64,000 bases of DNA from Actinoplanes teichomyceticus ATCC 31121. Its GTDB lineage: Bacteria; Actinomycetota; Actinomycetes; Mycobacteriales; Micromonosporaceae. Below, one piece after another: positions 1 through 64,000 of this stretch. The DNA is taken from NCBI RefSeq assembly GCF_003711105.1, contig NZ_CP023865.1:1400001-1464000 (forward strand). Reading direction: 5' to 3'. Under the pieces are notes generated by a model. It had not been told where the DNA came from, did no database searches, and worked only from the letters and a program-made list of their open reading frames with translations. Within the stretch, counting starts at the first letter, position 1. Each line of letters begins with the position of its first letter. The translations under genes and the position numbers were made by a program.

Positions 1-2
1 CC

Positions 3-257
3 GCGGTCCGGGACCAGGACGGTCGTACGTACGCGGCGGCCTCGGTGACGCTGCCCAGCCTGTCCGTGACCGCGTTGCAGCTGGCGGTGGCCCAGGCGGC
101 CGCCTCCGGCGCCACCCGGATCGAGGCCGCCGCGGTGGTCACCGAGGCGTCGACCCTGGACGGCGCCGGGCACGCCGCGGTGCGTGACCTGTCGGTCGAC
201 GCGCCGATCCACGTGGCGGGCCCGTCCGGCGCGCTGCTGGGCACGGTCTCCGCATGA
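3..257 (+). CDS. Cytidine deaminase-like protein, C-terminal fragment
   Basis: The reading frame is open from the window edge to a TGA, so the 5' end is missing; 84 residues remain. The fragment is alanine-rich with alternating helices and strands and a conserved-looking aspartate-rich middle. No complete deaminase zinc motif is visible because it would lie upstream. The assignment rests mainly on position: in actinobacteria a short cytidine-deaminase-like gene commonly sits directly before era, as here. The next start is about 100 bp downstream. A small unrelated conserved protein is the alternative. Confidence 0.5.
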   Translation, partial: AVRDQDGRTYAAASVTLPSLSVTALQLAVAQAAASGATRIEAAAVVTEASTLDGAGHAAVRDLSVDAPIHVAGPSGALLGTVSA

Positions 258-360
258 GCGCCGCCGAGCGTCCGGTCCGGCCCGGCTCCCCGGTTGTCTG
301 CGATCCTTCCCCGGCCGCCGGTGGCGGCATCTCTCCGCGGGTGGCGGCAGGAGGCACGGC

Positions 361-1824
361 GTGACGGACGCGAGCCAGCGACCACACGGTGAGCGGCGTC
401 GTTCCGCGGGCGGCGGCGGGCCGGATGCGGGCCAGCGGGCGGCGGACGGTGAGCGGCGTCGTTCCGCGGGCGGCGGCGGGCCGGATGCGGGCCAGCGGGC
501 GGCGGACGGTGAGCGGCGGCTGACGCCGGGGGAGCGCAACGAGCTGCGGCGCCAGGAGCGCCGCGCCGCCCGTCGCGCCGAGCAGCAGGGCGCCGAGCCG
601 CGGGGACGCAAGCCGGGCGGGGCGCGTGGCGGCGCGTCCGGGGAGCGGGGCGCGGCCGGCGGAGCGGCCTCCGGGTCGCGCGGTGGTCGGTCCGGCGGCT
701 TTCCCGGTACGCGGGGGGAGCGCGCCGGCACGAGCCGGGGCGGCGCCGGCCGGCGTGACGAGCCCGGTGCCGGCCGTGGCGGGGCCGGTGTGCCCGGCGG
801 CCGGGGGCAGGCTGCCGCGCCGGGCCGGGACGAGGCGGCGGGGCGTCCGGGTCGTGTCGGCAAGCCGGGTGTGCCGGATGGTCGTACGGAGCGGAAACCG
901 CGCCTGCACCGGCACAAGGCCGCGTCGCCGGACCGCCGGGACGACGGCGTCTATCGCGCTGGTTTCGCCTGTTTCGTCGGACGGCCGAACGCCGGCAAGT
1001 CGACGCTGACCAACGCCATCGTCGGCCAGAAGATCGCGATCACCTCGAACAAGCCGCAGACCACCCGGCATGTGATCCGGGGCATCCTGCACCGCCCGGA
1101 CGCGCAGCTCGTGCTGGTCGACACGCCGGGTCTGCACCGGCCGCGGACGCTGCTCGGCGAGCGGCTCAACGACCTGGTCCGCGAGGTGTGGAGCGAGGTC
1201 GACGTGATCGGGGTGTGCTTCCCGGCGGACGAGCCGGTGGGGCGCGGCGACCGGTTCATCTCGGCCGAGATCAGCGAGCTCAAGGCCAAGGTGATCGCGG
1301 TGGTGACCAAGGTCGACCTGGTCGACCCGCAGACGCTGGCGCAGCGGTTGCTGGCGATCTCCGAACTGTACGACTTTGCGGAGATCGTCCCGGTCAGCGC
1401 GGTGTCCGGGCATCAGGTGGAGATCCTGACCGACGTGATGGTGCGCTACCTCCCGGAGTCGCCGCAGCTCTACCCGGACGACGTGCTGACCGACGAGCCG
1501 GAGCAGGTGCTGATCGCCGAGCTGATCCGGGAGGCCGCGCTGGAGGGGGTGCGCGACGAGCTGCCCCACTCGATCGCGGTGATCGTCGAGGAGATGCTGG
1601 TCGAGGGCAACCTGACCCGGATCTTCGCGGACATCTACGTGGAGCGGGACAGCCAGAAGTCGATCGTGATCGGGGCTCGCGGGGCCCGGCTCAAGGAGGT
1701 CGGCTCCACGGCGCGGGTGGAGATCGAGCGGTTGCTGGGCTCGAAGGTCTACCTCGATCTGCATGTCCGGGTCGCGAAGGAGTGGCAGCGGGATCCGAAG
1801 CAGCTTCGCAAGCTCGGCTTTTAG
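361..1824 (+). CDS. era: GTPase Era with long basic N-terminal extension
   Basis: Era is a ribosome-assembly GTPase that binds 16S rRNA. The Era core starts near residue 197 and is complete: G1 GRPNAGKS (about residues 206-213), the switch threonines in QTTRH, G3 DTPG, G4 TKVD and a serine-alanine G5. A C-terminal KH domain carries VIGARG. The GTG start is chosen because GGAGG lies six bases upstream. At 487 residues the protein is far longer than the usual ~300. The extra ~190 residues are Gly/Arg/Ala-rich, low complexity and contain an exact 60-bp DNA duplication. The extension may help RNA binding, but that is inference. recO and uppS follow after two inserted genes. Confidence 0.95.
   Translation: MTDASQRPHGERRRSAGGGGPDAGQRAADGERRRSAGGGGPDAGQRAADGERRLTPGERNELRRQERRAARRAEQQGAEPRGRKPGGARGGASGERGAAGGAASGSRGGRSGGFPGTRGERAGTSRGGAGRRDEPGAGRGGAGVPGGRGQAAAPGRDEAAGRPGRVGKPGVPDGRTERKPRLHRHKAASPDRRDDGVYRAGFACFVGRPNAGKSTLTNAIVGQKIAITSNKPQTTRHVIRGILHRPDAQLVLVDTPGLHRPRTLLGERLNDLVREVWSEVDVIGVCFPADEPVGRGDRFISAEISELKAKVIAVVTKVDLVDPQTLAQRLLAISELYDFAEIVPVSAVSGHQVEILTDVMVRYLPESPQLYPDDVLTDEPEQVLIAELIREAALEGVRDELPHSIAVIVEEMLVEGNLTRIFADIYVERDSQKSIVIGARGARLKEVGSTARVEIERLLGSKVYLDLHVRVAKEWQRDPKQLRKLGF
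391..510 (+). repeat. 60-bp perfect tandem duplication in era
   Basis: Two identical 60-bp units (391-450 and 451-510) are followed by the first eight bases of a third. The unit length is a multiple of three, so the frame of the era N-terminal extension is kept and 20 residues are duplicated (beginning ERRRSAGGGG). Confidence 0.95.
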
Positions 1825-1907
1825 TTCGATAATTGGACATTCTTTGACTATGGGGTAGATCACCAGGATTTGCGCTTTGGCCCTCGGGGCGGGTAACACC
1901 GTTGGCC

Positions 1908-3020
1908 ATGCGCAACCGGTACCTGGACCTTCTCCGCGCGATCGCCACCGTCCGGGTGGTGATCTATCACCTGACCGGCTGGAGCGCGCTGACCATCGTG
2001 TTCCCGGCGATGTCGGTGATGTTCGCGCTGGCCGGCTCGCTGATGGCGGCATCGCTGGACCGGTTCGGGGTGGGGGCGGTGGAGCGGCGCCTGCGCCGGC
2101 TGCTGCCCTCCCTCTGGGTGCTCACCCTGGTGGTCGCGGTGCCGGCGATGCTGATCGCCGGCACCCCGTTCGACGTGCACCTGCTGCTGTGGGGGTTCCC
2201 GCTGGCCGACCCGCAGGCCACCGGCTGGTGGATGCAGAGCCTCAGCCACGCCTGGTACCTGCGGGACTTCCTGTGGTTCGTGCTGCTCTCGCCGCTGCTG
2301 CTGCCGATCTTCCGGCGGCTACCGCTGGTCGCGCTGCTGATTCCGTACGTGGTTCTGCTGACGTGCGAGGTGAGCGGCGCCCGGCTCCCGGCGGTCGCCC
2401 ACGACCTGGCCCTGTACGGCGGCGCCTGGCTGCTCGGCTTCGCCCACCACGACGGGTGGCTGCGGCGGATCCGGCCGGCACGGCTGCTCGGGATCGCCGC
2501 CGCGCTGGCCGGGGCGGGAGTCGCCTGGACCGTCACCCACCCCAGCGCCCGCGGGTACGACCTGAACGACATCCCGCTCGGCAACGCGCTCTGGTCCGCG
2601 GCGTTCGTCCTGGTCGCGCTGAGCCGCTCGCCGATGGTCCGGGACCACCGGGTGCTGACCGTGCTGAACTCCCGCGCGCTGAGCATCTACCTGTGGCACA
2701 TCCCGATCCTGGTCGCGGTCACCCAGTTCGGGGAGCGGCACGGGCTGCCGATCACCGGGCCGACCGGCCTGGGCTGGCGGCTGGCCGCGGTGCTGGTGCT
2801 GCTCGGCGCGGTGCTGGTGGTGGTCGGCTGGGTGGAGGACGTGGCGGCCGGACGGCGGCCGGTGCTGCTTCCGGGTCACCGGGCGCAGGCGCGATCCGCC
2901 CCGCTGGTCCCCGCGCCGGCCCCCCCGTTGCCGCCCGCGCCGCCGCGCCCGGCACCGGCCGTGACGTCGCCCGCGGCCCTACCGGGTGCCGACGGTCAGG
3001 TCGCCGCTGCGCGCGCGTAG
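1908..3020 (+). CDS. Acyltransferase family 3 membrane protein
   Basis: A 370-residue integral membrane protein of the acyltransferase 3 (OafA-like) type, which transfers acyl groups to extracytoplasmic sugars or lipids. The family signature is seen at the N-terminus: RYLDLLRAIA followed by VVIYH, with the expected Arg10 and His21. About ten hydrophobic segments follow, and then a proline-rich cytoplasmic tail (about residues 305-345). ATG at 1908 is preferred to TTG at 1902. The last 42 bases overlap the convergent lipoprotein gene. The acceptor substrate cannot be told from the sequence. Confidence 0.8.
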   Translation: MRNRYLDLLRAIATVRVVIYHLTGWSALTIVFPAMSVMFALAGSLMAASLDRFGVGAVERRLRRLLPSLWVLTLVVAVPAMLIAGTPFDVHLLLWGFPLADPQATGWWMQSLSHAWYLRDFLWFVLLSPLLLPIFRRLPLVALLIPYVVLLTCEVSGARLPAVAHDLALYGGAWLLGFAHHDGWLRRIRPARLLGIAAALAGAGVAWTVTHPSARGYDLNDIPLGNALWSAAFVLVALSRSPMVRDHRVLTVLNSRALSIYLWHIPILVAVTQFGERHGLPITGPTGLGWRLAAVLVLLGAVLVVVGWVEDVAAGRRPVLLPGHRAQARSAPLVPAPAPPLPPAPPRPAPAVTSPAALPGADGQVAAARA

Positions 3021-3743
3021 GTCCAGGACGTTCGGCGACTGCGGGTCCTCGGTGAGGCCGTCGATGTGCGTGTCGCCGTCCGCGGTGTGGTCGTTGATCC
3101 GGTAGCGGCCCTCGGGCACCAGCAGCATGAGGTCACCGCTGGTCACCGACGCGGTGACCGAGGCCGGCTCGGCCAGCTCCAGATCCAGGCTGCCGGACGT
3201 GACCCGGGCCTGCACCGGGCCGCTGATCTCCAGAGCGGTGATGTCGCCGGACGTGGCCTCCAGGATCGCGCCGGGCGCCCGGGTCACGCTCACCTGACCG
3301 GAGGTGGCCTTGACCCGCACCGGTGCGCTCGCGCCGTCGATCATGACGTCGCCCGAGGAGAGGGTCAGGTCGACGGCGCCGACGCCGGTCAGGTTGACGC
3401 TGCCGGAGCGCAGGTCGCCGCGGACCTTGACCCCGGTGGGGGCCTGCACCTCGTACACGATGTGGCAGTCGAAACCGCACTCGGTGGGCAGCGTCAGCGT
3501 GGTCCCGGCGATCCGGTAGGTGGGGCCCGAGCCGTTGCCGCCGCGCACGGTCCGCTTGATCCGGGTGTCGGTGACGTCGGCGGTGGTCACGATCACGTCA
3601 CCGCTGCCACCGCTGACCACGATGTCGGTGATCTTCGCCCGCTCGGTGTCCTCGAAGGTCATCGTCGCGCCGACCACACCGTCGCAGCCGGCCAGGGCGG
3701 CCACCGAGGCGGCGGCCAGGACCAGGGCCACGGTACGGCTCAT
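2979..3743 (-). CDS. DUF4097-type beta-repeat lipoprotein
   Basis: A 254-residue secreted lipoprotein. The signal peptide ends in a lipobox (ALAGC, Cys20), which is why the internal ATG at 3743 is taken over upstream in-frame codons. The mature part is a run of short repeats of the type TSGDI/SSGDVM/TSGSLDL, the pattern of DUF4097/DUF4098 right-handed beta-solenoid proteins. Two cysteines in CGFDC could form a disulfide. The function of the family is not established; cell-surface binding is the common suggestion. It converges on and overlaps the acyltransferase 3' end. Confidence 0.75.
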   Translation of the reverse strand: MSRTVALVLAAASVAALAGCDGVVGATMTFEDTERAKITDIVVSGGSGDVIVTTADVTDTRIKRTVRGGNGSGPTYRIAGTTLTLPTECGFDCHIVYEVQAPTGVKVRGDLRSGSVNLTGVGAVDLTLSSGDVMIDGASAPVRVKATSGQVSVTRAPGAILEATSGDITALEISGPVQARVTSGSLDLELAEPASVTASVTSGDLMLLVPEGRYRINDHTADGDTHIDGLTEDPQSPNVLDLRARSGDLTVGTR

Positions 3744-3936
3744 GCGGGGCCTGCCCGCCGGGGCCGCTGGGCGGCCCCCGCCTGCGGGTTCGTCATGCGC
3801 TCCGGCCACGTGCCGCGCGGTGCAGTCGCTCATGCCCCGACGCTATTGCCGGGCCGGCCCCGGCACCATCGGTTCGGTCCCGGAGTCCACCCTGAGATCC
3901 GGGTCAGGGTTTGTCGTAGGCACCGGGCAGAATGGC

Positions 3937-4716
3937 ATGGTGCCCGCTGGATACCGCCGCCATCTCTACCGTGACGACGCGGTGGTGCTGCGCGTGCAGA
4001 AACTGGGCGAGAGCGACCGGATCGTCACCCTGCTGACCCGCCGGCACGGCCGTCTCCGGGCGGTCGCCCGGGGAGTGCGCCGGACCACCTCGCGCTTCGG
4101 CGCCCGGCTGGAGCCGTTCGGGCACATCGACCTGCAACTGGCCGGGTCGCCCGAGGGGGTGGGCAGCTCGCTGCATTCGGTCAGCCAGGTCGAGGCCCTC
4201 TCGCTGTACGGCAAGAGCTTCCTCGCCGACTACCCGCGGTACACCGCGGCCAGCGCCATCTGCGAGACCGCCGAGCGGCTCACCCCGGTCGAGCGGGAGC
4301 CCGCGCTGCGGCTGTTCCAGCTCACCCTGGGCGCGTTCAAGGCGCTCGCCGCCGGGGAACACGCCGGCAGCCTGGTCCTCGACGCGTACCTGTTGCGCGC
4401 CATGACGTTCGCCGGCTGGGCGCCCGCGGTCACCGAGTGCGCGGTCTGCGGAGAACCCGGCCGGCACGCGGCGTTCGCGATCCCGGCCGGCGGGGCGGTC
4501 TGCCCGGACTGCCGGCCGCCCGGCGCCGCCCACCCCAGCCCGGCCACCCTCGGCCTGATGAACGCGCTGACCATCGGCGACTGGACGGTCGCCGACGCCA
4601 CCGAGCCCTCGGTGCGCCGGGAGTGCAGCGGCCTGGTCGCCGCCCACCTGCAATGGCACATGGAGCGCTCGCTACGCTCGCTGCCGCTTGTCGACCGACG
4701 GGAGTTGAAACCGTGA
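3937..4716 (+). CDS. recO: DNA repair protein RecO
   Basis: RecO acts in the RecFOR pathway, binding SSB and loading RecA at gaps. The 259-residue protein has the N-terminal OB-fold typical of RecO ([20 protein letters not shown], then [12 protein letters not shown]), a helical middle, and a zinc site formed by Cys168-x2-Cys171 and Cys189-x2-Cys192. The ATG at 3937 is followed at once by an alternative GTG at 3940. The stop overlaps the GTG of uppS, so the two are translationally coupled, as in many actinobacteria. Confidence 0.93.
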
Positions 4717-5495
4717 GCCCGCGTCCGCCCACCCCGCACATCTCCGGCGCCCGGCCGCCCAAGCTGCCGCCCGCGGCGATCCCGCGTCACGTGGCGCTCG
4801 TGATGGACGGCAACGGCCGCTGGGCCAAGGAGCGCGGCCTGTCCCGCACCAAGGGCCACGAGCAGGGTGAGCACTCGCTCTTCGACGCCATCGAGGGCGC
4901 CATCGAGCTGGGCATCCCGTACCTGTCGGCGTACGCGTTCTCCACCGAGAACTGGAAGCGCTCGCCGGAGGAGGTGCGCTTCCTGATGGGCTTCAACCGC
5001 GACGTCATCCGCCGCCGCCGTGACCAGCTGGTCGACCTGGGCGTGCGGGTGGTCTGGTCGGGCCGGTCGGGCCGGCTGTGGAAGAGCGTGATCTCCGAGC
5101 TGCAGACCGCCGAGGAGATGAGCCGGCACAACAGCACGCTCACCCTGCAGTTCTGCGTCAACTACGGCGGCCAGGCGGAGATCGCCGACGCCGCCGCGGC
5201 CATCGCCCGCGACGTCGCGGCCGGCAGGCTCAAGCCGGACAAGGTGAACGAGAAGACCGTCGCGAAGTACCTCTACCACCCCGAGGTCCCCGAGGTCGAT
5301 CTCTTCCTGCGCCCGTCGGGCGAGCAGCGTACGTCGAACTTCCTGCTCTGGCAGTCGGCGTACGCGGAGATGGTCTACCTCGACACCCTCTGGCCCGACT
5401 TCGACCGTCGTCACCTGTGGTACGCGTGCGAGCTCTACGCCCAGCGCGACCGCCGCTTCGGTGGCGCCCTGCCCAACCCGGTCAGCCCGACGTAG
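4713..5495 (+). CDS. uppS: Isoprenyl diphosphate synthase (undecaprenyl/decaprenyl type)
   Basis: A cis-prenyltransferase making the polyprenyl diphosphate carrier for cell-wall synthesis. The 260-residue protein has the catalytic motif [12 protein letters not shown] with Asp32, the [12 protein letters not shown] block, and the C-terminal [15 protein letters not shown] segment followed by the acidic DTLWPDF. The GTG start overlaps the recO stop (GTGA) and has a GGGAG a few bases upstream. Chain length (C50 or C55) cannot be read from the sequence. Confidence 0.93.
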
Positions 5496-5504
5496 CCGTC
5501 CCGC

Positions 5505-6191
5505 TCAGGCCGCCCGGAACGTGGTGAGAGCGCGGACCGCCGCGTCCCGGTCGCTCAGGTCCGGGAGCACCACGTGCGCGCCCGCGGCGGCCAGCTCGGC
5601 GGCCGGCGTGGACCCGGTGGCCACCGCGACCGCGACCGCGCCGTTGGCCAGCGCGGCGGTCACGTCGTGCACCGTGTCACCGACCACCACCGGGTGGAAC
5701 CGCTCGCCGTACTTCGCCTCCGCCCGCTGCAGGCTGCGGAGCACCAGGGTGGCGCGCACGCTGTCGTCGGTGCCGTACCCGCCGACCTCGGCGTCGAACG
5801 AGCCGGACAGCCCGAACGCCGCCACCTTCGCCGCGGCCACCTCCGGGACGTTGCCGGTGACCAGCGTCTGCACCACGTCCGGGCGGTCACCGAGATGCCC
5901 GAGAACCTCGCGCACGCCCGGCATCAGCGCGCCGTGCCGGGCGAACTCGTGCCGGAGCGTGCCGACGATCTCGACGTAGCGGGCGAAGAACCGTTCCGGG
6001 GTGCAGTCGGTCACCCCGTGCGCGGCGAAGACGTCGTCGCAGATGTCCAGGTCGGTGCGTCCCGCGAAGACCGGGGTGTCCCGCCACGGCACGCCGGTCA
6101 CCTCGGTGAACGCGGTCCTCCAGGCCCGGGCCGCGACCCCGCCGGTGCGCAGCAGCGTGTAGTCGATGTCCCACATCACTAGGCGTCTCAT
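5505..6191 (-). CDS. HAD-family hydrolase (phosphatase)
   Basis: A 228-residue haloacid-dehalogenase-superfamily phosphatase. Motif I is DIDYTLL (Asp8, Asp10), motif II is the LVTGN threonine, and motif IV is [10 protein letters not shown] near residue 165. A helical cap lies between motifs I and II, as in phosphoglycolate-phosphatase-like enzymes. The ATG at 6191 overlaps the stop of the thiamine-binding-like gene (ATGA), so the two are co-translated. The substrate is unknown; a sugar or cofactor phosphate is likely. The gene converges on uppS with a 9-bp gap. Confidence 0.82.
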
Positions 6192-6484
6192 GAGTCGCCG
6201 AGCACCCGCTCGATGTGCTCCACCTTGGCGGTCAGCGCGCCGGTCACGCCGGGCCGGACATCCGCCTTCAGGGACAGGCTGACCCGCGGCGCGACCGCGG
6301 CGACGGCGTCCACCGCCTGTTTGACCACGGCCATCACCTCGTCCCACTCACCCTCGACGGTGGTGAACATGGCGTCGGTGCGGTTCGGCAGCCCGGAGGC
6401 GCGCACCACCCGCACCGCCTCGGCGACGGCGTCGCCGACGGAGTCCCCGACTCCGAGCGGCGTGACGGAAAAGGCAACCAGCAT
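6188..6484 (-). CDS. MTH1187/YkoF-family thiamine-binding-like protein
   Basis: A 98-residue protein with the ferredoxin-like pattern of the MTH1187/YkoF family: VAFSVTPLG at the start, a [19 protein letters not shown] middle, and a second strand-helix LKADVRPG. Family members bind thiamine or related pyrimidines. Of two nearby ATGs, 6484 is chosen because GGGAGG sits nine bases upstream, whereas it abuts the other ATG at 6493. It is the first gene of a two-gene unit with the HAD phosphatase, which could act on a thiamine-pathway phosphate (inference). Confidence 0.75.
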
Positions 6485-6609
6485 GCCGTCCATCCTCCCA
6501 GGCGGACCGGAACACTCTGGGAGATCTACAAAGTAGCAGTGACGGTGACAAACCGGTATCCGATGACCGGCCGAGGGCGGCGGGCGCGCCCAGCGCCTAC
6601 GGTCTGCCG

Positions 6610-7509
6610 GTGACCACACGACTCGATGCGTCGATGGCCGGCACGTGGCGGCTCGGGGACCGGACCGTCAACCGGATGGGCCTCGGATCGATGCGGCTGA
6701 CCGCGAACCCGGACACCGGCGTGGCGATCCGGGTGCTGCGCCGCGCCGTCGAGCTGGGCGTCGACCACATCGACACGGCCGCGTTCTACCGCACGCCCGG
6801 CGGGATCATCGACGCCGGACCCGGGCCGGTACGACACGCCACCGAGCTGATCCGGGCCGCGCTCAGGCCGTACCCGAACCGGGTCTTCATCGCGACCAAG
6901 GTGGGACCGGACCGCCGGCCGGACGGGCGCTGGGCGGAGGCCGACACGCCGGCGCGGCTGCGCCGGCAGGTCGAGGAGAACCTGCGGCGCCTCGGCGTGA
7001 CGACGCTGGACCTGGTCAACCTGCGGATCACCCGGCAGATTCCGGCGCAAGCCCTCGCCGAGCGGTTCGGGGCGCTCGCCGACCTGCGGGCCGCCGGGCT
7101 GATCCGGCATCTGGGTCTCTCCAACATCACCGCGGAGCAGCTGGACGTGGCGGCCCCGATCGCCCCGGTGGTCTGCGTGCAGAACGCCTACTCCGTCGAC
7201 CTCCGCCGCGACGACGACCTGCTGCGGATCTGCCGGGAGCGGGGAATCGCCTTCGTCCCGTTCTTCGCCATCGCCGGCCGGCAGCGGGAGGCGGGCGCGG
7301 CCGGCGAGCAGAGCGGGGCGCTGCGGCGCGTCGCGGCCCGGCACGGGGTGACCGAGCACCAGGTACGCCTGGCGTGGACCCTGCACCGGGGGCCGCACGT
7401 GCTGGCCATCCCCGGCACCGGCGACCCGGCCCACCTGGAGCAGAACATCGCCGCCGCCGGACTGGCTCTGACCGGCGCTGACCTGGCCGAGATCGACGCC
7501 GCGGGCTGA
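6610..7509 (+). CDS. Aldo/keto reductase
   Basis: A 299-residue NADPH-dependent oxidoreductase with a TIM-barrel layout. The start has the family's GLGSMRL, followed by [11 protein letters not shown] containing the catalytic Asp55 and Tyr60. IATKVG supplies the catalytic lysine near residue 97. The usual catalytic-histidine position reads as part of LDLVNLRI, so the His appears replaced by Asn. The C-terminus has [13 protein letters not shown], the NADP phosphate-binding segment. The GTG start lies 126 bp from the divergent thiamine-binding-like gene. The substrate is unknown. Confidence 0.88.
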
Positions 7510-7516
7510 CCGCGGC

Positions 7517-7638
7517 GGCCGCCGGCTGCCCCCGGGCCGTCAGGCATGGGCCGCCGGTTGCGCCCGGCTCTGCATCGGCCGCCGGCTGCCCCCGGGCCGT
7601 CAGGTCATCGGCCGCCGGTTGCGTCCGGCTCTCAGGTC
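7517..7638. repeat. ~60-bp imperfect tandem duplication at the 3' end of the WS/DGAT gene
   Basis: The unit starting CGGCCGCCGGCTGCCCCCGG at 7517 recurs at 7577 with a few mismatches. The second copy contains the last codons and stop of the leftward acyltransferase gene; the first is a non-coding copy of that end. Confidence 0.85.
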
Positions 7639-9129
7639 ACCGGCAGCCGCCCCGGCGCGCGGGCCGCCACCGGCCGGCACGCCGCCCGCGCCGCTCGGGT
7701 GGCATCCCGCGGCGAGGGTCGCCCAGTCCTGCCGGATGCCGGCGACCAGCGTCGGCAGGTCCGGGAAGCCGTCCGCGCCGGCCTGCACGGTCACGGTGAG
7801 CTCCCCGGCGTAGGACAGCGCGACCACGGAGAGAGCCACGTTGCCGGCCAGGTTCCCGACCGCGATCACCCGGCGCACCGGGGCACCCAGCAGCCGGATC
7901 GGCGTCACCGGCCCGGTCATGTTGCTCTCCACCAGGGCGGTCACGTGCTGCCGGCGACTGAACCAGCGCACCAGGCCGAGCCGGGCCAGGGCCACCAGGA
8001 TGCCGTTGGCCGCGGTCACCGACTGTTCGCCCTTGGCCCGGGCGGTGGCCGCCGTCACCGCACGTAGCCGATCGGCGGGCTGGCCGGCCGCCACCGGCAG
8101 GCGCACGAGCATCGCGCCGGTCCGGTTGCCGTCCGGCCCGGCCGAACCGGCACGCAGCGACACCGCGACCGTGCAGTTCAGCCACAACCGGTCGGCCGGC
8201 TCCCCGCGCGACCGCAGCAGCGCGCGGACGCCACCGGCGGCGAGAGCCAGGATCAGGTCGTTGACCGTGGCCCCGTACCGGTGCGCGACCGTCCGGGCCT
8301 CGGCCAGCGGGAACGGCAGGACGACCAGGCGGCGGCCGGGGGTGAGCGGCACGTTCAGCGAGGTGCGCGGGGACCGCCAGGCCGCGCCGAGCATCCGCAG
8401 CCCGGGCAGCGGTGAGCCGGTGCGGCGTACCGGCGGCGCGGGGCGCAGGTCGCGCAGCCGGTCGGCGACCAGCGCCCGCCAGCGGGGTGCCGGCCGTGGC
8501 CGCCAGCTCGGGTCGGGGTGGGGCGTGCTCTCGGGCAGTGGTGTGGGGCCCGGGCCGATGGTCGGGCCCGGGTGGGGCGGTGTCTCGGGGAGGGGTGTGG
8601 GGCCCGGGCCGATGGTCGGGTCGGGGTGGGGCGGTGTGTCGCCGAGCAGCGTGGTGACCATCCGGATCGCCGCCATCCCGTCGGCCACCACGTGGTGCAG
8701 CAGGAACATCACCGCCATCCGGCCGTCGGGCAGGCCCGGTATCAGCCACATCCGCCACAGTGGCCGGGAGCGGTCCAGCACCGGCACGAGGAGCCGCTCG
8801 GCGAGCCGGAGGAGGGCGCCCTCGTCGTACGGTGGCGGCAGCTCGGCGACGCCGACGTGGTCGGCGATCCGGAACCGCGGCGCGTCCACCCAGACCGGGC
8901 GCCCGCCGAACGGGCCGCTCGGGCGGATCACCTGGCGCAGCCGGGGCACACGGGCGAGCCGCGCCTCGACGGCCGCGCGGATCTCGGCGAGCCGTGGCCG
9001 CCCCGCGGGGTCGCCGAGGGTGGTGCCGTCGAGCACCGCGATGGCGGCGACGTGGATCGGCGTGTCCGGGCCCTCGGCGGCGAGGTTGATCAGATCCTCG
9101 GCGGTGAGCCGGGGAAAGCGGCTCTCCAC
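7600..9129 (-). CDS. Wax ester synthase/diacylglycerol acyltransferase (WS/DGAT) family protein
   Basis: A 509-residue acyl-CoA-dependent acyltransferase that would make wax esters or triacylglycerol at the membrane. The catalytic HHxxxDG motif is present as HHVVADG (His145, His146, Asp150). The C-terminal domain includes NLAGNVALSVVALSYAGELTV-like strands typical of the family. The GTG at 9129 is chosen over upstream codons because GGAGGG lies at good distance and the family N-terminus (LTAEDLINLAAE) follows at once. An 18-residue Pro/Gly repeat is inserted near residues 165-205, which family members usually lack. Confidence 0.85.
   Translation of the reverse strand: MESRFPRLTAEDLINLAAEGPDTPIHVAAIAVLDGTTLGDPAGRPRLAEIRAAVEARLARVPRLRQVIRPSGPFGGRPVWVDAPRFRIADHVGVAELPPPYDEGALLRLAERLLVPVLDRSRPLWRMWLIPGLPDGRMAVMFLLHHVVADGMAAIRMVTTLLGDTPPHPDPTIGPGPTPLPETPPHPGPTIGPGPTPLPESTPHPDPSWRPRPAPRWRALVADRLRDLRPAPPVRRTGSPLPGLRMLGAAWRSPRTSLNVPLTPGRRLVVLPFPLAEARTVAHRYGATVNDLILALAAGGVRALLRSRGEPADRLWLNCTVAVSLRAGSAGPDGNRTGAMLVRLPVAAGQPADRLRAVTAATARAKGEQSVTAANGILVALARLGLVRWFSRRQHVTALVESNMTGPVTPIRLLGAPVRRVIAVGNLAGNVALSVVALSYAGELTVTVQAGADGFPDLPTLVAGIRQDWATLAAGCHPSGAGGVPAGGGPRAGAAAGDLRAGRNRRPMT
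8519..8640 (-). repeat. 54-bp repeat encoding a Pro-rich insertion in the WS/DGAT protein
   Basis: Two and a half units of 54 bp encode the repeated peptide TIGPGPTPLP with PHPDP spacers. The reading frame is preserved. Confidence 0.85.
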
Positions 9130-9628
9130 GGCGTGCCCTCCCTCCCCAGCGTGCCCGGCCGCGCCGGGCCGGGTCAGGGCCGAGAGTCCCGTGAGCGCGG
9201 GCTCCCCGGCGGCCGGGCCCGGCGCGGCGGAGGTGGTGGGGCGCGCGACCACCGTGGCCTTCCGGGCGACCCGGGAGTCCGGCGGATCGACCCGCGCGGA
9301 CTGCCGGGGCGGCCCGGGGGTCCCGCGCATTGTCCGGGCGGGTCCGGAAGCTGTGCGGATCGAGCCCGCGGGTCGCCGGGCGGCCGGAGGTTCGGCGGAT
9401 CGACCCGCGCGGAATGTCCGGGCGGCTCGGGGCGTGCGGGCGGGGTGACCGCGGGGCGGGGCGTGCGGGCGGGGTGACCGCGGCGCGGGGCGTGCGGGCG
9501 GGGTGACCGCGGCGCGGGGCGTGCGGGCGGGGTGACCGCGGCGCGGGGCGCGCGGGCGGGGCGTTCGAGGAGCGGGAACCGGCCCCCGCCGGACCCGGAC
9601 CGGCTCCGCCGGTCCCTAGGGTGGGGCC
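9130..9628. other. Non-coding spacer rich in tandem repeats
   Basis: No gene is supported in these ~500 bases. The part nearest the WS/DGAT start holds its ribosome-binding site. Around 9280-9430 three diverged copies of a ~50-bp unit containing GGCGGATCGACCCGCGCGGA (exact at two places) are visible. The right part holds a clean 29-bp array, annotated separately. Leftward promoters must lie here, but none is recognisable in the GC-rich sequence. Confidence 0.7.
9431..9563. repeat. 29-bp tandem repeat array, about 4.5 copies
   Basis: Units begin at 9431, 9460, 9489 and 9518, with a partial unit from 9547. The unit starts GGCGTGCGGGCGGGGTGACC; copies 2-4 are identical and copy 1 has one change. 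There are no spacers between units, so it is a minisatellite and not a CRISPR. It lies about 70 bp upstream of the next rightward gene. Confidence 0.95.
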
Positions 9629-10546
9629 ATGACTCGTCCCCGACTGCCGGAACTGCTTTCCGAGACGCGCAGCGGTGTGCTGCTGTTCAGCATCACGCCG
9701 CCGAAGCGGAGCCACCCCGAGGAGCGGATCAAGGAGATCGCCGAGGTGACCCTGGAGCGGCTCCGGGCGCTCGACCTGGACGGGCTGATCCTGTACGACA
9801 TCGACGACGAGTCGGACCGCAACCCGGACCAGCGCCCGTTCCCCTTCCTGGCCACCCTGGACCCGGCGCGGTACTACGAGACGCACCTGAGCTCCTGGAC
9901 CCGACCGGTGATCATCTACCGCTGTGTCGGGAAGTACGCCGAGGACGAGCTGCGCGACTGGATGCGCGCCGCGGACCCCGGCCGGGTGCTGAGCGTCTTC
10001 GTCGGCGCGTCCTCCGGCGGCAAGGCGGTCCGCACCGGGCTGCGCCGGGCGCAGGAGCTGCGTGCCGAGACACGCCCGGAGCTGCCGCTGGGTGCGGTGG
10101 TCATCGGTGAGCGGCGCGCGGAGCACCTGCGGATGCTGGCCAAGCAGGAGCGCGGGGCGAGCTTCTTCATCTCCCAGGTCGTCTACCACGTCAACGAGAC
10201 CAAGAACCTGATCTCCGACTACTACTACGAGTGCCGGGCGCGCGATGTGCAACCTCGGACACTGATCTTCACCTTGTCGCTGTGCGGTTCGCTCAAGACG
10301 CTGGAGTTCCTGCGCTGGCTCGGCGTCGACGTGCCCCGCTGGCTGGAGAACTCGCTGCGGCACGCCGGCGATCCGCTCGCCGAGTCGTACAAGCACTGCG
10401 TCGACATCGCCCGTGACCTGCGCGACTTCTGCGAGCACCTGGGCGTGCCGTACGGCTTCAACGTGGAGAGCGTGTCCACCCGCAAGACCGAGATCGAGGC
10501 CACCACCAGGCTTGCCGCCGAGGTCGCGACGTTGCTCGGACGGTAG
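9629..10546 (+). CDS. Methylenetetrahydrofolate reductase-like TIM-barrel protein
   Basis: A 305-residue protein whose layout recalls the MTHFR/FAD-linked oxidoreductase barrel: an N-terminal LLFSITPPKRSHPEERI strand-loop, then LDGLILYDIDDES, a VVIGERRAEHLRMLAKQ helix, and FFISQVVYHVNETKNL, which parallels the FxxTQ region of MTHFR. The protein is about the length of MetF but diverged, so true folate-reductase activity is uncertain. The ATG is preceded by a short purine stretch. The PH-domain gene follows after 11 bp, suggesting co-transcription. Confidence 0.6.
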   Translation: MTRPRLPELLSETRSGVLLFSITPPKRSHPEERIKEIAEVTLERLRALDLDGLILYDIDDESDRNPDQRPFPFLATLDPARYYETHLSSWTRPVIIYRCVGKYAEDELRDWMRAADPGRVLSVFVGASSGGKAVRTGLRRAQELRAETRPELPLGAVVIGERRAEHLRMLAKQERGASFFISQVVYHVNETKNLISDYYYECRARDVQPRTLIFTLSLCGSLKTLEFLRWLGVDVPRWLENSLRHAGDPLAESYKHCVDIARDLRDFCEHLGVPYGFNVESVSTRKTEIEATTRLAAEVATLLGR

Positions 10547-10557
10547 GGTCACGCGCC

Positions 10558-10932
10558 GTGATCGACTTCAACAACGGTTCCGTCTTCAAGCTCAACCCGT
10601 GCGACCCGGGTGAGCTGATCCCGCAGGTCGCCCCGTTCCTCGTGCAGGGTGAGCAGGTCATCTTCGCGTTCCGCTCGGTCCGCGATTTCGTGGTCTTCAC
10701 CAACAAGCGCCTGATCGCCGCCAACGTGCAGGGCATCACCGGCTCGAAGACCGACTTCACCTCCCTGCCGTACGGGAAGATCCAGGCATTCTCGGTGGAG
10801 ACCGCCGGAAGCTTCGACCGGGACACCGAGCTGGATCTGTGGTTCAGCGGGCTCGGCAAGGTCCGCCTGGAGTTCAAGCGCAATGTCGACATCCGCCAGC
10901 TCAGCCAGATGATCGCAAACTACGTTCTCTGA
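10558..10932 (+). CDS. Bacterial PH-domain protein
   Basis: A 124-residue cytoplasmic protein with the bacterial pleckstrin-homology pattern: GEQVIFAFRSVRDFVVFTNKRLIAAN followed by the strand-rich TSLPYGKIQAFSVETAG and a C-terminal helix (DIRQLSQMIAN). Family members form ring oligomers of unknown role, some linked to the cell envelope. A GTG start is used. It follows the MTHFR-like gene closely, and a strong hairpin terminator stands downstream. Confidence 0.8.
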   Translation: MIDFNNGSVFKLNPCDPGELIPQVAPFLVQGEQVIFAFRSVRDFVVFTNKRLIAANVQGITGSKTDFTSLPYGKIQAFSVETAGSFDRDTELDLWFSGLGKVRLEFKRNVDIRQLSQMIANYVL

Positions 10933-10997
10933 TCGGTTACGGCCCAAGGCCGGGTTTCCGGCCGGATGGCCCGAAACCGTCCCGGTGCGTCCGATCC

Positions 10998-11026
10998 CGG
11001 CCCGGGCGTTGCCGACGCCCGGGCCG
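10998..11026. terminator. Bidirectional hairpin terminator
   Basis: A perfect 12-bp stem (CGGCCCGGGCGT with its complement) encloses a 5-base loop. It stands between the rightward PH-domain gene and the leftward toxin remnant and could serve both. Confidence 0.8.
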
Positions 11027-11045
11027 ACGGTGAGAGCGGGCAGCT

Positions 11046-11225
11046 GCGGTCAGACGCGAGCCGGTCACGGTGCTCCGCGGATCGGGCGGTGTAGAAGATC
11101 TCCAGTTCGGTGAGTTCACACATCGACAGCAGGCCCGCCCTGACGTAGTCACCCCAGGAGTCCTGAAGCGTGGCCTCCCGGGCGAGGCGCATGTATGCGC
11201 TCGTGTCGATCAGAAGAATGGCGGT
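11046..11225 (-). pseudogene. VapC-like PIN-domain toxin remnant
   Basis: The frame reads ILLIDTSAYMRL and then GLLSMCELTELEIFYTAR, the N-terminal half of a PIN-domain ribonuclease including its first catalytic Asp and an acidic helix. Two lesions are visible. The antitoxin ends CAATGA; in an intact pair that ATG would start the toxin, but here one extra A puts the toxin frame out of register, so no start codon remains. After HRDRL the homology stops, so the later catalytic acidic residues are missing. The protein would be inactive. The intact antitoxin lies directly upstream. Confidence 0.75.
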
Positions 11226-11459
11226 TCATTGTCGATAACTGCGCTTGTCGAGGAAATCGTCGAAATCGTCCGCGGCCCCCATCCCGGCGAGTCGCTCCAC
11301 GGCCGCCACGCGCTCATGGATGGCGACGACCTCGCGCAGTGCGGCATTGACGGTTTCTGCGGCGTCCGTCGTGCCCAGGATCTTGGCCGCCTCGATCAGC
11401 GCCCGGTCATCGATGCTGATCCGTGCGATCGGGGGATTCGCTTCCACGGTTGCCCCCAT
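11226..11459 (-). CDS. VapB-type antitoxin
   Basis: A 77-residue protein with an N-terminal ribbon-helix-helix pattern (ARISIDDRALIEAAKILGTTDAAE) and a helical C-terminus that would bind the PIN toxin (FDDFLDKRSYRQ). Antitoxins of this kind neutralise VapC and repress their own operon. GGGAGG stands about ten bases before the ATG. A 17-bp palindrome about 52 bp upstream is a likely operator. The partner toxin gene is broken, so this is an orphan antitoxin. Confidence 0.8.
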   Translation of the reverse strand: MGATVEANPPIARISIDDRALIEAAKILGTTDAAETVNAALREVVAIHERVAAVERLAGMGAADDFDDFLDKRSYRQ

Positions 11460-11510
11460 AAGCCGCGCCTCCCTTCAGGGTAGGGCAACCCGCCGGCAGG
11501 GGGTTGCTCA

Positions 11511-11527
11511 ACGACTGGACCAGTCGT
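11511..11527. promoter_or_regulatory. Palindrome, probable antitoxin operator
   Basis: ACGACTGG-A-CCAGTCGT is a perfect 8+8 palindrome around one base, upstream of the leftward antitoxin gene. VapB proteins normally bind such sites for autoregulation; the link here is inferred from position. Confidence 0.55.
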
Positions 11528-11658
11528 GCGCATTGATCGACTCAACCGGTCACCCACGCGGTTGCCCGGGAGGGGCCGCGGCCGGGGCGACACCGTCGCG
11601 GCGGGGCTCGGCCGCCCGGCGAACCCCGCCGGTCACGGTACGTAGAGCCGCCGGACGG

Positions 11659-11693
11659 CGTGCCCGGCCCGGCGGTTGGCCGGGCCGGGCACG
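11659..11693 (-). terminator. Hairpin terminator after the PHP-operon hypothetical gene
   Basis: A perfect 14-bp stem (CGTGCCCGGCCCGG and complement) with a 7-base loop begins three bases beyond the stop of the leftward gene. Confidence 0.85.
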
Positions 11694-11695
11694 CT

Positions 11696-12373
11696 TCAGT
11701 GGTTGGCGCAGCAGGGCGTGGGGTCGCGGCGCTCGAACGGGATCAGCCGGCCGCCCGCCGCAGGCGTCGTGACCAGGACCAGTTCGCCGCAACGGAACTG
11801 GGGGCGGACGAAGTCGCCGGTGTCGACGACCGTCGCCGGGTCGGCCGGGCCCCCGCCCAGCACCTCCACCCGGGCGATGGAGCTGCGCTGCAGGATCTCG
11901 CTCACGGTCAGCGCGCCGGTCAGCCGGCTGCTGCCGGGGAACAGGACGGCCCGGCCGGCCGGGCCGCCGGCCGCCGCCTCCGCGGCCGCCCGCAGCTCCG
12001 GGACGGTCTCGACGGGCGCCGCGGTGAGCAGGCTGATCGCGACGTGCGGGAACGGGACCGCGACCAGGTGAGTGCAGGCCAGCACCGGGGCCGGGACCAG
12101 CTGCTGGATCCAGTGGTCCGCCTCGGCCAGCGTCCGGTGCCCGAGGCTGACCCCGACGATCCGCGCATCCCCACCGGCGGGAGAGGCCGCCCCACCGGCA
12201 GCCGCGCCGCCGGCAGGAGGGACAGCGGCACCGGCGGAGAGGGCCGCCCCACCGGCAGGAGGGACAGCGGCACCGGCGGAGAGGGCCGCCGCACCGCCTG
12301 GAGGGATCGCCGTGCCGGGAGCGTCACCGGCGGAGCAGACGGCGACCCCGGCCGGCGCGCTCCCGCCGGTCAT
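11696..12373 (-). CDS. Hypothetical protein coupled to the PHP phosphoesterase
   Basis: A 225-residue protein not assigned to a family. Residues up to about 65 are Ala/Pro/Gly-rich with a 14-residue repeat. The rest is a mixed alpha/beta domain (DARIVGVSLGHRTLAEADHW onward) ending in a CC-containing tail (PTPCCANH). The ATG at 12373 overlaps the stop of the PHP gene (ATGA), so translation is coupled and a related function is likely. No signal peptide or membrane segment is evident. A strong hairpin ends the unit. Confidence 0.55.
   Translation of the reverse strand: MTGGSAPAGVAVCSAGDAPGTAIPPGGAAALSAGAAVPPAGGAALSAGAAVPPAGGAAAGGAASPAGGDARIVGVSLGHRTLAEADHWIQQLVPAPVLACTHLVAVPFPHVAISLLTAAPVETVPELRAAAEAAAGGPAGRAVLFPGSSRLTGALTVSEILQRSSIARVEVLGGGPADPATVVDTGDFVRPQFRCGELVLVTTPAAGGRLIPFERRDPTPCCANH
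12210..12293 (-). repeat. 42-bp tandem repeat in a coding region
   Basis: Two nearly identical 42-bp units (12210-12251 and from 12252) encode a repeated AALSAGAAVPPAGG peptide; a third, weaker copy of the peptide follows. Confidence 0.85.
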
Positions 12374-14082
12374 CGCGGCAGAACCCAGATGGGGTTGGTG
12401 TAGAACCACAGGTCCCCCCACGGGTCGGCGTCGCCGGCCACGTCCAGCGCCGGCCCGTACGGGTCGACCGCCGCACCCATCAGGCCAGGCTGCGTGCGGT
12501 TGCCGTCGGTGCCGCGGACCCGTACGTAGAACGGCTTGTCCAGGCGGCCCAGGTCGAAGCTGAGCGACACCCGGCCGGTGGTCTTGGAGATCTCGAAGGA
12601 CTTGGCCACCCGGGTGTCCGGGGCGGTGAACCGGTCCCGGTCGGCCACCGGGCCGGTGACCGTGCCGACGATCACGTCGACCCGCTGCAGCTTCGGGATG
12701 AACGTCGCCCAGTTCGGGGTGTCCTGCAGATCGATGTCGAGGGTCAGCTCGGTGGAGGTGCCCCGCTTGACCTGCAGCACGCCGCCGAGCGGGGTGCCGG
12801 TGTGCCGCCGCCGGTCGCCGGTCCGGCGCACCCGCGCGTCCAGGCCCTTGATCAGGCGGCCGTGGTCGACCCAGACCCGGCCGGCGCGCAGGCCGTCCAT
12901 GACCGCCCGGTACGAGAACGACGTCGAGCCGACGTTGGTCCGGCCGTAGTAGCCGGGCCAGAAGTCACCGGCCGTGGTCAGCGTCCTGCCGGTGTAGACC
13001 GGGTCGTGGTACCTGCCGTCGGCCTCGAAGTCGCTGCCCGGGCCCCGGTCGGACTGGTCCAGGTAGACCACGTGCGAGTCCGAGTTCACGGTGATCCACC
13101 ACGCCTTGCCCTCGGCGAGCAGGCTGTCCCACAGTCCGCCGACGGTCGAGGTCATCCAGTCGTAACCGCCCCAGGTGCGGTAGCTCTCCAGCGGGTAGCC
13201 GGGGAACGACGCGGCCGACGGGTTGTTGTCGTAGTAGCCACGGGCGCCGCCGCGTCCGTTCGGGGCCGGGATGCCGGCGGCCTGGTGGCCGGGCGCGCCC
13301 TCGAAGCCGACCGCCACGCTCGGGTCGGCGTCGCGCCAGTTGCGGATCTCGTGGGGCGAGTCGATGCCGCGCCGGGCCGGGTGGTTGGCGAAGAACAGCG
13401 CGGCCTCCACCTTGCGGTCGCGGACCTGCCGGCCGAGGAACTTGATGCCCTCGATCGCCATGGCCTCGTTCTGCGCCGCGGTGTTGGTGGCCGGCAGCAG
13501 CGATCCGTCGTACGTGTTCTCGAAGCGCTTGAGGACGTCCACCTCGTTGCGGCCCGGGTGGACGAAGACCGTGGCGTGCTCGGCGCCCGGGATGTTCCAC
13601 TCCAGACCCTGGAAGGTGAGCAGGTCACGGATCTCGGCGCGGGTCTTCACGATGTCCGGGTTCACCTTGTCCACGCCGATCTTGGCGTGGGTGGCGCTGC
13701 CGTGGTCGGTGATCACCAGCCAGTCCAGGCCGTACGCGTGGCCGTGCCGGGCCTGGTCGAGCACCCGGTACTGCGCGTCGGAGCTGTACTGGGTGTGGAT
13801 GTGGTGGTCGCCGGCGAGCCACTGGAAGCCGCCCTGGGCGTCGCCGCCGCCACGGTGGTCGTGGGTGTGCGGGAGCCCGGCGGCGGACGCGGCGCCGGGT
13901 CGGGCGAAGACCGACGCGGCCGCGGCACCCGCGCCGAGCAGGCCGGCCCCGCGCAGGAAGTTGCGGCGGGATGTGTCGGCCGGGGACAGTTCGCCGTCCG
14001 GGATGCCCAGGTCCAGTGCCTCGGGCAGGTCGCCGCCGCTGCCGGTCTCGTGCGAGTGGTCGTGGTCGTGGCCGTGACCCAT
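12370..14082 (-). CDS. Tat-exported PHP-domain phosphoesterase
   Basis: A 570-residue protein exported by the twin-arginine route: SRRNFLRG (Arg39, Arg40) is followed by a hydrophobic stretch and an AAGLP-type cleavage region near residue 69. The mature part begins with a PHP domain; GDHHIHTQYS (His94, His96) and the later DWLVITDHG supply metal ligands of the polymerase/histidinol-phosphatase fold. A beta-rich C-terminal domain follows. Residues 2-11, before the Tat motif, are HGHDHDHSHE-like and could bind metal. GTAGGAG precedes the ATG. The substrate is probably an extracellular phosphoester; this is inferred. Confidence 0.82.
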   Translation of the reverse strand: MGHGHDHDHSHETGSGGDLPEALDLGIPDGELSPADTSRRNFLRGAGLLGAGAAAASVFARPGAASAAGLPHTHDHRGGGDAQGGFQWLAGDHHIHTQYSSDAQYRVLDQARHGHAYGLDWLVITDHGSATHAKIGVDKVNPDIVKTRAEIRDLLTFQGLEWNIPGAEHATVFVHPGRNEVDVLKRFENTYDGSLLPATNTAAQNEAMAIEGIKFLGRQVRDRKVEAALFFANHPARRGIDSPHEIRNWRDADPSVAVGFEGAPGHQAAGIPAPNGRGGARGYYDNNPSAASFPGYPLESYRTWGGYDWMTSTVGGLWDSLLAEGKAWWITVNSDSHVVYLDQSDRGPGSDFEADGRYHDPVYTGRTLTTAGDFWPGYYGRTNVGSTSFSYRAVMDGLRAGRVWVDHGRLIKGLDARVRRTGDRRRHTGTPLGGVLQVKRGTSTELTLDIDLQDTPNWATFIPKLQRVDVIVGTVTGPVADRDRFTAPDTRVAKSFEISKTTGRVSLSFDLGRLDKPFYVRVRGTDGNRTQPGLMGAAVDPYGPALDVAGDADPWGDLWFYTNPIWVLPR

Positions 14083-14183
14083 GTGGTGCGCTCCTACGGA
14101 AGTCCGCTCGAATATCGAGCGTCACCCTCGCCGGGTCAGGCCAACGACCACTGGCGATGCGGTGGCCGCGCGGCGAACACGGG

Positions 14184-14987
14184 TCAACCGATGATCGGCC
14201 GGAACAGGCCCAGTGCCACGGTGGCGCCGAGGATCGCCGCGGACAGCAGGACCGCCCCGGCGAGCAGCGCGGTGTCCGCCCGGGTGAACCGCTGCACCCG
14301 GGCGTGGGTGCGCGGCGTCCCCGAGTCGAATCCGCGCGCGTCCATCGCCACCGCCAGCCGTACCCCGCGTCGCAGCGCGCCGACCAGCAGCGCGAACGCG
14401 GTGGAGACGAACAGCCGCAGCCGGGCGGCCGGGTTGCGCCCGGCGTCCACCCCGCGGGCGCGCCGGGCCAGGGTGAGCATCCGCCACTCCGCGGCCAGCA
14501 GCGGCAGCAGCCGGAACGCGGCCAGCGCGCCGATCGCGAACCGGGCCGGCGCCTTGGCGTTCTGCACCAGCGCGTCGGCCAGGTCGGTCGGGTCGGTGGT
14601 GGCGAAGACCACGATGCCGGGCAGGGCGACCGCGAACATGCGCAGGATCAGCCCGGCCGCGCCGGCCAGCACACCGGTGGTGACGTCCAGCCCGCCCAGC
14701 GCGAACAGCTGTGCGCCGCCACGGTCGGCGGCGAACAGCAGCATGCTGATCAGCACCCCGCCGGCGGCCAGCAGCAGCGGCCAGACCCGGCGGGCGAGCA
14801 CGCGCGGGCGGACCCCGAAGAACGGCAGCGCGACCAGCTCGACGGCCAGCGCCAGCGCCGGGGTGACCGGGTCCAGCGTGGCGACCAGCGGGAACGCGAA
14901 CAGCAGCGCGGCGCCGAGCTTGGCGACCGGGTTACGCCGGGCCAGCGGCGCGGACGCGTCGGCGACGGGTTCGAGGGCGAGCGTCAT
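14184..14987 (-). CDS. ykoC: ECF transporter T component (YkoC/CbiQ family)
   Basis: A 267-residue membrane protein of the EcfT/CbiQ family that couples the ATPase to the substrate-binding subunit. About six hydrophobic segments are seen. The family's two coupling motifs are present as ARRARGVDAG (about residues 175-184) and the related AMDARGFDS near residue 216, both of the A-R-G kind. GGAGG precedes the ATG. It is the last gene of the ykoE-ykoD-ykoC unit under the TPP riboswitch, 22 bp after the ATPase gene. Confidence 0.88.
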   Translation of the reverse strand: MTLALEPVADASAPLARRNPVAKLGAALLFAFPLVATLDPVTPALALAVELVALPFFGVRPRVLARRVWPLLLAAGGVLISMLLFAADRGGAQLFALGGLDVTTGVLAGAAGLILRMFAVALPGIVVFATTDPTDLADALVQNAKAPARFAIGALAAFRLLPLLAAEWRMLTLARRARGVDAGRNPAARLRLFVSTAFALLVGALRRGVRLAVAMDARGFDSGTPRTHARVQRFTRADTALLAGAVLLSAAILGATVALGLFRPIIG

Positions 14988-15009
14988 CGGTCCTCCGCCC
15001 GGTGGCGTG

Positions 15010-16452
15010 TCATGGGAGCAGCCGCCGGGGAAGCGGTTCCGGCGCCGGCTCGCCGAGGGCCACGGTCCGATCGGCCAGCGTACGGGTGAAGTCGGTGTCG
15101 TGGGTGACCGCGACGATGCCGTGCCCCTCGGCCCGCAGCTCGGCGAGCAGCGCCACCAGCTCCAGCCAGGTCCGCCGGTCCTGGCCGAACGTCGGCTCGT
15201 CGAGCACCAGCAGCCGCGGGGCGGTGGCCAGCGCGGTGGCCACGCTCAGCCGTCGCGCTTCACCGCCGGAGAGGGTGTACGGATTGGCCTGCGCCAGCCG
15301 CTCCAGCCGCAGCCGTTGCAGCAGCTCGTCCACGATCCGCCGGATCTCGCCGGCCGGTCTGCCGAGCCGGCGCGGGCCGAGCGCCAGCTCGTCGGCGACC
15401 CGGGCGGTGACGAACTGGTGTTCCGGATTCTGGAAGACCGAGCCGATCCGCGCGGTCAGCGTCGCGGCCCGCCAGCGGTGCGGGGGCCGCCGGTCGCCGA
15501 AGCCGGTGATCCGCCCGGAGCCCGGCGCGAGCAGGCCGCCGAGCAGCAGCGCCAGGGTGGACTTGCCGGCGCCGTTGGGACCGGTCACCGCCAGCACCTC
15601 GCCGGCCCCGGCGGTCAGCGACACGGCGGGCAGCCGGCCCGGGACGGCGACCTGCTCGGCGCGTACCAGATCGGTGGTCGCCGCCGCCGGCGCCTTGCGC
15701 GGGGCGGCCCGGAAACCCGGCACCCAGACGCCCTCGCCGGCGAGTTTGTCGCCGTAGGCGGCGAAGACCACCTCGGGCGCGCCGTCGGCGCGCACGCCGC
15801 CGCCCGGCTCGATGACGATCACCCGGTCCACCAGCGGCAGCACGTCGGCGACCCGGTGCTCCACGATGATCATCGTGGGGTCCGGGCCGGCCGTCCCGCG
15901 GGTCCAGCGGCTCAGCGCCTCCCGGATCAGCGCCGCGCCGGCCGGGTCCAGGTTGGCGGTCGGCTCGTCGAGCAGCAGCAGCCCGGGGCGCAGCGCGATC
16001 ACCCCGGCCAGGGCGAGGCGCTGCGCCTCGCCGCCGGAGAGCGCGCCGGTGGGGCGAGTGATCGGGTACGGGAAGCCGACCCGGTCCAGCGCGTCGCTGA
16101 CCCGCGGCCAGATCTGCGCGGCCGGCACCCCGCGGTTCTCCAGGCCGAACGCCACGTCGTCGCCGCAGCGGGCCATCACCAGCTGGGTCTGCGGGTCCTG
16201 GAACAGGATGCCGGTGCGGTCCCGGGCCCGGCGCGGCTCCCGCCCGTCGATCTCGATGCTGCCCTCGGCCTCGCCGGAGTCCTCCGGCAGCAGCCCGGCC
16301 AGCGCGGCCAGCAGGGTGCTCTTGCCGGCCCCGGAGGGACCCAGCAAAAGCACCCGCTCGCCGTGCCCGATCCGCAGGTCCAGCCCGCGAACCGCCCAGG
16401 CCCGGCGGCCGGCGTGCCGCCACCCGAACCCGCGCAGCCGAACCTCGGACAT
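15010..16452 (-). CDS. ykoD: ECF transporter double ATPase (YkoD)
   Basis: A 480-residue protein made of two fused ABC ATPases, which power the thiamine-precursor ECF transporter. The first half has Walker A GPSGAGKST (residues 38-46), the signature LSGGEAQRL and LLLLDEPTANLDP. The second has GPNGAGKST, the signature LSGGEARRL and LVLDEPTFGQD. The fused arrangement is what distinguishes YkoD from separate EcfA1/A2 proteins. It starts four bases after the YkoE gene, so the two are coupled. Confidence 0.93.
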   Translation of the reverse strand: MSEVRLRGFGWRHAGRRAWAVRGLDLRIGHGERVLLLGPSGAGKSTLLAALAGLLPEDSGEAEGSIEIDGREPRRARDRTGILFQDPQTQLVMARCGDDVAFGLENRGVPAAQIWPRVSDALDRVGFPYPITRPTGALSGGEAQRLALAGVIALRPGLLLLDEPTANLDPAGAALIREALSRWTRGTAGPDPTMIIVEHRVADVLPLVDRVIVIEPGGGVRADGAPEVVFAAYGDKLAGEGVWVPGFRAAPRKAPAAATTDLVRAEQVAVPGRLPAVSLTAGAGEVLAVTGPNGAGKSTLALLLGGLLAPGSGRITGFGDRRPPHRWRAATLTARIGSVFQNPEHQFVTARVADELALGPRRLGRPAGEIRRIVDELLQRLRLERLAQANPYTLSGGEARRLSVATALATAPRLLVLDEPTFGQDRRTWLELVALLAELRAEGHGIVAVTHDTDFTRTLADRTVALGEPAPEPLPRRLLP

Positions 16453-16455
16453 CGG

Positions 16456-17046
16456 CTAGATCAGGGCCCGCTCGCGGCCCGCCCCGAACCGGTCCAGTAC
16501 GCCGGTCGGTGCGAGCGCGCGGACCAGCAGCCAGGCGCCGGCGCCGGCGATGACCGTGGCGCTGGCCACGGTGAACAGCGCGTAGGGCACCCGGTAGTTC
16601 CACAGCTCGTAGGCGTAGGTCCAGACGAACCAGTCGAAGACCGCGGCCACCAGACCGGCGAACGCGCCGGAGAGCAGGCCCACCGGGAGGCTGAACACCC
16701 GGTACCGGAACAGCGCGAACGCCAGCTCCGCGCCGAGGCCCTGGGCCGCGCCCTGGACGATCACCGTGGCGCCCCACTTGTTGCCCAGCAGCGCCGAGAT
16801 CAGCGCGGCCACCGTCTCGGTGAAGAACGCGGCCCCGGGCTTGCGGATGATCAGCCCGCTCAGCACGGCCGGCAGGAACCACATCCCGTAGAGGATCGCC
16901 TGCGCGGGCGGGAAGAACAGGAAGGCGTTCTCGGTGGCGGCCCAGACGGCGTCCCAGGCCCAGAAGATGACGCCGAACGCGACCGCGACGACGGAGGCGA
17001 TCACGATGTCTATCGTGCGCCAGCGGTGCGGATTGGTGGACTTCAT
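16456..17046 (-). CDS. ykoE: YkoE-family ECF S component (HMP/thiamine uptake)
   Basis: A 196-residue membrane protein with about six hydrophobic segments, matching the YkoE family. It gives specificity for hydroxymethylpyrimidine or thiamine to the YkoEDC transporter. The motif region FWAWDAVWAA and FFPPAQAILYGMWFLP lies at residues 25-60, and GNKWGATVIVQGAAQG in the middle. The ATG at 17046 is chosen because GGGAGG precedes it and a TPP riboswitch lies just upstream; longer frames run into the riboswitch. First gene of the operon. Confidence 0.9.
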   Translation of the reverse strand: MKSTNPHRWRTIDIVIASVVAVAFGVIFWAWDAVWAATENAFLFFPPAQAILYGMWFLPAVLSGLIIRKPGAAFFTETVAALISALLGNKWGATVIVQGAAQGLGAELAFALFRYRVFSLPVGLLSGAFAGLVAAVFDWFVWTYAYELWNYRVPYALFTVASATVIAGAGAWLLVRALAPTGVLDRFGAGRERALI

Positions 17047-17051
17047 GTACG

Positions 17052-17075
17052 CCTCCCAGCGTGTGCACCGGGAGG
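17052..17075 (-). promoter_or_regulatory. Hairpin over the ykoE ribosome-binding site
   Basis: CCTCCC upstream can pair with the GGGAGG Shine-Dalgarno (six bases, 12-base loop). It is a plausible expression platform by which TPP binding would block translation. Confidence 0.55.
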
Positions 17076-17134
17076 AGACGCACGCCTGCCGGGCGGCGGT
17101 GCCCGGGCACGACGCGGCTGGAGAGGACCGAACT

Positions 17135-17214
17135 TCCTGCGCTGGCATTACCCAGATCAGGTACGAGGGTCTGCGGGATCTCCCGCACTCTCAGCGCTGT
17201 GCGCTCCCCTGTCG
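17135..17214 (-). promoter_or_regulatory. TPP riboswitch (THI box)
   Basis: On the minus strand the conserved THI-box elements appear in order: CGCTGAGAG, a GC-rich variable hairpin (TGCGGGAGATCCCGCA), then ACCCTCGTACCTGATCTGGG and TAATGCCAGCG. These are the pyrimidine- and diphosphate-sensing arms of the thiamine-pyrophosphate aptamer. It precedes ykoE by about 90 bases and should switch the YkoEDC uptake operon off when TPP is abundant. Confidence 0.95.
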
Positions 17215-17311
17215 GATCGAAGGCCGCCCGGCGAGGCGGGCGACTTCCGGTGGATGTGCTTCGATGACGCTAACACCTGGTGGGGGCGCGGCACAGGGAG
17301 GGAGCGATCAC

Positions 17312-18127
17312 ATGGAGGTCAAGGCGCGCGGCCTGACGTTCGAGGTGGCCGAACAGGGCCCGGCGGACGGGGCGCCGGTGCTGCTGCTGCACGGCTTCCC
17401 GCAGGACCGCCGCGAGTTCGATCCGCTGCTGCCGCGGCTGCACGCGGCCGGGCTGCGGACCTACGCGATGGACCAGCGCGGCTACTCCCCGGGCGCGCGT
17501 CCGTCCGGGGCGCAGGCGTACCGGATCGGCGAGGCGGTCGCGGACGTGCTGGGGGTGCTGGACGCCCTGGGGCTGGAGTCGGTGCACCTGGTCGGGCACG
17601 ACTGGGGGGCCCAGGTGGGCTGGCTGGTGGCCGGCAAGCACCCGGAGCGGGTGCGCACGCTGACCGCGATCTCGGTGCCGCACCCGCGGGCGCTGCTGCT
17701 GGCGCTGCGGGTCCGGCCGACCCAGCGGGCGCGGTTCGCGTACTTCCCGGTGTTCCGCAGCGCGGGGGCCGAGCGGCTGCTGCTGGGCGCGGACGCGTTC
17801 GTGCTGCGCAGAATGCTCGCGCCGATCGGCGACCGGGCCCGGTTGTACGTCGAGGCGATGCGCGAGCCGGGACGGCTGACCACCGCGCTGCACTGGTACC
17901 GGGCGTTCCGGTCGACGGACATCGCCGACCTCGGCGAGATCACCGTGCCGACCACGTACGTCTGGAGCGACCGGGACGGGGTGGTCGGGCTGACCGCCGC
18001 GCTGCGCACCGCCGACTGGGTGCGCGGCGACTACCAGCTGGTGGCGATGCGCGGGGTCAGTCACTGGGTGCCCGAACAGGCGCCGCGGGAGCTGGGCGAC
18101 GCGGTGCTGGCCCGGATCGGCGTTTGA
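17312..18127 (+). CDS. Alpha/beta hydrolase, epoxide-hydrolase-like
   Basis: A 271-residue alpha/beta-hydrolase. The oxyanion HGFP lies at residues 27-30, and the nucleophile elbow reads GHDWG with Asp97, so it belongs with epoxide hydrolases and haloalkane dehalogenases rather than serine esterases. The acid is likely in WSDRDGVVG and the base is the His in GVSHWVP near the C-terminus. Cap tyrosines that would define an epoxide hydrolase are not certain. GGGAGGGAG precedes the ATG. It is divergent from the ykoEDC operon. Confidence 0.85.
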   Translation: MEVKARGLTFEVAEQGPADGAPVLLLHGFPQDRREFDPLLPRLHAAGLRTYAMDQRGYSPGARPSGAQAYRIGEAVADVLGVLDALGLESVHLVGHDWGAQVGWLVAGKHPERVRTLTAISVPHPRALLLALRVRPTQRARFAYFPVFRSAGAERLLLGADAFVLRRMLAPIGDRARLYVEAMREPGRLTTALHWYRAFRSTDIADLGEITVPTTYVWSDRDGVVGLTAALRTADWVRGDYQLVAMRGVSHWVPEQAPRELGDAVLARIGV

Positions 18128-18158
18128 GCACACCGATCATCGGGAATGCCGCGAGACC

Positions 18159-18710
18159 ATGGCCCCCGAGAAACGGCGCTCTCCGCAGGAGAGCGAGAAG
18201 CAGCGCTGGGACCGCAACTTCGCTGACCTGTTGCAGGAACTGCGAGTGGCGCAGACCGGCGTCCAGATCCTGTTCGCGTTCCTGTTGACCCTGCCGTTCT
18301 CCAACGGTTTCCCGAAAGCCACCGATTTCCAGAAGGACACCTACATGGTGGCCCTGATCAGCGCCGCGTTCGCGACCGCGCTGATCATCTCACCGGTGGC
18401 CTTCCACCGGGCGCTGTTCCGCCAGGGCCGCAAGCCGGAACTGGTCCGGTACTCGCACCGGATGGCCAGCGGCGGGCTGGCCTGCATGCTGGTGTCGATG
18501 GTCGCCAGTGTGCTGCTGGTCACCGACTTCGTGCTGGACGGGCGCTGGGCGGTGGCGCTGAGCGTGGTCACCGCCGGCTGGTTCCTCACCTTCTGGGCGA
18601 TCCTGCCGGTCACCCACCGCAACTGGGGTGAGGACGACGACAAGGACGGTTACGTCATGGACGACGACTCCGGCGTCAGCGGCGGGAACCGCGCAGGCCG
18701 AGACGCCTGA
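18159..18710 (+). CDS. DUF6328-type membrane protein
   Basis: A 183-residue protein with an N-terminal cytoplasmic helix (EKQRWDRNFADLLQELRVAQTGVQILFAFLL) leading into four hydrophobic segments, the pattern of actinobacterial DUF6328 proteins. The C-terminus is acidic and unstructured (WGEDDDKDGYVMDDDSG). The function is unknown. Its last 35 bases overlap the convergent membrane-protein gene. Confidence 0.7.
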   Translation: MAPEKRRSPQESEKQRWDRNFADLLQELRVAQTGVQILFAFLLTLPFSNGFPKATDFQKDTYMVALISAAFATALIISPVAFHRALFRQGRKPELVRYSHRMASGGLACMLVSMVASVLLVTDFVLDGRWAVALSVVTAGWFLTFWAILPVTHRNWGEDDDKDGYVMDDDSGVSGGNRAGRDA

Positions 18711-19302
18711 GCTCCAGCTCGGCCAGGGCGTCGACCGCCGCGGCGTCGCCGGCCCGCCAGCTCTGCGCGATGTCCGGGCCCATCCGGGCCAGCTCGCCGA
18801 GCGGGCGGGACGCCAGCGCGCGCAGCGCCAGCAGATCCCGCCCGGCCGGCAGGTCACGCACCGACCGCGCCACTGCGGCCCGCCGGATCCAGCGCAGCCG
18901 CAACGGCAGCCAGAGGAACAGCACCAGGGCCAGCGGCGCCGCCAGGGCGATCAGCGGCAGGATCAGCGCCAGCTTCCCGACCAGCTCCTGCTGCTGCCGG
19001 CCGGCCTCGGCCAGCGAGCGGGCGGCGTCGGCGGCCCCGGCGAACGGCCGGGTGAGATCGTCGCCGACCACCGGCACCCGGCCCACCTTGCCACCGGCGT
19101 CGGCCAGGTTTCCGGCGATGCCGCTGCCCGCGTCCTGCAGCTTCTGACCGGGCACGGCCAGCTTCTCCACCACGTCGTGAATCCAGATCGCGACGCGGAT
19201 CCACAGGTACACCCAGACGACGACGAGGACGTCGGTGACCACTTGGCGGACGGCGGTGGGCGCCCGGTCGGCATAGAGCTTCACAAGCGCCAAGCCTCGC
19301 AC
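18676..19302 (-). CDS. Membrane protein at the end of the zinc operon
   Basis: A 208-residue protein with one hydrophobic segment near residues 22-42, an extracytoplasmic stretch, and a second double hydrophobic region near residues 108-135, followed by an Arg/Leu-rich cytoplasmic helix. No family is recognised. Its GTG start lies immediately after the zur stop; a second GTG at 19284 is possible. Its place at the end of znuACB-smtB-zur suggests a link to zinc or envelope stress, but nothing in the sequence proves this. Confidence 0.6.
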   Translation of the reverse strand: MRGLALVKLYADRAPTAVRQVVTDVLVVVWVYLWIRVAIWIHDVVEKLAVPGQKLQDAGSGIAGNLADAGGKVGRVPVVGDDLTRPFAGAADAARSLAEAGRQQQELVGKLALILPLIALAAPLALVLFLWLPLRLRWIRRAAVARSVRDLPAGRDLLALRALASRPLGELARMGPDIAQSWRAGDAAAVDALAELELRRLGLRGSRR

Positions 19303-19707
19303 TCAGCCCGCGGCGGCGCACTCCGGACAGGTGCCGAAGATTTCCAGCGTGTGCGCCACGTCCACGAAGCCGTGCTCACCGGCCACCTTGTCGGCCCACG
19401 ACTCCACCGCCGGGCCGAGCACCTCGACCGTCCGCCCGCAGGAGCGGCACACCAGGTGGTGGTGGTGTCCCTGACTGCACCGCCGGTACAGGTGCTCGCC
19501 GCCGGGCGGGCGCATCACGTCCACCTCGCCGGCGTCGGCCAGCCCCTGCAGCGTGCGGTACACCGTGGTCAGGCCGACCCGCTCGCCGCGGTCACGCAGC
19601 ATCGCGTGCAGGTCCTGCGCGCTGTGGAAGCCCTCGGTCTCGGCGAGCACGGCACTCACCGCGTTTCGCTGCTTGGTGTTGCGCGGGGCGCTGCTCTCCG
19701 GGCTCAC
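19303..19707 (-). CDS. zur: Fur-family zinc regulator Zur
   Basis: A 134-residue Fur-family repressor. The winged-helix part includes FHSAQDLHAMLRDRGERVGLTTVYRTLQ. The metal-binding part has GHHHHLVCRSCG, and the structural zinc site is completed by the C-terminal CPEC. Zur represses zinc uptake when zinc is sufficient. The GTG overlaps the stop of the ArsR-family gene (GTGA). A TGAGAATGATTGTCA site upstream of znuA is its likely operator, so the operon would include its own repressor. Confidence 0.9.
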   Translation of the reverse strand: MSPESSAPRNTKQRNAVSAVLAETEGFHSAQDLHAMLRDRGERVGLTTVYRTLQGLADAGEVDVMRPPGGEHLYRRCSQGHHHHLVCRSCGRTVEVLGPAVESWADKVAGEHGFVDVAHTLEIFGTCPECAAAG

Positions 19708-20066
19708 AATCGGTTCTCCCTCGCATGGCTGACGGCGTCGGCGACGATGTGCGCGACGTGTTCGTCCACCAGGGAGTATGCGATCTCCCGGCCACGTCGG
19801 ACACCCCGCACCACGCCGGCTCCGCGCAACACCCGCAGGTGCTGCGAGACCAGCGGCTGCGGGGCGCCGAGGCGGGCGACCAGATCGTGCACGCAGCGTT
19901 CGCCCGCGCCGAGCTCCGCCACGATGGCGATCCGGATCGGGGCGGACAGCGCCCGCAGCAGGCCTCCCGCGGCCTCGTACGCTTCGTAACCGGTGGCCGT
20001 CGTGGTGCCGACCACCGTACCGCGTGGGGCGTCCGGGGCCGGTGCGCCCGGGGCCGGCTCAGGCAT
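19704..20066 (-). CDS. ArsR/SmtB-family zinc-sensing repressor
   Basis: A 120-residue winged-helix protein (LSAPIRIAIVAELGAGERCVHDL, then QPLVSQHLRVLRGAGVV). The last helix carries DEHVAHIVADAVSHARE, which exactly fits the alpha-5 zinc-site pattern D-x-H-x10-H-x2-E of SmtB/ZiaR/CzrA proteins. It therefore very likely senses zinc. The pairing with zur matches the smtB-zur pair of mycobacteria. It overlaps znuB by eight bases and zur by four. Confidence 0.88.
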   Translation of the reverse strand: MPEPAPGAPAPDAPRGTVVGTTTATGYEAYEAAGGLLRALSAPIRIAIVAELGAGERCVHDLVARLGAPQPLVSQHLRVLRGAGVVRGVRRGREIAYSLVDEHVAHIVADAVSHARENRL

Positions 20067-20928
20067 GGAGCACGACGTCCGGGGGTTCCGGCCGGACCGC
20101 GGGCTCGGCGGTGCGCCGGCGCATCCGGTGCCGCAGCGCGCCGGCCGCGGCGGTGAGCAGGAACGCGGCCAGCGCCAGCAGCACGGTGGTGGCGCCCGGC
20201 GCGGTGTCGATCTGCCCGGACAGCACCACGCCCGCGCCGGCCGCGCCGATGCCGATCAGCATGGCCAGCGCCATGGTCGCCCGGAACCCGCGGGTGATCT
20301 GCTGGGCGGCGGCGACCGGGACCACCATGAGGGCGGAGACCAGCAGCAGGCCCACGGTACGCATGGCGATGGTCACGGTGACCGCGGTGGTGACCGCGAG
20401 CAGGAGGTTGAGCGTACGCACCGGCAGGCCACTGACCCGGGCGTACTCCTCGTCGTTGCAGAGCGCGAACAGAGCCGGCCGGAACACCAGCATGGCGATC
20501 AGCACCGCCGCCCCCAGCCCGGCGATCACCGCGATGTCCTGCGACGACGTGGTGATCAGCGAGCCGAAGAGGTACTGCATCAGGCTGGCGTTGCTGCTGT
20601 CGTCGGAGAGCCCGACCAGCACCACGCCACCGGCGATGCCGCCGTAGAACAGCAGCGCCAGGGCCAGGTCGCCGGAGGTCCGCCCGCGCTCGCGGACCAG
20701 CTCGACGGCGACCGCGCCGGCCACCGACACCAGCACCGCGGTGAGCACCGGCGACTGGTGGGTGAGCAGGCCCACGCCGACCCCGGTCAGCGCCACGTGG
20801 CCGATCCCGTCGCCGATCAGCGACAGCCGCCGCTGCACCAGGTAGACGCCGAGCGCCGGGGCGGCCAGCCCGATGATCAGCGCGCCGGCCAGGGCGCGCA
20901 GCATGAAGGGATAGGTCAGCAGATCCAT
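20059..20928 (-). CDS. znuB: Zinc ABC transporter permease ZnuB
   Basis: A 289-residue membrane protein of the metal-ion ABC-3 permease family with about eight hydrophobic segments. The family landmarks GVYLVQRRLSLIGDGIGHVAL (residues 27-47) and LMVVPVAAAQQITR near residue 220 are present; the latter contacts the ATPase. GGAGAC precedes the ATG. It follows znuC by 13 bp and overlaps the ArsR-family gene. Confidence 0.92.
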   Translation of the reverse strand: MDLLTYPFMLRALAGALIIGLAAPALGVYLVQRRLSLIGDGIGHVALTGVGVGLLTHQSPVLTAVLVSVAGAVAVELVRERGRTSGDLALALLFYGGIAGGVVLVGLSDDSSNASLMQYLFGSLITTSSQDIAVIAGLGAAVLIAMLVFRPALFALCNDEEYARVSGLPVRTLNLLLAVTTAVTVTIAMRTVGLLLVSALMVVPVAAAQQITRGFRATMALAMLIGIGAAGAGVVLSGQIDTAPGATTVLLALAAFLLTAAAGALRHRMRRRTAEPAVRPEPPDVVLHA

Positions 20929-20941
20929 CGGTCCGTCTCCA

Positions 20942-21724
20942 CTAGAACGCGTTCATCCCCTCGGTCGGCGCCCACTCGCAGATGCCGGCCTTCTCCTCGT
21001 CGGCGTGCGGGTGCACGTGGTCGTGTCCCGGCTCGGCGTGGTGACCGGCCGGCTCCGGCGGGGCCCCCGCGTGCGCGATCCGCCCCTCGTGCACCACCAC
21101 CGCGCGCCCGATCAGCGGCCGCAGCGGCCCCAGCTCGTGCAGCACCAGCAGGATCGTCCCGCCACCGGCGGCGAACCGGGTCAGCGCCCCGGCGAACGCC
21201 TCCTGGCTGGCCGCGTCCACCCCGGCGGTCGGCTCGTCCAGCACCAGCAGGTCCGGCTTGCCGGCCAGCGCCCGGGCGATCAGGGTGCGCTGCTGCTGGC
21301 CGCCGGAGAGGGTGCCGACCGGATCGTTGATGCGCTCCAGCAGCCCTACCGAGTCGAGCGCCTGGTGCACCGCGGCGCGGTCGGCGGCCCCGGGCGGCCG
21401 GAACAGGCCGCGGCGGGCCAGCCGGCCGGACGCCACCACCTCGCCGACCGTGGCCGGGACGCCGCTGCCGGCGCCGATGCGCTGCGGCACGTACCCGAGG
21501 CGGGCCCACTGCCGGAACCGCCGCTGCGGCGTGCCGAACAGCTCGATCTCGCCGCGGCGCACCGGGACCAGGCCGAGGATCGTCCGGATCAGGGTGGACT
21601 TGCCGGAGCCGTTCGCCCCCAGCACCGCGACCACGTCGCCGGAGGCGACGCTGAGGGTGACGTCGCGCAGGATGTCCCGGCCGTCATAGCCGGCCGCCAC
21701 GTGGCGCACCTCGACAACGCTCAT
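20942..21724 (-). CDS. znuC: Zinc ABC transporter ATPase ZnuC
   Basis: A 260-residue ABC ATPase with Walker A GANGSGKST, the signature LSGGQQQR and LLVLDEPTAGVD. The C-terminal tail is His-rich (HHAEPGHDHVHPHADEE), as in many zinc transporter ATPases. It lies between the binding-protein and permease genes. The tail ends in MNAF just before znuB. Confidence 0.93.
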   Translation of the reverse strand: MSVVEVRHVAAGYDGRDILRDVTLSVASGDVVAVLGANGSGKSTLIRTILGLVPVRRGEIELFGTPQRRFRQWARLGYVPQRIGAGSGVPATVGEVVASGRLARRGLFRPPGAADRAAVHQALDSVGLLERINDPVGTLSGGQQQRTLIARALAGKPDLLVLDEPTAGVDAASQEAFAGALTRFAAGGGTILLVLHELGPLRPLIGRAVVVHEGRIAHAGAPPEPAGHHAEPGHDHVHPHADEEKAGICEWAPTEGMNAF

Positions 21725-21809
21725 GAGGCGCCTTCCTTGTCAAGCCGTCCCGGCCGGCGCCGGCGGGGACGCCGGGCCGGTGCGGGTGGGGGGAGTTCGG
21801 CGCGGCCGG

Positions 21810-22727
21810 TCATGACGAGCATCCCAGCGCCGTGGTGAGCGCGGCCAGGTTGGCGCGCATCACCGAGAAGTAGTCCGCGTCCGGGTCGGTGAGGCCCTCC
21901 AGCGGGTCGAGCACCGCCGTGCTGGCGCCGGCCTCCCGGGCGATCGTCTCGGCGACCTTCGGGCTGACCAGCGTCTCGAAGAAGATCGTGGTGGTGCCGT
22001 GCGCCCGGGCCTGCGCGGCGACCTCGGCGAGGCGGCGCGGCGACGGCTCGGCCTCCGGGTCGATGCCGGTGATCCCGATCTGGGTCAGGTGGTAGCGCTC
22101 CGCCAGGTAGCCGAACGCGGTGTGGCTGGTGACCAGCTCGCGCCGGGCGCAGGTGGCCAGGCCCGCACGGAACTCGCCGTCCAGGTCGGTGAGCTGCCGG
22201 CGCAGGGCGGCGGCGCGGGCGGTGTAGTCGGTGGCGTGTGCCGGGTCGAGACCGGCCAGCCGCCGGGCGAGGTCGTCGCCGATCGTGGCCAGCCGGGTCG
22301 GGTCCAGCCAGACGTGCGGGTCGGTGGCCCCGTGTTCGTGCCCCTCGTGCTCTTCGTGCTCCTCCTCGGTCTCCCCGGCGTGCCGGAGGCCGACCGCGGT
22401 GGACACGTCGTACCCCTGCTCCGGCGCGTTCTGCGCGACGGCCTCGTCCACCGCGGGCTGGAAGCCGTGCAGGTAGACGGCGACCCTGGCGTCGACGATC
22501 CGGGCCACCTGGCGCGGGCTCAGCTCCACGTCGTGCGGCTCGGCGCCGGGCTTGGTGAGGTTGGTGACCCGGACCAGGTCGCCGCCGACACGCTCGCTGA
22601 CGAACTGCAGGGGGTAGAACGCGGCCACGACCGGGAGCCGGCCGCCGGTGTCCGCCGGCGCGCCGCAGCCGGCCGCCGCGACCGACGTGGCCGCGACGAG
22701 CAGCGGGGCGAGCAGGCGGCGCATCAT
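21810..22727 (-). CDS. znuA: Zinc ABC transporter binding lipoprotein ZnuA
   Basis: A 305-residue periplasmic-type (cluster A-I) metal-binding protein. The signal peptide ends in the lipobox AAGC. Metal ligands are seen in AEPHDVELSP (first His), ATDPHVWLDP (second His), a TSHTAFGY third His, and an Asp/Glu near the C-terminus (DPLEGLTDPDADYF). The loop between is acidic and His-rich (HEEHEGHEHG), typical for zinc. First gene of the operon; a Zur-like palindrome lies 22 bp upstream. An 85-bp spacer with GC-rich inverted repeats separates it from znuC. Confidence 0.93.
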   Translation of the reverse strand: MMRRLLAPLLVAATSVAAAGCGAPADTGGRLPVVAAFYPLQFVSERVGGDLVRVTNLTKPGAEPHDVELSPRQVARIVDARVAVYLHGFQPAVDEAVAQNAPEQGYDVSTAVGLRHAGETEEEHEEHEGHEHGATDPHVWLDPTRLATIGDDLARRLAGLDPAHATDYTARAAALRRQLTDLDGEFRAGLATCARRELVTSHTAFGYLAERYHLTQIGITGIDPEAEPSPRRLAEVAAQARAHGTTTIFFETLVSPKVAETIAREAGASTAVLDPLEGLTDPDADYFSVMRANLAALTTALGCSS

Positions 22728-22748
22728 GGCACCAACTGTCGTCGATAA

Positions 22749-22763
22749 TGAGAATGATTGTCA
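22749..22763. promoter_or_regulatory. Zur box upstream of znuA
   Basis: TGAGAATGATTGTCA fits the 7-1-7 actinobacterial Zur pattern TGAxAATxATTxTCA. It lies between znuA and the DUF6703 gene. Confidence 0.8.
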
Positions 22764-22776
22764 AAAGCGCATAGGT

Positions 22777-23031
22777 TCACAGCACCTTGCTGAGCGCGGC
22801 CACGACCAGCAGGGTGAGCAGCACCACCCGGACCACCCGGGTGACCGGCGACTGCACCGGCCAGGTGGTGAAGGTCAGCGTGGCCAGCCCGGCCGCCAGC
22901 ACGCCCAGCAACAGCGCGCCGACGATCCCGGGCAGGAACAGCCCGGCCAGCAGCAGGGCCAGCGCCGCGACGAACGCGACGGTCGGATTGACCCGGGCCA
23001 GGCGGCGCAGGAAATGGTCGGACGTCGTCAC
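22777..23031 (-). CDS. DUF6703-type small membrane protein
   Basis: An 84-residue protein with three hydrophobic segments: NPTVAFVAALALLLAGLFLP, then GALLLGVLAAGLATLTF, then VVRVVLLTLLVVAALSKVL. The order and the RVNPTVAF start match actinobacterial DUF6703 proteins of unknown role. A GTG start with GGGAG upstream is preferred over the longer open frame, which is antisense to the next gene. It reads toward the Zur box, so it may share control with znuA. Confidence 0.72.
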   Translation of the reverse strand: MTTSDHFLRRLARVNPTVAFVAALALLLAGLFLPGIVGALLLGVLAAGLATLTFTTWPVQSPVTRVVRVVLLTLLVVAALSKVL

Positions 23032-23064
23032 AGCGGCTCCCGTCGGCGTGCGTACCCTCGTCAC

Positions 23065-23406
23065 ATGCTGGTGCTCAACCGTTTCCTGGTCCCGCCGGAC
23101 ACGCAAGACGGCTTCCTGGAGCAGGCGCACGCCGCGCTCGCCGCCCTGGCCCGCTGTCCCGGTTACCGGTCCGGCCGGCTCACCCGGGCCCTGGAGGACA
23201 CCGCGAGCTGGGCCCTGGTGACCGAGTGGGAGTCGGTCGGAGCGTACCGCCGCGCGCTGGGCGCGTTCGACGTCAAGGTGCACGCCACCCCGCTGCTCGC
23301 CCGGGCGCTGGACGAGCCGTCCGCCTTCGAGACGCTGGCCGGCGCCGGGCCGGGGGAGCAGGTCGTGGTCACCGCCAGTGACCGGGCCGCCGAGCCGTGG
23401 CGCTGA
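23065..23406 (+). CDS. Antibiotic biosynthesis monooxygenase (ABM)-domain protein
   Basis: A 113-residue protein with the dimeric alpha/beta-barrel pattern of ABM proteins: LVLNRFLVPPDTQDGFLEQAHAAL, then CPGYRSGRL and the WALVTEWESVGAYRRAL helix. Such proteins are small oxygenases or heme/quinone-handling enzymes; the substrate is not evident. Start ATG 23065, no clear Shine-Dalgarno. It is followed closely by a membrane-anchored protein gene. Confidence 0.72.
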   Translation: MLVLNRFLVPPDTQDGFLEQAHAALAALARCPGYRSGRLTRALEDTASWALVTEWESVGAYRRALGAFDVKVHATPLLARALDEPSAFETLAGAGPGEQVVVTASDRAAEPWR

Positions 23407-23423
23407 ACACTAGGCTGGGTGAC

Positions 23424-23957
23424 ATGACCTACGGTCAACCGCCCACATCGTACGCGCCGGCGCCGGCTCCGGCGCCGGTCGCGCCGCCCCCGCCGCCCGG
23501 TCCGGGCGTGCACCCGCCGTTCCCGGCGCCCCCGGTCGAGGGCCGTGGCCGGCGGATCGGGCTCGGGCTCGGCGTCGGCGCGGGCATCCTGGTGCTGGTC
23601 TGCGGTGGCGGGCTGGCCGCGGTGATCGGTCTGGCCGTCGCGATGACCGGCGCCGCCAACGAGCAGGCGCACATCGTGGTCAGCGACTATCTGGACGCGG
23701 TGCAGGACGGCGACTACGACAAGGCGTACGCGCAGCTCTGCCAGGACACCAAGGACGTCACCACGCTCGGCGAGTACCGCCGGCGGATGGCCCAGCAGGA
23801 GCGGTTCGACAGCTACCACGTCGGCGACGTCGATCTCGTGACCGGTGAGGTCCCGGTCGACCTGACCTATCCCGGCGGCGCCGTCGACCACGTCGAGGCG
23901 CAGCTCGGGCAGAACAGCAGCACGGGCGCGTTCGAGGTGTGCAGTCTCGGGGAGTAA
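23424..23957 (+). CDS. Membrane-anchored protein with extracellular DUF4878-like domain
   Basis: A 177-residue protein. Residues 1-40 are Pro/Ala-rich and cytoplasmic. Residues 46-76 form one membrane segment. The rest is outside: an NTF2-like fold pattern beginning VVSDYLDAVQDGDYDKAYAQLC, with two cysteines (Cys106-type and the C-terminal EVCSLGE) that could pair. This layout is common in actinobacterial envelope proteins of unknown function. Confidence 0.65.
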   Translation: MTYGQPPTSYAPAPAPAPVAPPPPPGPGVHPPFPAPPVEGRGRRIGLGLGVGAGILVLVCGGGLAAVIGLAVAMTGAANEQAHIVVSDYLDAVQDGDYDKAYAQLCQDTKDVTTLGEYRRRMAQQERFDSYHVGDVDLVTGEVPVDLTYPGGAVDHVEAQLGQNSSTGAFEVCSLGE

Positions 23958-24017
23958 CCTCGCTATTCGTCCCATCACCGACCACCCCCGCCGACACCCA
24001 GCCGGCGTAGGAGACTC

Positions 24018-25397
<1,380 letters not shown>

Positions 25398-25408
25398 GGA
25401 TCGAAGCT

Positions 25409-25450
25409 CGACGAACGCCGGGTGCCGGGTGCGGCACCCGGCGTTCGTCG
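25409..25450 (+). terminator. glyS terminator hairpin
   Basis: A perfect 18-bp stem (CGACGAACGCCGGGTGCC with its complement) and a 6-base loop lie 12 bases after the glyS stop. Confidence 0.9.
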
Positions 25451-25579
25451 TGTTCCCACCTCTCCGTGCACCCGTTCAGGTGACGACTGACATCTAGTCG
25501 CGGCGCTATAGTCCTCTCCAGCGTGAAAAGCGCGACGCCGGTCGGTCGACCGGCTACCCTTCACCCCCGGAGGCACCGC

Positions 25580-25972
25580 ATGCCCACCCTGGAAGACCGC
25601 GTCACCCGCCTGGAGGAGCGCATGGACGAGCAGGAGGGGCTCCGCGCCGGCCAGGATCGCGACCTGGCGGACATCGGCGAGAAGCTCAAGGGCCAGGAGA
25701 GGCTTCTCAAGGGCCTCGCGGCAACCCAGTCCGAGCACACCGCGACCCTCGCCCGGCACACCGCGACCCTTGCGCAGCACACCGCGATCCTGGAGGAGCA
25801 CACCGCGACCCTTGCGCAGCACACCGCGATCCTGGAGGAGCACACCGCGATCCTGGAGGAGCACACCGTCAGGCTGGACCGCCTGGAGACGAAGGTGGAT
25901 CGCCTCACGGACGGCATGCAGAAGATCATCGGCATGCTGGACACGCTGATCGGGCGCCAGGGCGGCCGGTAG
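25580..25972 (+). CDS. Heptad-repeat coiled-coil protein
   Basis: A 130-residue, almost wholly helical protein. The middle consists of strict seven-residue repeats of the type ATLAQHT and AILEEHT (about residues 53-95), flanked by Leu-heptad segments (LEDRVTRLEERM and LDRLETKVDRLTDGM). The DNA repeats exactly every 21 or 42 bp. No signal or membrane segment is present. GGAGGCACCGC precedes the ATG. The function is unknown; oligomerisation is the only safe inference. A possible promoter with TATAGT lies near 25507. Confidence 0.75.
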   Translation: MPTLEDRVTRLEERMDEQEGLRAGQDRDLADIGEKLKGQERLLKGLAATQSEHTATLARHTATLAQHTAILEEHTATLAQHTAILEEHTAILEEHTVRLDRLETKVDRLTDGMQKIIGMLDTLIGRQGGR

Positions 25973-26023
25973 CGGGAGCGGGCGGTTCGAGGTTGCCGGG
26001 CCGAGCGTGTCACCCTAGAGCGC

Positions 26024-27157
26024 GTGACCGCACCGCTCATGCTCGGCAACCACGCCGTCAACCCGCCTGTCGTCCTCGCCCCGATGGCCGGGATCACCAA
26101 CGTGGCGTTCCGGCGACTCTGCCGGGAGCAGGGCGGCGGCGTCTACGTCTGCGAGATGATCACGACCCGCGCACTCGTCGAGCGGATCCCCAAGACGCTC
26201 AAGATGATCGCCTTCGCCGAGGACGAGAAGTTCCGCAGCCTGCAGCTCTACGGCGTGGACCCGGACGTGACCGCGGCCGCGGTGCGGATGGTCGGCGAGA
26301 ACGACCTGGCCGACCACATCGATCTCAACTTCGGCTGCCCGGTGCCGAAGGTCACCCGCCGCGGCGGCGGGTCCGCGCTGCCCTGGCGGCGCAAGCTGTT
26401 CGGCCGGATCGTGCGGCAGGCCGCCGAGGCGGCCGCCGCGTACGGCATCCCGCTGACCATCAAGATGCGCAAGGGCATCGACGACGACCATCTGACGTAC
26501 GTCGAAGCCGGCCTGACCGCGCAGGACGCCGGCGTGGCCGCGGTGGCGCTGCACGCGCGCACCGCCGAGCAGCGCTACTCCGGCCAGGCCGACTGGGACG
26601 CGATCGCCACCCTCAAGCAGGCGCTCGACGTGCCGGTGCTGGGCAACGGCGACATCTGGGAGGGCTCCGACGCGCTGCGGATGGTCGCGCACACCGGGGT
26701 CGACGGCGTGGTCGTCGGCCGTGGCTGCCTGGGGCGCCCGTGGCTGTTCGCCGACCTGGAGGCCGCGTTCACGCAGGGCGCCGGCTACCGCCCGGTGCTC
26801 CCGGCCCTCGGCGAGGTCGCGAAGATCATGTCGCGGCACGCGCAGCTGCTGGTGGAGGCGCTGGAGGACGAGAGGCACGGCTGCGCCGACTTCCGCAAGC
26901 ACGTGGCGTGGTACCTGAAGGGCTTCCCGGTCGGTGGCGACCTGCGCCGCAGCCTGGCGATGATCTCCTCGCTCGCCGAGCTGGACGACCTGCTGGCCCG
27001 GCTCGACCCGGCCGTGCCGTTCCCGGTCGAGTCGCTGGGCCAGCCGCGCGGCCGGGTCAACGCCCCGGGCAAGGTCGCCCTGCCGCACGGCTGGCTCGAC
27101 TCCCGGGACGACGACACCGTCCCCGAGGGCGCCGAGACCGACGAGTCCGGCGGCTAG
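26024..27157 (+). CDS. dusB: tRNA-dihydrouridine synthase (DusB-like)
   Basis: A 377-residue FMN enzyme that reduces uridines in the tRNA D-loop. The barrel start VVLAPMAGITNVAFR binds FMN, the catalytic Cys105 is in NFGCPVPK, and VVGRGCLGRPWLF is the phosphate-binding end. A helical tRNA-binding domain (RHAQLLVEALEDERHGCADFRKHVAWYLKG region) follows. A GTG start is used. It stands alone between the coiled-coil gene and a dehydrogenase. Confidence 0.92.
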   Translation: MTAPLMLGNHAVNPPVVLAPMAGITNVAFRRLCREQGGGVYVCEMITTRALVERIPKTLKMIAFAEDEKFRSLQLYGVDPDVTAAAVRMVGENDLADHIDLNFGCPVPKVTRRGGGSALPWRRKLFGRIVRQAAEAAAAYGIPLTIKMRKGIDDDHLTYVEAGLTAQDAGVAAVALHARTAEQRYSGQADWDAIATLKQALDVPVLGNGDIWEGSDALRMVAHTGVDGVVVGRGCLGRPWLFADLEAAFTQGAGYRPVLPALGEVAKIMSRHAQLLVEALEDERHGCADFRKHVAWYLKGFPVGGDLRRSLAMISSLAELDDLLARLDPAVPFPVESLGQPRGRVNAPGKVALPHGWLDSRDDDTVPEGAETDESGG

Positions 27158-27200
27158 CGGGTCCGGCCGGGCGCGGAGTGAACCGGTTAAGGTGTCCGTC

Positions 27201-27974
27201 ATGGCGACGATTCTGATCACCGGGTCCAGCGACGGCATCGGACGGCACACCGCGGCGGTGCTGGCCGCGGACGGGCACCGGGTGGTGCTGCACGCCCGCG
27301 ACGAGCGGCGGGCCGAGGACGCGCACACGGCCGTGCCGGCCGCCGCGGCCGTGCTCATCGGTGACCTGGCGTCCCTCGCGCAGACCTGTGAGCTGGCCGG
27401 CCGGGCGGCCGCGGCCGGGCCGTTCGACGTGGTGATCCACAACGCCGGGGTCGGGGGTGGGCAGCGGGCCCCGCAGCCCACCGAGGACGGCCTGGAGCGG
27501 ATCTTTCAGGTGAACACGCTCGCCCCGTACCTGCTGACCGCGCTGATGCCGGCGCCGGCCCGGCTGGTCTATCTGACCTCGGGGCTGGAGGCGGCCGGCC
27601 GGGCGCGCCTCGACGACCTGCAGTGGCAGGCCCGGCCGTGGGACGGCATGCAGGCCTACAGCGACTCGAAGCTGTACGACGTGCTGCTCGCCTTCGCGGT
27701 GGCCCGGCACTGGCCCGGCACCCTGAGCAACGCCGTGGACCCGGGCTGGATCCGCACCCGGCTGGGCGGCCCGGACGCCACCGACGACCTGCCCGAGGGT
27801 GCGGAGACCCAGGTCTGGCTGGCCACCTCGGACGAGCCCGCGGCCACGGTCACCGGGCACTACTTCAAGCGCCGGACGTCGCTGACCGCCAACCCGCAGG
27901 CGTACGACGAGCAGTTGCAGGAGCGGTTCCTCGCCGTCTGCGCCGACCTCACCGGGGTGGAGCTGCCGGGGTAG
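27201..27974 (+). CDS. Short-chain dehydrogenase/reductase
   Basis: A 257-residue classical SDR. The cofactor motif TGSSDGIG (residues 7-14), the HNAGVGGG segment and the active-site YSDSK are all present, with a serine in VYLTSGLE upstream. Arg in HARDERRAED suggests NADP. The ATG at 27201 is preferred to GTG at 27192. The substrate is unknown. Confidence 0.88.
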   Translation: MATILITGSSDGIGRHTAAVLAADGHRVVLHARDERRAEDAHTAVPAAAAVLIGDLASLAQTCELAGRAAAAGPFDVVIHNAGVGGGQRAPQPTEDGLERIFQVNTLAPYLLTALMPAPARLVYLTSGLEAAGRARLDDLQWQARPWDGMQAYSDSKLYDVLLAFAVARHWPGTLSNAVDPGWIRTRLGGPDATDDLPEGAETQVWLATSDEPAATVTGHYFKRRTSLTANPQAYDEQLQERFLAVCADLTGVELPG

Positions 27975-27980
27975 CGCCGG

Positions 27981-29066
27981 TCAGCGCAGCTGTGCCTCGT
28001 CCGCGGCGGCCCGGCCGGACTCCCAGCCCTCCAGGCTGTCCACGCGGCTGCCGCGGGCCCGTACCGTACGCGGGAAGACCCGGTCCATCGCGGCCCGGAC
28101 CTGCACGTCCCGGTTGCGCAGCACCGGCAGCAGGTCGCCGTGCCCGGCGTACTCCCGCTCGGCGGCCCGGCGCAGCCGCTCGCCGATCCGCACCGCGTAG
28201 GCCACCAGGAACGACCGGCGGAACGCCTTCACCCGGGCCTTGCCCTTGGCCGGCTCGTCCCGGGTCATCGCCCGGTTAGCCTGCACCAGCAGGGACGTGT
28301 AGAGCAGCTCCACCGCGTCGATGTCGGCGTCGAACCCGAAGACCGTGCTGAAGCCGAGCTCCGGGGACCAGACCGTACGGCAGCCGTTGGCCCGGGAGAC
28401 CGCGTCGAGCAGGCTGGCCTTCTCGTTCTCGTACGGATGGTCCACCCCGATCCGGCGGGCGAACGGGGTGACGTCCACGGCCGGCGCGGTGACCTCCTCG
28501 ATCCGGTACCGGGTGATCAGCTCCTGTGCCTTCGCGCTGTACGTCTCCGCCTCGGCCGGGAAGTCGGTGGCCTCCGCCTTGGCCAGCAGCGCCCGCACCC
28601 GGTCGAGGACCCGCTGGTCGGCGTGGTGGTGCACGGTGGTGGCCGGGGTGCCGGGCGGCGGGACGAGGATCTCGATGGCCGGCAGGCGGCGCAGCTCGGT
28701 GAGCAGCGCGAGCGACGAGTCCAGGACGGCGATCCGGTCCGGCCGCCGGGGTGAGCCGCCGGCCAGGCTCTCGGCCTGGGCCCGCCAGCCGGCGTCGACG
28801 GGCTCCTTGCCGGTCAGGAACGCGGTGGCCGCCTCGGCGACCAGCCGGCCCTGGACCGGGTCGCCCCGGCGGGCGATGGCCCGGTGCAGCTCGACGGGCT
28901 GCCACCCGTTGCGGAACAACCGGTCGAATTCGTGGGCCAGCGCGGCCTGCAGGGCCGTGTCGGTCTCCGCCGCCGGTGTGCCGGTCAGCAGGTCGAGGGC
29001 GGTCTCGTGGTCGAGGTCCCCGACCCGGACGCGTTCGACGATCTCCCGGGCCGGCATGTCGCACAT
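27981..29066 (-). CDS. DUF2786-domain protein
   Basis: A 361-residue protein with a central DUF2786 segment (RVLDRVRALLAKAEATDFPAEAETYSAKAQELITRY, split here for reference), a helix-turn-helix found in phage and bacterial proteins of unknown role. The N-terminus is helical and acidic. The C-terminus includes an Arg-rich region (KAFRRSFLVAYAVRIGERLRRA). Two ATGs nine bases apart (29066 and 29057) are possible starts. It converges on the SDR gene with a six-base gap. Confidence 0.75.
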   Translation of the reverse strand: MCDMPAREIVERVRVGDLDHETALDLLTGTPAAETDTALQAALAHEFDRLFRNGWQPVELHRAIARRGDPVQGRLVAEAATAFLTGKEPVDAGWRAQAESLAGGSPRRPDRIAVLDSSLALLTELRRLPAIEILVPPPGTPATTVHHHADQRVLDRVRALLAKAEATDFPAEAETYSAKAQELITRYRIEEVTAPAVDVTPFARRIGVDHPYENEKASLLDAVSRANGCRTVWSPELGFSTVFGFDADIDAVELLYTSLLVQANRAMTRDEPAKGKARVKAFRRSFLVAYAVRIGERLRRAAEREYAGHGDLLPVLRNRDVQVRAAMDRVFPRTVRARGSRVDSLEGWESGRAAADEAQLR

Positions 29067-29247
29067 GCTAGCGCCCCAGAGGCCGGGGTCCCGGTTCCCG
29101 GCCGGGGCCCCGGCCGCCGCGCCCGTCGAGCGGCCGGACGGGTCGCGGAGCGGCAGCCGCTTGCAGCGCTGCAAAGCCAGCATGCACAAGCCGCGCTCGG
29201 ACTTCAAGGGGTGACCGGCCGGCACACCGTGGCCCGGTCGGCTCGTG

Positions 29248-29278
29248 GGCGGGGAGGGCGGTGCGAACCCTCCCCGCC
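29248..29278 (-). terminator. Terminator of the Roadblock/DUF4388 cluster
   Basis: An 11-bp perfect stem (GGCGGGGAGGG and complement) with a 9-base loop lies 32 bases beyond the last Roadblock gene. Confidence 0.8.
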
Positions 29279-29309
29279 ACCGGTGGCGGTCACGGATCGA
29301 GCGGCGGGA

Positions 29310-29681
29310 TCACACGTCCAGGTCGTTCTCGACGCGGCGGAGCTGGTGGCGTGCCATGGCCAGGTTCGCCCGGTCCCGGCGCAGGGCCACGTACAGGAAC
29401 AGCCCCTTGCCCTGCCGGCTGGTCAGCGGCCGGATCATGTGGTACTGCGTGTCCAGCGTGATCAGGATGTCCTCGATCTTCTCGGAGAGGTTGAGCATCT
29501 CCATCGCCCGCAGCTTCGCCCGGACCACATCGGTGTTGCCGGCGGCGGCGACCGTGAGATCGAGGTCCTTGCCGCCGCCGAGCGTGCCCAGCGCCATGCC
29601 GCTGGTGTGGTCCACCAGGGCGACGCCGATGCAGCCGTCGATCTCCATGATCTCTTTGAGTGCGGTGTCCATGTCGGCCAT
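29310..29681 (-). CDS. Roadblock/LC7-type protein, short form
   Basis: A 123-residue protein with the Roadblock/LC7 alpha-beta pattern: MDTALKEIMEIDGCIGVALVDHTSGMALG, then a helix, then LITLDTQYHMIRPL and FLYVALRRDRANLAMARHQL. It aligns residue for residue at its start with the protein encoded at 31410-31790. Roadblock proteins usually act as dimers that regulate small GTPases. No GTPase gene is nearby. GGAGG precedes the ATG. Last gene of a five-gene leftward cluster. Confidence 0.72.
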   Translation of the reverse strand: MADMDTALKEIMEIDGCIGVALVDHTSGMALGTLGGGKDLDLTVAAAGNTDVVRAKLRAMEMLNLSEKIEDILITLDTQYHMIRPLTSRQGKGLFLYVALRRDRANLAMARHQLRRVENDLDV

Positions 29682-29768
29682 GGGGGTTCCTCCGTTGTGG
29701 TGGGATGGCGGTCCGCCGGAATGGGCGGCGCCGATGAGTGCGGCGGATGCCGCGGTTGCGCCTGCCGA

Positions 29769-30266
29769 TCAGCCGGCCGCCGTGCGGCGGCGCGGGATGC
29801 CCGACAGGGTGGCCATCGGGGTCCGCCGGGCCAGCGGGATCGACGACGGTCCGGTCTGATGCGGGATCTCCGGTCGCGGGGGCTGCTGCCACGCGGGCTC
29901 CAGGGCCAGGAGCTTGACGATCCGGCGTACGCACCGCCGCGCCTCCAGGTGCACCCGGGCCAGGTTCGCGTCCCCCGAGGTGACCACGGTCAGCAGCGCG
30001 TTCGGGCCCGCGGTGTACGAGGTGATGTAGCCGCCGTCGCACTCGACGACGGACTCCCGCAGCTCCCCGTGGTCGACCGCGTGCGCGAACCGGCGGGCCA
30101 GCGCCAGGTGCGCGGCGGCGAGGGCGGCCAGGGTGTCCGGTTCGATCCCGTGCGAGTCGTGCGCGACGACCAGCCCGTCGGCGGTGGCGAGCACGCTGCC
30201 GGACAGTTCCGGCACCCTGCTGCGCAGGCGGCCGAGCTCGTCGAGTACCGCCGGGTCCACCGTCAT
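29769..30266 (-). CDS. Roadblock/LC7-domain protein, MglB-like
   Basis: A 165-residue protein. Residues 1-125 form a Roadblock domain (LDELGRLRSRVPELSGSVLATADGLVVAHDS; then LRESVVECDGGYITSYTAG, split for reference). The last 40 residues are a proline-rich, probably disordered tail. The ATG at 30266 is chosen because the domain begins there and a purine-rich stretch precedes it. It lies 35 bp from the full-length DUF4388 gene. Confidence 0.8.
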   Translation of the reverse strand: MTVDPAVLDELGRLRSRVPELSGSVLATADGLVVAHDSHGIEPDTLAALAAAHLALARRFAHAVDHGELRESVVECDGGYITSYTAGPNALLTVVTSGDANLARVHLEARRCVRRIVKLLALEPAWQQPPRPEIPHQTGPSSIPLARRTPMATLSGIPRRRTAAG

Positions 30267-30301
30267 CCTCGAAACGCTCCTTCGTGTCGGGGGTGCGCGC
30301 G

Positions 30302-31381
30302 TCACCGCAGTGCCCGCAATGCGGTACGTATGCGTTTGAGCAGAACTTCGTCGGTGCCCTGGTGCACCGGGTGATGCTCGGCGGCCGCGATCTCCTTCGG
30401 CAGCTTGGCGCCGGGCTTGCGGCGGGCCAGCCGGGGCAGCCGGTTCGGGCCGGTGCTGCTTCCACCGGGCGGTGGCGCGGCCGGCGGCGGCGCGGCGTCC
30501 GGTGGCGGCGGGGCTGGTGGTGGCGGCGGGGCCGGTGGAGGTGGGTCCGGTGGAGGTGGGACCGGCGGTGGAGGTGGGACCGGCGGTGGCGGTGGGACCG
30601 GCGGTGGCGGCGGGACCGGCGGTGGCGGCGCGGCCGGCAGCGGCGGTGTCTCCGGTGGCGGGGGTGGGGCGTTCGGCGGCGGGCGCAGGTCCGGCACGCG
30701 TGCCTCGGGCAGTTCGAGCAGACCCAGCGCCGCCAGCCGCCGCAGCTCCTGGATGGTCGCGTACCCGGCCCGGCCGAGCAGCAGGGCGAGGTCCGCCGGG
30801 GTGCGCTGGCCGTCCGCGTGGACGAGCAGCTCCCACTGCGGCGCGGTGATGGTCACCCGCTCGCGCGGCGGCCGGGGCACCGGGATCACCGGCGCGGTGT
30901 CGATCCGCGGGTTCGGCAGGATGTCGTCGAGCAGCCGTACCCGCCGCCGCACCTCGCGCAGCACCGCGGAGGTGTCGATCTGCACCACCGGCCCCAGCCA
31001 GTGCGTGGCGGCCGGCAGGAACTCGACCGGCGCGGGCCCGGTGGTGAGCGCGAAGTACGCCGCGTCGTAGGTCGCGCCGAGCACGCACAGCTCCAGCTCC
31101 CCCCGGGTCAGGTGCCCCTGCTCGACCAGCAGACGGCCCACCCGGGCGGTGGAGGTGCCCAGGTCCAGCGCGTTCTGCCAGGTGCGCCCGGCCAACCGGC
31201 CGGACGAGGTGAGCAGTTCGCCGACCCCCGGAGCGGCCGGCGACTCGGCGTAGACGACCCGCCCCTCGAAGACGTAGACCGCGCCGCCGGGATGGCCGCC
31301 CATCACCAGCGCTCCGGTCTGCCGTTCCGCGGCGATCCGCGTGAGCAGATCACCCGGCGCGGCGGTCCTCGTGGCGGCCAC
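30302..31381 (-). CDS. DUF4388 protein with polyproline linker
   Basis: A 359-residue cytoplasmic protein. Residues 1-~140 form a DUF4388 (PATAN-like) domain (TGALVMGGHPGGAVYVFEGRVVYAES), a winged-helix-like part follows (about 175-225), then ~95 residues of polyproline repeats (PPPPPV units, encoded by an 18-bp DNA repeat), and a basic C-terminus. DUF4388 domains occur in FrzS-type polarity and signalling proteins of gliding bacteria. It is the second of two DUF4388 genes in the cluster, each followed by a Roadblock gene. Confidence 0.75.
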   Translation of the reverse strand: MAATRTAAPGDLLTRIAAERQTGALVMGGHPGGAVYVFEGRVVYAESPAAPGVGELLTSSGRLAGRTWQNALDLGTSTARVGRLLVEQGHLTRGELELCVLGATYDAAYFALTTGPAPVEFLPAATHWLGPVVQIDTSAVLREVRRRVRLLDDILPNPRIDTAPVIPVPRPPRERVTITAPQWELLVHADGQRTPADLALLLGRAGYATIQELRRLAALGLLELPEARVPDLRPPPNAPPPPPETPPLPAAPPPPVPPPPPVPPPPPVPPPPPVPPPPDPPPPAPPPPPAPPPPDAAPPPAAPPPGGSSTGPNRLPRLARRKPGAKLPKEIAAAEHHPVHQGTDEVLLKRIRTALRALR

Positions 31382-31409
31382 CGTTACTCCTGTCTGCGGG
31401 GTGCGTTGG

Positions 31410-31790
31410 TCAGGTTGCGACGAGCTCGTCGGTCAGGCGCTGCATCTTGCGGCGGGCCACGGCGAGGTTGCCGCGCACCCGATCCAGCCAGACGTAGAGC
31501 ACCAGGCGGCTGTCGAACTCGGTCCGGACGACCCGTAGGAGGTGGTAGCCCCCGGCCGTCGTGATGATCAGGTCTTCGAGCAGGTCGTGCGGGACGGCCG
31601 AGACGAACAGCGACCGGCTGTTCGCGGCCTGGACCACATCGGCGGTCCCGGCCGCCGCGGCCTCGTGGTCCGCGTTCGGTGCGGCTCCGGTCGTGGCGAC
31701 CGGGAAGCCGGTGGTGTAGTCGACGATGCTGGCTCCGACCGCGCCAGGGATCGTCATGGCCTCCTGCAGACAGTGGTCGACGCCGGGCAC
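31410..31790 (-). CDS. Roadblock/LC7-type protein, second short form
   Basis: A 126-residue paralogue of the protein at 29310-29681: VDHCLQEAMTIPGAVGASIVD against MDTALKEIMEIDGCIGVALVD, and RLVLYVWLDRVRGNLAVARRKMQ against FLYVALRRDRANLAMARHQL. The GTG at 31790 is chosen because it gives the same N-terminus as the paralogue, although GGAG is only two bases upstream. It lies between the two DUF4388 genes. Confidence 0.68.
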   Translation of the reverse strand: MPGVDHCLQEAMTIPGAVGASIVDYTTGFPVATTGAAPNADHEAAAAGTADVVQAANSRSLFVSAVPHDLLEDLIITTAGGYHLLRVVRTEFDSRLVLYVWLDRVRGNLAVARRKMQRLTDELVAT

Positions 31791-31929
31791 ATCTCTCCTC
31801 AGCGCTGCTACTACCGGGCCTCTTCGCTCGGCCCGTCGGGTTGCCGCGGCGGCCCGGTCGCGCACCGTGCCGCGCCGCCGTGCGCCATCCTCCGGTCGTG
31901 GTGCGGCGGCGAGTCGCACGTTTTGTGCG

Positions 31930-32397
31930 TCATGGTCCAGTGGCCGGCATCCGTGCCCGGGCCCGGCGCGGCCGAACGCCGGCCCGGGCCGATCCCACCT
32001 CACCCAGCCAGTGCCGCTCCCCGGGCACGAACCGGGCCGGCGCGTCCGTCTGCCGCAGCAGCACCCGCGCGGCCCCGGCGATCGCCGCCGCCACCCGCTG
32101 GGCCAGCTCGTGCTGCCCGAGCCACCCGTCGCGCAGCAGCACCCGGCCCACCCGGCAGCCGTGGTGACCCTCCGCATATGCCGCCCGCCAGGTCTGCGCG
32201 GTCAGCCGACCGGAGCCGATCAACCGTTGCGCCAGGCTCGGCGCGGCCGGTGACTCGGCGTATGCGATCCGTCCCGCCACCAGGTAGAAAACCCCACCCG
32301 GAGTGCCACCCACGTGCAGTGCGCCGGTACGCCCGGACTCGCCCAGCTCGCTCAGCAGACGCCGCATCGTCGCGGTCGCCGGTGCATCAGGACTCAC
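31930..32397 (-). CDS. Short DUF4388 protein (possibly truncated)
   Basis: A 155-residue protein matching the first ~140 residues of the DUF4388 gene at 30302-31381 (GALHVGGTPGGVFYLVAGRIAYAESPAAPSLAQRLI, split for reference; then RHWLG). The similarity ends soon after HWLG and an Arg/Ala-rich tail of ~20 residues follows, so it may be a truncated or shortened copy. A GTG start with GGAGG ten bases upstream is used. First gene of the cluster. Confidence 0.65.
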   Translation of the reverse strand: MSPDAPATATMRRLLSELGESGRTGALHVGGTPGGVFYLVAGRIAYAESPAAPSLAQRLIGSGRLTAQTWRAAYAEGHHGCRVGRVLLRDGWLGQHELAQRVAAAIAGAARVLLRQTDAPARFVPGERHWLGEVGSARAGVRPRRARARMPATGP

Positions 32398-32518
32398 GGA
32401 ACGTAATCCTCCGGCAGCCGTCGAGGGCCGCCGTCGCACCGCCGGTGCGTCCGGCTCGCCGGGATCACCCGTCGGGGCGCGTAACCTGATCGCCACGCGT
32501 CGATCGTCGGGAGGTCAT

Positions 32519-32869
32519 ATGCCCAGTCGCTGGGAGCAGGTCGTGGTGGACGCGGCGGATCCCGCCCGGCTGGCCGGCTGGTGGGCCGAGGCGCTCGGCT
32601 ACGTGGTCATCGCCGAGGGCACGGACGACGTGGAGATCCGGCGCCATCCGGACGAGCTGCCCGGGCTGCTGTTCACCCACGTCACCGACGCGCGCCGGGG
32701 CAAGAACCGGCTGCACCTGGACCTGCGCCCGGACGACCAGGAGGCCGAGGTGGAACGCCTGGTCAACATGGGCGCCCGGCCGGTCGACATCGATCAGGGC
32801 GAGGTGCCGTGGGTCGTGCTGGCCGACCCGGAGGGCAACGAGTTCTGTGTGCTGGCGTCCCGCGTCTGA
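32519..32869 (+). CDS. VOC-family glyoxalase-like protein
   Basis: A 116-residue protein with the two beta-alpha-beta-beta-beta units of the vicinal-oxygen-chelate fold: WEQVVVDAADPARLAGWWAEALGY, then NRLHLDLRPDDQEAEVERLV and VLADPEGNEFCVL. His in HLDL and Glu in GNEFCVL are the usual metal-ligand positions. GGGAGG precedes the ATG. Enzymatic substrate or resistance role unknown. Confidence 0.82.
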   Translation: MPSRWEQVVVDAADPARLAGWWAEALGYVVIAEGTDDVEIRRHPDELPGLLFTHVTDARRGKNRLHLDLRPDDQEAEVERLVNMGARPVDIDQGEVPWVVLADPEGNEFCVLASRV

Positions 32870-32907
32870 CCGGCCACCGGCCGGGACACCCGGCTTAGGG
32901 TGATCCC

Positions 32908-34119
32908 ATGACGGCGTCCGACGCGCAGCGGTGGGTATCCGAGCCGGCCAAGGACAGCGGTTACGGCCGGACCCCGTACCAGCGCGATCGGGCCCGGGTG
33001 CTGCACTCGGCCGGCTTCCGCCGGCTGGCGGCCAAGACCCAGGTGCACACCGCCGGGTCCGACGACTTCCTGCGTACCAGGCTGACCCACTCCCTGGAGG
33101 TCGCCCAGATCTCCCGGGAGATGGGGGCCCGGCTCGGCTGCGACCCGGACGTGGTGGACGTCGCCGGGCTGGCCCACGACATCGGCCACCCGCCGTTCGG
33201 CCACAACGGGGAGGCCGCCCTCGACCAGGTCGCCGGAGCGTGCGGCGGGTTCGAGGGCAACGCGCAGACGCTGCGGGTGCTGACCCGGCTGGAGGCCAAG
33301 GTGCCCGGCGCCGGCCTGAACCTGACCCGCGCCTCGCTGGACGCCTGCGCCAAGTACCCGTGGTTCCGCCGCCCCGGCGCCCGCAAGTTCGGCGTCTACG
33401 CCGACGACGAGCCGGTCTTCAGCTGGCTGCGGGCCGGCCGCGCCGACGACCGCCGCTGCCTGGAGGCGCAGGTGATGGACTGGGCGGACGACGTGGCGTA
33501 CTCGGTGCACGACGTCGAGGACGGCGTGCACGGCGGCTACCTCGACCTCGGCCTGCTGCTGCGCGACCCGGTCGAGCGCGCCGAGCTGTGCGCCGACGTC
33601 GCCGCCACCTACTCCGACGAGACCCCGGACCGGCTCGGCGAGGCCCTGGACCGGCTGCTCGCCGACCCGGCGGTGGCCGCGGCCGGCGACTACGACGGCT
33701 CCTATCCGGCGCAGATCGCCCTCAAACGGATGACCAGCGTGCTGACCGGCCGGTTCGTCTCCTCCGCGGTCGGCGCCACGCACAGCCGGTACGGCACCGA
33801 GCCGATGCGCCGCTACCAGGCCGACCTGGTCGTCCCGGCCACCGCCCGGGACCAGTGCGCACTGCTCAAGGGCATGGCCTTCCGATACGTGATGCGCACC
33901 CGCGCCGCCGAGCAGCGCTACCAGCGGCAGCGCACCGTGCTGATCGAGCTGGTCGAGGCGCTCGGCCGTACGCCCGAGCGGCTGGACCCGCTGTTCCGGC
34001 CGTGCCACGCGGCCGCCCGCACCGACGCCGACGCCCTGCGGGTGATCGTGGACCAGGTGGCGTCGCTGACCGATCACGCCGCGGTGGCCTGGCACCGCGC
34101 CCTGGTCGCGCAACGGTGA
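32908..34119 (+). CDS. dgt: dGTP triphosphohydrolase
   Basis: A 403-residue HD-superfamily dNTPase that splits dGTP to deoxyguanosine and triphosphate. The metal ligands are seen as RLTHSLEV (His61), LAHDIGH (His90, Asp91, His94) and a later Asp in MDWADDVAYSVHD. The N-terminal SGYGRTPYQRDRARVLHS is typical. It sits directly before dnaG, the arrangement seen in mycobacteria. Confidence 0.94.
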   Translation: MTASDAQRWVSEPAKDSGYGRTPYQRDRARVLHSAGFRRLAAKTQVHTAGSDDFLRTRLTHSLEVAQISREMGARLGCDPDVVDVAGLAHDIGHPPFGHNGEAALDQVAGACGGFEGNAQTLRVLTRLEAKVPGAGLNLTRASLDACAKYPWFRRPGARKFGVYADDEPVFSWLRAGRADDRRCLEAQVMDWADDVAYSVHDVEDGVHGGYLDLGLLLRDPVERAELCADVAATYSDETPDRLGEALDRLLADPAVAAAGDYDGSYPAQIALKRMTSVLTGRFVSSAVGATHSRYGTEPMRRYQADLVVPATARDQCALLKGMAFRYVMRTRAAEQRYQRQRTVLIELVEALGRTPERLDPLFRPCHAAARTDADALRVIVDQVASLTDHAAVAWHRALVAQR

Positions 34120-34178
34120 TCTGATTCGCCGGCGACCCTGCTGGCGATCGCCGGCCCGGGCGAGGCAGGATGTATGCC

Positions 34179-36032
34179 GTGGCGGGCAGGGTCAAGGACG
34201 AGGACATCGCACTGGTCCGCGACCGCACCTCGATCGCCGACGTGATCAGCGAGACCGTGACGCTGCGTTCGGCCGGGGGCGGCAACCTGAAGGGGCTGTG
34301 CCCCTTCCACGACGAGAAGACCCCGTCGTTCAACGTCTCCCCGGCCCGGAACGTGTATTTCTGCTTCGGCTGCGGCCAGGGCGGGGACGCCATCAAGTTC
34401 CTGATGGACGCGGAGCACCTGTCGTTCGTCGAGTCGGTGGAGCGGCTGGCCGGCAAGGCCGGCATCCAGCTGCGATACGACACCGACGGCTCCGCGCCGT
34501 CCGGCCCGCGCCCGCAGGTCGGGCAGCGGCAACGGCTGATCGCCGCGCACGCCTCGGCCGTCGAGTTCTACCGCGACCAGCTCGGCTCGCCCGGCGCCCG
34601 CAAGGCCCGGGAGTTCCTCGCCGAGCGCGGCTTCGGCCGGGACACGGCGGAGAAGTACGGGTGCGGCTTCGCCCCGGACTCCTGGGACGCGCTCAGCAAG
34701 CACCTGCGGCTGCGGGGCTTCACCGCCGACGAGCTGATCACCGCCGGCCTGGCCAAGACGGCCCGGTCCGGCTCGCTGATCGACCGGTTCCGCCGCCGGC
34801 TGCTCTGGCCGATCCGGGACCTCAGCGGTGACGTGATCGGGTTCGGCGCGCGGAAGCTGTTCGACGACGACGACGGCCCGAAATACCTGAACACCCCGGA
34901 GACGCCGCTCTACAAGAAGTCGCACGTGCTCTACGGCATCGACCACGCCAAGCGGGAGATCGCCAAGCGCGGCCGAGCGGTGATCGTCGAGGGGTACACC
35001 GACGTGATGGCCTGTCACGAGGCGGGCGAGCTGACCGCCGTGGCCACCTGCGGCACCGCGTTCGGGGTGGACCACATCGGGGTGCTGCGCCGGCTGCTGA
35101 TGGACAGCGACAGCTTCACCGGCGAGATCATCTACACCTTCGACGGGGACGCCGCCGGGCAGAAGGCGGCGCTGCGGGCGTTCGAGGAGGACCAGCGGTT
35201 CGTCGGGCGTACCTTCATCGCGGTCAGCCCGGACAACATGGACCCGTGCGAGCTGCGCCTGGCCCGCGGCGATCTGGCGGTCCGCGACATGATCGCCGGC
35301 CGCGAGCCGCTGGTCGACTTCGCGCTGCGGCACACCATCTCCCGGTTCGACCTGGACACCGTCGAGGGCCGGGTGGAGGCGATGCGGCGCGCCGCGCCGC
35401 TGGTCGCGAAGATCAAGGACCGGGAGAAACGACCCGAGTACGCCCGCAAGCTCGCCGGTGATCTCGGCATGGACCTGGAGCCGGTGCAGCGGGCGGTGAA
35501 CAACGCGCTGCGTGGCGAGGCGGCCGAGCCGCGCGCCCCGCGCCCGCAGGCGGTGGCCGACTCGCCGCAGCGGCTGGTCGAGCGCGAGGCGCTGAAGCTG
35601 GCCCTGCAGGAGCCGGTGCTGGCCGGACCGATGTTCGACGCGCTCGGGCCGGAGAACTACGCCGACCCGGTACTGGCCGCGCTGCGCGAGGCGGTGGCGC
35701 ATGCCGGTGGGGCGGCGTCGGCGGCCGGCGGCGTGGTCTGGATCGAGAAGGTGCGTGACGCCTGCGCCGATCTGGCCGGACAGGGGCTGGTCAGCGAGCT
35801 GGCGGTGGAGCCGCTGCGGGTGGACGGCGTGGCCGACCCCCGCTACGTGCAGGTCACCCTGGCCCGATTGCAGGCCGGCGCGCTGACCACCCGGATCCGT
35901 GATCTCAAGTCCAAGGTCCAGCGGCTGAACCCGGTCACCCACAAGGACCAGTATCTGGCGCTCGCCGGGGAGCTCTTCTCGCTGGAACAGCAGGCCCGGG
36001 CCCTGCGTGAACAGGCGGCAGGTGGCATGTGA
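34179..36032 (+). CDS. dnaG: DNA primase DnaG
   Basis: A 617-residue replicative primase. The CHC2 zinc ribbon is CPFH...CFGC (Cys41, His44, Cys62, Cys65). The Toprim domain has VIVEGYTDVMA and the acidic FDGDAAGQ. The C-terminal third would bind the replicative helicase. The GTG at 34179 is preferred to the ATG at 34170 because GCAGGA lies eight bases before it and VAGRVKDEDIALV matches the family start. The TGA overlaps the next GTG. Confidence 0.95.
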   Translation: MAGRVKDEDIALVRDRTSIADVISETVTLRSAGGGNLKGLCPFHDEKTPSFNVSPARNVYFCFGCGQGGDAIKFLMDAEHLSFVESVERLAGKAGIQLRYDTDGSAPSGPRPQVGQRQRLIAAHASAVEFYRDQLGSPGARKAREFLAERGFGRDTAEKYGCGFAPDSWDALSKHLRLRGFTADELITAGLAKTARSGSLIDRFRRRLLWPIRDLSGDVIGFGARKLFDDDDGPKYLNTPETPLYKKSHVLYGIDHAKREIAKRGRAVIVEGYTDVMACHEAGELTAVATCGTAFGVDHIGVLRRLLMDSDSFTGEIIYTFDGDAAGQKAALRAFEEDQRFVGRTFIAVSPDNMDPCELRLARGDLAVRDMIAGREPLVDFALRHTISRFDLDTVEGRVEAMRRAAPLVAKIKDREKRPEYARKLAGDLGMDLEPVQRAVNNALRGEAAEPRAPRPQAVADSPQRLVEREALKLALQEPVLAGPMFDALGPENYADPVLAALREAVAHAGGAASAAGGVVWIEKVRDACADLAGQGLVSELAVEPLRVDGVADPRYVQVTLARLQAGALTTRIRDLKSKVQRLNPVTHKDQYLALAGELFSLEQQARALREQAAGGM

Positions 36033-36553
36033 AGCTCTTCCGACGGCGACCCGCGTTGCCGGCCGAGTCCCGGCCCCCGCTGGAGGCGGAGGAGCGGGTG
36101 GTGGCCTGGTGCCCCTGCGAGCCGGAGGGCGTCGTGGTGGCGACGAACCGGGGCGTCTGGCTGCCGGGCGCCGAGCAGCGGCTGGGCTGGCACGAGATCC
36201 ACAAGGCGGCCTGGTCCGGACGCGAACTGCGGATCACCCCGGCCGAGGTGGCCGAGGAGCGCGACGGCTACACCGTGCTGGTGGACGGCCCGGAGGCGAC
36301 GTTTCTGCTGCTGGCGCCGGGGGAGGTGCCGGATCAGGTGCGGTCGCGGGTGACCCGCTCGGTGGCGTACACCACACATCACGCGTTGGAACGGGGCGGG
36401 GTGCGGGTGGTCGGCCGCCGGGTCAGCGGGCAGGACGGCCTGAGCTGGGCGGTCCGCTACGACTCGGGCACGCCGGTGGACCGGTCGGAGGTGGCCGCCG
36501 TGACCGGCGAGCTGGTCGGCGCGGCGCGAAATTCTGTCGCACCCCCTCCGTAG
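36029..36553 (+). CDS. Conserved actinobacterial hypothetical downstream of dnaG
   Basis: A 174-residue, mostly beta protein without membrane segments. It begins KLFRRRP, and then alternates strands (EGVVVATNRGVWLPG; GYTVLVDGPEATFLLLAPG), recalling a PH-like fold. The C-terminal part has SVAYTTHHAL and GLSWAVRYDSG. The GTG overlaps the dnaG stop, so the proteins are made together. No function is known to me. Confidence 0.65.
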   Translation: MKLFRRRPALPAESRPPLEAEERVVAWCPCEPEGVVVATNRGVWLPGAEQRLGWHEIHKAAWSGRELRITPAEVAEERDGYTVLVDGPEATFLLLAPGEVPDQVRSRVTRSVAYTTHHALERGGVRVVGRRVSGQDGLSWAVRYDSGTPVDRSEVAAVTGELVGAARNSVAPPP

Positions 36554-36564
36554 GGTCTCTGGAT

Positions 36565-37488
36565 GTGACGGCACTCATCCACGCCCGCGGTCTGATCAAG
36601 CGGTTCGGCGACTTCACCGCGGTGGACGGCATCGACGTCGATGTGCAGGCCGGTGAGGCGTTCGGCTTCCTCGGGCCGAACGGCGCCGGCAAGAGCTCCA
36701 CCATGCGGATGATCGGCTGCGTCTCGCCGCCCACCGACGGGGTGCTGCGCATCCTGGACATGGATCCGCGGCACGACGGCCCGCGGATCCGGGCCCGGCT
36801 CGGCGTGTGCCCCCAGCTGGACAACCTCGACGCGGAGCTGACCGTCCGGGAGAACCTGACGACCTATGCGCGCTTCTTCGGCATCCCGCGCGCGACCGCC
36901 CGTCGCCGCGCGGCCGAGCTGCTGGAGTTCGTGCAGCTCGCCGAGCGGGCCGGCAGCAAGGTGGAGCCGCTGTCCGGCGGCATGAAACGCCGGCTCACGA
37001 TCGCCCGGGCGCTGGTCAACGAGCCCGACATCGTGCTGCTCGACGAGCCGACCACCGGTCTCGACCCGCAGGCGCGCCACCTGGTCTGGGAGCGGCTGTT
37101 CCGGCTCAAGCAGCAGGGTGTGACGCTGGTGCTGACCACGCACTACATGGACGAGGCGGAGCAGCTCTGCGACCGGCTGGTGGTGATGGACGGCGGCCGG
37201 ATCGTCGCGCAGGGCTCGCCGCGTGAGCTGATCGAGCGGCACTCCACCCGGGAGGTGGTCGAGTTGCGGTTCGCCACCGAGGACCAGGGGTCGTACACGG
37301 GAAAGCTCGCCGGGATCGCCGCCCGGGTCGAGGTGCTGCCCGACCGGGTGCTGCTCTACGTCGCCGACGGCGACGACGCCCTGGCGGAGGTGCACCGGCG
37401 CGCGCTGGGCCCGGCCAGCGCGCTGGTCCGCCGCTCCGGGCTGGAGGACGTGTTCCTGCACCTGACCGGCCGCACGTTGGTCGACTGA
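36565..37488 (+). CDS. ABC-2 exporter ATPase (NodI/DrrA-like)
   Basis: A 307-residue ABC ATPase. Walker A is GPNGAGKSS (residues 37-45), the signature is LSGGMKRR, and Walker B is DIVLLDEPTTGLDP. The C-terminal ~80 residues form the extra domain typical of drug- or lipid-exporting DrrA/NodI ATPases. The GTG at 36565 is in a GGATGTG context. It is followed four bases later by the first of two permease genes. Confidence 0.9.
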   Translation: MTALIHARGLIKRFGDFTAVDGIDVDVQAGEAFGFLGPNGAGKSSTMRMIGCVSPPTDGVLRILDMDPRHDGPRIRARLGVCPQLDNLDAELTVRENLTTYARFFGIPRATARRRAAELLEFVQLAERAGSKVEPLSGGMKRRLTIARALVNEPDIVLLDEPTTGLDPQARHLVWERLFRLKQQGVTLVLTTHYMDEAEQLCDRLVVMDGGRIVAQGSPRELIERHSTREVVELRFATEDQGSYTGKLAGIAARVEVLPDRVLLYVADGDDALAEVHRRALGPASALVRRSGLEDVFLHLTGRTLVD

Positions 37489-37492
37489 ACCG

Positions 37493-38251
37493 ATGATCTC
37501 CTCGGCGTACGTACTGGAGTACCACCTCGTCAACTACCGCCGCACGTGGCGTTCCAGTGCCCTGTCCACGCTGGTGCTGCCGCTGCTGACGATGCTCGGC
37601 TTCGGGCTCGGCGTGGGCGGCTATGTGCGGACCGGGGTGGACGGCACGGCATACCTGGACTGGATCGTGCCGGGCCTGATCGCCTCCACCGCCGCGCAGA
37701 CCGCGCTCGGCGAGGCCACCTGGCCGGTGATGAGCTGCTTCGAGTGGATGAGGGTGTATTTCGCGCAGGCGGCCGCGCCGCTGCGGGTGGCCGACATCCT
37801 CGGCGGTCATCTGGCCTTCATGCTGTTCCGGGTGCTGCTGACGGTCACGGCGTTCCTGCTGGTGGCCGCCATGTTCGGCACGCTGCGCTCGGGTTGGGCG
37901 CTGCTGGTGCCGGCGGTGTCCGTGCTGGTCGGCACGGCCGTGGCGGCGCCGGTGGTGGCGTACACCGCGAGCGTGCGCAGCGACAGCTACCTGGCCGTGC
38001 TGTTCCGGTTCGCGGTGCTGCCGATGTCGCTGTTCTCCGGGGTGTTCTTCCCGATCGAGTCGCTGCCGGCCGTGCTGCGCTGGGTGGCGTACGCGTTGCC
38101 GCTCTGGCACGGCGTGGACCTGACCCGCGCCGCCACGCTGGGGGTCGACCCCGGCGTGGCCGGGCTGTGGCACGTGCTCTACCTGCTCGCCTGGTGTGTG
38201 GCCGGCTGGTTCCTGGCGCACCGGCGGTTCGAGCGGCGGCTGGTGATCTGA
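37493..38251 (+). CDS. ABC-2 exporter permease 1 (NodJ-like)
   Basis: A 252-residue permease with six hydrophobic segments and the ABC-2 landmark FSGVFFPIESLPAVLRWVAYALPLWHGVDLTR (split for reference) near the C-terminus. It forms the membrane part of an exporter with the preceding ATPase and the next permease. The exported substrate is not evident. Confidence 0.88.
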   Translation: MISSAYVLEYHLVNYRRTWRSSALSTLVLPLLTMLGFGLGVGGYVRTGVDGTAYLDWIVPGLIASTAAQTALGEATWPVMSCFEWMRVYFAQAAAPLRVADILGGHLAFMLFRVLLTVTAFLLVAAMFGTLRSGWALLVPAVSVLVGTAVAAPVVAYTASVRSDSYLAVLFRFAVLPMSLFSGVFFPIESLPAVLRWVAYALPLWHGVDLTRAATLGVDPGVAGLWHVLYLLAWCVAGWFLAHRRFERRLVI

Positions 38252-38267
38252 GGATGGGAGCGACGTC

Positions 38268-39074
38268 GTGCTGATCCTGATGCCGAAGCTCGTGTCCTTC
38301 GAGGGCAGCGCCGGCCGGTCCGTGCGGGTCACCGAGCGCAACGTCACCGCGCTGAAGTCGGCGTACTGGCTGGTGATGATCGGTGGCCTGCTGGAGCCGG
38401 TGCTCTACCTGTTCTCGATCGGGGTGGGTGTGGGCGCCCTGATCGGCGACATCGAGCTGCCCGGCGGCCGGCTGGTCAGTTACACCGAGTTCGTCGCCCC
38501 GGCGATGCTGGCCGCCTCGGCGATGAGCGGCGCGCTGGCCGAGACCACCTTCAACTTCTTCGGGAAGATGAAGTTCATGCGGCTGTACGACGGGATGCTG
38601 GCCACGCCGATCCAGCCGTTCGAGATCGCGATCGGGGAGCTGATCTGGGCGATGGCCCGGGGCAGCATCTACTCGGTGGCGTTCCTGGCGGTGATGGTGG
38701 CGATGGACCTGACCACGCCGCTGCGGGCGCTGGTCGCGTTCCCGGCCACGGTGCTGGTCGGCTTCGCGTTCGGGGCGCTCGGCATGACGGTGGCCACGCT
38801 GATCCGCAGCTGGCAGGACTTCGACCTGATCGGCGCCGGGCAGTTCGCGCTGTTCCTGTTCTCCGGCACGTTCGTGCCCGCGACGGCGTACCCGGCGGCA
38901 CTGCGCTGGCTGGTCGAGGCGTCCCCGCTGTACCGGTCGGTGGACCTGGTCCGCGGGATCAGCCTGGGTTCGCTGGGCTGGATCCAGGTGGTGGACGTGC
39001 TGTTCCTGCTGGCGATGCTCATGGTGGGGCTGTCCGTTTCCGGTCAGCGGATGGGCCGGCTGCTCTGCAGGTGA
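38268..39074 (+). CDS. ABC-2 exporter permease 2
   Basis: A 268-residue paralogue of the preceding permease with six hydrophobic segments, an N-terminal amphipathic helix and the landmark SGTFVPATAYPAALRWLVEA. GTG start 16 bp after the first permease. Together the three genes encode a DrrAB/NodIJ-type exporter with a heterodimeric membrane part. Confidence 0.88.
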   Translation: MLILMPKLVSFEGSAGRSVRVTERNVTALKSAYWLVMIGGLLEPVLYLFSIGVGVGALIGDIELPGGRLVSYTEFVAPAMLAASAMSGALAETTFNFFGKMKFMRLYDGMLATPIQPFEIAIGELIWAMARGSIYSVAFLAVMVAMDLTTPLRALVAFPATVLVGFAFGALGMTVATLIRSWQDFDLIGAGQFALFLFSGTFVPATAYPAALRWLVEASPLYRSVDLVRGISLGSLGWIQVVDVLFLLAMLMVGLSVSGQRMGRLLCR

Positions 39075-39132
39075 ACGCGCCCGGCCGGCGCCGTCCGGAC
39101 GGGTCGCGCCCACCGGACGGCGCCGTGGCCGG

Positions 39133-40287
39133 TCAACCCTGGCTCAAGCCGTGCTCGGAGCCCTTCTTGAGCTTGCGGGTGTCGCGCAGTTCCAGGAACG
39201 GCTCCTCGTCGGCCGGGTGGCCGGCCGCGATGGCGCGACCGCGTTCCAGCTCGGCGTCCAGCTCCGCGCCGAGCATGATGGCCATATTGGAGATCCACAG
39301 CCAGACCAGGAACGCGATGACGCCGCCGAGCGTGCCGTACGTCTTGTTGTAGTTCGCGAAGTTCGCCAGGTAGATCGCGAACCCGGCGGACGCGGCCATC
39401 CAGACCAGCACCGCGAAGACGCCACCCCAGCTGATCCAGCGGAAGCCGCCGGTCCGGGCGTTCGGCGAGGCCCAGTAGAGGATCGCGAACATCAGGCTGA
39501 CCAGCGCCACCAGCACCGGCCACTTGGCGATGTTCCAGGTGGTCACCGCCGCCTGGCCCAGTCCGAGGTGCTCGCCGACCACCCGGGCCAGGTCGCCGGT
39601 GAACACCACGATGGCCGCCGAGGCGATCAGCATCAGCCCGACCACCGCGGTGACGCCGATCCGGATCGGCAGGGTCTTCCAGATCGGCCGGCCCTCCGGC
39701 ACGTCGTAGATGGCGTTCGAGGCGCGCATGAAGGCGGCGATGTAGCCGGACGCCGACCAGAACGCGACGAGCAGACCGAAGATCGCGGCCAGTCCGGCGC
39801 TGCCGGTGCCCTGCACCTGGTCGAGCACCGTGTTCACCATGTCCCGCAGCGCGCCGCTGGGGGCGATCTGGCCGACCGCGTCGGTGACCGTGCGCTGGCC
39901 GGCGTCGCCGAGCATGCCGAGCACCGAGACGATCACCAAGGCGCCCGGGAAGATGGACAGGACGCCGTAGTAGGTCAGCGCGGCCGCCCAGTCCGAGACG
40001 TTGTCCTCGGAGAACTGCTTGAACGTCCGTTTCAGCGCGGCGAACAGGCCCTTGGCCCGCAGTTGGGCCGGATGGTCCGGGCCGGCGTCCGGGCCCGGCG
40101 CGTCGAGCTCGTCGGCGCTCGGGGTCCGGCCGACCTCGGTCGTGCTGGCCGCGGCCAGATCGAAGTCCTCGCCGCCGCGCCGGCGGGCGTCCGCGGCGTC
40201 GCCGGTGGGCGCCGGTGAGGTGCCGGGTGCGCCGCCCGGCTGGTCGGCGGAGTGATGGTGCCCTTCCGGGCGGTCACGCAGTCTCAT
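39133..40287 (-). CDS. YihY/BrkB-family inner-membrane protein
   Basis: A 384-residue protein. Residues 1-~80 are polar and acidic. The YihY/UPF0761 core then begins with the amphipathic FKQFSEDNVSDWAAALTYYGVLSIFP (split for reference), followed by six hydrophobic segments including GLAAIFGLLVAFWSASGYIAAF and YLANFANYNKTYGTLGGVIAFL. The C-terminus is polar (LELRDTRKLKKGS). AAGGGA precedes the ATG. The role of the family is unsettled; it is often called ribonuclease BN-like without good basis. Confidence 0.87.
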   Translation of the reverse strand: MRLRDRPEGHHHSADQPGGAPGTSPAPTGDAADARRRGGEDFDLAAASTTEVGRTPSADELDAPGPDAGPDHPAQLRAKGLFAALKRTFKQFSEDNVSDWAAALTYYGVLSIFPGALVIVSVLGMLGDAGQRTVTDAVGQIAPSGALRDMVNTVLDQVQGTGSAGLAAIFGLLVAFWSASGYIAAFMRASNAIYDVPEGRPIWKTLPIRIGVTAVVGLMLIASAAIVVFTGDLARVVGEHLGLGQAAVTTWNIAKWPVLVALVSLMFAILYWASPNARTGGFRWISWGGVFAVLVWMAASAGFAIYLANFANYNKTYGTLGGVIAFLVWLWISNMAIMLGAELDAELERGRAIAAGHPADEEPFLELRDTRKLKKGSEHGLSQG

Positions 40288-40868
40288 GCGGGTTCCCTTC
40301 GGCGAAGCGGCTGGTCGCCGCCGCCGCTCTTCCCCGTCGCGACGTGCGGATACGACCTGCGGACGGTGTTCCCGGCGGGGCGGCCGACTAACCCTTCGCC
40401 GCCGTTGCCGGCGCCGCCTGCGAAGCCGCCCGGCCCGCGAGCGTGCCGGGGTGTGCGCCCGCCCCGTGCGGCGGCACGGGTCCTCCGCACGGGCAGGCGA
40501 CCGTTGCATGTCCATTTGTTCAGATGATGCACACAGGTACGGGTCCGAAAACGCTCTCCCGCGATCCGCCCCGGCTTGCTACTCGCTGGTCACCCGCTCA
40601 CACGCATCGTCATCCGCCTATCGATGTGGCGTCTTTTGATCATGAATCCGCCGGTCACGGTGTCGCACGGCCGGTACGCCGGTGATCCGGCCCCCGCCGC
40701 ACGCTCGTATCCGAGGGCACGACATTCCAGGTTGGAGGCGCTCATGGGGTCCCGGCGGCTGGGCACTGGCGGATCCCGGCTCGCGCCGGGAATGGTCCAT
40801 ACTGGAGCCGGTGGCACGCGCGAATGCACGTGCATCTGCACGGGTGCTCTCGTCCCGGGAGGAAATTG
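40288..40868. other. Spacer between the YihY and EboE-like genes
   Basis: No gene is supported in ~580 bases. The stretch 40500-40640 is lower in GC than the flanks and could hold promoters for both flanking genes, but no clear -35/-10 pair is seen. A perfect palindrome stands at its right end, just before the EboE-like gene. Confidence 0.6.
40824..40835. promoter_or_regulatory. Perfect 12-bp palindrome before the EboE-like gene
   Basis: ATGCACGTGCAT lies 33 bases upstream of the ATG and is flanked by further GCAC/GTGC half-sites. A regulator site is plausible by position only. Confidence 0.4.
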
Positions 40869-41777
40869 ATGCGGCTGCGACATCCCTCCGGCCGCGCCGT
40901 GCATCTCACCTGCGGCGTCAGCCTAACCGACGCGCGGACCCCGGCCGAGACCCTCGCGGCCGTCGATGCCGCAGCCGCCGGGCTGCGAGCCGCCCTGGCC
41001 GCGCACGGGGCGCACCGGGGACGGCTGCGGGTCACACTCCGCCTGCCGCACCCCCTCGCCGCCGCCCTCGCCGCCGACGGGCGTGCCCGTACCCGGCTTC
41101 GTGCCGACCTCGACGCCCGCGGCCTCGAGGTCGTCACGGTGAGCGGCGGGCCCGACGCCGAGGACGGCGGCCCGCCCCCGCTGCCCGACTGGAGCGAGCC
41201 GGTCCGCCTGCAGCACACCCTCGACCTGGCCCGCATCCTGGTCGACCTGCTGCCGGACGAGGAGGTCCGGGGCGCGGTCAGCACCTGCGGCCTGGGCCGC
41301 CGAGAGGACTGGGACGAGGCCCACGAGCGCGCCGGGGCCCGGCATCTGGCCCGGCTCTCCGCCGGCCTCGCCGACCTGGCCTGGCGGGTCGGCCGCGCGG
41401 TCCGCGCCGGATTCCGGCCCGAGCCCGGGTACGTCCTGGACAGCCCCGAGCAGACCGTCGCCGCGCTGGCCCGGGTGGACAAGGACCGGCTCGGCATCTG
41501 CCTGGACCTGGGGCGCGTGGTGCGCGACTGGCCCGCCCCGCAAGACGGCGTCGACCGGTTGACCGACGCCGGCCTCTCGGTGATCACGGCACGGATCACC
41601 GACCCGGCGCTCGCGTGGCAGCCGGTGCTGCGGCACCTGCTCGCCGCGGACACCGCCCGCACCGAGTACATCGAGGTGGACGCCGAAGGGCCGGCCGGGG
41701 TCGACCCGGCGTACGTGCTCGGCGAGCTGACCGCCCTCGGCCTGGTGCCCGAACCCGAACCCTGCACCGCGCCCTGA
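40869..41777 (+). CDS. EboE-like xylose-isomerase-type TIM-barrel protein
   Basis: A 302-residue protein whose N-terminus (GRAVHLTCGVSLTDARTPAETLAAVD) resembles EboE metabolite-traffic proteins, a branch of the sugar-phosphate isomerase/epimerase barrels. Acidic and His residues in LGICLDLGRVV and EYIEVDAEGP fall where barrel metal ligands lie, but the usual set is not complete. The ATG at 40869 has GGGAGG upstream. No other ebo genes are beside it. Confidence 0.5.
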   Translation: MRLRHPSGRAVHLTCGVSLTDARTPAETLAAVDAAAAGLRAALAAHGAHRGRLRVTLRLPHPLAAALAADGRARTRLRADLDARGLEVVTVSGGPDAEDGGPPPLPDWSEPVRLQHTLDLARILVDLLPDEEVRGAVSTCGLGRREDWDEAHERAGARHLARLSAGLADLAWRVGRAVRAGFRPEPGYVLDSPEQTVAALARVDKDRLGICLDLGRVVRDWPAPQDGVDRLTDAGLSVITARITDPALAWQPVLRHLLAADTARTEYIEVDAEGPAGVDPAYVLGELTALGLVPEPEPCTAP

Positions 41778-41792
41778 CCCCCCACAGGCGCG

Positions 41793-41830
41793 ACGGTGAA
41801 GGCCGCCCCACCCGGGGCGGCCTTCACCGT
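41793..41830 (+). terminator. Terminator after the EboE-like gene
   Basis: A 17-bp perfect stem (ACGGTGAAGGCCGCCCC and complement) with a 4-base loop lies 15 bases after the stop. Confidence 0.9.
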
Positions 41831-41842
41831 GTGCTGCCGGTG

Positions 41843-41867
41843 AAGCCGGCGGAACGCCCGCCGGCTT
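41843..41867 (-). terminator. Terminator of the YtxH gene
   Basis: A 10-bp stem (AAGCCGGCGG and complement) with a 5-base loop lies 15 bases beyond the leftward stop. Confidence 0.7.
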
Positions 41868-41882
41868 GGTCACCGGTCCGCT

Positions 41883-42212
41883 CTAGAGGGTGCCGCCGGG
41901 GCCCTTGGTGCCGGAGAGGGTGTCCGTCGGGGCCAGCAGCTCGTCGGTGCGGTCGGTGCCGGTGGTGCCGCTGGTGCTGCTGGAGGTCGTGCCGAGCTTC
42001 TCACCGAGCTTGGACGACTGCAGCTTGTCCTTGCCCTCGGTGTAGAGCTTGTTCGCCTGGGCCTGGGCCACGCCGGCGGCCTCCTGGACCGTCGGGTGCT
42101 CCCAGAGCTTCTGGGCGTTCGCCCGGATCTCCTCGTACTTCTCGCGACCGGCCCGGCTGCCCAGGACGAAGCCCGCCGCGAGACCGCCGAGGAACATGAG
42201 CTTTCCGCGCAT
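41883..42212 (-). CDS. YtxH-type membrane-anchored protein
   Basis: A 109-residue protein. One N-terminal hydrophobic segment (LMFLGGLAAGFVLGSRAGREKYEEI) leads into a helical stretch (AQAQANKLYTEGKDKLQSSKLGEKLG) and a Ser/Thr/Gly-rich tail. This is the layout of YtxH-like stress proteins. GGAG lies at good distance from the ATG at 42212. Function unknown. Confidence 0.75.
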   Translation of the reverse strand: MRGKLMFLGGLAAGFVLGSRAGREKYEEIRANAQKLWEHPTVQEAAGVAQAQANKLYTEGKDKLQSSKLGEKLGTTSSSTSGTTGTDRTDELLAPTDTLSGTKGPGGTL

Positions 42213-42470
42213 GATGGCGGCTCCTTCCGTTTCGTGACACACGTGCGTCTGCGGGGCTGCATACCCATCCTGCCGCGCCGGTACTCCCTCCATCCCGGTT
42301 TCCCGCCTGTTGCCGTACCGGGACACCCCGATCCCGCGACGCCACACCCGCCACGGGGATACCCCTTCGCGCGGAGCCCGGGTGGTCGTGTAATCTCTTC
42401 TCCGTCGCCAGGGAAACCGGGCGACACAACGAAGCAGCACCGCAGGATCAGCACAGCAAGACCAGCACGA

Positions 42471-42543
42471 TCCCCTGTAGCTCAATTGGCAGAGCAGCCG
42501 GCTGTTAACCGGCAGGTTATTGGTTCGAGTCCAATCGGGGGAG
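42471..42543 (+). tRNA. tRNA-Asn (GTT)
   Basis: A 73-base cloverleaf. The acceptor arm TCCCCTG pairs with CGGGGGA with one G-U. The anticodon loop CTGTTAA gives GTT at 42504-42506. The T-loop is TTCGAGT. CCA is not encoded. The discriminator base is G. Confidence 0.95.
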
Positions 42544-43061
42544 CTCAACTTCGAGGCCCGCTCACGCGGGCCTTCGTCGTTTTTCGGCGCGGGTCCGCCA
42601 CCTTCTTTCCTTGTACGCGGTCTCTCCTGGTACGCGATGCGTGAGCGATGTCACGTCGCCGGGTCGTGGGGGCCGGTTCCTGGGGCCGGCGTGGTGTGAC
42701 GGCGCGCGCTTCCCCGAGGAGCGGGCCGTCGATCGCCGGGCGGGCGGGTTCGGGGCGGTCGGCGTCGCGCCTGTGCGCCGTCATGCCGTCGCGCCGTTGC
42801 GTCCATGCGCCGTCATGCCGTCGCGCCTGTGCGCCGTCATGCCGTCGCTCCCGTGGCGCCGTGGGCGGTGGCGAGCGGAGCTGGGGCGGGCGTGGCAGCA
42901 TCGGGTGCGAGCGGGGCGCGTAACCGCGGGCGGGACCGGGCAGTCGTACCGGGAACCGGTCTTGATCTTGGGGTTTTCCCGGCCCATGGCTCTTTCGGCT
43001 CCTTGGCCCGAAGTGCGCGGTTACGCTGAGGCTCGCGCTGTTCGCTCTCAGTGAGGTGGTT
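42544..43061. other. Spacer after tRNA-Asn, with short repeats
   Basis: No gene is supported. Three copies of a 22-bp unit starting TGCGCCGTCATGCCGTCGC lie at 42774, 42806 and 42830 (the last slightly changed). The right end holds the GAGGTG ribosome-binding site of the next gene. Confidence 0.65.
42774..42852. repeat. 22-bp direct repeat, three copies
   Basis: Copies at 42774-42795, 42806-42827 and 42830-42852. Spacing is 32 and 24 bp, so it is not a CRISPR. Confidence 0.85.
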
Positions 43062-44324
43062 ATGTCGCAGCCGGTTGCCGTGGACGTCGTCATCGTCGGC
43101 GGCGGGCTCGCCGGCCTGTCCGCCGCCCGCCGACTGGACCGCGCCGGTGTGGAGTGGCTGCTCGTCGAGGGTTCCGACCGGCTCGGCGGACGCGTGGCGA
43201 CCGAGGTGCTCGACGGCTGGCGGATGGATCGCGGCTTCCAGGTGCTGAACACCGCCTACCCCCGGTTGCCCGCCCTGGTCGACGTGGACGCGCTGGAAAT
43301 GCGGTATTTCACGTCGGGCGTGCTGGTGCGCCGCGGCGGTGGCCTGCACCGGCTGGAGAACCCGCTGCGCGAGCCGCTCGCCACCCCGCAGACCCTGATG
43401 TCCGGGATCGGCTCGCTCACCGACCGCCTCAAATTCGCCGCGCTGGCCACCCGGTGCGCCACCACGGCTCCGGAGAAACTGCTGGCCGCGCCGGAGACCA
43501 CCACCCAGGAGATGCTCCGCAAGGCGGGCCTGTCGCACCGGATCATCGAGGAGGCGCTGCGACCGTTCTTCTCCGGCGTCTTCGCCGACCGGTCGCTGGA
43601 AACCTCCAGCCACGTCACCGCGATGGTGCTGCGCTCGTTCGCCCGCGGCCGGATCGGGGTGCCGGCCGCCGGGATGGCCGCGCTGCCCGCCGCGGTGGCG
43701 GGGCCGCTGCCGTTTCCGCAGCTGCTGATCGGCGCCCGCACCCTGAGCATCGGCCCCGGCATCGTGGTCACCGAGGGCGGCGAGATCCGCTGCCGCGCGG
43801 TGATCGTCGCCACCGACCCGGTGAGCGCCGTCGGCCTGCTCCCGCAGCTGCCGAAACCCGACATGCACGGCCTGACCACGTTCTACTTCGGCGCCGACCA
43901 CGCGCCGATCGACGAGCCGATCCTGCTGCTCGACGGCGACCGGCGGGAGATCATCGCCAACACCGTGGTGCTCAGCAACGCCGCCCCGGAGTACGCCCCC
44001 GGCGGCCGCAGCCTGATCGCCGCATCCGTGGTCGGCGTGTCCGCCCCGTCCAGCGCCTCCGAAGCGGTGATCCGCGTCGAGCTGGCCCGGATGTACGGCG
44101 AGCCGACCGACGACTGGGACCTGCTCAACGTGATCAGCATCCCGAACGCGCTGCCCGCGGCCCCGGTCCCGCAGGCCCGGCTGCGCAAACCGGTCGCCCT
44201 CGGCGACGGCCTGTTCGTCGCCGGCGACCACCGCGACAGCCCCTCCATCCAGGGCGCGATGGCCGGTGGCTGGCGCACCGCCGGAGCCGTCCTGGCGTCC
44301 CTCGGCGCCCGGGCCGCAGTCTGA
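43062..44324 (+). CDS. FAD-dependent amine-oxidase-type oxidoreductase
   Basis: A 420-residue flavoprotein. The dinucleotide motif is VVIVGGGLAGLSAARRL (residues 9-25), followed by LVEGSDRLGGRVATE, the second FAD-binding block of the amine oxidase/phytoene-desaturase family. The C-terminal FAD motif reads DGLFVAGDHRDSPSIQGAMAGG, close to the GD..xSGxxGA pattern. The substrate is unknown. GAGGTG precedes the ATG. It is followed after 24 bp by a gene for a 57-residue peptide. Confidence 0.85.
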   Translation: MSQPVAVDVVIVGGGLAGLSAARRLDRAGVEWLLVEGSDRLGGRVATEVLDGWRMDRGFQVLNTAYPRLPALVDVDALEMRYFTSGVLVRRGGGLHRLENPLREPLATPQTLMSGIGSLTDRLKFAALATRCATTAPEKLLAAPETTTQEMLRKAGLSHRIIEEALRPFFSGVFADRSLETSSHVTAMVLRSFARGRIGVPAAGMAALPAAVAGPLPFPQLLIGARTLSIGPGIVVTEGGEIRCRAVIVATDPVSAVGLLPQLPKPDMHGLTTFYFGADHAPIDEPILLLDGDRREIIANTVVLSNAAPEYAPGGRSLIAASVVGVSAPSSASEAVIRVELARMYGEPTDDWDLLNVISIPNALPAAPVPQARLRKPVALGDGLFVAGDHRDSPSIQGAMAGGWRTAGAVLASLGARAAV

Positions 44325-44348
44325 ACGCATTCACCCGGAGGAGACGGC

Positions 44349-44522
44349 ATGAGCGACCTCAACCCGGAGAACTTCGCCGAGTTCACCACCCAGGACGGCC
44401 CCGGCTGCCCGAGCGTCGGCGACGACGATCCGCCACCGGCGGACGACCCGCAGCCGCCCGACATGGTGTCGGACCCCCGCTTCCCGATCATTTTGGTGCC
44501 ACAGACGCTGGTGGAGCGATAG
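44349..44522 (+). CDS. 57-residue acidic peptide
   Basis: A short gene with a very strong ribosome-binding site (GGAGGAG six bases before the ATG). The peptide starts SDLNPENFAEFTTQDG, has a single Cys (GPGCPSVG), an Asp/Pro-rich middle (DDDPPPADDPQPP) and a hydrophobic end (FPIILVPQTLVER). It is unrelated to any family I recognise. It probably shares a transcript with the flavoprotein gene and ends about 50 bases before the tRNA where the element is inserted. Confidence 0.6.
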   Translation: MSDLNPENFAEFTTQDGPGCPSVGDDDPPPADDPQPPDMVSDPRFPIILVPQTLVER

Positions 44523-44569
44523 ATCGCTAGCTCCCGGACCGGGGAGCGGGATAGGATCGCCGCCGGTAC

Positions 44570-44643
44570 GGGGCGGTAGCTCAGTGGGTTAGAGCAGGGG
44601 ACTCATAATCCCTCGGTCGCGGGTTCGAGTCCCGCCCGCCCCA
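44570..44643 (+). tRNA. tRNA with CAT anticodon, probably tRNA-Met
   Basis: A 74-base cloverleaf. The acceptor GGGGCGG pairs with CCGCCCC, the anticodon loop CTCATAA gives CAT at 44604-44606, and the T-loop is TTCGAGT. CCA follows at 44644-44646. Elongator Met is favoured; an Ile tRNA with lysidine has the same DNA anticodon. An integrase gene lies just downstream, so its 3' end is the likely attachment site. Confidence 0.9.
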
Positions 44644-44716
44644 CCACGATCTTCCTGCGGCGACTCTACAACGGGCCGAAGCGCATTGGGAAGACCGTTG
44701 CAGTTCCCGTTGCAAT

Positions 44717-45889
44717 TTAGTCCCACAGTCGCCCTCCGATGCGGTCCGCAGCCACTCGGGAGACCTCCGGCGCGACGTGCGAGTACGTACCGAGCGTGAG
44801 GGAGATCTGCGAGTGGCCGAGGAGCTCCATGACCACGCGGGCAGGTACACCCTCGGCCAGTAGGAGGCTCGCCGAGGTGTGCCGGGCATCGTGAAGCCGC
44901 GCGTCGCGGACGCCAGCCGCGGCCAGCAGGTCCTTCCAGTCCTGCCAATCCCGCCGCGGGTCGAGCGGTCGACCGTTGACCTGAGCGAAGACCAGGCCGC
45001 GCAGCTGCTGCCCGCCGATGGTGGGTACCGCGTCATCCCACAGCTCTCCAGCAGTCTCTCGCTCGGCGTCCTGCATAGACCGGTGCTCCCGCAGCGCGTC
45101 GACGAGCTGTGCCGGTAGCGCTATCGTCCGCCGCCCTGCCCGAGACTTCGGCTCGACCAGCACGAGGCCGCGGCCTGCCAGGCGCTGCAACTGCCACCGC
45201 ACGCGCAACGTGCCAGCGTCAAGGTCGACGTAATCCCACATGAGGCCGAGCGCCTCCCCTTGCCGTAGACCGAGAGCGAGTGCGACGGACCAGCGAGCAG
45301 CGTTCCGACGGCCGCGAGCAACGTCCAGGATCGCCCGAGCGTCCTCGCCCGACAGCGGCTGCACCTCTTCGCGGCTCACGCTCGGCGCGTCGACAAGCGT
45401 GCACACGTTCCGCGCGATCCGCTCCCGCTGCATGGCGACCTTCAGCGCCCGGCTCAGGATGCGGTGCATCTGCAGGATGGTCGCCGGCGCGAGGCCCTTG
45501 CGTGAGCAGGCGGCGTAGAACCGCTCCAAGTGCTCGGGCTGCAGGCGGTCGAGCCGATGCTCACCAAGTCCCGGGATGAGGTGCGTGGTGACCTTGGAGT
45601 GGTAGCCCTGCAGCGTAGAGGGGCGCACCTTCTGCTCGGCGATGTTCTCCAGCCAGTACGTCAGCCACTCGGCGACCGTCGGGACCTTGCCGACCGTCAT
45701 GACGCTGCCCGCATCGCGCTTCTTCTCCAGCGCGACCACCTTTGCCGTGACGGCCTTCTCTGTCGCGGCCTGGACGTGGCGCCGGTCGGTCTTGCCGTTG
45801 TCCTTGACGCCCATCGTCACGTATCCGTGCCAGCGGCCATCTTTGCCCAGGAAGATCGAGCTGCGGCCGTTAGCCTTCCGTCCGCTCAT
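44717..45889 (-). CDS. Tyrosine-recombinase integrase
   Basis: A 390-residue phage-type integrase. An N-terminal arm-binding segment (IFLGKDGRWHGYVTMGVKD) is followed by a core-binding SAM-like domain (TVAEWLTYWLENIAEQKVRPSTLQGYHSKV, split for reference). The catalytic residues are seen in LGLRQGEALGL (Arg), HDARHTSAS (His-x2-Arg), LGHSQ (His/Trp position) and TYSHV (the Tyr nucleophile). The ATG overlaps the stop of the upstream HTH gene. It ends about 70 bp from the tRNA. Confidence 0.94.
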   Translation of the reverse strand: MSGRKANGRSSIFLGKDGRWHGYVTMGVKDNGKTDRRHVQAATEKAVTAKVVALEKKRDAGSVMTVGKVPTVAEWLTYWLENIAEQKVRPSTLQGYHSKVTTHLIPGLGEHRLDRLQPEHLERFYAACSRKGLAPATILQMHRILSRALKVAMQRERIARNVCTLVDAPSVSREEVQPLSGEDARAILDVARGRRNAARWSVALALGLRQGEALGLMWDYVDLDAGTLRVRWQLQRLAGRGLVLVEPKSRAGRRTIALPAQLVDALREHRSMQDAERETAGELWDDAVPTIGGQQLRGLVFAQVNGRPLDPRRDWQDWKDLLAAAGVRDARLHDARHTSASLLLAEGVPARVVMELLGHSQISLTLGTYSHVAPEVSRVAADRIGGRLWD

Positions 45890-46440
45890 CCCTGCCGCCC
45901 CTGGCGCGCGGGCGGCAGGTAGCCGCGCAGGCGAGCCTCTCTGATCCACGAGTGCACGGTGGCCGACTTGACTCCCCATTCGGCGGCGATGGCCGCGGCC
46001 GGACTAGGAACGGCCGGTGCCCACGCCTCGTAATGCTTGGCGACCAGCTGGGAGAACTGCTCCGCGCTCATGCCGGCTTCCCGGCGCAGCGGCGGCAAGT
46101 CTTTAAGGGCGGCGGCGAGGTCGCCTTCCCAGTAGCTCCGTGTCAGATTGTTGCTGTTCTCCATCCGTGCGACCGGGACCTTACGCAAGGTCTCGCCCTT
46201 GATCGCACTGGTGGCGTCTCCGAGGAGCAGCAGGCCGGTTAGCACCTTCCGCCCCGAGGGCGACTCCGAGAAGCGGGAGAAAACGGCGGCGTCGTCGAGC
46301 AGGCGCCCCCGGTGCCTTCCCGACCACTCTCCGCCGAAGAGTTCACCGAGGGCCTCCTCGATGTGCCTGATCGACAGCGTTCCCTCGGGGATTTTCGTGT
46401 GCGGATCGTAGTCGAGCCGTACTTTTCGGTCCTCAGCCAT
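45886..46440 (-). CDS. HTH protein upstream of the integrase
   Basis: A 184-residue protein of a kind often found next to integrases in actinobacterial elements. The last ~40 residues form a helix-turn-helix (AAAIAAEWGVKSATVHSWIREARLRGYLPPA, split for reference). The N-terminal part has LSIRHIEEALGELFGG and a helical middle. Start ATG 46440 lacks a clear Shine-Dalgarno; an in-frame ATG at 46536 would add 32 residues and lie within the operator region. Probably a regulator of integrase or excision. Confidence 0.6.
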   Translation of the reverse strand: MAEDRKVRLDYDPHTKIPEGTLSIRHIEEALGELFGGEWSGRHRGRLLDDAAVFSRFSESPSGRKVLTGLLLLGDATSAIKGETLRKVPVARMENSNNLTRSYWEGDLAAALKDLPPLRREAGMSAEQFSQLVAKHYEAWAPAVPSPAAAIAAEWGVKSATVHSWIREARLRGYLPPARQGRQG

Positions 46441-46490
46441 GGGTGAACGGTAGGTGTCTGCCGGTTCGTCAGTCAACCAGCTGAGACTGT

Positions 46491-46566
46491 CATGAGTCAG
46501 CAGATACTTGCGTGGATCGGCAGACTGTGTTGCCATGGTCGCGTCCAATGAATCTGCTGACTCATG
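46491..46566. promoter_or_regulatory. Divergent control region with 15-bp inverted repeat
   Basis: CATGAGTCAGCAGAT at 46491 and its exact complement at 46552 enclose 46 bases between the leftward HTH gene and the rightward excisionase-like gene. They are probable operator arms. Confidence 0.7.
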
Positions 46567-46575
46567 GGAGATGTC

Positions 46576-46770
46576 GTGTCCAGGTCATTGCTGCTGACTG
46601 TCGAAGAAGGCGCCAAGCAAGCGAGTATCAGCCGCGCGAAGATGTTTGCCCTGATCAAGGCGGGCGAGGTGAGGTCCATCAAGATCGGGCGCTCACGTCG
46701 GATTCCGGCCATCGCGCTTGAGGAGTACGTCAACCGCCTGCTGCAGGAGCAGAGCCGGGCGGCTGCCTGA
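46576..46770 (+). CDS. Excisionase-like MerR-type HTH protein
   Basis: A 64-residue protein made almost only of a winged helix of the AlpA/excisionase kind: LLTVEEGAKQASISRAKMFALIKAGEVRSIKIGRSRRIP (split for reference), then ALEEYVNRLL. Such proteins direct excision or activate early genes. The GTG at 46576 has GGGAG eight bases upstream; an in-frame ATG at 46564 is inside the inverted repeat. It opposes the integrase operon. Confidence 0.8.
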   Translation: MSRSLLLTVEEGAKQASISRAKMFALIKAGEVRSIKIGRSRRIPAIALEEYVNRLLQEQSRAAA

Positions 46771-46771
46771 G

Positions 46772-47032
46772 ATGGCCACCGACGACAACGCCCGCCCCGC
46801 GGCGAACGGGACGGGCGAGAAGCAGGCCGGGCAGCCTGAGTCGATCGTAACCGACGTGCGGGCTGCCGAGCGGTCTCGCCGATCCCGGCGCTGGGCCCGG
46901 CGCGAACTGGACGAGCTGCTGGACGTCCCCGAGCCGGAGATCCACGCGGTGGACTACTCCGGGATGGGCTTCGACCTCGGCGTATCCGAGCGCACCGTGG
47001 CGGGGCGCGCGCTGCGGGAGCGTGCTGCGTGA
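46772..47032 (+). CDS. Small hypothetical protein before the primase
   Basis: An 86-residue charged protein with an Arg-rich helix (RAAERSRRSRRWARRELDELLD) and a C-terminal part (GMGFDLGVSERTVAGRALRERAA). No family is recognised. It starts one base after the stop of the excisionase-like gene and overlaps the primase GTG, so the three form one operon. Confidence 0.65.
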   Translation: MATDDNARPAANGTGEKQAGQPESIVTDVRAAERSRRSRRWARRELDELLDVPEPEIHAVDYSGMGFDLGVSERTVAGRALRERAA

Positions 47033-49752
47033 CCGATCACCCATCCGTCGACCCCATCCGCGATGTGGTCCTGCCGAGGCTCGCCGCGGTCCGGAAGTCC
47101 GCCGGCGGCTACATGGCCCAGTGCCCCGCGCACGAGGACGGCACGGCGAGCCTCTCGGTGGCGGCCGGACGCGACCAGCCGGTGCTCCTGCACTGCTTCG
47201 CCGGATGCCACCCGGACGACATCCTCGCCGCGCTCGGGCTGACGGCCGCGGACGTCTGCGCGCCCCGGGAGAGCCAGCCCGTCGACACCTGGCTGCCGTG
47301 CGGGCACGTCAAGGTCGCCGAGTACCGGTATCGCGACCAGGACGGCGCGCTGGTGTTCGCCGTCGCCCGCTGCGACCGCAAGGGCATCGACTGCCAGGGG
47401 TTCCGGCAGTGGCGTCCGGACGAGACCAAGCGCAGCGGGAAGACCTGGACGCGGAAGCTTCCCGACGGCAGCCGGGTCGGTGAGGGCCTGCCGTACCGGC
47501 TGCCTGAGCTGCTTGCCGCCGACCGGTCGCACGCGGTGTGGGTCGTGGAGGGAGAAAAGGACGCTGACCGGCTGACGGCCATGGGTCTCGTCGCCACCTG
47601 CAACCCCGAGGGCGCAGGGAAGTGGACCGAGCAGCACGCCGCCTGGCTCGCCGACCGCATCGTCATCATCGTGGCCGACCGGGACCAGCCCGGCGTCGAC
47701 CACGCTCAGAAGGTCGCGCGGACCCTGCGAGGGGTTGCCCGGTCGGTGGAGATCGTGCAGTCGCGCACCGCCGGCAAGGGCGCCGACATCAGCGACCACC
47801 TCGACGCCGGCCACGGCCTGGGCGACGTCGTGCCGTTCGAGCCGTCCAGCGGGCATGTGGAGCCGCCCGCGCCCGCCGCCGCGTCGTCCGAAGTTGCGGC
47901 CGGCGGGTGGGATGACCCGTTGCCGCTGGGCTGGCAGACCCGCCTTCCCGCCTTCCCGCTCGACGCGCTGCCCGGGCTGGTTGGCCGGTATGCCGCCGCG
48001 CTGTCGGTCGAGACGCAGACGCCGCCGGACCTGGCCGGCGCGGTCGTGCTCGGCACCCTGGCCGCGTGCATCGGCGGCCGGGTGCGCGTGCTGATCCGCC
48101 GCGGCTGGGCGGAGCCGACGAACACCTACACCGTGCCGGTGCTCGCTCCGGGTTCCCGCAAGTCCGCCGTCGTGGCGGCCTGCGAGGCGCCACTCGACAA
48201 CGCGGAGAAGATCCTGCTCGAAGAGATGGCCGAGCCGATCCGGAACGCCGCCATCGAGCGTGACATCCGCGAGCGGTACGCCGACCAGCTCAAGACGAAG
48301 GCCGGCAAGAGCCCGGACCCGATTGCGATCATGGAGGCCCAGGAAGCGGCCCGGGTCGCCGCGGAGATCGAGGTGCCCGCCTGGCCACGGCTGCTCACCG
48401 ACGACGCCACGCCGGAGCAGCTGGTCAAGCTGATGGCCGACCAGGGCGGCCGGATCGCCGCGATCACCGCCGAGGCGGGCGTCTTCGACAACTTCGCCGG
48501 CCGGTACACCGCGCGGATCAACCTGGAGCCGCTCCTGAAGGCGCACGCCGGGGACTCGATCAGGGTGGACCGCAGGTTCCGCGATCCCGAGCGCGTCGAC
48601 CGGCCCGCCTTGACGATGATCGCCACCATTCAGCCGTACGCCCTGCGGGACATGGTGAGCCGGCCGGAATTCGGCGGCCGGGGCCTGCTCGCTCGGGTGC
48701 TCTGGTGCCTGCCGGCGGACGTGGTCGGCTACCGGGATGAGAACGCCCCGCCGGTGCCGGAGCAGCTGAACGCGGCGTACCGGGCGTTCGTTGAGGATCT
48801 GGCCCTCACGATGGCCCGGCGAGACAGCGAGGTGCTGCTGTCGCTGAGCGAGCAGGCGTACAAGGTGCTCATCGAGTACCTGCGCCAGGTCGAGACCATG
48901 CTGCGCCCGGACGGTCCGCTCGGCGCCTCACGGCTCATCAAGGACTGGGGGTCGAAGCTGGTCGGCGCGGTTGCCCGGATCTCGGGCGCGCTGCACACCG
49001 CCGGCGTCGACGGCGCCCTGGATCAGCCGATCAGCGAGGAGACGATGAGCGCCGCGGTCCGGCTCGGCGAGTACTTCCGGGCGCACGCCATGGCCGCGCT
49101 CAGCCCAGCCGAGGACAAGCGGGTCGACGCCGGTCGCAAGGTGCTCGACGTGGCGGTCGCCAAGACGATGCACAGCTTCACCATGCGGGAACTGATGCGC
49201 CGCGTCCCCCGGGCGCTACAGAACGCCGAGGAACTGGCCAAGATTCTGGACTACCTCTCGGAGCTGGGCTGGACCCGCAAGGCGGGCAAGGGCTGGGAGC
49301 TCCACCCGCGCGCGGAGGACATGCTCCGAAGTGCTGACAGCGCTGACAGTGCTGACGACAGGGATGTTTTCCCAGGCCAGAGCGATTCCGCATCTGTCAG
49401 CAATGCTGCTGACACTGCTGACACCTCGGTCGGACCGGCGGAGGGCGTCAGCACTGTCAGCACCGGTGCTGACAGTCGGTTGGTGGGGTTCGGAGGTGCT
49501 CTGAGCAGCACGAACGCGCCGAGCGTCAGCACTGTCAGCAGTGTCAGCACTGTTGTCGCCCCTGTCGCCCCGGCGGGCGACAGCAGGGGCGACAACCTGT
49601 CGCTCTCCTCCACCAGCGGAAACACGGGATCTGTCGCCCCTGTCGCCCCTGTCGCCCCGATCGACTGGCCCGCTGACGACGACACCTGCCCCGACTGCGG
49701 ATGGGGCTACGAGACCGTGGCGCATCACCGCACCTGCGAGGTGGCGCCGTGA
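47029..49752 (+). CDS. CHC2-Toprim-DUF3987 primase/helicase-type protein
   Basis: A 907-residue replication protein of the element. A zinc ribbon of CHC2 type is formed by Cys32, His35, Cys56 and Cys60. A Toprim domain follows (WVVEGEKDADRL near 175; IIVADRDQPG near 216). From about residue 300 a DUF3987 domain begins, with PVLAPGSRKSAVV as the Walker-A-like loop and RFRDPERVDRPALTMIATIQP. The final ~140 residues are low-complexity Ser/Val/Ala/Asp, coinciding with dense DNA repeats, and end in CPDCGWGYETVAHHRTC, a zinc motif. The GTG overlaps the upstream stop. Confidence 0.85.
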   Translation: MTDHPSVDPIRDVVLPRLAAVRKSAGGYMAQCPAHEDGTASLSVAAGRDQPVLLHCFAGCHPDDILAALGLTAADVCAPRESQPVDTWLPCGHVKVAEYRYRDQDGALVFAVARCDRKGIDCQGFRQWRPDETKRSGKTWTRKLPDGSRVGEGLPYRLPELLAADRSHAVWVVEGEKDADRLTAMGLVATCNPEGAGKWTEQHAAWLADRIVIIVADRDQPGVDHAQKVARTLRGVARSVEIVQSRTAGKGADISDHLDAGHGLGDVVPFEPSSGHVEPPAPAAASSEVAAGGWDDPLPLGWQTRLPAFPLDALPGLVGRYAAALSVETQTPPDLAGAVVLGTLAACIGGRVRVLIRRGWAEPTNTYTVPVLAPGSRKSAVVAACEAPLDNAEKILLEEMAEPIRNAAIERDIRERYADQLKTKAGKSPDPIAIMEAQEAARVAAEIEVPAWPRLLTDDATPEQLVKLMADQGGRIAAITAEAGVFDNFAGRYTARINLEPLLKAHAGDSIRVDRRFRDPERVDRPALTMIATIQPYALRDMVSRPEFGGRGLLARVLWCLPADVVGYRDENAPPVPEQLNAAYRAFVEDLALTMARRDSEVLLSLSEQAYKVLIEYLRQVETMLRPDGPLGASRLIKDWGSKLVGAVARISGALHTAGVDGALDQPISEETMSAAVRLGEYFRAHAMAALSPAEDKRVDAGRKVLDVAVAKTMHSFTMRELMRRVPRALQNAEELAKILDYLSELGWTRKAGKGWELHPRAEDMLRSADSADSADDRDVFPGQSDSASVSNAADTADTSVGPAEGVSTVSTGADSRLVGFGGALSSTNAPSVSTVSSVSTVVAPVAPAGDSRGDNLSLSSTSGNTGSVAPVAPVAPIDWPADDDTCPDCGWGYETVAHHRTCEVAP
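49333..49548. repeat. Heptamer array GCTGACA/TGTCAGC in the primase 3' end
   Basis: In 216 bases GCTGACA occurs at 49333, 49342, 49408, 49417 and 49468. Its complement TGTCAGC occurs at 49395, 49455, 49533 and 49542. One-base variants lie at 49351, 49446 and 49524. Pairs tend to be nine bases apart. Confidence 0.9.
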
Positions 49753-50318
49753 GTGAACCGCGTCCACCGCGTCCCACCGCGTCCCAACCCCGTCCCGGAC
49801 GTGGTTGTCCGACCGCGTCCACCGCGTCCCCCTCTATAGGGGACGCGGTCGCGGACGTGGTTTCGGGACGCGGTCAGGAAGAGAACCCCGTCCCGGACGC
49901 GGTCGGCCCGGACGCCCGCCCCCGAGGAGGAGTCGAGGAGCACGACTGGGAGGCCCGGCTGCAGGCCGCCGTCGCAGAGACCCTGCGCAAGCGGGAGGAG
50001 CAGCGGGCGACCCGGCAGGAGTTCGCCGAGCGGCGCCGGCACGGGCTCGCCGCACGACACCAGCAGAAGCTCGCCCGCAGCAGCCCCCGGGGAAGCCGTG
50101 GGACACAGCGCGGCCGAGGAGCAGCAGGAGGAGACATGCCCCAACCAACCCGCACGATCACCCTCGACGTCAGCGCGCTCAGCGCGGTGGACCTGAAGAA
50201 CCTCGCGCACGTCGCCGGGCGGGCCGCCGGCTCGACCGCCATCGGCACGTCAGCGGTCGCCGCGCTCGGCCAGCTCGCACGCGACGCCGCCCGGCTCGCC
50301 CGGGAGGTGACGGCATGA
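49749..50318 (+). CDS. Hypothetical protein after the primase, coded through a repeat array
   Basis: A 189-residue protein. The first ~55 residues are low complexity (Pro/Arg/Thr) and are encoded by the CCGCGTCC array. Then come a charged coiled-coil stretch (AVAETLRKREEQRATRQEFAERRRH) and a C-terminal 60-residue domain (TRTITLDVSALSAVDLKNLAHVAGRAAG). That domain has its own ATG at 50136 with GGAGGAG just upstream, so it may be made alone as a second product. GTG start overlaps the primase stop. Confidence 0.5.
   Translation: MSEPRPPRPTASQPRPGRGCPTASTASPSIGDAVADVVSGRGQEENPVPDAVGPDARPRGGVEEHDWEARLQAAVAETLRKREEQRATRQEFAERRRHGLAARHQQKLARSSPRGSRGTQRGRGAAGGDMPQPTRTITLDVSALSAVDLKNLAHVAGRAAGSTAIGTSAVAALGQLARDAARLAREVTA
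49758..49902. repeat. CCGCGTCC octamer array with hairpin
   Basis: CCGCGTCC occurs at 49758, 49767, 49777, 49813 and 49822; its complement GGACGCGG at 49841, 49866 and 49895. An 11-bp perfect inverted repeat (49821-49831 with 49839-49849) encloses CTCTATA, the most AT-rich spot in the area. Confidence 0.9.
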
Positions 50319-50659
50319 GCAGCGTGCGGCAGTGCGCCATCTGCGGCACCGACGAGGCGGAGACCTGGACCCCCGTGGTCCTGCTGGAGACGCTCAGGAT
50401 GCGGTGCACGGTGCTCAACGACGCGGACGTACCGCCCATCCCCGCCGGGCTCTACTGGCTCTGCCCGCCGTGCGAGAGCTGGCGGCCCGAGGCGCGCACG
50501 GCGCCACTCCCCGCGCGCGTCATGGCCACGGTCAACGCCACGGCCGCCCTCATCGAGAAGCCGGACACCCGGCACCTGTTCCACACCGAACAGGTCGGCG
50601 CGTACCGGCACTTCGCCCGGCAGCTCCAGGCCATCAACTACCAGAAGGGCAAGCCGTGA
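50315..50659 (+). CDS. Small protein with paired CxxC motifs
   Basis: A 114-residue protein. CAICGTDEAETW near the start and CPPCESW near residue 50 could bind one zinc. The rest is helical (ARVMATVNATAALIEKP; YRHFARQLQAINYQ). No family recognised. It overlaps the genes before and after by four bases. Confidence 0.6.
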   Translation: MSSVRQCAICGTDEAETWTPVVLLETLRMRCTVLNDADVPPIPAGLYWLCPPCESWRPEARTAPLPARVMATVNATAALIEKPDTRHLFHTEQVGAYRHFARQLQAINYQKGKP

Positions 50660-51039
50660 AGGCACTGATCGCAACCCATCGGACTCAGGGCAACGGCACA
50701 CGCGACTTCACCTTCTGCGTGCCCGGCGAGCTGGTCTACCTCGGCGCCGTCTGCGACCGGGACGCACGGGATCCGGACAGCCCCGGAGCCTGCGGCTGTG
50801 CTCGCGCGTTCACCGGACTCAACAGCGGCAAGGCCACGACCACCGCCGAGGTCGGCGAGGTGCCGCTGTCGACGGAGGACTACCGCGAGGCCGTGCGGTC
50901 GAGCCTGGAGCGCGCCGGGTGGACGTCGCTCGGTGTCGACCCCGAGGAGATCGTGGCCGAGCTGATCGAGATCGCCGCGCAGCATCCGGTCGGCACGGTG
51001 CTCGGACGGCGAGTCGACGACGTCATGGTCCGCGACTGA
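50656..51039 (+). CDS. Hypothetical protein with conserved cysteines
   Basis: A 127-residue protein starting KALIATHRTQGNGTRDFTFCVPGELVYLG, with an ACGCARAFTG segment and a helical end (DPEEIVAELIEIAAQHPVGTVLG). The cysteines (CVPGE, VCDRD, CGC) suggest a small zinc fold. Function unknown. It is the last of the coupled genes before a 158-bp gap that contains a TATGGGG/CCCCATA inverted repeat (51095-51114). Confidence 0.6.
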   Translation: MKALIATHRTQGNGTRDFTFCVPGELVYLGAVCDRDARDPDSPGACGCARAFTGLNSGKATTTAEVGEVPLSTEDYREAVRSSLERAGWTSLGVDPEEIVAELIEIAAQHPVGTVLGRRVDDVMVRD

Positions 51040-51197
51040 CCAACTCAAGGGTCACTATCGGTAACTGAACACGGAGAGTGGTGGACCGGGCGGGTATGGG
51101 GGGTAATCCCCATATCCCCTGGTCAAGCGGTACCGCCGGGAGGTGGATCCCTGGCCGCGACCCCTGAATCAAGTCGACCTATCAACGGAGAGTAACT

Positions 51198-51565
51198 GTG
51201 AGTGAGAAGCCTTCCCGCCCGTCGGGCTCCGTGAGCCAGGCCGGCGTCTCTGGGATTCGATCACCGGCGACTACGACCTTGACGAGCACGAGCTGGCGCT
51301 GCTGCGCGAGGCCGTCCGCACCGTCGACCTTCTCGAAGAGCTGGAGGAGCGCGTCCGGGCCGACGGCGCGGTGATCTCCTCGCCGCAGGGGCTCAAGGCG
51401 CACCCGGCCGCGGTCGAGGCCCGCCAGCAGCGCATCGCCTTGGCGCGCCTCATGGTGGCGTTGCGGATGCCCGCGGGTGACGAGGGCGACCAGGCGCAGG
51501 GCCGCCGGCCGCAGCGGCGCACCGGCGTCAGAGGCTTCTACGGCATTCGAGGCGGTGTCGCGTGA
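51198..51565 (+). pseudogene. Terminase-small-subunit-like gene with a frameshift
   Basis: A GTG with a good ribosome-binding site (GGAGAGTAACT) opens a frame starting SEKPSRPSG that runs into nonsense. From about 51245 a different frame reads LWDSITGDYDLDEHELALLREAVRTVDLLEELEERV (split for reference) to a TGA at 51565, a conserved helical pattern seen in phage small-terminase-like proteins. One extra C near 51246 would join the two into a ~122-residue protein. The cause could be a real mutation, a sequence error or recoding. Confidence 0.6.
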
Positions 51566-51807
51566 GGCGCCGGGACGCGGCCCCGCTGAACGCCGATGGC
51601 GTGCCGGCGTGGCTGCCGGTGTTCGAGCCGTCCCGCTGGACCGATCCAGCCGACCGGCCGCCTGCGGACTGGGGTTTCGGCTCGGCGATGTGGCGCGCGA
51701 TCCGCGGCCATGAGCGCTGGGCGGACGCCGGCCGGGAGTGGCTGGCCGAGCGTGGCCGCCGCGCGGAGTGGTACGCGCTGACGCGGCCCCGGGTGGTGGC
51801 CCGGTGA
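51562..51807 (+). CDS. Small hypothetical protein, first of three with the same start
   Basis: An 81-residue Trp- and Arg-rich protein (WLPVFEPSRWTDPADRPPADWGFGSAMWRAI, split for reference). It starts with GTGAGGCGCCGGGA, also used by the next two genes, and overlaps the upstream stop by four bases. No family recognised. Confidence 0.6.
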   Translation: MRRRDAAPLNADGVPAWLPVFEPSRWTDPADRPPADWGFGSAMWRAIRGHERWADAGREWLAERGRRAEWYALTRPRVVAR

Positions 51808-52058
51808 GGCGCCGGGAGAAGTCGCGCCCGGGCGGGGAGCGTTTGAAGCCGCCGCGCTGGATCGTGCATCGCGTCGTGGGCCTGATGCACTTCGGCGGGC
51901 GTGACGCTGAGGGCGCCCTGGTCCTCGGCGACGAGACCCGCGAACGGCTCCAGAGCGCCCGCGACGAGTGGTGCCGTGACAACGGCTGCTGGCGGCCCGG
52001 CCCCTCGTGCGCGGAGGCGGGCGAGCAGCCGTGCGCCGGCCGTCGGGCGGCGTCGTGA
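51804..52058 (+). CDS. Small hypothetical protein with WCRDNGCWRPG motif
   Basis: An 84-residue protein beginning RRREKSRPG with the shared GTGAGGCGCCGGGA start. The C-terminal half holds EWCRDNGCWRPGPSCAEAGEQPC, a Cys pattern repeated in the following protein, so the two are paralogues. Four-base overlaps on both sides. Confidence 0.65.
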   Translation: MRRREKSRPGGERLKPPRWIVHRVVGLMHFGGRDAEGALVLGDETRERLQSARDEWCRDNGCWRPGPSCAEAGEQPCAGRRAAS

Positions 52059-52324
52059 GGCGCCGGGAGCCGGTTGTCGAGCGGCGCGAGGGCAAGGCGC
52101 CGCCGCTGTGGATCCGGCAGACGCTCCAGGCTCTGGCCGAGTATCACCGCCGTCATCGGACCGCGCGCAAGGGCTCCACCGCCATTCCGGAGGGCTTCAC
52201 GCAGTGGTGGCGGGCCGAGCGTGACGCCTGGTGCCGGGAGCACGGGTGCCACCGTCCCGGCAAGTCCTGTGAGCAGATTCCGCCCATGGGCAAGGACTGC
52301 GGCGCCCGTGGGGCCGCGCGGTGA
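52055..52324 (+). CDS. Small hypothetical protein, paralogue of the preceding one
   Basis: An 89-residue protein starting RRREPVVERREG. Residues ~25-55 are helical (LWIRQTLQALAEYHRRHR), and AWCREHGCHRPGKSC with a later KDC repeats the neighbour's Cys motif. Four cysteines could bind a metal. The start shares 15 identical bases with the previous gene. Confidence 0.65.
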   Translation: MRRREPVVERREGKAPPLWIRQTLQALAEYHRRHRTARKGSTAIPEGFTQWWRAERDAWCREHGCHRPGKSCEQIPPMGKDCGARGAAR

Positions 52325-52752
52325 GCCGGGTGCCGCGGCCGCCGGCCGCCTACGTCCACGGTCTCGATGGCCCGACCGTGGTGGTCCCGGGGCGGATCGC
52401 CGCCCTGCTGGTCAAGCGCGCCCGCCTGGACGAACTGCGGCTGACACTCCGCGGCATCGATGGCGAGCTGGACAGCGTGCTGGAGGCCATCGTCTTGGCC
52501 GGTGCTGCCTGGCGTCGCCACCGCACCGGTTCCGATCACGGTACTGACCTGGAGAAACGCCCCGATCATGGGTCAGATTCGGTGCTGACGACGGCGGATG
52601 CCGCGGCGCTGCTGAGCATGAGCGACCGCGGGGTCCGGCGGGCCATCACCGATGGTCGTCTGCCGGCTCAGCGCGCCGGTGACGTGTGGCTGATCAACCG
52701 CGAGGACGTCGAGCACTTCCGCTCGGCACGAGGCAACGGAGAGAGCGAGTGA
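52321..52752 (+). CDS. HTH protein with C-terminal excisionase-type domain
   Basis: A 143-residue protein. The N-terminal ~70 residues are helical (VVVPGRIAALLVKRARLDELRLTL). The C-terminal ~50 are a MerR/excisionase winged helix (VLTTADAAALLSMSDRGVRRAITDGRLPA, then WLINREDVEHF). Probable DNA-binding regulator. GTGA overlaps at both ends. Confidence 0.75.
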   Translation: MSRVPRPPAAYVHGLDGPTVVVPGRIAALLVKRARLDELRLTLRGIDGELDSVLEAIVLAGAAWRRHRTGSDHGTDLEKRPDHGSDSVLTTADAAALLSMSDRGVRRAITDGRLPAQRAGDVWLINREDVEHFRSARGNGESE

Positions 52753-53561
52753 CCAACCAGGAGGAGAGCCCCGTCGCGGGCGAGGACTCACGGGCCCGTG
52801 AGGTCGCCGCCGAGAACCTGCTCACCGCGGTGGCCCGCTACACCGCTGACGACGGCCCGGTGGACCTGCTCGGCCCCGTCGATGATCTGCTGGCCGCCGT
52901 GGCGGGTGCCGCGTCCGAAGAGGCCGTTGTCGCCGTGCTGGACGCGGTGTCCGCGATACCGCAGCGGTTCTGGAGCCACGCCTTCGTCGGGGACCGGCCG
53001 GACATCGCCCGGACGATGGCCGCCGGCCTGATCGGTGGCCTGCGCACCGCCCTGTACGCCGTCGTGCGCCCCTTCGACCGGCAGCGGGACCTGCTGGCCG
53101 CAGAGCAGGCCGTGACCGAGCTGGAGCAGGCCGAGGCGCAGGCCCGGGAGCAGCTGGAAGCCGCGGTGCAGCGCGGTGACATCGCGGCGGTGATGTCGCT
53201 GCGGGCCGACGCCGAGATCACCATCCCCGACCAGCTCGCCACCGCCCGGGCGAAGCTGATGGGCCTGCAGGCCGAGGCCGCCGAGGTGCGGCTGGAGCAG
53301 GCCGAACAGGACTTCGGCCGGAGCGTCGACCGGGCCGGCAAGGCCAAGGCCGCCGTCGAGGCGGCGCTGGCCGAGGTGCACCGGCTGACCGCCGCGGCCG
53401 CCGAAGCCGAGCAGGCCGCCCGTGACGCGATCGGCGTCCGTGACGCGCTGCGCGCCGACGCATCGCGCCGCCGCGCGCAGCTGCAGGAGCACCAGGCCCA
53501 CCACGCCCGCCAGAGGCAGGACCGCATTCGCCAGCTCGCCGGTCTCACCCCGACCGCCTGA
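52749..53561 (+). CDS. Coiled-coil protein of the element
   Basis: A 270-residue, almost wholly helical protein. From about residue 110 to 260 it is an Ala/Glu/Arg-rich coiled coil (LLAAEQAVTELEQAEAQAREQLEAAVQRG, split for reference). The N-terminus holds LGPVDDLLAAVAG and a conserved-looking ISAIPQRFWSH-like helix. It resembles phage scaffold-like or tail-assembly helical proteins in composition only. Position between regulators and the tape-measure gene suggests a structural role. Confidence 0.55.
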   Translation: MTNQEESPVAGEDSRAREVAAENLLTAVARYTADDGPVDLLGPVDDLLAAVAGAASEEAVVAVLDAVSAIPQRFWSHAFVGDRPDIARTMAAGLIGGLRTALYAVVRPFDRQRDLLAAEQAVTELEQAEAQAREQLEAAVQRGDIAAVMSLRADAEITIPDQLATARAKLMGLQAEAAEVRLEQAEQDFGRSVDRAGKAKAAVEAALAEVHRLTAAAAEAEQAARDAIGVRDALRADASRRRAQLQEHQAHHARQRQDRIRQLAGLTPTA

Positions 53562-53578
53562 CCACGAGGAGACCCCGC

Positions 53579-54298
53579 GTGCTCACCGCCCCGATCGCTG
53601 CCGCTCGCGAGCGCATCGCCATCGCCGCGACCGCTGACAGCATCCTTCTTGCCCTGGCCGCCGGCCAGGACCAGGTCCGCGCCGAGAACCTGACCGACGA
53701 CAACGCGCCCGCCGTGTGGTCCGCCCTTGCCGCGCGGCTCAAGGGCTACCGTGGCGGCGCATACGCCCGCCGCGCCGATGCCGGCCTGCTCGACCTTCAC
53801 GCCCGCCTGGAGCGCCTGCTGGCCGGCGTGCGCGCCGCTGGAGAGCGCGGCGACCTGGGCGACGCCATCGACCGGTACCGCCAGATCCGCAACGCCCAGC
53901 ACGCCCTCACCGTGGCCGCGGCCGGCCGTCAGGGCGAGGTGGAGCTTTCAGAGGTCCCGATGCGGATCTACGTCGGGCAGCTGCTCCGGATCGCCGGCAC
54001 GATCGCCAACATCGACGAGGTGTGGCCGGACTGGCGCAACCAGCTGCGCGGCGGCCGCTACGTCATGCCGCCGTGGGAGACCACCGGCAACCAGCCGTTC
54101 GACATCGCCGCGACCGCCACCAACCTGCGCTGGCTGGCCAGCGACACCGTTCGGGCGTGGGTGCCGACCCTGGCGCAGGCCGTCCGCGCGGTCGCCGAGC
54201 AGACCAACGCCGAAGAGGCGCGTCACGTCGGCGCAACCGGAGTGCACGTCGGCGCCTCCGAGCCCCGGCCGGTACATCACCGCATCTCGGACCTGTGA
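53579..54298 (+). CDS. Hypothetical helical protein
   Basis: A 239-residue Ala-rich helical protein (AAARERIAIAATADSILLALAAGQDQV; then RQIRNAQHALTVAAAGRQGEVEL, split for reference). A conserved-looking MPPWETTGNQPFDIAATATNLRWLASD segment stands near residue 160. No family recognised. GAGGAG precedes the GTG, and it follows the coiled-coil gene by 17 bp. Confidence 0.6.
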   Translation: MLTAPIAAARERIAIAATADSILLALAAGQDQVRAENLTDDNAPAVWSALAARLKGYRGGAYARRADAGLLDLHARLERLLAGVRAAGERGDLGDAIDRYRQIRNAQHALTVAAAGRQGEVELSEVPMRIYVGQLLRIAGTIANIDEVWPDWRNQLRGGRYVMPPWETTGNQPFDIAATATNLRWLASDTVRAWVPTLAQAVRAVAEQTNAEEARHVGATGVHVGASEPRPVHHRISDL

Positions 54299-54314
54299 TC
54301 GAGAGGACCACACC

Positions 54315-54518
54315 ATGACCGCCTGCGCCCGCTGTGGCCACGACCCGGCCGCCACCTCCCCGCCTCGCACGTCACCGACCTCCGGCCGGGCTGCCGCTCT
54401 TGAGGAGGTCCGGCGCCGCTTCGGAGACGCCTCCGTCCCCGCCGAGCCGCAGACCGCTCAGGAGCGTGCGCTGGCCCGCTTGCGCCGCCTGGGCGTCACC
54501 CCGAACACCGCGAACTGA
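54315..54518 (+). CDS. Small CxxC protein
   Basis: A 67-residue protein with CARCGHD at the start and a helical end (TAQERALARLRRLGVTP). A single CxxC could bind zinc as a dimer. No family recognised. Confidence 0.55.
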   Translation: MTACARCGHDPAATSPPRTSPTSGRAAALEEVRRRFGDASVPAEPQTAQERALARLRRLGVTPNTAN

Positions 54519-54531
54519 ACGGAGCTCTTCC

Positions 54532-54696
54532 ATGTCGAACTGCCCGCACTGCGGCCAGGACACCACCGCCGAGCCGGCCGCCCCCGCCCGAACTGTCGCC
54601 GCCGGTGAGCAGCTGTACCGGCAGCGCAAGAAGGGCGCCCGGATCCTCTCGGGCGGCGAGAGCACCGAATCCGACCTCGGTCCCGCCAGCGCCTGA
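54532..54696 (+). CDS. Small CxxC protein before the tape-measure gene
   Basis: A 54-residue protein starting SNCPHCGQDTT, with a basic helix (LYRQRKKGARIL). GGAG precedes the ATG. In typical phages this slot holds tail-assembly chaperones; this protein is too short and unlike them. Confidence 0.55.
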   Translation: MSNCPHCGQDTTAEPAAPARTVAAGEQLYRQRKKGARILSGGESTESDLGPASA

Positions 54697-54725
54697 CGCG
54701 TGAAGATCGATAAGGAGTAGCGCCT

Positions 54726-57700
54726 GTGGCTCGAACCGTGACCGTCAAGATCGGTGCGGACACCGCTGACTTCCGGGGCAAGCTGCGCGAGGCCGGCCGG
54801 GCGGTCCGGGACTTCCGCGGCGAGATGGAACGGGCGGCCCGCGGCGGGCACCTGGACTCGATCGCCGACAGCGCGGCGCGTATGGGGGTGGCGGGCGTCG
54901 GCGCGTTCGGCGTCGTGATCGCCAGCTCGGCGAAGTTCCAGAAAGCCATGTCGGGCGTCTCGGCCGCCACGCACGCTTCCGCCCGCGACATGCAGATGTT
55001 GCGCGATGCGGCGTTGGAGGCCGGCAAGGCGACGAGCTACAGCGCCACCGATGCCGCGGCCGCGGAGACCGAGCTGGCCAAGGCCGGTGTCTCCGTCCGC
55101 GACATCATCAACGGCGGCCTCAGCGGCGCGCTGTCGTTGGCGGCGGCCGGTCAGATGGACGTCGCCGAGGCGGCCGAGACCGCGGCCAGCGCGCTCACCC
55201 AGTTCAAACTCAAGGGCTCCGACGTCCCCCACATCGCGGATCTGCTGGCGGCCGGCGCCGGCAAGGCTCAGGGGTCGGTGCACGACCTGGGCGCCGCGCT
55301 GAACCAAGCCGGGTTGGTCAGCGCGCAGATGGGCCTGTCCGTCGAGGACACTACCGGCACACTGGCTGCATTCGCCTCGGCCGGCCTGATGGGCTCGGAT
55401 GCGGGAACCAGCCTCAAGACCGCCATGCTCATGCTGGCCAACCCGACCGACAAGGCCCGCTCGCTGATGGAAGAGCTGGGCATCCAGGTCTACGACGCGT
55501 CCGGGAAGTTCGTCGGCGTTACGAAGCTGGCCGGTTCGCTGAAGTCGCAGCTCGGCACCCTCACCCAGGAGCAGCGCAACAGCGCGCTGGCCACCATCTT
55601 CGGATCGGACGCGATCCGGGCTGCATCGGTGCTGTACGAGCAGGGTGCGTCCGGCATCCAGACCTGGATCGACAAGGTCGACGACCAGGGCTATGCGGCG
55701 GACACCGCAGCCCGTCAGACCGACAACCTGATCGGCGACATCGAGCGCCTCAAGGGCTCGCTGGAGACCATGGCGATCGAGAGCGGGTCCGGGGCGAACG
55801 GTGGCCTGCGGATGCTCGCCCAGGGCGCCAACGCGGTCGTCGACAGATTCGCCGAGCTGCCGCCCGCGGTCGGCGAGACCATCACGATCATGGCCGGCCT
55901 GACCGGCGCGCTCATGCTCGGCGGCGCCGGCTGGGTGAAGATGCGCCGCTCGAACGCCGAGGCGCTGGCGGAGTTGCGCGCCACCGGTCCCGCCGGGGCG
56001 AAGGCCGCGGCCGGCCTGCAGCGGGCTGCCGGCGCGGCTGGGAAGGCCGCCGGCGCGTTCGCCCTCTTGCAGATCGCGGACATGGCCATCGCGGCGAACA
56101 TGTCGGACCTGAATCCGCAGGTCGATGCGCTGACGGTCGGCCTGGGCCAGTACGCGCAGACGGGCAAGGCCACCGGCGAGATGGCCCGGCTGCTGGGCGG
56201 CGACCTCGGCAAGCTGGACGGCCAGTTCCAGCTGCTCGCCAACACCGACAGCGCTCGCGCGAAGTGGGCTGTCGGACTCCAGGGGGGCCTGGAGTCCGTC
56301 TCGTCGGCGCTGGCGAAATCCGACTCCAGCCTCAGCACCACCCGGGAACGCGTAACCGCGCTGGACCAGTCGCTGGCGCAAATGGTGCAGGGTGGCCAGA
56401 CGGACGCGGCGAAGCGCGCCTTCGCCGAACTAGCCCACCAGCTCGCCGTCAACGGCGTTTCGATGGACGAGTTCAAGAAGCAGTTCCCGCAGTACGCGGC
56501 GGCGCTCCAGGTCTCCAACTCGGCCACCGCCGACGCGACCACGAAGACCGGCGAGCTGGGCGGCGCACTGCAGTCCGGCGCCGGTGACCAGAAGGAGTAC
56601 GCGACCGCCACCGACGCGTCCGCCGCGGCGGTGCGCGGCCAGCGGGACGCCCTCGACGACCTCTCCAAGCAGCTGCGCGCCGAAGCGGATCCCGTTTTCG
56701 GGCTGCTCGAAGCGCAGGACAAGCTGGCGGCGGCTCAGGACGCGGTCGCGAAGGCGACGAAGGAGCACGGGAAAAAGAGCTCCGAGGCGAAGCAGGCCAC
56801 CCGCGACCTTGCTGTGGCGGCGCTCGACCTGCAGGGCAAGGTGGGAGCGCTCGGCGGGACCTTCAAGGGGCAGATGACCCCGGAGCTGCGGGCGACGCTG
56901 CGGGCGGCCGGGCTGAGCGAGAAGCAGATCAAGAACCTTGCCGGCCAGTTCCGTGAGGCGAAGAAGGACGGCGACAAGTTCTCGAAGAATTACCGCGCCG
57001 AGGTCCAGCTGACCGGGTACAGCGCCGCTGCCGGCCAGATGGACAAGTTGTTGGTCTACCAGCACGCGCTGCGTAAGGGCATCCCGGTCAGCGCCGCGCA
57101 GTCGGCGTACGACAAGAACTCTCGCAAGGAGTTCCACGCTGGCGGCTGGACGGGCCCGGGCGGCAAGTACGAGCCGGCCGGCGTGGTGCACGCCGACGAG
57201 TTCGTGATCCGCAAGGAGGCCCGGCAGAAGATCGAGGCCGCGAATCCGGGCCTGCTCGACGAGATGAACGCGACCGGCCAGGTCCGCGGGTACGCGACCG
57301 GCGGCCTGGTTCTGCCGTTCCCGGCCAGCGTGGCCGGCGCCCGGATCCCGTCGCGCGCCGAGGTGGCGAAGGCGGTCGGCCCGGTGTTCGACCGGGACTG
57401 GCCGTCCAGCCCGGGAGCCCAGCGCGGTGACTCCGGGGTCTGGCACAAGATCGTCCAGCTCATCAAGTCGACCGGCCCGTTGTCCGGCGAGTTTGGGAAC
57501 GCGTTCCGTCCCGGCGACCCGAAGTGGCACGGATCCGGGCGCGCGGTCGACTGGATGGGCTACGAGCAGGACGCCCTCGCGTCGTTCCTCGCCAGCAAGA
57601 GGCCGCTGGAGCTGATCCACCGCACCAAGAGCAGGGACTACGCGTACTCCCGCGGCGTCAACAAGGGCAGCTTCGACGCCGCGTTGATGGAGGCGCACCG

Positions 57701-58943
57701 CAACCACATCCACGTCGCGATGGCCAACGGGGGCGTGATCAACGAGCACGTCATCGGCTACGGCAAGTCGGGCGCGACGTACGAGTTCGGCGAGGCCGGC
57801 CCGGAGCGGGTGACCCCGCTGCGCGGCTACGCCTCCGGCGGCCTGGTCAACGTGGCCCCGTCGACCACCACGCCGACCGGCTTCCGACCGACGGGCACCC
57901 GCCTGGACTACCTGGAGTCGCTTCTGGCGGCCCGGAGCGCGGTGCAGGCGCTCTCAGCGGCGTTGAAGGAGAACGGCCGCACCTGGTCAACGGCGACGGC
58001 GAAGGGGCGCGACAATCGCAGTGCCCTGATCGCCGGGGTCCGGGCGGCCCAGCAGGCGGCCGAGGCGAAGTACGCCGAGACCGGGTCGGTGAAGGCCGCG
58101 AACCGGGTCTACGACGACTACATCAAGCAGCTCGACCGGGCGCTCAAGGCGATGGGGGTCAACGCCAAGCAGCGCCGGGCGTTGATCAAGACGTACAGCG
58201 AGAAGCCGAAGTACGACCTGCCGGAGACGGCGCCGCGGGCCCCGTCGAACAGCTCGGGCCGGGTCCGGTCGATCACCGACCAGATCGCCGCGGAGGAGGC
58301 CATCTCCAATGCCAAGACCGCGTTCGCCTGGACGAAGCCGACCTTCTCGACGAAGACGAAGACCGGCCAGGCCGAGCTGACCCAGCTGTTCGCCTACCTG
58401 TCGGCGGCCGAGCAGGCGGCGCAGAGCCTGTACGCCGAGGGCGGCAACGCCAAGGCTGCGACCAACCTCTACAACTCGTACCTGGCCCAGCTCCGGACGA
58501 TCCTGGGCCGGTCGGGGATGACCCGGGCGCAGATCGACTCGCTGCTCAAGACGTACGGCCGGATCACGTTGTCGCGCAACGCGCTGGGCGGTGTCTACGA
58601 GCGGGCCGGTGGTGGGCTGCGGGAGGCGCAGATCGCGGCCGGCGGCCCGACCCGGTACGCCTGGGCGGAGGAGTCTACCGGCGGCGAGGCGTTCATCCCG
58701 CGGCTCGGTGACCGCTCCCGGTCGCTGGCGATCTGGCAGCACGTCGGCGAGCGCTGGCTGAACCAGCCCGTCTGGCGTCCCGGCTCGGCCGGCGGCGGGC
58801 AGGCGGCGGCCCGCAACATCACGGTGCAGGCAACCATCCCGATCACTCTCGGAGCCGAGACGATCACCCGCCAGGTGCGGATCGAGGTTGACACCGTGCT
58901 CGGCGAGGTCGCGGCCGCCACCGTCTACCAGACCGCCGGATAG
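54726..58943 (+). CDS. Phage tail tape-measure protein (TP901 type)
   Basis: A 1405-residue protein. The N-terminal ~400 residues match the TP901 tape-measure core (IGADTADFRGKLREAGRAV; FQKAMSGVSAATHAS; LDTTGTLAAFASAGLMGSDAG-like; AIESGSGANGGLRMLAQ). A hydrophobic stretch follows near 380-400. Residues ~840-1040 contain a peptidase-like segment (HGSGRAVDWM and RNHIHVAM) of the M15/L,D-peptidase kind that would clear peptidoglycan. The end has GEAFIPRLGD, usual for these proteins. AAGGAG precedes the GTG. Tape-measure proteins set tail length and help DNA entry. Confidence 0.92.
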   Translation: MARTVTVKIGADTADFRGKLREAGRAVRDFRGEMERAARGGHLDSIADSAARMGVAGVGAFGVVIASSAKFQKAMSGVSAATHASARDMQMLRDAALEAGKATSYSATDAAAAETELAKAGVSVRDIINGGLSGALSLAAAGQMDVAEAAETAASALTQFKLKGSDVPHIADLLAAGAGKAQGSVHDLGAALNQAGLVSAQMGLSVEDTTGTLAAFASAGLMGSDAGTSLKTAMLMLANPTDKARSLMEELGIQVYDASGKFVGVTKLAGSLKSQLGTLTQEQRNSALATIFGSDAIRAASVLYEQGASGIQTWIDKVDDQGYAADTAARQTDNLIGDIERLKGSLETMAIESGSGANGGLRMLAQGANAVVDRFAELPPAVGETITIMAGLTGALMLGGAGWVKMRRSNAEALAELRATGPAGAKAAAGLQRAAGAAGKAAGAFALLQIADMAIAANMSDLNPQVDALTVGLGQYAQTGKATGEMARLLGGDLGKLDGQFQLLANTDSARAKWAVGLQGGLESVSSALAKSDSSLSTTRERVTALDQSLAQMVQGGQTDAAKRAFAELAHQLAVNGVSMDEFKKQFPQYAAALQVSNSATADATTKTGELGGALQSGAGDQKEYATATDASAAAVRGQRDALDDLSKQLRAEADPVFGLLEAQDKLAAAQDAVAKATKEHGKKSSEAKQATRDLAVAALDLQGKVGALGGTFKGQMTPELRATLRAAGLSEKQIKNLAGQFREAKKDGDKFSKNYRAEVQLTGYSAAAGQMDKLLVYQHALRKGIPVSAAQSAYDKNSRKEFHAGGWTGPGGKYEPAGVVHADEFVIRKEARQKIEAANPGLLDEMNATGQVRGYATGGLVLPFPASVAGARIPSRAEVAKAVGPVFDRDWPSSPGAQRGDSGVWHKIVQLIKSTGPLSGEFGNAFRPGDPKWHGSGRAVDWMGYEQDALASFLASKRPLELIHRTKSRDYAYSRGVNKGSFDAALMEAHRNHIHVAMANGGVINEHVIGYGKSGATYEFGEAGPERVTPLRGYASGGLVNVAPSTTTPTGFRPTGTRLDYLESLLAARSAVQALSAALKENGRTWSTATAKGRDNRSALIAGVRAAQQAAEAKYAETGSVKAANRVYDDYIKQLDRALKAMGVNAKQRRALIKTYSEKPKYDLPETAPRAPSNSSGRVRSITDQIAAEEAISNAKTAFAWTKPTFSTKTKTGQAELTQLFAYLSAAEQAAQSLYAEGGNAKAATNLYNSYLAQLRTILGRSGMTRAQIDSLLKTYGRITLSRNALGGVYERAGGGLREAQIAAGGPTRYAWAEESTGGEAFIPRLGDRSRSLAIWQHVGERWLNQPVWRPGSAGGGQAAARNITVQATIPITLGAETITRQVRIEVDTVLGEVAAATVYQTAG

Positions 58944-58951
58944 GAGGGGTG

Positions 58952-58977
58952 GAAGCTTCCCGGGTCCGGGAAGCTTC
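58952..58977 (+). terminator. Terminator after the tape-measure gene
   Basis: A 12-bp perfect stem (GAAGCTTCCCGG and complement) with two central bases lies eight bases after the stop. Confidence 0.85.
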
Positions 58978-59424
58978 TGCGGCCGGGTGGAACTCGGCGT
59001 TCGCGGCAGTGGGAGGGGTCGCGCTGTGCATCTGTCCTCTGCATCGGCGAGGGCGGCAGACCGGCGGCATCAGGCCGGCGCGGCGCGACCCCGCGACCCT
59101 GCAGCTCAGTCCAGGGTCGCGCCCGGTCGCGTTGCCGCGACCCGCGACCCTTCCGCGACCTCTCCCGCGACGGCTTGATGCCGCCCTGATCAGCGATGTC
59201 ACCGATGACGGTGACAACAGCGGTAGCGGCTCGCCGAGGTCTCCAGCGGCGTCCTGAGCGCCGACCTGGGCCGCTGCAGGACCGCCCCGCTACCGCTGTT
59301 CGACGGCGTTTCCGCAGGCCGCCCCAGTAGCGGCTGACCTTACGGTGCCGCTACTGGCCGACCGCCCCGCTATCGCCGGTAGCCCGGCCGGCCGGACGCC
59401 GCCGTGGCGCCCGCGGCGGATGGT
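58978..59424. other. Non-coding region with two families of short inverted repeats
   Basis: No gene is supported. The left part (59085-59165) repeats CGCGACC in both orientations. The right part repeats TAGCGG/CCGCTA: AACAGCGGTAGCGG (59216) pairs with its exact complement at 59287, and CCAGTAGCGGC (59324) with its complement at 59347. It lies between the rightward tape-measure gene and leftward genes. Confidence 0.7.
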
Positions 59425-59808
59425 TCAGCGCAGGCCCCGCCGGATCGCCGAGTAGAGCTGCTCCTCCTTCGCCTCCTCCTCGGCGTGCAGCGCCTCGATC
59501 ACAGCGATCCGCGCCTCCAACTCCGCGACGCTCGGCCCCCACGCCACCACCCTGCGGGCGATCCCGCCCTGCGGCAGCCGGCGCAGGTCGTCACAGCCGA
59601 CCATCCACCAGCCGGGCCGCCACGCGGCGAACCCGGCCGGCCTCTCCCAGCCCCGGCCGTAGTTCGGACCCAGCCAGCTCGCGCACCAGCCGGGGTGTGC
59701 GGCATCCAGGCTCTCGCACATGGCCAGCGCGCCGGCCGGCCACCCGGTGCGCCGGGCGACCACAATCCGACTACGGCGGCGCAGCGCCACGCCCTCCAGT
59801 GCGGTCAT
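59425..59808 (-). CDS. Hypothetical protein
   Basis: A 127-residue protein with many Trp residues (GWCASWLGPNYGRGWERPAGFAAWRPGWWMVG, split for reference) and a C-terminal acidic helix (ELEARIAVIEALHAEEEAKEEQ). No family recognised. It is the last of three leftward genes joined by overlaps. Confidence 0.6.
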   Translation of the reverse strand: MTALEGVALRRRSRIVVARRTGWPAGALAMCESLDAAHPGWCASWLGPNYGRGWERPAGFAAWRPGWWMVGCDDLRRLPQGGIARRVVAWGPSVAELEARIAVIEALHAEEEAKEEQLYSAIRRGLR

Positions 59809-60095
59809 CGGGAACTCGTCCGGGTGGCCGGCCGGCGCGCCGCGGGCGTGCGGGCGTTGCGGGCCCGTGGGTCAGGAGCCTTGCCGACCGGCCGCAGTCC
59901 GGCGGGCTGCACGAAGATGGTCCGGCGGTCCACGGCGTCGCCGGTGGCCGCGTTCAGCTCGTACCCGTCGAGCCATACCCAGCCCTCGTACGTGGTCCAG
60001 TTCAGCACCCGGATGACCCGGAACAGGATCGGGTGCGTGGCGAACTGCACGCTCGCCGCCCGCGTCACGTGGATGACGTCACCGGTCCGGAGCAT
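59805..60095 (-). CDS. Hypothetical small beta-rich protein
   Basis: A 96-residue protein. The first ~70 residues are strands (TGDVIHVTRAASVQFATHPILFRVIRV; YEGWVWLDGYEL), followed by a basic Pro/Arg/Ala tail. Overlaps the next gene by four bases. No family recognised. Confidence 0.6.
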   Translation of the reverse strand: MLRTGDVIHVTRAASVQFATHPILFRVIRVLNWTTYEGWVWLDGYELNAATGDAVDRRTIFVQPAGLRPVGKAPDPRARNARTPAARRPATRTSSR

Positions 60096-60253
60096 CAGCC
60101 TCGCCTCCCGGCCGGGTCGGGCACGTCCTGGGCAACGATCCGGCGCACCGCGGCGTTCCGCTCGGCGGCCTGGGCGCGTTCAGCGTCCCGCCAGGCGCGG
60201 GCGGCGGCGGCCCGGCGGCGGTAGAGCAGGTGGCGCGCGATCTCTGTGAGCAT
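60095..60253 (-). CDS. Short Arg-rich helical protein
   Basis: A 52-residue protein (LTEIARHLLYRRRAAAARAW, then QAAERNAAVRRIVAQDVPD). GGGGAGG precedes the ATG. Its stop and the next start share bases (TGATG). First gene of the leftward three-gene unit. Confidence 0.6.
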   Translation of the reverse strand: MLTEIARHLLYRRRAAAARAWRDAERAQAAERNAAVRRIVAQDVPDPAGRRG

Positions 60254-60587
60254 CCGTCCTCCCCAGGTAGCGGGGTGGCGGCCGGGTGTGGAAAAACGGG
60301 ATCCCGGCCGCCACGCTGGAGGGGCGGCGACGAGACCGGTGCATTTCCCACGATCTCGATGGATGGCCGCGCCGCCGCCCAGGGACGGCGACGGGCTCAA
60401 CCGCTCACGACGCTGGACGTGCCCGCCGCCGCCGATCCGATCGTGCTGCCCGTGTCGGCGCTTGTGAGTCATGCCGCTGTTGACACCAGGTGACAACTCC
60501 GGTCGTCCGGTTGAGCGACGAGGGGCAGCGCAGGAAGGCTGAGCAGCCCTACGGTGGGGAGAGCAGCGCTTCGGGGGGTGTCGACGG
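60254..60587. other. Divergent promoter region of the XRE regulator
   Basis: The spacer separates a leftward operon from a rightward XRE-family gene. TGTTGACA occurs at 60479 and again at 60589 and 60599. No other feature is recognised. Confidence 0.6.
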
Positions 60588-60606
60588 GTGTTGACAGGTG
60601 TTGACA
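60577..60606. promoter_or_regulatory. Three 10-bp tandem repeats over the regulator start
   Basis: GGTGTCGACG, GGTGTTGACA and GGTGTTGACA follow each other from 60577. The spacing is one helical turn. The GTG start codon (60588) is inside the second unit, suggesting autoregulation. Confidence 0.65.
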
Positions 60607-61802
60607 ACGAGAGCGGGTCGCCCGGCGCGACGCTGCGACGCTTGAGGGAAGCGGCCGGGTACTCGCTCGCCGGGCTCGCCAAGCGGGCCGGCATGGATCG
60701 CACTCTGATTAGCAAGCTGGAGACCGGTGATCGGATCCTGCGGCCGCACCACGCCGAGGCTCTCGACAAGGCGCTGGGTGCCGACGGGGCCCTCCAGACG
60801 CTCGTCGAGGGGGAAGGAGGAGGCGCGATGCAGCGACGTGCGATGCTGTGGATGATCAGCGCTGCCGCCAGCGTCACCGCGACGACTGGCCGGGTCACCC
60901 TGGACGAGCTGCTCCGGTTCGGGCTGCTTGATGCGATCGAGCAGCCGGAGGACTGGGACGCCACGATCGCTGAGATGCAGCGCCGCCTGGTGCTCGCGCC
61001 GGACGCCGAGTTCGGGGCGAGCATCGGGGCGAAGCTGCTCATGGTCCGGCAGGCCATCGCCGACAAGGGTGGTGTGGAGGATGTGCGGGCCGCCGCCATG
61101 TTGAGCCTGCTCTATGGCCTCTGGCAGGGCAACCAGGGCCGTTTCCCGGCGGCCCTCGATTGGTATCGAACCGCTTCCGCTCTGGCCCGCAAGTCGGGCG
61201 ACCCTGCGATCGAGACCTACGTGCTTGGCCGCGCCGCGTCCCGCGGCGTGTACGAGGGCATGAGCCGTGAACAGGTCGTCGGCATCGCCGAGCGGGCCCT
61301 GGCCGTAACGAAGACGCCGACGCTCGGCCTGCTGGAGGCGCGCTCGGCGTTGGCCGGCGTGGCGGCCATGACCGGCGACGTCGATGGCGGCCGCGCCGCG
61401 GTGCGGGCGATGCGGGAGCTCGCCGACCAGCTGCCCGACGATGGTCCGACTGGGCCGGTGGCTCGGACCGCGAATTTCCACATCTTCGTGGAGTCCCGTG
61501 TCGGCGGCACGCAGAGCGCCGAACGGGCTCGGGATGAGACGGAGGCGGTGCTGGCCAAGACCCCGTTGTGGCTGGCCGAGTCCCGGATCTACTACGCGCT
61601 GTCGGTGGCGCGGGCCGGCTACGTCCGCGGCGCAGCCACCCTGGCGCTGGAAGCGATCCGTACCGTCCCCTGGAATGTCCACACCTTGGCGATGGCCGCA
61701 GCGGATGTGCTGACGGCGGTTCCGCGGGACGATCGCAGCGATGAGGTGATGGAGCTCCGTCGGTTCGCCGAGCCGGCGCCGAGACCGTGGGAGACGCTGT
61801 GA
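60588..61802 (+). CDS. XRE-family transcriptional regulator
   Basis: A 404-residue protein. The first ~70 residues are a Cro/CI helix-turn-helix (LRRLREAAGYSLAGLAKRAG, then MDRTLISKLETGDR). The remainder is helical and TPR-like (AALDWYRTASALARKSGDPAIETYVLGRAASRGVYEGMSRE, split for reference), as in many actinomycete regulators that sense peptides or partner proteins. GTG start at 60588; no good Shine-Dalgarno, but it is the only start that keeps the whole HTH. Confidence 0.85.
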   Translation: MLTGVDNESGSPGATLRRLREAAGYSLAGLAKRAGMDRTLISKLETGDRILRPHHAEALDKALGADGALQTLVEGEGGGAMQRRAMLWMISAAASVTATTGRVTLDELLRFGLLDAIEQPEDWDATIAEMQRRLVLAPDAEFGASIGAKLLMVRQAIADKGGVEDVRAAAMLSLLYGLWQGNQGRFPAALDWYRTASALARKSGDPAIETYVLGRAASRGVYEGMSREQVVGIAERALAVTKTPTLGLLEARSALAGVAAMTGDVDGGRAAVRAMRELADQLPDDGPTGPVARTANFHIFVESRVGGTQSAERARDETEAVLAKTPLWLAESRIYYALSVARAGYVRGAATLALEAIRTVPWNVHTLAMAAADVLTAVPRDDRSDEVMELRRFAEPAPRPWETL

Positions 61803-62086
61803 TCAAGCCGAAGCACCACGCCCCGCAGACCGCCGCAGAACATGAGGCCGACATCGCCCGAGTCCGCCAGCTGCAGGCGGCCGCCCACCCTGACCATCAG
61901 CCGTGGGCGGCTTGCGGAGTCACTACCGGAGGGGCGTGTCCGGTGTGCGGCGCGGTCGTCGCAGCGGTGAATGCGGAGCCGCTGGACTTCGAGCTCCGGG
62001 ACAGTGTGATGGTGCCGAGGACAGTGGTACATGTGATGTTGCCCTGCGGGCACAGCGTCATCCGCGATACCACCTCTGGCACGTAA
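61799..62086 (+). CDS. Small zinc-motif protein coupled to the XRE regulator
   Basis: A 95-residue protein with CPVCGAVV and LPCGHSVI, a plausible treble zinc site (with His in the second). The N-terminus is helical (AAEHEADIARVRQLQAAAH). Its GTG overlaps the regulator stop. It may modulate the regulator (inference from coupling). Confidence 0.6.
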   Translation: MIKPKHHAPQTAAEHEADIARVRQLQAAAHPDHQPWAACGVTTGGACPVCGAVVAAVNAEPLDFELRDSVMVPRTVVHVMLPCGHSVIRDTTSGT

Positions 62087-62461
62087 GCGCCCGAGCCGGC
62101 GGCCGGGTTCATCGACGGGTTCACTACCACTGAACCCGTCGGTGACCGGGGCGTTGAACCCGTTGACCCCGGGCCCCTGGCCGGGGGAGGGGAGGGGTTC
62201 TGGATCTTGCCGCGTGGGCACGCTGGGTCACTTCGCACGGTGCGCACCGTCCACACCAGCGCTTCGCACGGCGATCCACAGGGGCCCTATGCAGGAACCG
62301 GCCGCACCCGATCGCACGGTGTACACCGTGTGCACGGGCCGGCGCCGGTTACTCCCCGTCGCCATCGCTGGGAGTAGCCAGTACCGACGCCAGGGGCACC
62401 CACACCGCGGGTACCCCTCCAGCGCCAGCCTCCAGGCAGGGCACCGGCGTTACGCCGGTCC
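62087..62461. other. Convergent spacer with paired palindromes
   Basis: No gene is supported. GAACCCGT occurs twice near 62130-62160. Two palindromes of one family lie at 62237 and 62315 (annotated separately). A 7-bp hairpin (ACCGGCG-TTA-CGCCGGT, near 62444) probably ends the leftward gene. Confidence 0.65.
62237..62330. promoter_or_regulatory. Two ACGGTGNNCACCGT palindromes
   Basis: ACGGTGCGCACCGT (62237-62250) and ACGGTGTACACCGT (62316-62329, extended to a perfect 16-bp palindrome from 62315 to 62330) are 79 bases apart, centre to centre. They look like sites for one dimeric DNA-binding protein. Confidence 0.65.
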
Positions 62462-63010
62462 CTACCTCCGGCGCCCGTCCGCCTGGTCGGCGAGCTGCTG
62501 GAGCAGCTCGGCCAGCTGACGCATCGCGTCCGGCGTCAGCTCGACGTCCTCGGCGAGCCGGCGCACCTCGAGGATTCCGACGGTCTCCGCCACGCCCGTC
62601 TCCCGGTCGTCGCGGCGCTCCAGCCAGACACCCAGCTCCCGCCGCGTCCCGGCGTACACGTCCGCCACGGGGACCGACTGCGGGAAGCTGGAGTGGCAGC
62701 GCTGCTGCCGCCGCTCGCCGCCGTCGTAGTGCTCGGTGCACCACGCGGGGCACCCGTCGGCCGGCGCCGCGTCGCGGTAGCGCACCATCTCGTTGAACCG
62801 GAACCGCCACCCGCCGGTCCACTCGTCGTCGCGCTGCGGGGTGAACACGGTCACCTGGTCGGCGTCGGCGAAGATGACCAGACCACGGATGGTCTGCCAC
62901 CCGTCCTCGGTCATGACCTGCGTGCCGACGCGGAGGAACTGCGCCCGCGTCCAGGGCCCGGCGCCAGGGGTCTCAACCGGGCTGAGCCCCTTCTCGTCGC
63001 GGCCGGTCAC
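62462..63010 (-). CDS. DUF6907-type protein, longer form
   Basis: A 182-residue protein. The central CPAWCTEHYDG with a later HSSFPQSV is the Cys-x2-x-Cys/His pattern of DUF6907 proteins, common in actinobacterial mobile elements. An N-terminal extension (about residues 1-75) has a strand-rich part (GTQVMTEDGWQTIRGLVIF). The C-terminus has LTPDAMRQLAELLQQLADQ. The GTG overlaps the stop of the second DUF6907 gene. Function unknown. Confidence 0.65.
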   Translation of the reverse strand: MTGRDEKGLSPVETPGAGPWTRAQFLRVGTQVMTEDGWQTIRGLVIFADADQVTVFTPQRDDEWTGGWRFRFNEMVRYRDAAPADGCPAWCTEHYDGGERRQQRCHSSFPQSVPVADVYAGTRRELGVWLERRDDRETGVAETVGILEVRRLAEDVELTPDAMRQLAELLQQLADQADGRRR

Positions 63011-63339
63011 CGGTTCGCCTCCACGGCCAGGGCGCGCGCCCGCAGGATCATCGAGGCGTACTCGGCGGCCTGCTCGGGAGTCAGCACGCCCTCGACGAAC
63101 GTGCTCACGCCGACCGGGCCGGCGGTGCCGCTCACGAGGTCGTCGACGCGGGTCACCTCGACGCCGGCGGTCGTCTCGGCGCCACCGATCTCGATACCGC
63201 CGAGGATCTGGCCGCGGCCGAAGTGCACCCGCTCGCGCTGCTCGGCCTCCTGCTTGCGGGAGAACGCGGAAGCGTGGTTGGCGACGCACCACGACGGGCA
63301 GTCGAGGGTCTTCTGGGTGGGCGTTTCCGTGCTGCGCAT
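63007..63339 (-). CDS. DUF6907-type protein, short form
   Basis: A 110-residue protein with DCPSWCVANHASAF near the start (Cys, Cys, His), a strand-rich middle (VHFGRGQILGGIEIGGAET) and the C-terminal helix LTPEQAAEYASMILRARALA. It is a paralogue of its neighbour. CAGGAG precedes the ATG at 63339. An array of TGGCGCACT sites lies upstream. Confidence 0.7.
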   Translation of the reverse strand: MRSTETPTQKTLDCPSWCVANHASAFSRKQEAEQRERVHFGRGQILGGIEIGGAETTAGVEVTRVDDLVSGTAGPVGVSTFVEGVLTPEQAAEYASMILRARALAVEANR

Positions 63340-63397
63340 ATCGTCACTCCTGTCGATGCGCTGGGGCGTTGGGAAGTGAGCGCCGGAACGGCCGATG

Positions 63398-63544
63398 TGG
63401 CGCACTGAGGGCCGGGTCTGCGGTACACCCGGAGCAGTGCGTTTCTGCTGATCAGCCGCCGTCCGGAGCTGCTCTGTTGGCGCACTGGGGCGGCTGGAAC
63501 CGGCGCACCGGGAGTGCGCCAAGTCGTGCGCGTTGAGTGCGCCA
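63398..63544. repeat. TGGCGCACT site array, two direct and two inverted copies
   Basis: TGGCGCACT lies at 63398 and 63478; AGTGCGCCA lies at 63513 and 63536. They are 60-205 bases upstream of the leftward DUF6907 gene. Confidence 0.8.
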
Positions 63545-63780
63545 GAAGAAGGGGGTCGGTACTGCCGACACCCTCTTCCGGGAGTCGATCGGAGGCCGGA
63601 CCGGTGGAGGGAACCGTGGGGATATCCCTGCGGTTGCCGAGCCGGGAGCCTCCGCAGTCACCAGCACCACGGAGGCCGAGCCGGGGGCCTGTGTGGGCCT
63701 CTGGCCCACGCAGCTCGGAACGGCCTGGCCGCCGCCGGGTGCGGACACTGTCCGTACCCCCTGGGGTCCACGGGGCTCGG

Positions 63781-63807
63781 CAACCACCGTCGTTACGACG
63801 GTGGTTG
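63781..63807. terminator. 27-base palindrome, terminator or operator
   Basis: CAACCACCGTCGT-T-ACGACGGTGGTTG has 13-bp perfect arms around one base. It lies beyond the end of the partial leftward gene at 63925 and may terminate it. The motif CGTAACGACGG recurs at 63823. Confidence 0.6.
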
Positions 63808-63924
63808 GCCGGACCTGCACTGCCGTAACGACGGTGCAGGTCGGCAACCGTTGGCCGGAGCACAATGGTTCCCGCCGCTGGTCCGCCCCAGAGTGGCTGC
63901 GGGCCGCCGCCGTGGTGCGGTTGG

Positions 63925-64000
63925 TCAGCCGTCGATCAGGTCGGCCGCGTGGATCAGCTCGCGGGCGAGCGCCCGGGCCTCCCGTGGCAAGAGGTCGTAG
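63925..64000 (-). CDS. Partial CDS at the window edge, probably DUF6907-like C-terminus
   Basis: The leftward frame enters from the right edge and reads YDLLPREARALARELIHAADL to a TGA. The helix resembles the LTPEQAAEYASMILRARAL end of the short DUF6907 protein. Only ~24 residues are visible. Confidence 0.5.
   Translation of the reverse strand, partial: YDLLPREARALARELIHAADLIDG

Follow-up and report, generated by a model that had tools for sequence, protein, structure and literature searches.

A primase gene of Actinoplanes teichomyceticus ATCC 31121 carries iteron-like repeats at its 3' end, and further repeats lie beyond them, which raises the question of whether a replication origin is located here and which protein would read it. 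The DNA analysed, referred to as the window, is a stretch of 64,000 nucleotides, for which the first-pass annotation had proposed that two adjacent arrays mark where an integrative element starts its replication, bound by the primase or a neighbouring gene product. Our analysis indicates that the array at 49332-49549 is very likely the origin of this element and would be bound by the element's own DUF3987 primase-helicase, with a neighbouring half array apparently left over from a previous origin.

The integrative element and its primase-helicase

The presence of an integrative element is supported by 45-bp att repeats at tRNA-Met that bound ~20.2 kb, the second copy being at window coordinate 64785 and thus just outside the window. 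Of the traits of an AICE (actinomycete integrative conjugative element), a tRNA att site, an integrase, an excisionase-like gene, and a replication gene are present, and a tape-measure gene is among the scanned ORFs of the element, which are part of the ORFs in 44.6-64.8 kb. The features of the element's left end and of the primase-helicase region are as follows.

44601..44645, plus strand: attL core (3' part of tRNA-Met), a 45-bp sequence that recurs at C1:1464785-1464829
44717..45979, minus strand: tyrosine integrase (PF00589 3.9e-22; phrog_1 6.8e-67)
46576..46770, plus strand: small HTH protein, excisionase-like (phrog_1877 1e-4; phrog_25665 excisionase 0.0067)
47029..49752, plus strand: primase-helicase gene (Pfam, NCBIfam, and phrog profiles, solved structures)
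49096..49320, plus strand: residues 690-764, the C-terminal region with a putative DNA-binding winged helix (phrog_2373 alignment reaching residue 760)
49207..49209, plus strand: codon of residue 727, Pro in the window (protein column covarying best with unit base 2)
49664..49752, plus strand: C-terminal CxxC..H..C tail of the primase (comparison with homologues)
49749..50318, plus strand: next ORF downstream, whose GTG start overlaps the primase stop; no family match

DUF3987 (YfjI-family) proteins are found in integrative elements, phages, and plasmids. The window protein is composed of a zinc-finger-like and TOPRIM-like N terminus, the DUF3987 domain (residues 330-692), the C-terminal region 690-764, and an array-encoded tail. 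DUF3987 was the only Pfam match at E≤0.001, no DUF927 or Primase_Cterm/D5 match was obtained from NCBIfam at E≤0.01, and no P4-family primase/helicase profile was among the matches from either collection. Matches to solved structures are confined to the zinc-finger/TOPRIM part, and the matching profile phrog_2373 is annotated as "DNA helicase"; a helicase role for DUF3987 has been predicted in the literature. Residues 690-764 are predicted to adopt a winged-helix fold. The CxxC..H..C tail is common, among the matches listed, to GGCGACA-type and some ADS/VST-type homologues (for example P0008, P0009, P0013, and P0038).

Site maps at the end of the gene

Three groups of repeats lie in and after the 3' end of the gene, with arrowheads giving the orientation of each site.

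49332..49549, both strands: complete 12-site array, unit TGCTGAC/GTCAGCA, proposed origin (site map, codon nulls, dyad test); sites 49332> 49341> 49350> 49396< 49407> 49416> in the left half and 49447< 49456< 49467> 49525< 49534< 49543< in the right half
49555..49657, both strands: seven GTCGCCC/GGGCGAC sites, proposed leftover half origin; sites 49555< 49564< 49575> 49587> 49633< 49642< 49651<
49758..49902, both strands: second array, 8 exact CCGCGTCC/GGACGCGG and variants (counts against codon nulls)

The twelve GCTGACA/TGTCAGC-type heptamers described previously, in both orientations and often 9 bp apart, were recovered in the first array as 9 exact copies of that heptamer, with the shifted unit TGCTGAC/GTCAGCA giving 11 exact sites and 12 at ≤1 mismatch. 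Two codon-preserving nulls of 5000 sequences each were used, one with codon usage resampled and one with codons permuted; their maxima were 5 and 8 exact sites, respectively, and 0/5000 reached the observed 11 in each. The two-unit pattern TGTCAGCACTGTCAGC at ≤2 mismatches occurs at 10 places in the genome, six of which make up the first array, the other four being single places with 2 mismatches each. Within the element six lone GTCAGCA copies lie outside the first array, three of them in 46496-46598. The inner six and the outer six sites are each exactly mirror-symmetric, with the right outer triplet displaced by 12 bp, and all 12 sites pair about two centres 6 bp apart (0/2000 in either null). 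With exact sites and a single centre, the dyad in the window is not significant (6/11 paired, p=0.095).

The units between the two arrays, also described previously, are present as seven GTCGCCC/GGGCGAC sites, a number reached in 9/5000 usage-resampled and 0/5000 permuted sequences. Their spacings (9, 11, 12, 46, 9, and 9) and orientations exactly match those in the right half of the array, with GGGCGAC-type units, that two relatives carry (L055 and L056), and the gene therefore looks like a chimera that carries a leftover half origin. Aligned identity to L055, L057, and L082 is 76-79% in the leftover-half part and only 60-64% in the part to its left, whereas the GCTGACA-type locus L062 shows the opposite, with 63 and 70%, respectively. 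The middle CTGTCGCCC units are best read as the leftover half of another array type, and the window copy seems to hold one whole origin together with half of its predecessor. No further hybrid tails with two kinds of unit were found among the 120 listed homologues by a peptide-pattern search. Neither the mirror symmetry nor the half-array map of the middle units was part of the first-pass annotation.

The second array contains the at least eight octamers claimed for it, with 8 exact copies of CCGCGTCC. Its count was reached by 0/5000 usage-resampled and 10/5000 permuted sequences, and by raw count 19 of the 20-kb control segments contain GC-rich both-strand clusters of equal size. It is the weaker of the two arrays, because codon permutations reach it and control segments hold clusters as large. 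In 30 other large-type loci no such array was found in the interval 300-1400 nt downstream, where the only clusters of at least five copies were the locus's own unit repeated (L222) and a 5-copy GCTAGCA (L011). The second array was rejected as part of the origin for this lack of conservation, and the proposal that both arrays form one origin is unsupported.

Arrays in relatives and covariation with residue 727

A scan of named genomes with the window primase as single query gave no matches, and relatives were recovered with an alignment query (best 80 of 563). The protein listing comprised 120 of 1243, and one further sampling covered 30 loci among the matches listed. Loci were excluded from the counts if their match stopped short of residue 690-700, if they duplicated a gene core already included, or if the region was too short or N-filled. 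In the comparison, arrays lie at the equivalent place, immediately beyond the corresponding C-terminal region, and are built from other units (GTTGACA, GGTGACA, and GGCGACA) on a shared mirror-symmetric map. At least six exact both-strand copies are present in 78 of the 160 distinct loci examined, and dyad symmetry at p≤0.005 is observed in 40 of these 78 and in 27 of the 31 loci with at least ten copies. Not all relatives have an array: a tolerant detector found one in 74/182 loci, compared with 19/182 when applied to the gene body further upstream. Among 24 loci newly drawn from a single further order, at least six copies were seen in L261 only. The centre gap, determined for 28 loci with at least ten copies and 8 paired sites, is 17-20 bp (n=9), 27-31 bp (n=18), or 38 bp (n=1), classes that differ by about one helical turn. 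Of 31 loci, 24 have the stop codon inside the array, 5 have it beyond the array, and 2 have it ahead of the array, indicating that selection acts on the DNA. The codon-preserving nulls and this variable stop position support the earlier suggestion that the protein segments are imposed by the DNA.

Among the relatives, a circular Streptomyces plasmid of 18.45 kb carries 8 TGACAGA-type sites directly 3' of its DUF3987 gene; its gene table, though incomplete, lists a prim-pol and the DUF3987 protein as replication genes. In five plasmid and phage records the detector placed an array after the gene in L263 and L265, repeats were seen by eye only in L264 and L266, and none in L267. No AT-rich unwinding element was found in 28 actinobacterial loci (maximum 40% AT in one 20-bp bin, background ~30%). 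By eye, the phage loci L264 and L265 contain AT-rich stretches.

Residue 727 ranks top of 463 protein columns for information about unit base 2. GTTGACA loci have Ser (10), Ile (6), Ala (1), or Tyr (1) at this position, GGTGACA loci His (6), Gln (5), or Arg (3), and GCTGACA loci Ala (3) or Pro (1). In a tree from which L202 was left out, independent pairs were concordant in 5/5 cases (p=0.0625, the floor for 5 pairs). Natural unit switches also occur on nearly identical helicase cores (GTTGACA in L059, GCTGACA in L062 and L067). We take the C-terminal domain of the primase itself to be the probable reader of the first array. The proposal of an element origin with the primase as binder is thereby strengthened by position, symmetry, covariation with residue 727, and the small circular plasmid, except for the part that joined both arrays in one origin.

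Competing explanations, related origins, and a model

The repeats could be secondary to a low-complexity Ala/Asp/Ser/Val tail selected as a linker, and in the window the reading frame is indeed constant for a given unit in a given orientation. This is the least probable of the explanations considered and was set aside on the codon nulls and the stop position, which falls before or inside the array in 26/31 loci; units 8 bp apart in GTTGACA loci also read in two frames. Inverted units might instead form mRNA hairpins acting as a terminator or attenuator, as the small 3+3 arrays, which are near-perfect inverted repeats, could suggest. Half-only and tandem half arrays exist, however (L078, L081, L188, L191, and L193), and the unit covaries with a protein residue; with no Rfam match at gathering scores in 46500-51500, this explanation was also set aside as highly improbable.

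Streptomyces TraB/FtsK proteins read 8-bp arrays, and by analogy the repeats could be a transfer or packaging site. An FtsK-bearing AICE-like plasmid is among the relatives and other 7-8-bp arrays (CGCGACC) are present in such elements, but the primase-adjacent unit tracks residue 727 of the primase, which leaves this explanation very improbable for the first array; the second array (CCGCGTCC) may be such a site. A further alternative, which we regard as unlikely though less so than the others, is that the array is an operator through which the primase or another element protein controls downstream transcription or limits copy number, the origin lying elsewhere. It is favored by the position of the array between the primase and the xis/int genes in AICE-like relatives, by the three single GTCAGCA copies near the start of the excisionase-like gene, and by the many relatives with no detectable array, whose origin must be elsewhere. 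In contrast, two mirror halves with phased gaps, totalling 12-14 sites, are more than an ordinary operator would have, the location of the array is linked to where the DNA-binding region ends, and the inferred reader is a helicase-primase.

As a proposed origin, the first array resembles those of P4 and SaPIs, and we conclude that the arrangement is P4/SaPI-like in a different helicase family. In the accessible part of the source (eLife 2020, PMC7581432), SaPI Rep with its ori and SCCmec Cch2 with a putative ori are self-loading helicases that use their C-terminal domain to bind short repeats immediately 3' of the gene, and SaPI Rep appears to bind as two hexamers, with which the 6+6 or 7+7 mirror map of DUF3987 arrays would be compatible. 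The shared trait is an integrative-element replication helicase with a short-repeat cluster at or directly after the end of the initiator gene. As far as that text goes, those helicases are of the DUF927 or Primase_Cterm/D5 type, in contrast to DUF3987 in the window, and SCCmec has three 5-nt iterons, whereas the DUF3987 arrays comprise 12-14 sites on a strict mirror map and overlap coding DNA, in whole or in part, in 29/31 loci. According to the available passages of PMC4234260, P4 alpha combines a TOPRIM primase, a helicase, and a C-terminal winged helix, and the pRN1 origin sits immediately 3' of the gene for a primase-helicase that carries a winged helix at its C terminus. The window protein shares with P4 alpha a TOPRIM-type primase domain fused to a predicted helicase and a putative C-terminal winged helix, although it lacks a P4-family primase profile match. 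Phage P4 has iterons at its ori, to which the winged helix binds, and the same iterons in a second cis region, crr; in the window element there is no second cluster of at least six copies of the first-array unit and no other close genomic match to the two-unit pattern, only the three single copies at 46496-46598. The likeness to pRN1 is in origin position and winged helix (putative in the window), and the differences, from the same passages, are a stem-loop without iterons and an archaeo-eukaryotic primase with an SF3 helicase. The oriV of IncU plasmid RA3 is likewise at the initiator gene's 3' end, that of repB (available part of PMC9455977), with an apparently different initiator. Compared with a general iteron origin, the window has the repeats and an initiator suggested by covariation, and the AT-rich element was not found in the 28 actinobacterial loci.

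In the model that we infer from sequence for binding, ring assembly, and origin activity, copies of the primase-helicase would bind the first array through their winged-helix-like C-terminal domain, one site per subunit. With 12-14 sites in two mirror halves of 6-7, the likeliest complex would be two helicase rings facing each other on the array, loaded for two-way unwinding and priming. In the window, a gene end with a new array seems to have been recombined in while the right half of the previous origin (TGTCGCC sites) was retained, presumably no longer read by the present enzyme.

In open-access papers, as far as their accessible text extends, DUF3987 is seldom named, and where "origin of replication" also appears the word iteron is absent. 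We give even chances to the broader proposal that DUF3987 primase-helicases represent a large undescribed origin class, in which a coding-compatible, mirror-symmetric platform (6+6 or 7+7 sites) offers one site to each subunit of two facing helicase rings, specificity is set largely by one recognition residue, and evolution proceeds by joint exchange of gene end and origin; the window would capture one such event, with the new origin complete and precisely one half of the old origin behind it. If this is true, the origins of DUF3987 elements would be readable from sequence, their initiator and the residue that recognizes the unit would be known, and the geometry of the sites would yield a testable view of the placement of a pair of helicase rings on DNA. 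The unit switches on near-identical cores (L059 versus L062 and L067), together with the half-array leftover, would make the evolution of origins directly testable.

The element and its arrays

The genome that holds the window is a single contig of 8.29 Mb, and the primase gene lies within an integrated element of ~20.2 kb, between 45-bp tRNA-Met repeats. The features of the element are as follows.

44601-44645: element boundary repeat, 45 bp, 3' part of tRNA-Met; second copy beyond the window, at C1:1464785-1464829
Adjoining the tRNA: integrase
Within the element: small HTH gene
47029-49752: DUF3987 primase-helicase
54726-58943: phage tape-measure gene (1405 aa; phrog_1533, 2.8e-90)

Of nine ORFs scanned in the 20-kb element, only the tape-measure gene was recognised as virion-type; the element may be a satellite, a decayed prophage or something else.

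Counting both strands, the final 429 coding bases of the primase gene before its stop contain 11 exact GTCAGCA/TGCTGAC heptamers, or 12 sites when one mismatch is allowed. This first array had been noted as iteron-like in the first-pass annotation, and its heptamer count holds against codon-preserving shuffles, as 11 copies were never reached by two such nulls (5000 sequences each; maxima 5 and 8). A control set of 19 segments, 20 kb each, also has both-strand clusters of GC-rich heptamers, with up to 11 copies; those listed have at most four minor-strand copies, compared with five in the first array. Six of the 10 places in the genome that match the two-unit pattern of the first array (≤2 mismatches) belong to the array itself. 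Its inner six and outer six sites each form a perfect mirror image, with the two centres offset by 6 bp owing to 12 extra bp in the right-hand gap. This two-centre pairing takes in 12/12 sites (0/2000 in each of two nulls); when a single centre is imposed and only exact sites are counted, the symmetry is not significant (p=0.095).

Outside the first array, the element's part of the window contains six single GTCAGCA copies. Three of them, at 46496, 46555 and 46592 (window 46492-46598), may be an operator that shares the unit of the proposed origin, or may be due to chance; the first two are part of a perfect inverted repeat of 14 bp, ATGAGTCAGCAGAT, whose arms are 46 bp apart and which spans the beginning of the leftward ORF (45886-46548) and precedes an excisionase-like gene. 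A both-strand CGCGACC array (58907-59160; nine exact copies, 5+/4-) starts at the tape-measure gene's end, and CGCTACC-type sites (two exact, four near; 59222-59384) come after it. The order CCGCGAC then CGCTACC also occurs in locus L036 of a relative, ahead of an apparent integrase start, and nine same-genus loci have CGCGACC/CCGCGAC arrays ~2.7 kb before the primase stop. GTTGACA, the unit of relatives' arrays, is present at 60479, 60590 and 60600 and nearly matched at 60489 and 60579; these sites (60479-60606) lie upstream of an apparent HTH regulator gene.

The second array consists of eight exact copies of CCGCGTCC in the ORF after the primase; the GTG start of this ORF and the primase stop overlap. 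The array is only partly symmetric, and its copy number stands out against codon-usage resampling (reached in 0/5000 sequences) and less clearly against codon permutation (10/5000). The array had been noted as a partner of the first and is indeed present in the next gene, but none of the 30 relatives examined has a counterpart.

Array maps in relatives

Relatives of the primase are found in 22/67 genomes of the genus and 113/350 of the family (E≤0.001), and in 28/394 of the class (E≤1e-30); each count includes the genome of the window. Among 120 of the 1243 protein matches, an exact tandem tripeptide occurs in the last 150 residues of 63, vs nine at residues -450 to -300. Many of these come as two flavours (GDT/VAP, ADS/VST, GDT/VTP, QNS/ANI) that fit a single 9-bp unit read on either strand, as deduced from the peptide for proteins represented by sequence at that level alone.

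Comparison of homologues at the same place showed that the unit varies while the site map is constant. The GTTGACA-type map is >> < >>> / <<< > << ("/" marks the centre), with spacings such as 8,56,12,10,10,(30 or 19),10,10,12,56,8, and the GGGCGAC type has 14 sites spaced 9,9,46,12,11,9,(31),9,11,12,46,9,9. At least six exact both-strand copies are present in 78/160 distinct loci, and dyad symmetry at p≤0.005 (null: random positions and orientations) is found in 40 of these 78 and, by the same test, in 27 of the 31 loci with ≥10 copies. Four of the 31 fall outside this group: the window; L081 and L188, each made of two tandem right halves; and L222, in which a further right half accompanies an array. 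Right halves only, single or tandem, or an extra right half occur in L078, L081, L188, L191, L193 and L222, as if the half were the functional module. In L202, ~270 bp separate a GTTGACA left half from inverted copies, as if something had been inserted into the array. L036 carries both-strand arrays of GCTAGCA, CCGCTAG, CCGCGAC and CGCTACC within 1.2 kb (10958-12131), besides an origin-like GTTGACA array.

A tolerant detector, which misses small 3+3 arrays with varied units, found arrays in 74/182 loci vs 19/182 in a control stretch of the same genes. A further 31 loci (L232-L262), 30 of them drawn from a single other order and one from a further family search, include seven repeats of known loci, and one of the 24 new loci (L261) has at least six copies; in five of these loci, inspected by eye, the next ORF starts no more than ~80 bp beyond the stop.

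Among the 31 loci with ≥10 copies, the primase reading frame ends within the array in 24, beyond it in five and ahead of it in two, and in the Streptomyces loci with arrays beyond shuffles the sites are mostly or wholly 3' of the stop. When the window's left-half map was slid over those of 28 other loci, 42 coincidences were seen without any shift and a maximum of 51 at +4, with a mean of 9.6 over all shifts beyond 2, the +4 peak included. Array position is thus fixed relative to the end of the putative DNA-binding region rather than to the stop codon, and selection would act on the DNA, not the peptide.

A candidate reader and a probable chimeric gene end

Covariation was examined in 36 loci with the units GTTGACA (18), GGTGACA (14) and GCTGACA (4), over 463 columns with ≤3 gaps. 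The column most informative on unit base 2 is residue 727 of the primase, in its putative winged-helix region (1.29 bits; runner-up 0.92). GTTGACA loci have S10 I6 A1 Y1, GGTGACA loci H6 Q5 R3 and GCTGACA loci A3 P1, the window being the single P. Alanine is found with both GTTGACA and GCTGACA, and therefore residue 727 alone does not separate these two. The residue sits in the motif HRRVxRR, a putative recognition helix of the winged helix; no solved relative spans this region. Unit labels switch at least 12 times on the helicase-core tree, and five of five independent GTT/GGT pairs on supported branches agree with residue class (p=0.0625, the floor for five pairs). Tree neighbours with different units are L185 (S)/L184 (Q), whose grouping is supported, and L210 (I)/L222 (R) and L076 (Y)/L061, L192 (R), whose grouping is not fully supported. 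L059 (GTTGACA) has a nearly identical core to L062 and L067 (GCTGACA) with a different DNA-binding region.

The units noted earlier between the two arrays are present as GTCGCCC sites, whose spacings (9,11,12,46,9,9) and orientations (<<>><<<) exactly match the GGGCGAC-type array of L055/L056 in its right half. This presumed leftover half has 76-79% aligned identity to L055, L057 and L082 and 71% to L058, against 60-64% for the part to its left; the reverse holds for the GCTGACA-type L062 (63% and 70%, respectively). The window primase core groups with L055, L056, L057, L058 and L082, and L082 (Micromonospora fulviviridis) shares its core with L056 (a genome of the window's family). Both unit types in one tail were found in none of 120 listed homologues by peptide pattern search. 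The simplest reading is that recombination replaced the old array up to its middle by a new one, which may have come together with its DNA-binding region.

Proposed origin function

The simplest role for a helicase-primase that reads mirror-symmetric sites at its own gene's end is that of an initiator at its origin, and the first array is then probably the origin and the primase its initiator. The two halves of 6-7 sites would correspond to two helicase rings; one half may be enough, as suggested by the half-only arrays L078, L191 and L193. Average AT content over 28 arrays revealed no AT-rich unwinding element.

In support of this role, an 18.45-kb circular Streptomyces plasmid, which may be an excised integrative element, has eight TGACAGA-type sites directly 3' of its DUF3987 gene; its gene table, incomplete in the collection, lists a prim-pol, the DUF3987 protein, a helix-turn-helix gene, an integrase and FtsK. 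Among four other plasmid and phage records, Streptococcus phage Javan191 (L265) has a five-copy GACAAAA cluster 3' of the DUF3987 gene, gut phage NatCom_43819 (L264) and a Tsukamurella plasmid (L266) have repeats by eye only, and L267 has none after the gene. In L264 and L265, TGACAAA-like repeats 3' of the helicase gene lie, mostly by eye, near an AT-rich stretch.

Kazlauskas et al. 2018 (PMC5862659) predicted that DUF3987 is a family of helicases in mobile elements. The C-terminal domain of SaPI and SCCmec helicases is reported to bind repeats just 3' of their own genes (PMC7581432), pRN1 and P4 are analogues (PMC4234260), and RA3 oriV is placed at the repB 3' end (PMC9455977). The main text of an AICE survey contains neither "DUF3987" nor "iteron" (PMC3218068). 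By analogy, the array here would work like SaPI/P4 origins, whereas the window primase-helicase belongs to neither of their helicase families by the profiles tested. The searched open-access literature gave no description of DUF3987 origins, and the array would be a SaPI/P4-like arrangement in a different helicase family.
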